From IMG/VR virus record IMGVR_UViG_3300001835_000008, positions 1-23,436 of that record: a stretch of 23,436 nucleotides of DNA; one strand, 5' to 3'. This DNA is from a virus. Below are positions 1 to 23,436 of this stretch, piece by piece. The notes under the pieces were generated by a model. That model saw only the letters and a list, made by a program, of their open reading frames with translations, had not been told where the DNA came from and ran no database searches. Within the stretch, counting starts at the first letter, position 1. Each line of letters opens with the position of its first letter. A program made the translations under genes and the position numbers.

Positions 1-120
1 AGGTAAAGAAGCCTCAAAGTTCTCATCCATATTTAGTACATAATAGTCTTCTATCTGTACTGGTTCAGGGACACTCTGATAACTACGTAAGTCACTGTCC
101 TTTTTTATGTATATTTCCAT
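1..120 (-). CDS. 5' part of an unidentified gene downstream of the tail fibre
   Basis: An ATG at 118-120 opens a frame that stays open for 40 codons to the window edge, so only the N-terminus is visible (begins MEIYIKKDSDLRSYQ and is rich in D, E and Y). The start overlaps the TAA of the tail fibre gene by one base (TAATG), the same coupling used elsewhere in this genome, which supports translation. I do not recognise the product. By position it could be a fibre-associated or assembly protein, but nothing in the 40 residues shows that. Confidence 0.6.
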   Translation of the reverse strand, partial: MEIYIKKDSDLRSYQSVPEPVQIEDYYVLNMDENFEASLP

Positions 121-905
121 TAGTAGTTCACTCCTATAATTTTTCGCATTCTTGAGTTCTCAGTTCTTACAGATAAGTAAGTTCTTGGACCTGTTCTGAT
201 CCAAAAGTATACATGAGATGATATCATAAACTCAGAGTAAAAAGTAGACGTTGCTGCTGCTATCATATCAAGGACTAGGACCTCATACTTTAAACCATAG
301 TTACTACCATCATCGGTCATATAAAAGATTAGCTCATCGAATGTATCCCATGACTGACTTAGTGAAATATCATTAGATGTTCCTGAGTTACCGTTAAATA
401 ATGTAGTTCTCGTCCCTAAGACGTTAGTAGGTGTATTAGTAAGCTGTGAGCCATCTCCAATAAACTGACCAGTAGCTGTAACGTTATTCGCTTTAAAGTG
501 CTCATAGTTATTACCCGGATTATTCCTAATCGTAATAGTACCGCTAGCCTCCATAGCGATGTTTGACGCTACAACACCACCCCAGTGCATACCAATATGT
601 GGAGGTGTCCCTGCACTACCATTTCTGGTAGACTCTCTAATTTCAATAGCTGCATTATTATAACCCGTATCTGTACTGTCTGACCAAAATTCGATGGAGT
701 TATTAGTAAATGCTTGACCACCATTATCACCATAGACTGTAAAACCGCCATTAGTATAATGCTCTCCTGAGAGTCCCATTACACCTGTAAGTCCTGACCC
801 ATCTCCACTGAATGAAGTAGCAGATACCGAAGTAGCAGATACCGCAGTAGCAGATACCGAACCATCAATTACAACATCACCCTCTTTTGTTTTTAATACA
901 CTCAT
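120..905 (-). CDS. Tail fibre protein with GDGSxLT repeats (putative receptor-binding tip)
   Basis: A 261-residue fibre-like protein. Residues 16-31 contain the pentad VSAT[A/S] repeated in tandem. They are followed by FSGDGSGLTG (32-41), and a second copy of that motif, FIGDGSQLTN, lies at 148-157. This G-D-G-S-x-L-T element is common in trimeric phage fibres. The middle section (about 45-140) is rich in G, N and T, as in beta-structured shafts. The C-terminal ~95 residues form a separate section ending in RKIIGVNY, which looks like a compact beta tip and may contact the receptor; that role is inferred. A strong AGGAG lies nine bases before the ATG. It follows two collagen-like fibre genes and is probably co-transcribed with them. 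No catalytic motif was seen. Confidence 0.75.
   Translation of the reverse strand: MSVLKTKEGDVVIDGSVSATAVSATSVSATSFSGDGSGLTGVMGLSGEHYTNGGFTVYGDNGGQAFTNNSIEFWSDSTDTGYNNAAIEIRESTRNGSAGTPPHIGMHWGGVVASNIAMEASGTITIRNNPGNNYEHFKANNVTATGQFIGDGSQLTNTPTNVLGTRTTLFNGNSGTSNDISLSQSWDTFDELIFYMTDDGSNYGLKYEVLVLDMIAAATSTFYSEFMISSHVYFWIRTGPRTYLSVRTENSRMRKIIGVNY
784..822. repeat. Fibre-gene homology segment, copy 1
   Basis: A 39-base segment that matches 1082-1120 at 35 of 39 positions by my alignment. It encodes the ATSF-x-GDGSGLTG motif of the tail fibre. The partner copy lies in the neighbouring collagen-like gene, so the two genes share a short cassette at DNA level. Confidence 0.75.
816..860 (-). repeat. 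Three 15-bp tandem copies in the tail fibre gene
   Basis: Three consecutive 15-base units (plus-strand form agtagcagataccgM, where M is a or c) at 816-830, 831-845 and 846-860. They encode the pentad repeat SATxV near the fibre N-terminus. Because the unit is a multiple of three, gain or loss of copies would lengthen or shorten the linker without shifting frame. Confidence 0.9.
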
Positions 906-921
906 TAGTTATCTCCTTTCA

Positions 922-2688
922 TTATACAATAGTCCATGTAGACCCCTGAGATATAGTAATCTCTGTTGTTGTACCAATTTCTATAGGACCACCTGAGACT
1001 GCATTTTTACCTGTAGGTATTGTCATATCATTATTAATAGTATTTGAGTGCATAACCATACCCTCAGATTCTACATTCAATCCTGTAAGTCCTGCACCAT
1101 CTCCAACGAATGAAGTAGCATTGACTTGTCCTGTAACCGTAATACCAGTATTCGTTGCAATAGCCTTAGTAGTACCATTGTACTTTAGATCTGGAGCTGT
1201 AGGTCCCATAGGTCCAACGTTACCTGTCTCTCCTTTAAGTCCTGCACCAGTATTAACAGGTCCAAGAAGTAGTTGATCTATTGAAGGCTCTTCGCCATTA
1301 ATCATATCAGCACGTGGAGACCAGAACTCTACTATATTCTGTTCTGTACTAGTATTATAGAATTGGTATCCTCTAATTCTCGCAGTAGTATTAGTAGTAT
1401 CCCACTTATAGTCATGGGAAGTATTAGCTATTTTCTGACCTGTAGTAACAGAATAAATACCAGACTCAGGATGCTCATTAGTACCTGTATGAGAAGATTC
1501 AAATACATATCCTACAATCATATACCATTCATTACTTGTAGGTAGATCTCCAGCCCAAAAGTAAGGATTAGTATTAGGTGTACTAGTATTTAGTCTAAGA
1601 ACACCATTAGGAGTACCATGTAGACCAAAGTAGCGAGTACCATTATTACTTGACTGCTTAATATATGTTACAAATCTGTAACGCTTAGTATGATTAATAG
1701 CTACAAAATCACTATTAAAACCACCCTCAGCATCACTAGTTGTATCAAGATTTGTAGCAACAAGAACTACATCTTGTGAGAATGGAGAATCTCTAAATTG
1801 TCTTGAAGACTCATAATCACTGTTCCCATTCCAAAAAGGATCTGAACCTAGTCCTACCTCAAATGGAGAACCTTCTGTAAATATATTAGTATCATTAACA
1901 TCTGGTCCTGCTGGTCCCACGACACCCTGAGGTCCTGGGACAGAACTATCAGCTCCCTGAGGACCTGTACCACCAGTAGCACCTGTCGTACCAGTAGTTC
2001 CTTGATCTCCTTGGATACCTTGGAGTCCTTGGATACCTTGGTCACCGTCTGGACCTATAGCACCTTGGATACCTGTAGTTCCTTGAGCACCAGTAGCACC
2101 CGTAGCTCCTTGAGGACCTGTTACTCCATCAGAACCAGCGGCACCTGTCGCACCAGTTGCACCAGTAGCACCTGTCGTACCAGTAGTTCCTGTAGTTCCT
2201 GTAGCTCCTTGAGGTCCGGTGTTACCAATAGGACCTTGAATACCATCCTCACCTTGAATACCAGTTGCACCGGTTGCACCAGTGTCACCTGTAGTTCCTT
2301 GAGCACCAGTAAGTCCTGTAGCTCCCTGAGGTCCTACAGCACCTGTGTTACCAGTTGCACCAGTAGCACCAGTATCACCTTGCGGTCCTGTCGCTCCAGT
2401 AGCACCTGCATCCCCAACGATACCTTGTGGTCCAGTAGCACCTGTAGATCCAGTAGCACCTTGTGCACCTGTAGCACCAGTGTTACCTTGTATCCCTTGG
2501 TCTCCAACTTCAGCTAATATCTGCCACTCTAAAGGCTGTGCGGAAGGGATGGAACCAACTACAGGATCTACAATAGCTATGTATGATGATCCATTATATG
2601 ATACGGAATCAAATTCCTCATAATCAGTCGTAGCTGCCCACGACCCTTTCCAGGCCATTCTTATCTTACCTAAATTTAACGTAGCCAC
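922..2688 (-). CDS. Collagen-like tail fibre protein with lectin-like domain
   Basis: A 588-residue multidomain fibre. Residues 1-60 form a W-x-G-x-W / V-x-YNGSSY module resembling small CBM5/12-type carbohydrate-binding folds. Residues 62-247 are 62 uninterrupted Gly-X-Y triplets, rich in GAT and GTT. After a break (DSSVP) four more triplets follow to 263. Residues 265-475 form a globular, aromatic- and N/T-rich region that resembles a jelly-roll carbohydrate-binding domain. A short collagen piece ([14 protein letters not shown]) follows, then a GDGAGLTGL motif at 529-537, and a C-terminus ending [11 protein letters not shown] that is typical of marine phage fibres. The start is GTG, preceded five bases earlier by AAGGAGG that overlaps the TAA of the upstream gene, suggesting coupled translation. 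The role in adsorption is inferred from domains and position. Confidence 0.8.
1082..1120. repeat. Fibre-gene homology segment, copy 2
   Basis: Partner of 784-822, with 35 of 39 bases the same. It encodes [13 protein letters not shown] near the C-terminus of the collagen-like fibre. Confidence 0.75.
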
Positions 2689-2697
2689 GTGGCCTCC

Positions 2698-3834
2698 TTA
2701 TATTGTTACGATTAACTCACCATCGGAGTTAATATTAAAATCATTACTATCAGCATCACCGTAGTAATCTACTAGTAAATCACCTGTAGCAGAGTCTAAG
2801 CGGAACTTACCAAATGCTAATGGTATAGATGTAGGCCCTAAAGGCCCTTCTTGTCCGTCAGGCCCTTGCTGTCCCGTAGGTCCCTGAGGTCCATTAATAC
2901 CTTGGTTACCTAGAATACCTTGAGGTCCTTGTGGTCCTAAAGGTCCTGTTGGTCCTGTACCACCATCAGGTCCTGAGATTCCTGTATCACCAGTAGGCCC
3001 TTGTTGTCCTGTAGTACCTTGAGGTCCCACACCACCTGCAGCACCTGTATCCCCAGTTGAACCCGTAGGTCCTTGTTCTCCAGTTTGTCCTACGACACCC
3101 GGAGCACCTGTAGTACCTGTGTTACCTGTAGGTCCTTGATCTCCTGTAATACCTTGTAATCCTGTAGGTCCTTGGATACCTTGAGGTCCTAATTGACCAA
3201 CGTCACCTTCAACACCTTGAGGTCCCGTAGCACCAGTAGGCCCTAATGGTCCCACGTCTCCTTCAATACCTTGGATACCTTGGGCTCCTGTGAGACCAGT
3301 GTTACCTTGTATTCCGGCAGGTCCATCGCCACCTGAAGGTCCTCTATCTCCGTCAAAACCTTGGATACCTTGAGGTCCCATAGGCCCTTCGCCACCAGTA
3401 GCTCCGTCAGGTCCTACTCCACCAAGAGGCCCTAGTGGTCCTGTTAAACCTTGGATACCTTGGTCTCCTTGAGTACCTTGGATACCTTGAGGTCCTGTTA
3501 GCGTATCTTGCAACCACTGTGGTAGAGACTCAATATTACTGAGGTCTCTATTAGCCTTCTCAACTATGTCGTACTCAACTGAGGGGATGAAATCAACATC
3601 ATCTATCTCATACGTAACTCCAGGGATGAAACCTGTATCCCCTGAGATCTTCACTGTGAAATCTGCAGTAGGAGCGTCCTTGAATACTACAGCATTGTTT
3701 ATAATGTCGTATTCAGTGAGTGGATGTGCGCCCTCCTGCGTGTAGACTTCTGTGAATTCTTTGTTCCGAGCTAATGCAGTTAGATTGTATATTCTTCTGC
3801 CAGTAGCCGTATACTGTTCTTCTACTGTAGCCAT
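2698..3834 (-). CDS. Collagen-like fibre protein with N-terminal adaptor-like domain
   Basis: A 378-residue protein in three parts. Residues 1-113 are non-collagenous; the stretch TEYDIINNAVVFKDAPTADF resembles, in pattern only, the virion-anchoring N-terminus of T7 gp17-type fibres. Residues 114-335 are 74 Gly-X-Y triplets without interruption, rich in GPQ, GIQ, GPT and GDQ. Residues 336-378 form a small acidic C-terminal domain ending INSDGELIVTI. Gly-X-Y repeats form homotrimeric triple helices in other phage and bacterial proteins, so a rigid rod is expected. The gene begins nine bases after tail tubular B with AAGGA before the ATG, and the next collagen gene's ribosome site overlaps its stop. 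It could be the adaptor that carries the following fibre; that is inference. Confidence 0.78.
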   Translation of the reverse strand: MATVEEQYTATGRRIYNLTALARNKEFTEVYTQEGAHPLTEYDIINNAVVFKDAPTADFTVKISGDTGFIPGVTYEIDDVDFIPSVEYDIVEKANRDLSNIESLPQWLQDTLTGPQGIQGTQGDQGIQGLTGPLGPLGGVGPDGATGGEGPMGPQGIQGFDGDRGPSGGDGPAGIQGNTGLTGAQGIQGIEGDVGPLGPTGATGPQGVEGDVGQLGPQGIQGPTGLQGITGDQGPTGNTGTTGAPGVVGQTGEQGPTGSTGDTGAAGGVGPQGTTGQQGPTGDTGISGPDGGTGPTGPLGPQGPQGILGNQGINGPQGPTGQQGPDGQEGPLGPTSIPLAFGKFRLDSATGDLLVDYYGDADSNDFNINSDGELIVTI

Positions 3835-3843
3835 CTTTATTCC

Positions 3844-6711
3844 TTATAAAGCTTTACTTGTATTGCTCACACTTCCACGATAGTTCATAGAGAATATCTG
3901 GAAACCTTCGCTGTCTTTACTAGTCACTGCTAGTTGTATATTATTAACATCACCCATAGTTGAGAACTTATTATCTGGTACATACGAATATGTCTTAGGC
4001 TTATCATTCCCTTTCTTAGTGACCTCTAGGTTATACTTAGATCCTTCACTTACTGAGAACTTGGTATCCCTAAGGCTCAAACGTAGTCTTTGATTGTCTG
4101 TCTTAGATAATTGACCTACTGGGACTCCCCATTTACTTAGTCCTATTCTAGATTCATAAGTATAAGAGTCAACACCAGTAGTTTCATCTAGATATGTATC
4201 AGCTGGAATATATGACATATTCTTGAACGTATTCAAGCTAATTGATTTATGTACTACCGTGTCATCTTCTTCAAGTATGATAGAAAGCTTATTATTGAAT
4301 ATCTCTATATTATGTATAATCCCCGATACTTCCCACTTATGCCATGCTGATTGGGACTTCTCCTCTCCTTGCCACATATAATTATATACATAAATATAAG
4401 TAGGTTTATCAACTTCTATAGGAGTAATTGCAAACAACATATCGTGGTTTGGACATCCTACTAGCTTAGTGATACCTCCAGGTATAAAGTGAGGACAGTG
4501 AGATGTTATATCCACTGCATCATTAGAAGCTGTATCCTGCACAACATAGTATTCTCTAACTTTACTAGAGTGTGAGCTACCTTCGGAACCCATTGTGAAA
4601 TAGATATTAGGTCCTAAGGCCACTGGTTTAGCTGCGGCATTAAGTTCAAAAGCTGTCGTCTGTTGTACAGAGACATCCTTAGGGGATAATGTTTTAGTAC
4701 TACTCATTGCAAACTGTGCGTTCCCTCCGAATAATAAGAGTTCCTTAGCGAATGGTATAGCATACTCTAGTTTCACAACCTGATTACTATCAACTGCTAC
4801 ATCTACAGGGTCACTATCTAATACATCTGTAACTGTAGATGGGAAGAAATCATAGTATGTACCTGAAGCACTTAACGTTACATTACTACCACTTATTAAT
4901 CCTAATCTATTTTTATAGAAGAAGATGTCAGTGATAGGTTGACCTACGAATCCTGGAAGAGGTGCTGATTGATTGTCACCTGCTTTTCGTACTCCCCAAC
5001 CTTCGCTGAGTATGATACGCTTTTCAGTGATATACATATTGTCCGAGTCTACGAGAGGATCTCCATTCGTACTTAATACGCTTACATCTCTACCATCTCT
5101 AAGAGGGTTATCATCAGATTTATCTAAAGCTGTGAAATAGAATTGAATGTATGGAGCTACGCCCTCAACCTCTTCATGGTCCCAAGAAGTGTCAGCTGCA
5201 TGTGCTACAGTGAATTTATAAATATCAAGATTATATGATACACGATCACCAATTGAATAAGCTGTAGCTATGTCGAACAAAGGTGTCGACGCTTGTCCTC
5301 TAATTAATGCGTGAGGCATTGTCTCAGGTCTTAGGACTCCTGGTTGTGACGGATGTGCTATCTCATTATAAGCACCATCGTTATACTTAACATAGAAGTT
5401 AGTAAATCCAGTCTCGTCATCTCCGGTAACCTCAATGATAGCATCCTCAAATCCTAACTTAGTAGGTAGGTCGCTGAGCTTCTTAGTACGCCCAGTCCAA
5501 CTTACACTGGCCTGGTCTCCCCAAGAGTCCGAGCCTTTATAGTCGACATCTATAGCTCGCATGACAGAGCCTGAGCTCTCTCCCCTAGATACATTAGTTG
5601 ATAAGTATGATGCAGCAGCCTTAGAGTCATGTGTTATTATAGAGGCTACTGAAGCACCGCTAACTCCATCTGTAATAGAATACGTATAACGTAAGGGTTG
5701 GTTAGTAATGTCAGAACCTCCGGCTGTACGCTTAACCCAGTAGTAGAAGGTACGCTCCCAAGGAGACCCAATATCTGTTAGGGCTGACCAAACAGGCATT
5801 GATCCCGTCACAGGTATAGGGTAAGTAATAATATTGCCTTGGTAAGCAGGCCCCAGCCATTCACCGCCTGAAGTGTGTGTTGGAGACCAATACTCATTGC
5901 CATTTGAGGCGGGGCCTATGGTAACCCTCGTCTCAAAACTTTCTGTTCCAGAGGTAGGATGTGTTAATGTTAGATCAGTGCCTTCAAGAACTGTAGCAGC
6001 TGATAATCTAATAGTCTCAAGTACTTCTCTAAGTCCTATGACTATTTGGTCCTTAACTTCTCTACGCTGGTGATGGACACCGCTGCCATAGAGTTGTATA
6101 CTCTCAGGTCCATTATATATATGATCTATAGGGGATGCTGTATCGTACCAGATACCGTTATACTTAACCCCAACTGTCAAACCTACATGTAAGTAGTCGT
6201 ATATTTTAGGGTAAATACCAGACTCTTGTATCGGCTTCGTCATAAGTTTGAATTCATTACAAGAGAATGAGTAAGAATAAAACTCAGGTTCCTCTTCTAA
6301 GGCTACTAGATCCTCAGTAACCTTAGTCTTATTAACGATATATGTAGTATCACCTGCAGTGTTTAAAGCAAAGGATCTCTTCGGATCAGCACCCTCATGT
6401 ATGTTTAAATATGGATCAGTACCAGAATCTACAAGACTACCATCGTCAGCATATACTGCCCAGTTACCACTCCATATGTAGATAATGTACTCTTCATCTC
6501 CAGCGCCTCTATCATATACATGTGTAAACACGTTAGCTGGTACATCTAACTCAGCTACTTCAATCTTAGCACCTTGTCGTCTCTGTACCCCTGCAACTAA
6601 ACTAGGGTTACAGTTTATCATTAGCTCAGTCTGAGTATCCAGACGTACCTCAGGAGGCTGCTCGGATACACCGTTGAACAATCCTGGTACAGTTTGATTT
6701 ACTAGTGGCAT
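3844..6711 (-). CDS. Tail tubular protein B (T7 gp12-like nozzle)
   Basis: A 955-residue homologue of T7 gp12, the nozzle of the short tail. The N-terminus (VNQTVPGLFNGVSEQPPEVR) matches the family's G-x-S-x-Q-P signature. The conserved central block GFVGQPITDIFFYKNRLGL (588-606) is followed by SDPVDVAV, AIPFAKELLLFGG, VQDTASNDAVDITSHCP and a tryptophan-containing SAWHKWEVSG. It is about 160 residues longer than T7 gp12. Part of the excess is a module at 479-520 (AYSIGDRVSYNLDIYKFTVAH...SWD) just before the conserved block, closely similar to one in tail tubular A. Beta-rich insertions around 250-410 account for more. AAGGA precedes the ATG. It is co-directional with tail tubular A, as in T7. 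Confidence 0.95.
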   Translation of the reverse strand: MPLVNQTVPGLFNGVSEQPPEVRLDTQTELMINCNPSLVAGVQRRQGAKIEVAELDVPANVFTHVYDRGAGDEEYIIYIWSGNWAVYADDGSLVDSGTDPYLNIHEGADPKRSFALNTAGDTTYIVNKTKVTEDLVALEEEPEFYSYSFSCNEFKLMTKPIQESGIYPKIYDYLHVGLTVGVKYNGIWYDTASPIDHIYNGPESIQLYGSGVHHQRREVKDQIVIGLREVLETIRLSAATVLEGTDLTLTHPTSGTESFETRVTIGPASNGNEYWSPTHTSGGEWLGPAYQGNIITYPIPVTGSMPVWSALTDIGSPWERTFYYWVKRTAGGSDITNQPLRYTYSITDGVSGASVASIITHDSKAAASYLSTNVSRGESSGSVMRAIDVDYKGSDSWGDQASVSWTGRTKKLSDLPTKLGFEDAIIEVTGDDETGFTNFYVKYNDGAYNEIAHPSQPGVLRPETMPHALIRGQASTPLFDIATAYSIGDRVSYNLDIYKFTVAHAADTSWDHEEVEGVAPYIQFYFTALDKSDDNPLRDGRDVSVLSTNGDPLVDSDNMYITEKRIILSEGWGVRKAGDNQSAPLPGFVGQPITDIFFYKNRLGLISGSNVTLSASGTYYDFFPSTVTDVLDSDPVDVAVDSNQVVKLEYAIPFAKELLLFGGNAQFAMSSTKTLSPKDVSVQQTTAFELNAAAKPVALGPNIYFTMGSEGSSHSSKVREYYVVQDTASNDAVDITSHCPHFIPGGITKLVGCPNHDMLFAITPIEVDKPTYIYVYNYMWQGEEKSQSAWHKWEVSGIIHNIEIFNNKLSIILEEDDTVVHKSISLNTFKNMSYIPADTYLDETTGVDSYTYESRIGLSKWGVPVGQLSKTDNQRLRLSLRDTKFSVSEGSKYNLEVTKKGNDKPKTYSYVPDNKFSTMGDVNNIQLAVTSKDSEGFQIFSMNYRGSVSNTSKAL

Positions 6712-6727
6712 ATTTTATCCTTTCTCA

Positions 6728-7420
6728 TTAGCCTAATATACCTCTAGGGTTCTTATTACGTGTGATTGCACGTGTTGTAGAAGGGGCATCAAAGATACTA
6801 TAATCTCCAATGTCAGCCTCAGATTCCATTAGTCTTATACGTGCGTTCTCTTCATCTCTACCTAGGACTCCTAGGATCTCTGAGACACCTATGACTCTTT
6901 GGTATAGTATACGCGCCATACGTAGAGTTATATAATATGAAATATCATACTCTAAATCAACAAAGTAGGCATCCCATATAATCTTAACATCTACAGGTTG
7001 GTTTGGTGTGAATAAGAATGAGTTAGCACTCTTATCATACAAGCGGCCGTTCTTAGCAATATGATTATTATCAATACCATCTACTCTAAGTGCGGTTGGG
7101 GGAATATCTATGTATCCCTGAGGGTCAGCCTCGATAGGCCATGCGTCTTCAGTATTAGTATAGAAACCTCTAGCTAGTACTTCTTTACGTACTTCGTCTA
7201 GGATCGTAGCTGCTTGTAGGGCTTCATACGAAGTTACCTCATTAACATGAGATGCGTCCCAGAATCCTTTAGGGTGTGCTGTATGAAATTCATATTCCTT
7301 AGGACCATAAGCAACACGGTCACCTACAGCATACACTGTAGTCTCTGCAAACGGAGCTTCACTGAGCACTTGCTCACCTATTGATTGTAGACCGACATTA
7401 ATAGCTTCTATTTCAGTCAT
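6728..7420 (-). CDS. Tail tubular protein A (T7 gp11-like gatekeeper)
   Basis: A 230-residue homologue of T7 gp11, the adaptor between portal and nozzle. Family features are the N-terminal AINVGLQSIGE segment, the ILDEVRKEVLARGFYTNTE helix, DIPPTALRVDG, the RLYDKSANSF strand, and the C-terminal EILGVLGRDEENARIRLMESEADIGDYS helix. A module at about 23-63 with YAVGDRVAYGPKEYEF and FWDASH interrupts the region between the first two helices and has no counterpart in T7 gp11. A longer frame opens at a GTG at 7468. I chose the ATG at 7420 because AAAGGA precedes it and the family N-terminus aligns there. It is the first gene after the terminator at 7481-7510, so expression probably needs read-through. 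Confidence 0.92.
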   Translation of the reverse strand: MTEIEAINVGLQSIGEQVLSEAPFAETTVYAVGDRVAYGPKEYEFHTAHPKGFWDASHVNEVTSYEALQAATILDEVRKEVLARGFYTNTEDAWPIEADPQGYIDIPPTALRVDGIDNNHIAKNGRLYDKSANSFLFTPNQPVDVKIIWDAYFVDLEYDISYYITLRMARILYQRVIGVSEILGVLGRDEENARIRLMESEADIGDYSIFDAPSTTRAITRNKNPRGILG

Positions 7421-7480
7421 GTTTTTAGTTCCTTTTAAATTTAGGTTTATATTAGGTGCCCTTAACACACACCTAAATCG

Positions 7481-7510
7481 AAAAAAAAAGGCATCCCGGA
7501 GGATACCTTT
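7481..7510 (-). terminator. Intrinsic terminator after the capsid gene (T-phi-like)
   Basis: On the minus strand AAAGGTATCC pairs with GGATGCCTTT (one G-U) around a four-base loop, giving a ten-base-pair stem, followed by nine T. It begins 13 bases after the capsid stop. T7 has its T-phi terminator at the same place, between genes 10 and 11. Confidence 0.92.
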
Positions 7511-7522
7511 AGTTTGGTCGTA

Positions 7523-8452
7523 CTAGTCGTCAGTAGCCATTTTAACAACACAACCGTTGTTTAGGATACCGAAACCCATAGCATAAGAAGAAACCATTAA
7601 GTCTCCTAATTTCTCTGGGATATAGTTTACTTCTGATTTAATATCAAGAAGCTTAACAACACCTACAGCGTTCTTAGTGAACATGAAGATGTCATTTGAA
7701 TTTACAAGATTGTTAGAACGTAGGATATTGTGACCAGCTACTTGAGTGATCTTACCTGTGTCTAAACCACCGTTACCGTTAGTCATATCTTTATTGATAG
7801 CACCTGATTGAACAAGACGGTTGTAGTTCTTTGGAGATACAACAACATAACGTTCGCCTGGAACATCTGTCTCATCAAAAGCAGTCTGAGCATCGAATAG
7901 TGCAGCAAGAATTGCGTCACCTTTAGTACCATTAGTACCTAAAGCAGCAGTACCTACAGTCTCTAGTGCAATAGCAACTGGCTGACCTTCAGCACCATTG
8001 TTATCACCTGCATTAGCAGCACCAGTGATACATAATTCTAATTGACCGATTACAGCTTTATCAATAGTATTAGCTAATTTACGACCCATTTCAGTAGAGT
8101 ACTGTGAACGAGTTTCGTAGTGAGCCATAGCTTCTTCAAAAGAATCTACGAATACTGAAGCATATTTAAGTGCATCAATTTCAATTACTCTCTCACCAGC
8201 TGAGATAAGGTTTGGAGTGATGTCACTACCAGGAACGTGATCTGCAAGATCTGTATCGTATTTACCGATAACTGCGAAACTAGCTGATTTACCTGATGAA
8301 ATAGTACGTGTTTGTACTAATGGTAAGAAGATGTTTGATGCTTCAAAAGCAGTAAGAACTTCTCCTGAGAATACTTTGATTGCTAAATCTCTGTTTGAGT
8401 CTAAACCTGCAGTACGATCTGTACCGATTCCTTGTGATGGTGTATATGCCAT
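7523..8452 (-). CDS. Major capsid protein (T7 gp10A-like)
   Basis: A 309-residue HK97-fold capsid protein of the T7 type. Recognisable stretches are SNRDLAIKVFSGEVLTAFE at the N-terminus, the VQTRTISSGKSASFAVIGK strand, DALKYASVFVDSFEEAMAHY, the long helix with GRKLANTIDKAVIGQLE, and near the C-terminus PEKLGDLMVSSYAMGFGILN. It is shorter than T7 gp10A (about 345 residues). The gene sits between scaffold and tail tubular A exactly as in T7. An AAGGA lies nine bases before the ATG, at the end of a 213-base leader. The terminator starts just after the stop, leaving no room for a frameshifted minor capsid extension like gp10B. Confidence 0.96.
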   Translation of the reverse strand: MAYTPSQGIGTDRTAGLDSNRDLAIKVFSGEVLTAFEASNIFLPLVQTRTISSGKSASFAVIGKYDTDLADHVPGSDITPNLISAGERVIEIDALKYASVFVDSFEEAMAHYETRSQYSTEMGRKLANTIDKAVIGQLELCITGAANAGDNNGAEGQPVAIALETVGTAALGTNGTKGDAILAALFDAQTAFDETDVPGERYVVVSPKNYNRLVQSGAINKDMTNGNGGLDTGKITQVAGHNILRSNNLVNSNDIFMFTKNAVGVVKLLDIKSEVNYIPEKLGDLMVSSYAMGFGILNNGCVVKMATDD

Positions 8453-8467
8453 TATTAATTCCTTGTG

Positions 8468-8496
8468 TTTTTGTTTGTATTAAATTTTTGTTTGTA
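8468..8496 (-). repeat. Duplicated A-rich 12-mer in capsid leader
   Basis: On the minus strand TACAAACAAAAA occurs twice, at 8485-8496 and 8468-8479, 17 bases apart and just upstream of the capsid ribosome site. The segment has almost no G and should be unstructured. Confidence 0.8.
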
Positions 8497-8615
8497 ACGC
8501 ATTGTCTGATTATTATTAATACACTTCAAGCACTTCGTGGTATCTAGCTCATACATACCTCAGTATGTGTCAGTTAGGCACTAGTTTTTTTAGATTAATT
8601 AATTGTTGTCAATAT

Positions 8616-8651
8616 AGTAGGTCTTACATAGGTATAGAGGGAGGACCTACT
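8616..8651 (-). other. Hairpin between scaffold and capsid genes
   Basis: AGTAGGTC (8616-8623) and GACCTACT (8644-8651) are exact inverted repeats around a 20-base loop, starting 15 bases after the scaffold stop. No T tract follows in the minus direction, so it is not a standard terminator. An RNA-processing or mRNA-stabilising stem is one possibility. Confidence 0.55.
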
Positions 8652-8665
8652 GCCCACACGTACCT

Positions 8666-9445
8666 CTAGTACTTACTTAATGCGACTCTTCGTTGTACTT
8701 CGGCTCTAAATGCAGGATCCTTAGCATACCTAGGTGAAGACATTTCTGCCATCATCTCATGTTTACTTACGAACCCTCCACTAACTGAACCTTGTGTTGT
8801 TCCCTTCAAGAATGAAGGCCCCTTGTCTGCTGAGTAACGAGCATGTAGCCCTTTAATCGCAAACTCTGTTAAAGACGGATCTTCAATAGATTGATTATAA
8901 CTAGCAATCTCTTGCGGAGTTAAAGACTCACTAGCCCAGGTCATCATGTCGCCATACTCAGCTTCCCCACCTACTACATTTTGCATAGTATTGATAGCTT
9001 GCTGACGCATTGCCTCATGTCCTGAGATGTATGAATCCACCATATCCTTAGGAATACCAGAAGCCTCTAAACTCTTGTATGTTTCCTCAGATAGGTTACC
9101 CTTTTCATCATATTCCGTCTGTAGAGCTGAGTAGTCAATGCCTTTATCAGCGGCAATAACCTCTGCATCTTCTTTAGATGTCAGTCCCTCAGTCTCCTTA
9201 ACTACAGTATCTTCAACTGGCGGAGTCGCGGACTCCTCTTTACCCATTCTACTCTGTAGTTCTTCGTAGGCCTTTTCCAATTCCTCTACGGACTTGTACT
9301 TACCTGCTAACATTACTTCCTCGTCAGTTTTCATGCTCTCTGTAGTGTTCACATCGTTGGCGTCAACTTTATCAATCATCGCCTGATCGTGTTCACTTAG
9401 TGTTGGTGTTTGGCTTTCGCTTTCGCTTTGGTTTATCTGTTCCAT
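8666..9445 (-). CDS. Capsid assembly scaffolding protein (T7 gp9-like)
   Basis: A 259-residue acidic, helix-rich protein directly between portal and capsid, the T7 gene 9 position. It opens with an S/E/T-rich segment (MEQINQSESESQTPTLSEHD). It contains LAGKYKSVEELEKAYEELQ (47-65), a motif that recurs in T7-type scaffolds, and later QAINTMQNVVGGEAEYGDMMTWA (about 133-155), a segment with E-Y-x-x-M-x-x-W-A typical of the family. It is basic towards the C-terminus (RAEVQRRVALSKY), the end expected to contact the capsid shell. T7 gp9 is slightly longer. GAGG lies about 11 bases before the ATG. The start lies inside the preceding small ORF. Confidence 0.9.
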   Translation of the reverse strand: MEQINQSESESQTPTLSEHDQAMIDKVDANDVNTTESMKTDEEVMLAGKYKSVEELEKAYEELQSRMGKEESATPPVEDTVVKETEGLTSKEDAEVIAADKGIDYSALQTEYDEKGNLSEETYKSLEASGIPKDMVDSYISGHEAMRQQAINTMQNVVGGEAEYGDMMTWASESLTPQEIASYNQSIEDPSLTEFAIKGLHARYSADKGPSFLKGTTQGSVSGGFVSKHEMMAEMSSPRYAKDPAFRAEVQRRVALSKY

Positions 9446-9551
9446 TATTTGTATCCTCTCTATTTTTCTCCGGTACTTCTACTGTACGTAGTTTATGTAA
9501 CCGTTCCTGTGGTGTTACTGCTGTAACATCATCATACTTCTTAACTAACAT
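9393..9551 (-). CDS. Small basic ORF bridging portal and scaffold genes
   Basis: A 52-residue frame starting MLVKKYDDVTAVTPQERLHKL and ending in a lysine/arginine-rich tail (KPKRKRKPNTNTK). An AAGGG lies eight bases before the ATG, which comes three bases after the portal stop. The last 53 bases overlap the scaffold gene in another frame, so the S/E-rich scaffold N-terminus and this basic tail share DNA. It is unrecognised. It may be a real virion or assembly accessory, or a leader whose translation feeds ribosomes to the scaffold start. Confidence 0.55.
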   Translation of the reverse strand: MLVKKYDDVTAVTPQERLHKLRTVEVPEKNREDTNNGTDKPKRKRKPNTNTK

Positions 9552-9554
9552 TAG

Positions 9555-11126
9555 TTACCCTTGTTGTTGTTCTTGCATAGCTTGAGCCATACCTGCACCC
9601 ATCTCTGCTCCGGCCGCTTCACCACCAGCTTCCGCTGCGGCTCCCATACCTTGCTGAGCTACTTGCTGCATCATTGCTTGTTGCTGTGCTTGTTGTGCTT
9701 GTTGCTGTTCCATTTGGAGTTGTTCAGGACTCTTAATGATACCAGCAGTGTCTATACCTAGTGACGTACCGATCTGATCTATTACAGCACTAACATTAGT
9801 ATGTTGTGCAAATATCTCAGGCCCTAGTAATTGTTGTAACGTCTGAGCGAATTGAACTAATTTATTATAATCATGTCCACGCCCTAACGCCTCAACACCT
9901 GTAACAATAACAGGCTCTACGAGACCCTCAGGGAATTTAACTTTACTAGATAACATTAATAATTTGATTAATGGTAACTGTAACTCTTGAGTCAGGATCG
10001 AGTATATACCACCCAATGCGTCTTCAAGCTCCCCTGCCATAAGTCTAACTTCCTCTGCAGTAACACGTTCAGCGTCACGTCTAGCAGATTCATTTAGAAG
10101 AAAGGCACTTGCTAATCTTCTCTGAATATCATTCATTGTCTGATAAGCAATTTGGAGGTCAGCTGATTTATCTAACTGTAAAGTTGAGATGTCCCCAGCA
10201 CGACCTTTAACAATACTACCACTCTTAGCTTTCGCTATAGTAGAAATATTGGTACTACCAACTGGATCAACTAAGAATAATACCTTAGCTGCAGCCGATG
10301 AAGCTTCTACAATACTCATCGCTAACGATTCAAGAGATCTAAGATCCCCTAGGTACTGCTCTACCAAACCACGTCCGTAGTCTTCGTTATGGATTGATGT
10401 CCATCTTAACGGTATGTATGGTAAATTTTCTAGCTTAAAGGTTCCACGAGTCCCTGGAATTTCCTGGTCGAGAGCTTCTTGCCACGCATCAAAGTTCGTA
10501 CCATTCCACTTTACACAAGTGAATAGTTCTACATCTTTGTCTTCATCAGCGTCGCCTCGCATCTCTTCCGGTAGATCAGACGGATTGACCACCTCCTTTG
10601 TAAGGATCTCTTTTACCTTCCCTTCGGGACTACGCTTTACAACATAGTTATTCAGGTTAAATACACGAGTTCCTTCATCCTTATCACGATACACTAAGGC
10701 ATTACCAGTAGCTACCAGTAATTTTAGTGCTTCAAAGATAGGGACTCTGAGAGCTTCACGCTCAATCTGTGCTACTAAGGCTCTTTCAATATCAGCTAAA
10801 CGGTCTTGGATCTCTGCAGATGCCCCGGCCTGTGTTGCTTCTATTTCCATTAACGCCATCTTATCAGGTACGAACCTGAAGAACGGTGAGTTAGGTGGGA
10901 GTAGTGATACTAATAGTTTAGATGCTAGGTTGTTTACGGCTCTTGCGCCTAAAGACTGATAAGGTGTGTCTAAATTTACGTCCTCAGTGTGAGCCTGTTC
11001 GACTAGCAAAGAAGGAATAGTAAGTTTAGTACACTGTTTCGCTCTATCTAGTACAGTATTACGTGCACCATCTAGTTTAGACCAACGAGTCTTTAAGCTA
11101 ACCTGCTCCTTATCATGCTCAGCCAT
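9555..11126 (-). CDS. Head-tail connector / portal protein (T7 gp8-like)
   Basis: A 523-residue portal close in length to T7 gp8 (536). Recognisable family stretches are RWSKLDGARNTVLDRAKQC (14-32), GARAVNNLASKLLVSLLPPN, then FFRF, the long wing helix with IERALVAQIEREALR, and the stem and crown region with ERVTAEEVRLMAGELEDALGG. Twelve copies form the ring through which DNA enters and leaves the capsid. The C-terminus is unusually rich in Gln, Ala and Met (about 460-523), including long Q/A runs, compatible with a flexible or helical barrel. The ATG overlaps the stop of the gp7.3-like gene (TAATG). Confidence 0.95.
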   Translation of the reverse strand: MAEHDKEQVSLKTRWSKLDGARNTVLDRAKQCTKLTIPSLLVEQAHTEDVNLDTPYQSLGARAVNNLASKLLVSLLPPNSPFFRFVPDKMALMEIEATQAGASAEIQDRLADIERALVAQIEREALRVPIFEALKLLVATGNALVYRDKDEGTRVFNLNNYVVKRSPEGKVKEILTKEVVNPSDLPEEMRGDADEDKDVELFTCVKWNGTNFDAWQEALDQEIPGTRGTFKLENLPYIPLRWTSIHNEDYGRGLVEQYLGDLRSLESLAMSIVEASSAAAKVLFLVDPVGSTNISTIAKAKSGSIVKGRAGDISTLQLDKSADLQIAYQTMNDIQRRLASAFLLNESARRDAERVTAEEVRLMAGELEDALGGIYSILTQELQLPLIKLLMLSSKVKFPEGLVEPVIVTGVEALGRGHDYNKLVQFAQTLQQLLGPEIFAQHTNVSAVIDQIGTSLGIDTAGIIKSPEQLQMEQQQAQQAQQQAMMQQVAQQGMGAAAEAGGEAAGAEMGAGMAQAMQEQQQG

Positions 11127-11329
11127 TACGGATTAAATCCAGTCTGTACACCAGCAGCTACAGGAGCGGCACTAAGTGGTATCTGTAAACGCTTCTTACC
11201 CTCAGCTGTTTTCTTAAGTTTCTTACGATCTTCATCCTGGTCACCACCTGGCTTAAATGCCGCTTCTTCAATCGGTGCCTGTGGTGGGATTGGCGGGATA
11301 GCTTTAGGGGCTTTACTACTAAAACACAT
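11126..11329 (-). CDS. Small virion/tail-assembly protein (T7 gp7.3-like)
   Basis: A 67-residue protein starting MCFSSKAPKAIPPIPPQAP. The C-terminal half is basic and ends GKKRLQIPLSAAPVAAGVQTGFNP, which resembles the lysine-rich, Gly-rich tail of T7 gp7.3 in pattern and location (immediately before the portal gene). T7 gp7.3 is a small virion protein needed for tail assembly. The frame extends upstream to a TTG at 11350, but I chose the ATG at 11329 because AAGGA lies eight bases before it and the upstream gene ends one base away. The proline-rich N-terminus should be extended. Assignment rests on position and weak similarity. Confidence 0.7.
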   Translation of the reverse strand: MCFSSKAPKAIPPIPPQAPIEEAAFKPGGDQDEDRKKLKKTAEGKKRLQIPLSAAPVAAGVQTGFNP

Positions 11330-11330
11330 A

Positions 11331-11495
11331 TTATTGTCCTTCTTGTTCAATTCTTTTAAGGTATCTGATTAAATCAATGATCCCGTGTAGTTTGCCCTGC
11401 TCATACGGTGATAATTCTTTAGTTATCATAGTATCAGGGAAGTCTTTTTCCAACTGCTTTATTAAGTCTAATGACTTAGATGGTAGATGGTCCAT
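11331..11495 (-). CDS. Small hypothetical protein, first gene of the virion unit
   Basis: A 54-residue charged, helix-prone protein starting MDHLPSKSLDLIKQLEKDFP, with ELSPYEQGKLHGIIDLIRYLKRIEQEG at the C-terminus (a predicted amphipathic helix). An AGGA lies six bases before the ATG. The stop is one base from the next gene's ATG (TAATATG). It is the first gene after the promoter copy at 11536-11552. I do not recognise the family. Similar small helical ORFs occur upstream of the portal in several T7-like phages, but I cannot name a homologue. Confidence 0.75.
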   Translation of the reverse strand: MDHLPSKSLDLIKQLEKDFPDTMITKELSPYEQGKLHGIIDLIRYLKRIEQEGQ

Positions 11496-11535
11496 AATCG
11501 TCCTATTTCATGTAGGTTAAGTAACCTTGTGAATC

Positions 11536-11552
11536 CTAGAGGGCAACAATTA
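11536..11552 (-). promoter_or_regulatory. Putative phage RNA polymerase promoter, copy C (virion unit)
   Basis: Minus-strand TAATTGTTGCCCTCTAG. The first 15 bases match copies at 20495-20511 and 23270-23286 exactly. It lies between the nrdB stop and the first virion-unit gene. Initiation would be expected at or just after the final G by analogy with other T7-type promoters, though the start site is not known. Confidence 0.75.
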
Positions 11553-11565
11553 TATCAAGGCTGTC

Positions 11566-12525
11566 TTACCAGCCCCAATCTCCTGTCATCCCTACCGCAC
11601 TATAATCTGTAACTGTCTTCTCAAAGAAATTAGACATGCTATCTCCACTAGTTAATTCTTCAACCCATGGTAACGGGTTATCTTTAACTTTGAAGTTACC
11701 CTTGAATCCTAATTGAATCAAACGTCTGTCTGCTAGGTATCTAATGTACTGCTTGACTTCTGCTTTCTCTAAACCTTTAATAACACATTCACCATCATCA
11801 GACGCATAAGCTAAATCAATAACCTTATCTTCTAATTCAATTACCTTACGTGCTAGGTCATAGATCTCTTTTTTAAAGTCATCTGTAACTACTCTAGGAT
11901 GTTCTTTACAATACTCTCTGAATAATCTAGACATACCTTCGGTGTGCATAGTCTCATCTCTGATACTCCACTCAACTACTGTATTCATACCCTTCATCTT
12001 ACCCATACGTTGATAGTTAAGTAACATAACAAACGCTGAGAATAGAGACACACCTTCATTAAATACAGATAGAGCAATAGCTCTGGCCATACCATGTTGT
12101 GTATGCACATCAGCATCTTTCATAAAGTCTACCTTCTCAACCATTGCATCATACTCTAAGAACATACTGTACTCACTCTCGTGTAGTCCTAGTGTATCAT
12201 TTAGTAACGCATAGGCTCTTTGGTGCACACCTTCACGAGCTGCAAAGCTGAGTAACATATTTCTAACTTCATTATTTTTAAAGTGAGGGATGTATAGGTC
12301 ACAGTAGTTACCTGCCACTACAACATCAGACTGAGTGAACAGTCTTAGGATTTGTGTGATATGGTTCTTCTCTGCAACACTAAGACTCCCGTCCTTCCAT
12401 TGTGTAACATCCTCAGCTAGGTTTACCTCGGCTTCAGTCCAGTGTAAATCTTCATGCTTCTCTGCTAATTCCATAGCCCACGGATGGGCGAACGGTTTGT
12501 ATACTTTACTCTCTACTGTTAGCAT
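11566..12525 (-). CDS. nrdB: Ribonucleotide reductase beta subunit, class I
   Basis: A 319-residue NrdB, the diiron-tyrosyl radical partner of NrdA in making deoxyribonucleotides. By alignment to E. coli NrdB the metal ligands are D67, E98, H101, E157, E191 and H194, and the radical tyrosine is Y105 in REGVHQRAY. All are present, so it should be active. The C-terminus (FFEKTVTDYSAVGMTGDWGW) is the tail that docks onto NrdA and contains an aromatic residue suited to radical transfer. GAGGGAG precedes the ATG. A short ORF separates it from nrdA. It is the last gene of the replication unit, and a weak hairpin (11559-11574) spans its stop codon. Confidence 0.96.
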   Translation of the reverse strand: MLTVESKVYKPFAHPWAMELAEKHEDLHWTEAEVNLAEDVTQWKDGSLSVAEKNHITQILRLFTQSDVVVAGNYCDLYIPHFKNNEVRNMLLSFAAREGVHQRAYALLNDTLGLHESEYSMFLEYDAMVEKVDFMKDADVHTQHGMARAIALSVFNEGVSLFSAFVMLLNYQRMGKMKGMNTVVEWSIRDETMHTEGMSRLFREYCKEHPRVVTDDFKKEIYDLARKVIELEDKVIDLAYASDDGECVIKGLEKAEVKQYIRYLADRRLIQLGFKGNFKVKDNPLPWVEELTSGDSMSNFFEKTVTDYSAVGMTGDWGW

Positions 12526-12542
12526 CTATTGCTCCCTCTTAT

Positions 12543-12644
12543 TTATATGTATTGAATTATTACTACAGTCCAAAGACTTATGATACCGCCAGCTATAGCT
12601 AGGGCCATTCTGTATGTCTTAATAAAGTTTATTACTTGTCTCAT
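12543..12644 (-). CDS. 33-residue predicted membrane peptide between nrdA and nrdB
   Basis: A short frame missed by length cut-offs: MRQVINFIKTYRMALAIAGG, then a hydrophobic stretch ending in TVVIIQYI. It has a basic N-terminus (R2, K9, R12) followed by one transmembrane segment (about 13-32). AAGGAG lies nine bases before the ATG, one of the better ribosome sites in the window, and the reading frame fills the nrdA-nrdB gap almost exactly. No family is recognised. A host-membrane modifier or a small holin-like peptide are possibilities that the sequence alone cannot separate. Confidence 0.65.
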   Translation of the reverse strand: MRQVINFIKTYRMALAIAGGIISLWTVVIIQYI

Positions 12645-12663
12645 AATTAGTTCTCCTTTTATT

Positions 12664-14445
12664 TTAACCTTCACAAGCAAGACAACCCTCGTCATCTTCC
12701 ATGAAGTCTTTAAGTGCTACACGTTCTACTTTAGTTCCGATGTTCTCAGCTCCTGATGTAGTACTAGTACGTAGGTAGTATAAACCTTTCAGTTTACCCT
12801 TCCATGCCTTTAGGTGTACCTCATTAACATAAGCCTTATCCGATCCTGCTGGAAAGAATAAATTAACTGATTGACCTTGGCAGATGTATACCTGTCTATC
12901 ACTTGCATGCTGTACTACCCAGTTTTGATCTAATTCAAATGCTGTCTTGTAGACATCCTTTTCCCACTCAGTTAAATATTCTAACTGTTGTACGGACCCT
13001 TGGTGTTGATTGATATTTCTCCACTGTAAGTCTAGCCACGGAGCCTCCTCACCTAAGCGAAGTCTATGGGCTTCTAGTACCTCATGTAAGTACTTGTTAG
13101 TAATCAAGTGAGAACCTACACGTGTTTTGTGTGAGAAACTATTTGATTTCAATGGTTCAATACTAGGGCTAGTCCCGATAATCATACTAGAGTTACCGTT
13201 CGGTGCTACTGCTAGTAAGTGACTGTTACGGTTACCTGATCCTATTCCAAACTCATACTCACCACGGGTCTTAGCGATAGCCTTAGTAGACTTAACCGCA
13301 CGTGATTTAATGTTCGAGAACATCTTAATATTCTGAGAGACTGCAAGTGTAGACTCCCACGGGATGTTCTTCTTTTGAAGATAACTATGGAAACCCATAG
13401 CTCCTAACCCTAGGGACCTCTCAGTCACTGCTGAGTACACTGCTCGTTTCAATGGAGAAGGTGCATCCTCAATAAAAGCAGTAAGTACATTATCTAAGTA
13501 GACAATGAGATCTTCTACTAGTGAAGTATCCTTCCAGTCATCAAAGTACTCAAGGTTTACAGACGATAGACAACACACTGCTGTACGGTCTGCACTTGTT
13601 GGTAAGTGTATCTCATTACATAGATTACTACCATTGATCTTCAACCCTTTATCTTTTAGAGGTTGAGGTAAGTGTCTGTTAGACTCATCAATGAAGTTTA
13701 CATACGGCTCACCAGTTCTAAAGCGAGTCTCTAAGATACGTTCCCATAACTCTCTAGCTTGTATCGTATCTCTAACTGTTTTATCTGCAGGGTCTATGAG
13801 ATCCCATGTAGAGTTATCATGTACCGCGTGCATAAACTCATCAGTTACATTAACTGCATTGTTTAGATTGAAACATTTTCTATTACTATCTCCACCAGTA
13901 GGTACACGGATATTTAAGAACTCGATAATATCAGGGTGACTTACATCTAAGTAAGCTGCATAAGATCCCTTACGAGTCTGTCCTTGTTTGTATGCTGTCA
14001 TAGCACTGTCCGCTACCTTCAAAAAAGGAATAGGACTAGGTGCTTTATCAGATACAGCTCGTACATCAGACCAGTGTCCACCGACACCTCCACCCTTAAC
14101 AGATAACCATGCTAGCTCACTTTGGTGCTCTATTAAACCCTCTAATGTATCTGGAACATATGTTAGGAAACAAGAGATAGGTAAGCCTTTCGCTTTATCC
14201 CCTAGGAGTGGTGCATTAGATAAGATAGGCGATGAAAACATAAACCATCCCTTACTAACTGCATCGTATAGACGTTGTGCTAAGTCAAGATCCTTAGCTG
14301 AGTAGTATACACATGCTCTAGCATATGCTTCTTGGACAGAGGTCTCACCTTTTTTCATGTAATAACCCTCTACTAATTCTATACCCTGAGGAGTCATTCT
14401 CTCATCACGGCTACTGTCTATCATAATTCCCAAATACTTTCTCAT
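12664..14445 (-). CDS. nrdA: Ribonucleotide reductase alpha subunit, class I
   Basis: A 593-residue catalytic subunit that reduces ribonucleoside diphosphates. Active-site residues by alignment to E. coli NrdA are C92 (PISCFL), the N274-C276-E278 triad (SNLCNEI), C291 (AVCCLS), the radical-transfer tyrosines Y556-Y557 (GLYYLRT), and the C-terminal shuttle cysteines C588 and C591 (GCLACEG). All are present. It is about 170 residues shorter than E. coli NrdA and starts directly in the ten-helix domain, so the N-terminal ATP-cone that lets dATP shut the enzyme off is missing. Phage NrdA proteins often lack it. Reduction must depend on host thioredoxin or glutaredoxin, since no phage one is seen here. 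It is partnered with nrdB downstream. Confidence 0.97.
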   Translation of the reverse strand: MRKYLGIMIDSSRDERMTPQGIELVEGYYMKKGETSVQEAYARACVYYSAKDLDLAQRLYDAVSKGWFMFSSPILSNAPLLGDKAKGLPISCFLTYVPDTLEGLIEHQSELAWLSVKGGGVGGHWSDVRAVSDKAPSPIPFLKVADSAMTAYKQGQTRKGSYAAYLDVSHPDIIEFLNIRVPTGGDSNRKCFNLNNAVNVTDEFMHAVHDNSTWDLIDPADKTVRDTIQARELWERILETRFRTGEPYVNFIDESNRHLPQPLKDKGLKINGSNLCNEIHLPTSADRTAVCCLSSVNLEYFDDWKDTSLVEDLIVYLDNVLTAFIEDAPSPLKRAVYSAVTERSLGLGAMGFHSYLQKKNIPWESTLAVSQNIKMFSNIKSRAVKSTKAIAKTRGEYEFGIGSGNRNSHLLAVAPNGNSSMIIGTSPSIEPLKSNSFSHKTRVGSHLITNKYLHEVLEAHRLRLGEEAPWLDLQWRNINQHQGSVQQLEYLTEWEKDVYKTAFELDQNWVVQHASDRQVYICQGQSVNLFFPAGSDKAYVNEVHLKAWKGKLKGLYYLRTSTTSGAENIGTKVERVALKDFMEDDEGCLACEG

Positions 14446-14446
14446 A

Positions 14447-14746
14447 CTAATCCTTTATAAATGTCCCGTCTTCTCTAAGGTATCCTGTGCGATCCTTGAT
14501 GTCATCATAAGCTAATGCTATACACTCATCTAGGAAGAATCCTGATGTTAAACAAACACCTTTCAGTGTTATGTATATGTCTCCGATAGCATCCTTAGTT
14601 AGCTTCTCATCGTTGATGTTTAGTGCTTCTAATAACTCTGTAGTTTCCTCAAGAGTTTTAATAGCCTGACTCATAGGTTTACCATTCTTGATAATACCTC
14701 TATCGTGAAACCAAATGTCTATTTTCTTATCTAAGTACTCTCTCAT
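14447..14746 (-). CDS. MazG-like nucleotide pyrophosphohydrolase
   Basis: A 99-residue all-helical protein. The metal-binding pattern of the MazG/all-alpha NTP pyrophosphatase superfamily is visible as E33-E34-x-x-E37 (TLEETTELLEAL) followed by D52-x-x-x-D56 (KDAIGDIYITL). Such enzymes cleave NTPs or dNTPs to monophosphates and pyrophosphate. In phages they are thought to recycle or clean the nucleotide pool, or possibly affect ppGpp; which one applies is unknown. The start overlaps the preceding small ORF by one base, and nrdA begins two bases after its stop, so it sits in a nucleotide-metabolism cluster. The substrate cannot be read from the sequence. Confidence 0.85.
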   Translation of the reverse strand: MREYLDKKIDIWFHDRGIIKNGKPMSQAIKTLEETTELLEALNINDEKLTKDAIGDIYITLKGVCLTSGFFLDECIALAYDDIKDRTGYLREDGTFIKD

Positions 14747-14916
14747 TATTCTTTCTCACTATCCCATACTTGTACAAACCCTACTTCATATACGGGTATA
14801 GTAAATGTACTAATTTCCGTATAGATTAGGTAGTTACCACCTGCTATTATGAATTTAATCACACCTGTATATAACTCATCTCTACCATCATTATTAACTA
14901 CTCTCATCTTAATCAT
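14746..14916 (-). CDS. Small hypothetical protein
   Basis: A 56-residue frame (MIKMRVVNNDGRDELYTGVI...) rich in alternating hydrophobic and polar residues, so probably a small beta-sheet protein. It has no obvious membrane segment and no cysteine. AAGGA lies eight bases before the ATG. The stop overlaps the MazG-like ATG (TAATG), matching the tight packing of the operon. I do not recognise the family. Some phage genomes carry a similar small protein near the exonuclease, but no function can be assigned. Confidence 0.7.
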   Translation of the reverse strand: MIKMRVVNNDGRDELYTGVIKFIIAGGNYLIYTEISTFTIPVYEVGFVQVWDSEKE

Positions 14917-14929
14917 TTTAAATCCTTAT

Positions 14930-15670
14930 TTATTCTGGGAGCCACAGAGCAAACTCTTGTGTCTCTTCATTGAAATCTCTTAACATATACACGAGTCTTG
15001 CTTGTTGCAATAGGTATTCATAAGTCATGCCTGCCGCTTCATAAGTCTCTTGTATTATCATCCACCAATCCTCAGGCTCAACCGAAGCTAGTATGCGGGC
15101 CGCTTTAATTTTTCCAATTTTTGGGCAACCCTTTATACCATCTACTGAATCACCTTCTAATATCTGAGAGTAGAACCAGTACTCAGCCGTAGCTGTGTCT
15201 ATATCGTAACTCTCTCGTGTGTTGTAGTTATAGTGTGGACCTACAGCCTGGTTTAAATCCTTATCTATATGACAGAGGACATACTTCCCGGGCTCTTGGT
15301 ACATTCGTGATACACAAACATCATCAGCTTCTACATCATCAAAACATATAGCACCAAAGTGTTCAATCAGGTGGTCTCTCAGTGGTGTCAGCATTTCTAG
15401 CTTTACCTTAGGAGGCTTACGGTTACCCTTGTAATTTGCTGCTACTGTATAGCGGAAAGTTATCTTAGGACTTAGTACTAATACATGTGAATCTGTATCA
15501 GTCATGTCTAGGATCCCTGCGATAAACCCTTCCATCTCTAGGACAGCTCTATCATAATCAATACTGACAGAGGATATTACTTCCCCATCAACCTCATCCC
15601 ATATACATGTGTCTTGATATATACTTGCATACTTATAAGCGATACTATCTGCATCTATTAAAGCAATCAT
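14930..15670 (-). CDS. 5'-3' exonuclease (T7 gp6-like, FEN/PIN fold)
   Basis: A 246-residue flap endonuclease-type exonuclease. Metal-binding acids are D6 and D8 (LIDADSIAY), E114, D116 and D117 (DVEADDVCVSR), and D136 and D138 (HIDKDLNQ). The arch-region signature YKGNRKP (80-86) is present, and the helix-hairpin-helix-like segment is GDSVDGIKGCPKIGKIKA (173-190). In T7, gp6 removes RNA primers and degrades host DNA to supply nucleotides. This copy is about 50 residues shorter than T7 gp6, mostly at the C-terminus. Its ATG overlaps the DUF3310 gene by four bases (ATGA), with translation probably coupled to it. Confidence 0.92.
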   Translation of the reverse strand: MIALIDADSIAYKYASIYQDTCIWDEVDGEVISSVSIDYDRAVLEMEGFIAGILDMTDTDSHVLVLSPKITFRYTVAANYKGNRKPPKVKLEMLTPLRDHLIEHFGAICFDDVEADDVCVSRMYQEPGKYVLCHIDKDLNQAVGPHYNYNTRESYDIDTATAEYWFYSQILEGDSVDGIKGCPKIGKIKAARILASVEPEDWWMIIQETYEAAGMTYEYLLQQARLVYMLRDFNEETQEFALWLPE

Positions 15671-15891
15671 ATCTCTTCACTATACTTATGTTTGAGTATA
15701 AACTCACAGTAATGTATGGCCTTCTTTATATCTTCAGCACCATTCTTACTACCATGTCTAGAGATGTACTTAATTACATTCCCTTCACAGTAACCTAACT
15801 TGTTCTCTAATATATAATCAATAGGCTGTATTACTAAAGAGTAATGGTTACCACCTACTTGCTTCTCAGCATCTCCATCGTATCTAATCAT
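15667..15891 (-). CDS. DUF3310 family protein
   Basis: A 74-residue protein with the hallmarks of DUF3310: an N-terminal GGNHYSLVIQPIDYI (K/G-x-H-Y then P-I-x-x-I), followed by YCEGNVIKYISRHGSKNGAEDIKKAIHYCEFIL. This domain is frequent in phages, sometimes annotated as nucleotide kinase-like because it is found fused to such enzymes, but no catalytic role is established. The start lies inside the RusA gene (four-base overlap) after a strong GAGGG, and its end overlaps the exonuclease gene by four bases. Its place among DNA metabolism genes fits a nucleotide or DNA role. Family call firm, function unknown. Confidence 0.85.
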   Translation of the reverse strand: MIRYDGDAEKQVGGNHYSLVIQPIDYILENKLGYCEGNVIKYISRHGSKNGAEDIKKAIHYCEFILKHKYSEEI

Positions 15892-16238
15892 CCCTCTATC
15901 TCCTTCAACTTAAATCTTATGAACTCTTCTGTCTTCTTTACATCGACCTTGTCTGCTGAGATCTTATAGATCCATTTATCATTGAACCCATACTTGAGCT
16001 GCAGACAGTCTATGAAAGGTTTGAGAGTATTGTCTAGGTCTGCTAGCTTACTGCTTAGACCCACTGTAACAGTCAGGTGTATCTTACCCTCAGGAACCGC
16101 GAGTACCTTAGGAAGTAAGGGTAGTATCTGCTTCTCAAAGTTACGGTACTTGTAGGACTTAACCTTCTTACCGTTATACATCTCATTACTACTCAACGGT
16201 TTTATCGCTAGCTTTACTACTGCACTAGTGTGTTTCAT
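15888..16238 (-). CDS. rusA: RusA-like Holliday junction resolvase
   Basis: A 116-residue protein matching RusA by pattern: N-terminal beta strand with KLAIKPLSSNEMY, and the catalytic signature ADLDNTLKPFIDCL with D67, D69, N70, K73 and D77, then GFNDKWI with D87, and a final K-x-D...strand (KVDVKKTEEFIRFKL). E. coli RusA uses aspartates at the equivalent places (D70, D72, D91). It is a dimeric metal-dependent enzyme that cuts four-way junctions. No T7 gp3 endonuclease I gene is seen in the window. A RusA at this position probably resolves recombination and replication branches before packaging. The gene overlaps the end of the DNA polymerase gene by 14 bases and carries its own AGGA. Confidence 0.88.
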   Translation of the reverse strand: MKHTSAVVKLAIKPLSSNEMYNGKKVKSYKYRNFEKQILPLLPKVLAVPEGKIHLTVTVGLSSKLADLDNTLKPFIDCLQLKYGFNDKWIYKISADKVDVKKTEEFIRFKLKEIEG

Positions 16239-18036
16239 GCCATGTACTTCCTATTTTAGCTTCGCCTTCTAGTTTAACTCTAAAGTTAATCTCTGTCTCT
16301 ACAGCTGCGAAGGCATCTACAGCTATCTTAGCTACTTCATCAGCTATGTCAGCATCTACTTCGATCTGTACCTCATCATGTATGTTACCTATGAACTCAA
16401 ACTCAGTCCCTGGTGTCCATCTCTTACATAATTGTTTATCTAATTCTACTAGGTAGTACTTCATTACTAATGCACCGGCTCCTTGGAGGAGTACATTAAG
16501 TGCTGAGTGTTCGCTACGGATAGCATACTTACGGCCTGAGATACCTGTTAAGAATCCCTTTTTACTAGCCTTCTTTACTGCATCAGTCAACTGCTTAAGT
16601 GCTGGTAGTTTTGTAAGGAATGAATCCTTTAACTTCTTACCGTGACTCGCAGAACCATTAACGATCTCACCAATCTTAGCATTGCCGGCACCATATAGGA
16701 AACCATAGATGAAAGTCTTAGCATTATCTCTAGTAGGTAGTCCGGCAGCTTGTTGGTTAATAGTATGAATATCACCATTAACTACTTGCTCTCCATACTC
16801 ACCACCATCGAAGGCGGCCATGTAATGGGCAAGCATTCTTAGCTCTAGTCCACTGGCATCGCAACCAACTATCTTCTTACCTGTTGGTACAGTCCATAGT
16901 TCTCTACACTCCTTACCTTTGAAGGCTCTACCCGAAGGTGTCTGAGCTACATTTGGTTTGTTGTGTGTACATCTACCAGTAACTGCACCTAGTGTATTAA
17001 CTTGACCATATATACGATCGTTATCCTTAACCAATCTCAACCAACCATTTGCCCCTTCCGCGACCATGCCTAGAATTTTTTGAATTAAAAAGTATTTGCG
17101 AAGTAGTTGTGCCTCAGGGAAATTAACATTAGCTAAGATCTCTTCATTAATAATAGGAGTGCCTTTCTCAGTTTTCTGAGGTCTCTCCCATCCATATACT
17201 TCCCTCATCCATCTCATTATATGTTTACGGGACCCCGGGTTAAACCATATCTCATCATCTCTACCCCATACTCCTGCTTTATTCGTGTAAGCACCCTTAG
17301 CTAGCTGATTCATATACAGCTTACTAGGTTTACCTGCTTGAGTAAGTTGAGGTACTACCCTCATAGGTATGAAATCTAATAATGGAGTAAATACATTTGT
17401 TAGGTCTGTCTCTATTTGTGTCTTCTCAGTGAGTAGGTTAGCATGTAATAACTCAGCTTTCTTCCTATCGAACTTCCATCCAAATAGAACTTGTCTGCTT
17501 ATAACTATTGCGAAGTCCTGCTCTATCTTGAAAGCACCTACTGGTACCTTCTTAGCGGCTAACTTCTCATACAAATCTACATTTAGTTTGACATCTTGTT
17601 CACAATATTCAAGCATGTCCTCACTAAAGGAGTCCCAGGCATCTGTAGTTTCCCCATAGGTACCTTTGTTATTTCCTAATCTATATCCCCATGCTTTTAA
17701 TCCATGAGAGCCTTTCAATCTAGGGGGTACTCTCTTACTATTCTCATCTATTGCTACTAAGTTGTAGTATGCCAGTCTTGAGAGTATCAAGGTATCGTAC
17801 ACCTCACATGTTTCATGCAAATCAACACCATAAAGTTTCTTTATTACCGGTATATCATATGCAATTATGTTGTGGCCACCTATAACCTTACAACTAGTCA
17901 GCTCTAAGATTAAAAACTCTATTTCCTCAGGCCTATATCTAGTGTATTCCTTAGTCTCTGTATCGTAAGTGACTGCACAGTGCACTACCTTTACATCATC
18001 TAAGAGTCCGTTAGTCTCTAAGTCGAATATTAACAA
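16225..18036 (-). CDS. Family A DNA polymerase with 3'-5' exonuclease (T7 gp5-like), TTG start
   Basis: A 603-residue replicative polymerase. Exonuclease acids are D5 and E7 (FDLETNG), D61 (GGHNIIAYD) and D148 (YCEQDVKLN). Polymerase motif A is GCDASGLELRMLAH with D393, motif B is RDNAKTFIYGFLYGAG with R436, K440 and Y444, and motif C is GNIHDEVQIEV with H553, D554 and E555. Y444 matches T7 Y526. It is about 100 residues shorter than T7 gp5. Part of the difference is the segment before FNPGSRKHI (about 215-266), where T7 has its 76-residue thioredoxin-binding insert. The start is TTG at 18036. The first residues align with the T7 start, GGGAG lies six bases before it, and no in-frame ATG is found between this codon and the upstream stop. 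Confidence 0.96.
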   Translation of the reverse strand: MLIFDLETNGLLDDVKVVHCAVTYDTETKEYTRYRPEEIEFLILELTSCKVIGGHNIIAYDIPVIKKLYGVDLHETCEVYDTLILSRLAYYNLVAIDENSKRVPPRLKGSHGLKAWGYRLGNNKGTYGETTDAWDSFSEDMLEYCEQDVKLNVDLYEKLAAKKVPVGAFKIEQDFAIVISRQVLFGWKFDRKKAELLHANLLTEKTQIETDLTNVFTPLLDFIPMRVVPQLTQAGKPSKLYMNQLAKGAYTNKAGVWGRDDEIWFNPGSRKHIMRWMREVYGWERPQKTEKGTPIINEEILANVNFPEAQLLRKYFLIQKILGMVAEGANGWLRLVKDNDRIYGQVNTLGAVTGRCTHNKPNVAQTPSGRAFKGKECRELWTVPTGKKIVGCDASGLELRMLAHYMAAFDGGEYGEQVVNGDIHTINQQAAGLPTRDNAKTFIYGFLYGAGNAKIGEIVNGSASHGKKLKDSFLTKLPALKQLTDAVKKASKKGFLTGISGRKYAIRSEHSALNVLLQGAGALVMKYYLVELDKQLCKRWTPGTEFEFIGNIHDEVQIEVDADIADEVAKIAVDAFAAVETEINFRVKLEGEAKIGSTWHETH

Positions 18037-18047
18037 TATAACTCCCT

Positions 18048-18173
18048 CTATTTCTGAGTAGTTATAGTACCCTCAGGGATATACTCCTGATCTGAACATA
18101 TAACTACTGTTGCCATACTACCTATCGCTATAATTGCGACTAATAAGTAGGCATATAATAATGTACTCTGCAT
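18048..18173 (-). CDS. 41-residue predicted membrane protein
   Basis: A short frame between primase-helicase and DNA polymerase. The sequence begins MQSTLLYAYLLVAIIAIGSM, continues hydrophobic to C26, and has a polar, acidic C-terminus (SDQEYIPEGTITTQK). It should be one transmembrane helix (about 4-26) or an uncleaved signal anchor. The ATG directly abuts the helicase stop (TAGATG), which suggests translational coupling. It lacks a proper lipobox before the cysteine. No homologue recognised. Confidence 0.6.
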   Translation of the reverse strand: MQSTLLYAYLLVAIIAIGSMATVVICSDQEYIPEGTITTQK

Positions 18174-19781
18174 CTAAAACACCGAATCTAATTCAAAGTC
18201 TTCATCCACTATAGACATACGACCCGTTACCTTATTAAATTCTAGTGTATCAGCTAGTCCTACATCACCAACAAATCTGTTCTTTAGAACCCTAAGTCTC
18301 ACTTGATTTCCAAACTCTTCAGATTGCATATCTCTCTCCACACCAATTACTGCATCAGACAATTGTGCAATAGCTCCTGACCCTCTTAACTGAGATAAGG
18401 ATACCGCTGCTCCATCTTCATGCCCTTTGTCACCCTGAGGTCTCCTTAGGTGTGATATAACTAATATACCTGCCTGAGTCTCCTCTGCTAATGATCGTAG
18501 GTTGGTCATAAGAGAGTCAATCGCTTTCCTCTCATCTTGGTCAGCATTTCCGGATACAACTATAGAGATATGATCTAGTATAATAAAATCAACACCCTCT
18601 TGAGTGATTAGCATTCGGAGCTTAGTTAATAAGTTATCCTCATCTAAACTACCAAAGTGGTCATAAAAGAATAACCTACCATCGCCCATAGTTGCTTGCC
18701 ATGCTTCTTTCTTATCTTCTATAGATACTTTGTCATACTCAAAGAATAGAGGTTTGTTTAGGTACATACCCATGAATCCTAGGGCACTTCTCTTTACATT
18801 CTCTTCTAAGGCTACATAACCGATGCGGAGTTTCTCTGTCATTAATAAATGATATGCTAGCTCTTTAACGATAGTACTTTTACCTACTCCCGAACCTGCC
18901 GTGAATGTGATAAGTTCTCCTTTGCGGATGCCCTTAAATTTTTCCTCCAACATTGGAAACGGATAAGTGTATGTTTCAAATACTTCTTCTTTACTGAGTA
19001 TCTCCCATAGTTCCTGCCCATTGACAACACCATCAATTCTTACCGAACCGGCATTGTATGATGCAGATACTACAGCACCGGGACCTTTTGCTACTAACAA
19101 TTCGTTAGCATCTTTGTAACCCGTACTAGCTACTACTTTGAGTTGGCCTGGTTTAAATAACCCTGCTACTGATTGTACGGCTGTATTTCCTGCCTCATCA
19201 TCGTCAAACCATAGTACAACCTCTTTAAAAGAGAGTACCCATTCTAGATTTGCTTTGATATTCTTCATAGCTGAGTTAGCCCCATTAATGAGACTTACTA
19301 CTGGCCACTTGGACTGGAAAGCTTCCGCTACAGATAAGGCATCTATCTCGCCCTCTGTTATGATTACTTTCCTGCCACCCTCTGCAAATAAGTTTTGTCC
19401 AAATAGAGTAACATCACTGCTACCTTTGAAACTAAACTTTTTACCCTGACCTCTAATCTTTTGACCTGTAAGTTTCTTACTTTTATCAAAATAATTAGCG
19501 ATTTGGACTGTCTCACCAAAGGAGTTCTCACCAACTTGGTATCTATACTTAGTACAAGTACCTACGGAGATCTTACGGCTGTTTAAAGCCGTGTAATCAC
19601 CCTTTAATAAGGTAGTATTAGTTGTAGATACGATTGAAGATTCAATATCATTTGAAGCATCTGCAAAAACAGTATCGCCGCAAGCATGACAGTGTGTGTT
19701 CCCATCTGTATAGAGACTACCAGCATCCGAAGAGCCACAAGACTCACACGGAACATGTTTGATAAATGTACCTTCGCTCAT
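18174..19781 (-). CDS. DNA primase-helicase (T7 gp4-like)
   Basis: A 535-residue bifunctional replication enzyme. The zinc-binding domain has C12, C15, C31 and C34 (PCESCGSSD and CHAC), needed for template recognition in T7 primase. The TOPRIM primase core is seen as TEGEIDALS (142-150) and FDDDEAG (192-198). The RecA-type helicase has Walker A AGSGVGKST (295-303), Walker B DFIILDH (398-404), the SHLRRP segment (443-448) and the conserved QLRGSGAIAQLSD. R502 in LKNRFVG is a likely arginine finger. The acidic C-terminal tail ends in phenylalanine (DEDFELDSVF), the kind of tail that in T7 gp4 contacts the polymerase. It has AAGG before the ATG and follows SSB by nine bases. Confidence 0.97.
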   Translation of the reverse strand: MSEGTFIKHVPCESCGSSDAGSLYTDGNTHCHACGDTVFADASNDIESSIVSTTNTTLLKGDYTALNSRKISVGTCTKYRYQVGENSFGETVQIANYFDKSKKLTGQKIRGQGKKFSFKGSSDVTLFGQNLFAEGGRKVIITEGEIDALSVAEAFQSKWPVVSLINGANSAMKNIKANLEWVLSFKEVVLWFDDDEAGNTAVQSVAGLFKPGQLKVVASTGYKDANELLVAKGPGAVVSASYNAGSVRIDGVVNGQELWEILSKEEVFETYTYPFPMLEEKFKGIRKGELITFTAGSGVGKSTIVKELAYHLLMTEKLRIGYVALEENVKRSALGFMGMYLNKPLFFEYDKVSIEDKKEAWQATMGDGRLFFYDHFGSLDEDNLLTKLRMLITQEGVDFIILDHISIVVSGNADQDERKAIDSLMTNLRSLAEETQAGILVISHLRRPQGDKGHEDGAAVSLSQLRGSGAIAQLSDAVIGVERDMQSEEFGNQVRLRVLKNRFVGDVGLADTLEFNKVTGRMSIVDEDFELDSVF

Positions 19782-19790
19782 ACATAAACC

Positions 19791-20423
19791 TTAGAAGTCT
19801 GTTACAGTTGGAGCTTCTACATTATCAGCTGTATCGCCGAAACCTTCTTCACCTGACTCATCACCGAAACCGTCACCAGCTCCTGCAAACTCTCTTAAAT
19901 CAATTACTTGTATCTTCTTTAGCTTTAGAGAGATACCTACAATATTTCCATTAGCCATGTGGTAAGCTGATGCCCATACTTGTAGTTTGATTTGACTACC
20001 GTTACCAATTAATGTAGTCCAGTTGTCTTCTTTACGACCTCTAACATCAAAGACTTCTATCTTCTGAGGGTTACCATCAAAGTCTACTGCATAAGCCTTA
20101 GCCTTTATAACAACATTTCCAGTCTCTTCACCCTCACGGTCATATTCCGGAGCTACGACATCTCTACCTACCACAGATTTATTCTTAGGAGCCTTTAAAC
20201 CCTCACGAGCTTCTTCTAAAGCTGAATCTCTCATCTTTTCAAGTGTCTCGATGAACTTAGCTACTGCAGGGTCTTTAGGGTCCACTACTATTTGAGCTTC
20301 GTACTTACCTTTAGGGTCGTATGTGAAATCCGGTTCAGTTACTTTTACCCATAATGCTGACCCTGTTGGTGTTACCAGTGCCTTACCTTTTGTTTTTTGA
20401 ATTACGCCTTGTCTTGGTGCCAT
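19791..20423 (-). CDS. Single-stranded DNA-binding protein (T7 gp2.5-like)
   Basis: A 210-residue protein with the gp2.5 plan: an OB-fold body with YEAQIVVDPKDP (a pattern near T7 VYKVDLTIPNKDP), IGNGSQIKLQVWASAY (compare GGGSKLKVKYSLVPY in T7), and a ~30-residue acidic, glycine-rich tail (181-210, GDESGEEGFGDT...) ending in TDF. In T7 the acidic tail with a terminal phenylalanine contacts the polymerase and helicase, and the same architecture is seen here. It is the first gene after promoter copy B and has AGAGGA before the ATG. About 20 residues shorter than gp2.5. Confidence 0.92.
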   Translation of the reverse strand: MAPRQGVIQKTKGKALVTPTGSALWVKVTEPDFTYDPKGKYEAQIVVDPKDPAVAKFIETLEKMRDSALEEAREGLKAPKNKSVVGRDVVAPEYDREGEETGNVVIKAKAYAVDFDGNPQKIEVFDVRGRKEDNWTTLIGNGSQIKLQVWASAYHMANGNIVGISLKLKKIQVIDLREFAGAGDGFGDESGEEGFGDTADNVEAPTVTDF

Positions 20424-20494
20424 GTTATTTTCCTCTATTTTTATTGTGTTATATCCTGACTCGTGAAGCCCACAAACTAAATGTGTTCTTTCGG

Positions 20495-20511
20495 CCAGAG
20501 GGCAACAATTA
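20495..20511 (-). promoter_or_regulatory. Putative phage RNA polymerase promoter, copy B (replication unit)
   Basis: Minus-strand TAATTGTTGCCCTCTGG, with the first 15 bases the same as the other two copies and A to G at the sixteenth. It lies between the polymerase terminator and the SSB gene, about 70 bases before its ATG, the right place to drive the replication unit. Confidence 0.75.
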
Positions 20512-20522
20512 AAATAAAATGC

Positions 20523-20544
20523 AAAAAAAACCCTCGTTAGAGGG
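20523..20544 (-). terminator. Intrinsic terminator after the RNA polymerase gene
   Basis: CCCTC and GAGGG pair around a four-base TAAC loop, followed by eight T on the minus strand, 40 bases after the polymerase stop. It lies directly upstream of promoter copy B, so a separate transcript begins after it. Confidence 0.88.
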
Positions 20545-20583
20545 CTATAATAGGGAGTTTGGTGTTATATTTTGAGGGAGTTT

Positions 20584-23112
20584 TTAAGAGAAGATATAAG
20601 TGCTGTTTGTTACTTCGTTAAGGTCTAAGGTATTTACCATGATAGTACGGGCTTCCTCTACATACTCAGGATGTACTTGTTCTACCCATGCTTCTAAAGG
20701 GTTGCCTTGGAATAACTCTACAAATGCTTCTCGTACAGCAGTGTTTAGATGCTGTATGTCATTAGCAGGGACTCCAAAGGAATCATGAATAAGCATAAAG
20801 CTGTTCACACCCTTAGACTGTAACTTTTCAATAGCTAGATACATCAAAGTTGAGTCTAGTGAGTGAATTAGATTAGGTGCTATACCGTTAGTCTGTTGTT
20901 GCTTGTTAATTTTATTAGTACTTGACCTTAGAGTCAAATAACCAAATACAGATTGTACTTTCTTCTCTTTAGTCTTGAGTTTCCACTGGATAACTGGGAA
21001 ATTAAAGTGAGGAGTAGTCCATATTAGAGGTTTCTCCTCTTCACTTGAATAGTAATCCTTCACGACTTCCTTGATAAAGTCCTGCCCAGTTGTTGCACCG
21101 TGGACAACATCTTCAATACTGATGCTATTGAGTTCTACGAGCAGTTTGGCTACAACCCACTTATCACCTTTCCAAAATACAGTCTCATCGTCTTCCATTT
21201 CAGTCAGTAGATCATTAACTTGTGCAAACATACCTCTAGTGGTGACTGAATAGGGTACTGTCATTACATTTCGTTTTGTTAATTTTCTAGTAACATTCCC
21301 TCTAAGGTCATCAGCTTCTACAACCGTAGTAGCAACTTTCTGTACTTTGTCTGTCGTAGTGAAAGTGAATTCCTTAGGGTACTCTCCGATAGCTAGATAA
21401 TGTTCAACACGATTAGCAACATCAGTATATACATCTGCTGGTTTAACTGTCGTACCCTCATCTGTTCTATCTACAACATTAACAGCTTCAGCCCCTTCCT
21501 TGTCCTTGAGTAATCCCGAATATAACTGTAATCCGCTACAAGTAGCATCAAGAGATATAGGGAGTGCTACTGAGAGTCCATTTGAGTGGTCAAGAAGGGC
21601 TTTACACGATGCAAGGTACATAAGAGGCTCATCCGACTCATTCCACACCTCTACGGTCGTCATAGGGTCTCTAGCATTCCTTAGTATCTCTGCCATGTTG
21701 TTATCAACCCATGCAATTCTTGCATCAAATGAAAGCTTATCAATACCATAGTTATTAGCACAGTGTATTTTTAACCAATAAAGGCCTGACTCATCTAAGT
21801 GCTTAGCTTCTGCAAAGGTAAGGAAACTCTTAACTGCTCCCGTTGATTGAGGATTTAGTATTTGTTGTATAGGATAGAGTCTCCCTCTAAAGTCAGTATT
21901 GTATGTAAAGTAGAAACAGTCTCTATCTTTATACTCAGTGGCTAGATTGTGTGCTAGTGTGAACATAATTCTCTTACTTCTATTAGCTTCTAGTTTTTTA
22001 AGTTGAATTTCTTTAGCTTTATACCATTGTGTAAAATCTTCTTTACTTAGGTTGCCGTTCTTATCCAAAGTACCATATCGTTCCTTAGGTACCATAGCAT
22101 AGATGTCTAATGAGTCCATGTAAGGTAAGTCACCATAGAACTTAGGGTTACCCGTAGGTGTCTTAGGGTCTATCATACCACCATTGATTATTTGATTGAC
22201 TACTGTTAGTATAAAATTATTGATTTTCCACTTTGTATTTTGAATATGATTAATAACACTATACACCCTAGTTAAATCGTACTCATCTTCATGTAAGTCT
22301 ATATATCTGCATGATTTAGTATTACGAATAAAAGATAAACTATTTTCAGTGTAGTAGCCTCCATTATCCCAAAGGCTAGTCCACGGTAACGGCTCAACTA
22401 ATAAAGGCTTATAGGTAACCCCAAAGAGTACATTGTTATCATTGACTCTACCTACTATTTTTAAAGCATCAGCCGTGAATACTAATATCTTAGCTGTCTT
22501 CTTACCTTCCCGTACAAGTCGTACTTGAAATATACCACACCCTGAATTGATAACACAATCAATAAGTCTCGCACCTATGTTAGCTTTAAATACACTAGCA
22601 ACATTCTCAGCTTCATTGATATTATTAGCAGTTAGTTTTGCTAGTTTCTTTTTACGGGTATTTATATAGCCTATACCCCTACTCTTATATTCATACTCTA
22701 AATAAGAATAGAATTTAGGCTCATTCTTTTTAAACTCTTCAACTGATAATAGTTCTAATAATCTAGTTGTTAGTGATACAGCTAATTGAGTTACTTTAGT
22801 AGTACGGGTTGCAATAGTATTTAGTAGGTACTCAACAATAGTAAATGCTACTATCTCTGAACGACCTTCAAAGTTTTCCTTCACCCACTTATTGTACTTA
22901 GAACCTGCACCTCTTACTGGTGTATTCATATACTCATCTATCTTAGTAGCAATAGCTTCTATCGCCATCTTCTGTAATATAGAACCCTCAGTAGTATTTG
23001 CAAAGAGTCCTGCATTAACCATACGACTCATACTATGTTCATACTTTAGTGTACTATCACTAAGGAATCTCTCTTCCATTGCTATTTGTTCATTTATTAA
23101 ATCATTGTTCAT
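20584..23112 (-). CDS. DNA-directed RNA polymerase, single subunit (T7 gp1-like)
   Basis: An 842-residue phage polymerase (T7: 883). Motifs include NTDFRGRLYP (405-414, the DxxGR motif), motif A SLDATCSGLQLYSG with catalytic D522, motif B TKRNVMTVPYS with K613 and Y621, and motif C LIHDSFG with catalytic D777. These match T7 D537, K631, Y639 and D812. The residue after Y621 is S622, where T7 has G640. The promoter-specificity loop is expected near 714-738 (KEKKVQSVFGYLTLRSS), and differs from T7, so a different promoter is predicted. The C-terminus ends YIFS where T7 ends FAFA, an aromatic foot near the active site. GAGGG lies seven bases before the ATG. It is followed by a terminator. Confidence 0.98.
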   Translation of the reverse strand: MNNDLINEQIAMEERFLSDSTLKYEHSMSRMVNAGLFANTTEGSILQKMAIEAIATKIDEYMNTPVRGAGSKYNKWVKENFEGRSEIVAFTIVEYLLNTIATRTTKVTQLAVSLTTRLLELLSVEEFKKNEPKFYSYLEYEYKSRGIGYINTRKKKLAKLTANNINEAENVASVFKANIGARLIDCVINSGCGIFQVRLVREGKKTAKILVFTADALKIVGRVNDNNVLFGVTYKPLLVEPLPWTSLWDNGGYYTENSLSFIRNTKSCRYIDLHEDEYDLTRVYSVINHIQNTKWKINNFILTVVNQIINGGMIDPKTPTGNPKFYGDLPYMDSLDIYAMVPKERYGTLDKNGNLSKEDFTQWYKAKEIQLKKLEANRSKRIMFTLAHNLATEYKDRDCFYFTYNTDFRGRLYPIQQILNPQSTGAVKSFLTFAEAKHLDESGLYWLKIHCANNYGIDKLSFDARIAWVDNNMAEILRNARDPMTTVEVWNESDEPLMYLASCKALLDHSNGLSVALPISLDATCSGLQLYSGLLKDKEGAEAVNVVDRTDEGTTVKPADVYTDVANRVEHYLAIGEYPKEFTFTTTDKVQKVATTVVEADDLRGNVTRKLTKRNVMTVPYSVTTRGMFAQVNDLLTEMEDDETVFWKGDKWVVAKLLVELNSISIEDVVHGATTGQDFIKEVVKDYYSSEEEKPLIWTTPHFNFPVIQWKLKTKEKKVQSVFGYLTLRSSTNKINKQQQTNGIAPNLIHSLDSTLMYLAIEKLQSKGVNSFMLIHDSFGVPANDIQHLNTAVREAFVELFQGNPLEAWVEQVHPEYVEEARTIMVNTLDLNEVTNSTYIFS

Positions 23113-23132
23113 TTAAAGCCCTCACTAAAAAT

Positions 23133-23171
23133 CTTAGATACCCTTAGGTATTCTTAGGTATCCTTAGGTAT
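23133..23171 (-). repeat. 10-bp tandem repeat before the RNA polymerase gene
   Basis: Plus-strand CTTAGGTAT occurs at 23143, 23153 and 23163, with a degenerate fourth copy CTTAGATAC at 23133, at exactly 10-base spacing. On the transcribed side the unit reads ATACCTAAG. It sits 20-60 bases before the polymerase ATG. One helical turn per unit would place each copy on the same face of the DNA. Confidence 0.9.
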
Positions 23172-23263
23172 ACCCTAGGGTTCCCTTATTCTCTTTCTTT
23201 AATTATTATTATTATAATTCTTCTACTCTTTTCTCTTTTGGGGTTTCCAAAGGGGTACTCTCT

Positions 23264-23275
23264 CTCTAGCTAGAG
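23264..23275. repeat. Perfect palindrome CTCTAGCTAGAG
   Basis: A 12-bp perfect inverted repeat overlapping the 3' end of promoter copy A. Its left half in the minus direction is the CTCTAG end of the promoter. Copies B and C do not form this palindrome. Confidence 0.7.
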
Positions 23276-23286
23276 GGCAACAATTA
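23270..23286 (-). promoter_or_regulatory. Putative phage RNA polymerase promoter, copy A (polymerase unit)
   Basis: Minus-strand TAATTGTTGCCCTCTAG, with the same 15-nt core as copies B and C. It lies about 160 bases upstream of the RNA polymerase ATG, so the enzyme may transcribe its own gene. Confidence 0.75.
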
Positions 23287-23366
23287 AATATCGACCCCCT
23301 TACAAGTCCCTGCCACACGGGTGTGTAGCGAATTATTAATGTTGTATTTAATGGTACATTCATATT

Positions 23367-23436
23367 GCTTAATATGAGTACCTAATATTATCTAATATGA
23401 GCCTAATATGAGTACCTAATATTATCTAATATGAGC
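23367..23436. repeat. 34-bp AT-rich tandem repeat at the window edge
   Basis: Two copies, 23367-23400 and 23401-23434, differ at one base (t at 23369, c at 23403), and a third copy begins at the edge. Each unit contains the shorter element CTAATATGAG (first one TTAATATGAG) and CTAATATTAT. The array may continue outside the window. Confidence 0.9.

Follow-up and report, generated by a model that had tools for sequence, protein, structure and literature searches.

CBM5/12-type modules in the adaptor and nozzle loops of a T7-like phage and in the capsids of its relatives

Two tail proteins of a T7-like phage, the adaptor and the nozzle, carry insertions which by their sequence and predicted fold are independent small CBM5/12-type modules (of the ChiA1 chitin-binding-domain type) set in the loops of otherwise normal T7-like proteins, and a module of this type is also found inside the major capsid protein of its closest relatives. 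We give about even chances to the broader reading that one 40-residue sugar-binding-type domain serves T7-like virions as a movable part, grafted several times and at several sites into capsid, adaptor and nozzle and present or absent in near-isogenic natural pairs, with glycan adhesion evolving by movement of the module and not by change in the fibre. The place where a podophage sticks is usually credited to its tail fibres.

Results

The window and its structural genes

The window, by which we mean the whole stretch of DNA analysed here, is a virus record of 23,436 bases (IMG/VR IMGVR_UViG_3300001835_000008) with a T7-like structural operon on the minus strand that includes genes for the portal, scaffold, capsid, adaptor, nozzle and collagen-type fibres (Table 1). 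In predicted models, the bodies of the adaptor and nozzle match T7 gp11 (VIA-align Z 19.6; AlphaFold2 model) and T7 gp12 (Z 34.6), respectively. The adaptor ORF is also open to a GTG at nt 7468, and the probable start is the ATG at nt 7420 (AAAAGGAA upstream); it is this start, and not the GTG, that fits the residue numbering, 23–63, under which the module was originally described.

Table 1. Location of the modules and of the genes that carry or lack them in the window.
Feature	Position (nt)	Strand	Evidence
Collagen-repeat fibre gene	922-2688	-	
CBM5/12-like N-terminal module of the collagen-repeat fibre	2515..2652	-	CBM_5_12 match below cut-off, profile 2-24/44
Nozzle (tail tubular protein B, T7 gp12-like), 955 aa	3844..6711	-	Pfam Phage_nozzle PF25675, E=1.8e-131; PHROG 457
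Remainder of nozzle insert after the module, about 51 residues, no recognised family	4999..5157	-	Missing in most relatives
CBM5/12-type module, nozzle loop	5158..5277	-	CBM_5_12 match; gap in relatives; strand pattern
Adaptor (tail tubular protein A, T7 gp11-like)	6728..7420	-	Pfam Tube PF17212, E=6e-23; PHROG 446
CBM5/12-type module, alpha1-alpha2 loop of the adaptor	7235..7351	-	CBM_5_12 match; gap in relatives; predicted fold
Major capsid protein, without module	7523..8452	-	Alignment with L017, L110 and others

Two related inserts in the adaptor and nozzle

The original prediction held that related modules of about 40 residues are found in both tail tubular proteins, and the motifs do lie at essentially the places it gave. 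When the whole adaptor and nozzle proteins were compared, the best local alignment consisted of exactly the two module segments (FAETTVYAVGDRVAYGPKEYEFHTAHPKGFWDASHVNEV in the adaptor and FDIATAYSIGDRVSYNLDIYKFTVAHAADTSWDHEEVEGV in the nozzle) with a score of 74, which none of 500 adaptor shuffles reached (the highest score being 68), and the similarity between the modules is more than chance. The adaptor insert takes the place of the loop that joins the first helix to the second, and the nozzle module comes after the conserved MPHAL(I/V)R and before W-x2-R-x2-GD, equivalent to about residues 316–327 of T7 gp12.

T7 gp11 and gp12 align on both sides of the segments and lack the ~40-residue modules, as had been claimed. 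The modules are also gaps in alignments with 11–12 named relatives and hence are not ordinary parts of either family; had they been, the prediction would by its own terms have had to be given up. A module profile run over the whole collected set matched two of 135 distinct adaptors and two of 154 distinct nozzles, the window providing one of each. The remainder of the nozzle insert had no BLAST match among the collected ORFs, nozzle residues 533–567 have a pLDDT under 50 in the predicted model, and beyond its module this protein has two inserted stretches without relatives among the collected ORFs.

Family identity of the modules

The Pfam profile CBM_5_12 (PF02839) matches the whole record at exactly three places, which are the nozzle, the adaptor and the N-terminus of the collagen fibre. 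Compared with the curated Pfam cut-off of 26.2 bits, the nozzle module scores above (27.0 bits and E=1.3e-7 in its own genome; 28.2 bits when tested alone) and the adaptor module below (20.2–22.7 bits; 22.7 bits and E=3.0e-6 in its own genome). The fibre module, which had been foreseen as a third and looser version, also falls below the cut-off (20.3 bits, range 15.8–20.9 bits; E=1.7e-5 in its own genome), and we regard it as a real but weaker case, being a looser copy of another subtype than the adaptor and nozzle modules. CBM_5_12 matched 11 of 11 modules tested individually, and the top matches in the PDB for a profile built from 11 modules (A11) were chitinase A of Chromobacterium violaceum (4TX8, E=1.5e-4) and the ChiA1 chitin-binding domain (1ED7, E=1.2e-3), below which came several chitin deacetylases amid weaker and unrelated matches.

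The core of the ChiA1 domain is formed by Trp656, Tyr662, Val668, Tyr670, Tyr675, Cys677, Leu695 and Trp696, and Trp687 plays a major part in chitin binding (PMC3701571). Core residues Tyr662, Val668, Tyr670 and Tyr675 are identical in all 11 modules, Trp656 is replaced by Phe in all 11 and Cys677 is also replaced by Phe, and Leu695 and the C-terminal Trp696 are not conserved. The Trp which aligns with the surface Trp687 of ChiA1 (1ED7), the residue that stacks on the sugar there, is invariant (11/11), and the second ligand residue, Gln679, is not conserved in the modules; the two are named together in chitin binding in the title of cited work (PMC8449059). It should be noted that the proteins that carry these modules are the adaptor, nozzle, capsid and fibre, with no catalytic domain in the window's copies, and we refer to a CBM5/12-type domain and not to a CAZy CBM because the modules sit outside any carbohydrate-active enzyme.

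Predicted fold

Both proteins were modelled from alignments of IMG/VR loci only, to which module fragments of other proteins placed by MAFFT were added as extra rows, an arrangement that favours the module fold, and the resulting mean pLDDT was 88 for the adaptor (AlphaFold2; 86–94 across the insert) and 75 for the nozzle (84–93 in the module). Adaptor residues 34–79 matched CBM5/12 domains with VIA-align Z values of 6.2–7.7 and an rmsd of 1.3–2.0 Å over 42–44 residues. The match with phage Milano 8fqc had a Z of 7.7 (rmsd 1.4 over 43 residues), and other structural matches included the fibres of phage 7-7-1 (9rkv), chitin deacetylases (3wx7 and 4nz1) and chitinase C (1wvv). The predicted strands of the nozzle module (490–493, 496–500 and 515–518) have the same spacing as those in the adaptor (51–54, 57–61 and 75–77), and a structure search with the whole nozzle listed nozzle-type and propeller chains only, which says nothing about the module because a query of 955 residues can readily overlook so small a domain.

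The structural check proposed with the original prediction thus gives a direct match to CBM5/12 chains for the adaptor insert, and a like strand spacing for the nozzle module. The predicted likeness to CBM5/12 is supported by the Pfam profile, the PDB profile search with its chitinase chitin-binding domains and the adaptor fold comparison.

The module in the capsids of relatives

Scans of viral contigs with the window nozzle or adaptor as single proteins returned no relatives; these were found by profile scans of IMG/VR, which gathered phages whose capsids reach about 78% identity to that of the window. In nine of the profile-scan loci the major capsid protein contains a module of the same subtype, some 42 residues long and placed just after the equivalent of Pro158. 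A scan with the module alignment brought the number of related metagenomic contigs with this insertion to 21, representing 15 distinct module-bearing capsid ORFs, with the insert located between Pro158 and the segment AILASLFDAQ (this site is at nt about 7978/7979 in the window, where the capsid is uninterrupted). The module in the L110 capsid scores 33.9 bits with CBM_5_12, above the cut-off. We note that at the loci with a capsid module, the adaptors, and also the nozzles where the contig covers the site, are without the inserts seen in the window. The exchange is seen directly in L017, whose nozzle resembles that of the window more than any other relative's does (59% in the best segment) and which has a capsid with the module, the window capsid being without.

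The capsid modules form one clade (support 99/93; 14 rows), and repeated gain within the capsid is therefore not supported. Two loci, L101 and L110, share 97.9% identity along the 3.3 kb that begin in the 3' part of the capsid gene, and 94% ahead of it: the L110 capsid has the module and the L101 capsid does not, and the local flanks have diverged in L101. This difference looks like a recombinational exchange of a capsid segment, with L101 having the appearance of a module-free allele replacement. The pN/pS ratio is 0.35 for the capsid modules, compared with 0.19 in the remaining capsid sequence, and the modules are under purifying selection. No module-bearing capsid turned up when named phages were scanned, nor did a search of open-licence papers yield one, which is a weak sign of novelty.

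Further sites and subtypes

A nozzle from another locus, L129, contains two tandem modules near its N-terminal third (27.3–31.8 bits) at a site which differs from that in the window, and the related L119 has no modules at this position. The capsid insertion in phages whose tail sites are empty where covered, the difference between L101 and L110, and the L129 tandem at another nozzle site together suggest a domain that roams over the virion, probably on its surface. The two modules of the window score best against the capsid modules and against modules from otherwise unrelated phages (L179, which has four module copies, L183, L190 and L191), and other phages too have proteins with this subtype, which either match tail or fibre families or are unassigned.

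An insert of about 100 residues is found in the same adaptor loop of L117, L119, L120, L121 and L129. It has a CBM5/12-like aromatic pattern, no Pfam match and a marginal match to the module profile, and we have not counted it as established. Separately, the adaptor loop of L114 carries a Cys-containing repeat that is unrelated to the module.

Discussion

We judge it fairly probable that the modules act as many outward-displayed, low-affinity glycan-binding sites on the virion which are portable between scaffold proteins. Glycan adhesion is the most likely role because of the purifying selection on the capsid modules, the CBMs of the 936 phages and the precedent of T4 Hoc. In the 936 phages, both neck and major tail proteins bear inserted CBMs that bind host cells, and the authors stress the avidity that comes from copy number (PMC6669499), while the capsid protein Hoc of T4 binds mucin via Ig-like domains, as reviewed in PMC9853417. 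T7 has 12 adaptors and 6 nozzles (PMC6702177), and with this stoichiometry there would be 12 modules on the adaptor ring and 6 on the nozzle, with more on the fibres and hundreds on module-bearing capsids; the rings of modules on the tail that had been proposed may fairly be expected from the T7 copy number. Displayed in such numbers on the virion exterior, low-affinity sites could keep the particle attached to host surface polysaccharide, or to mucus and particles rich in N-acetylglucosamine, for as long as the fibres have not yet engaged the receptor. The protein that carries the module would apparently serve as a scaffold only, leaving the module free to be gained, lost or moved.

Some features speak against glycan binding, namely the lack of conservation at Gln679 and at the core Trp696 and the adaptor score below the Pfam cut-off. 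Full outward exposure of the adaptor insert is also in doubt, because the alpha1-alpha2 loop rests on the nozzle platform in T7, where it adopts two alternating conformations on gp12 (PMC6702177). In the main rival reading, the CBM5/12 fold would be a structural clamp, with the adaptor insert packing on the nozzle platform and steadying the 12-to-6 mismatch and the capsid module bracing neighbouring subunits, much as the T4 capsid is stabilised by a chitin-binding-like insertion domain that links adjacent molecules (PMC3185693). We consider this unlikely although deserving of attention, since a clamp would not need the ligand Trp which is invariant in modules of three proteins with differing neighbours, near-identical phages manage with or without the capsid module, and in other phages the subtype is also present in proteins with matches to tail-fibre families.

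The modules might also be near-neutral insertions, that is, small self-folding domains tolerated in virion loops and spread by recombination with little function of their own. In favour of this, module presence or absence differs among close relatives, the nozzle has two further inserts without relatives among the collected ORFs, and some other phages, L114 for one, carry unrelated inserts in the adaptor loop. It is nevertheless quite improbable in view of the purifying selection seen in the capsid modules (pN/pS 0.35), the invariant ligand Trp, the persistence of the module through the whole capsid clade (14 rows, support 99/93) and the presence of three modules of one fold family in a single genome. 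Finally, the motifs are short and the adaptor match by itself is below the Pfam cut-off, but there is hardly any chance that the segments are coincidental or ordinary gp11 and gp12 family parts with a chance resemblance, a reading refuted by the alignments and fold comparison, as both are insertions with respect to T7 and nearly every relative, no shuffle attains the alignment score, and a compact domain with CBM5/12 structural matches is predicted.

If glycan adhesion is the true role, retention on surfaces, particles or mucus could evolve separately from host range. L101 and L110 provide a natural comparison in which the capsid module is absent or present, and the modules also mark ready small display sites in adaptor, nozzle and capsid loops that evidently tolerate them. 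Virions decorated with CBMs are already known; what is new, as far as our searches reach, is that within one phage group a CBM5/12-type module is spread over three proteins, the capsid, adaptor and nozzle.

The modules share their profile (PF02839), predicted fold, several core aromatics and Trp687 equivalent with CBM5/12 domains of the ChiA1 type (1ED7 and 4TX8), but they sit inside virion structural proteins and are not appended to an enzyme, are about 40 residues long and lack the C-terminal core Trp. Sugar-binding-type modules on three proteins of the window, and on the capsid in relatives, recall the CBM-decorated virions of the 936 kind. In those lactococcal siphophages CBMs are grafted on several structural proteins (NPS, MTP and evolved Dit; PMC6669499) and shuffled between phages, and a high copy number is likewise expected to give avidity. 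However, the 936 CBMs are larger and BppA-like and belong to long-tailed phages with Gram-positive hosts, whereas here T7-like podophages carry a 40-residue CBM5/12-type module on three proteins, the adaptor, nozzle and capsid. The T4 chitin-binding-like capsid insertion and the phi29 BIG2-like domain (PMC3185693) are also carbohydrate-binding-like or Ig-like domains in capsid proteins with the HK97 fold, but a stabilising role has been described for them and they belong to single capsid proteins and are not shared among capsid, adaptor and nozzle.

A structural match to the adaptor model was found in BFVD for A0A6J5LNM8, a 'ChiA1_BD domain containing protein' from an uncultured phage (E=2.6e-6, TMq 0.52; 492 aa, 13% identity), an indication that ChiA1-type domains occur in adaptor-like proteins elsewhere too. 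Among solved phage structures the closest module matches are in the Agrobacterium phages Milano (8fqc, Z 7.7) and 7-7-1 (9rkv, Z 7.5), where the domain is part of the baseplate receptor-binding complex or tail fibres and not of a tail-tube or capsid protein.

Inserts in the tail proteins

The alpha1-alpha2 loop of the adaptor (T7 gp11-like tail tubular protein A), which carries the CBM5/12-type module in the window, is occupied by a different, Cys-containing repeat (CSITTHTTETACTGASPAGTWTKFDNS...) in the L114 adaptor, which suggests that the loop is a hot spot for insertions. The adaptors of five further loci (L117, L119, L120, L121 and L129) also carry an insert in this loop; it is ~100 residues long and shows the CBM5/12-like pattern W...TAY..DDEV...W.VAKTAHTG..PP....W, and a Pfam search of this insert gave no match.

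The window nozzle (T7 gp12-like tail tubular protein B) contains a second, larger insert at a site equivalent to about residues 135–150 of T7 gp12, close to where the tip domain begins. Most of its length is of low confidence in the predicted structure, and BLAST found no match to it among the collected ORFs. The nozzle of Synechococcus phage S-CBP42, for which the phage record has no annotation, is apparently split into two ORFs that overlap, suggesting either a sequencing error or a frameshift.

A single protein of at least 1816 aa (L179), which has PHROG matches to phage structural and tail-fibre proteins, contains four CBM_5_12 modules that share the subtype of the window tail modules.

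Coordinates of the features discussed
Feature	Position	Strand	Details
Capsid allele without module	L101:13-888
Capsid allele with module	L110:8001-9053
S-CBP42 nozzle	L015:4588-7756
Adaptor with Cys-containing repeat	L114:8922-9665
Second nozzle insert	window 5758-6312	(-)	residues 134-318, about 185 aa
Protein with four CBM_5_12 modules	L179:2-5449
Split major capsid gene	L125:1170-2714		also L122-L124, L126-L128

Variation in the major capsid gene

The L101 and L110 phages are 98% identical across most of their shared region, yet the capsid allele of L101 lacks the module whereas that of L110 has it, and the flanks are diverged. This suggests recombination of a capsid segment.

In L122–L128, a 57-aa N-terminal piece of the capsid protein is followed by a 122-aa ORF resembling an HNH/endonuclease VII-type protein and then by the remaining 253 aa. 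This interruption of the gene is probably an intron that carries a homing endonuclease; a comparison with Rfam returned no family match.
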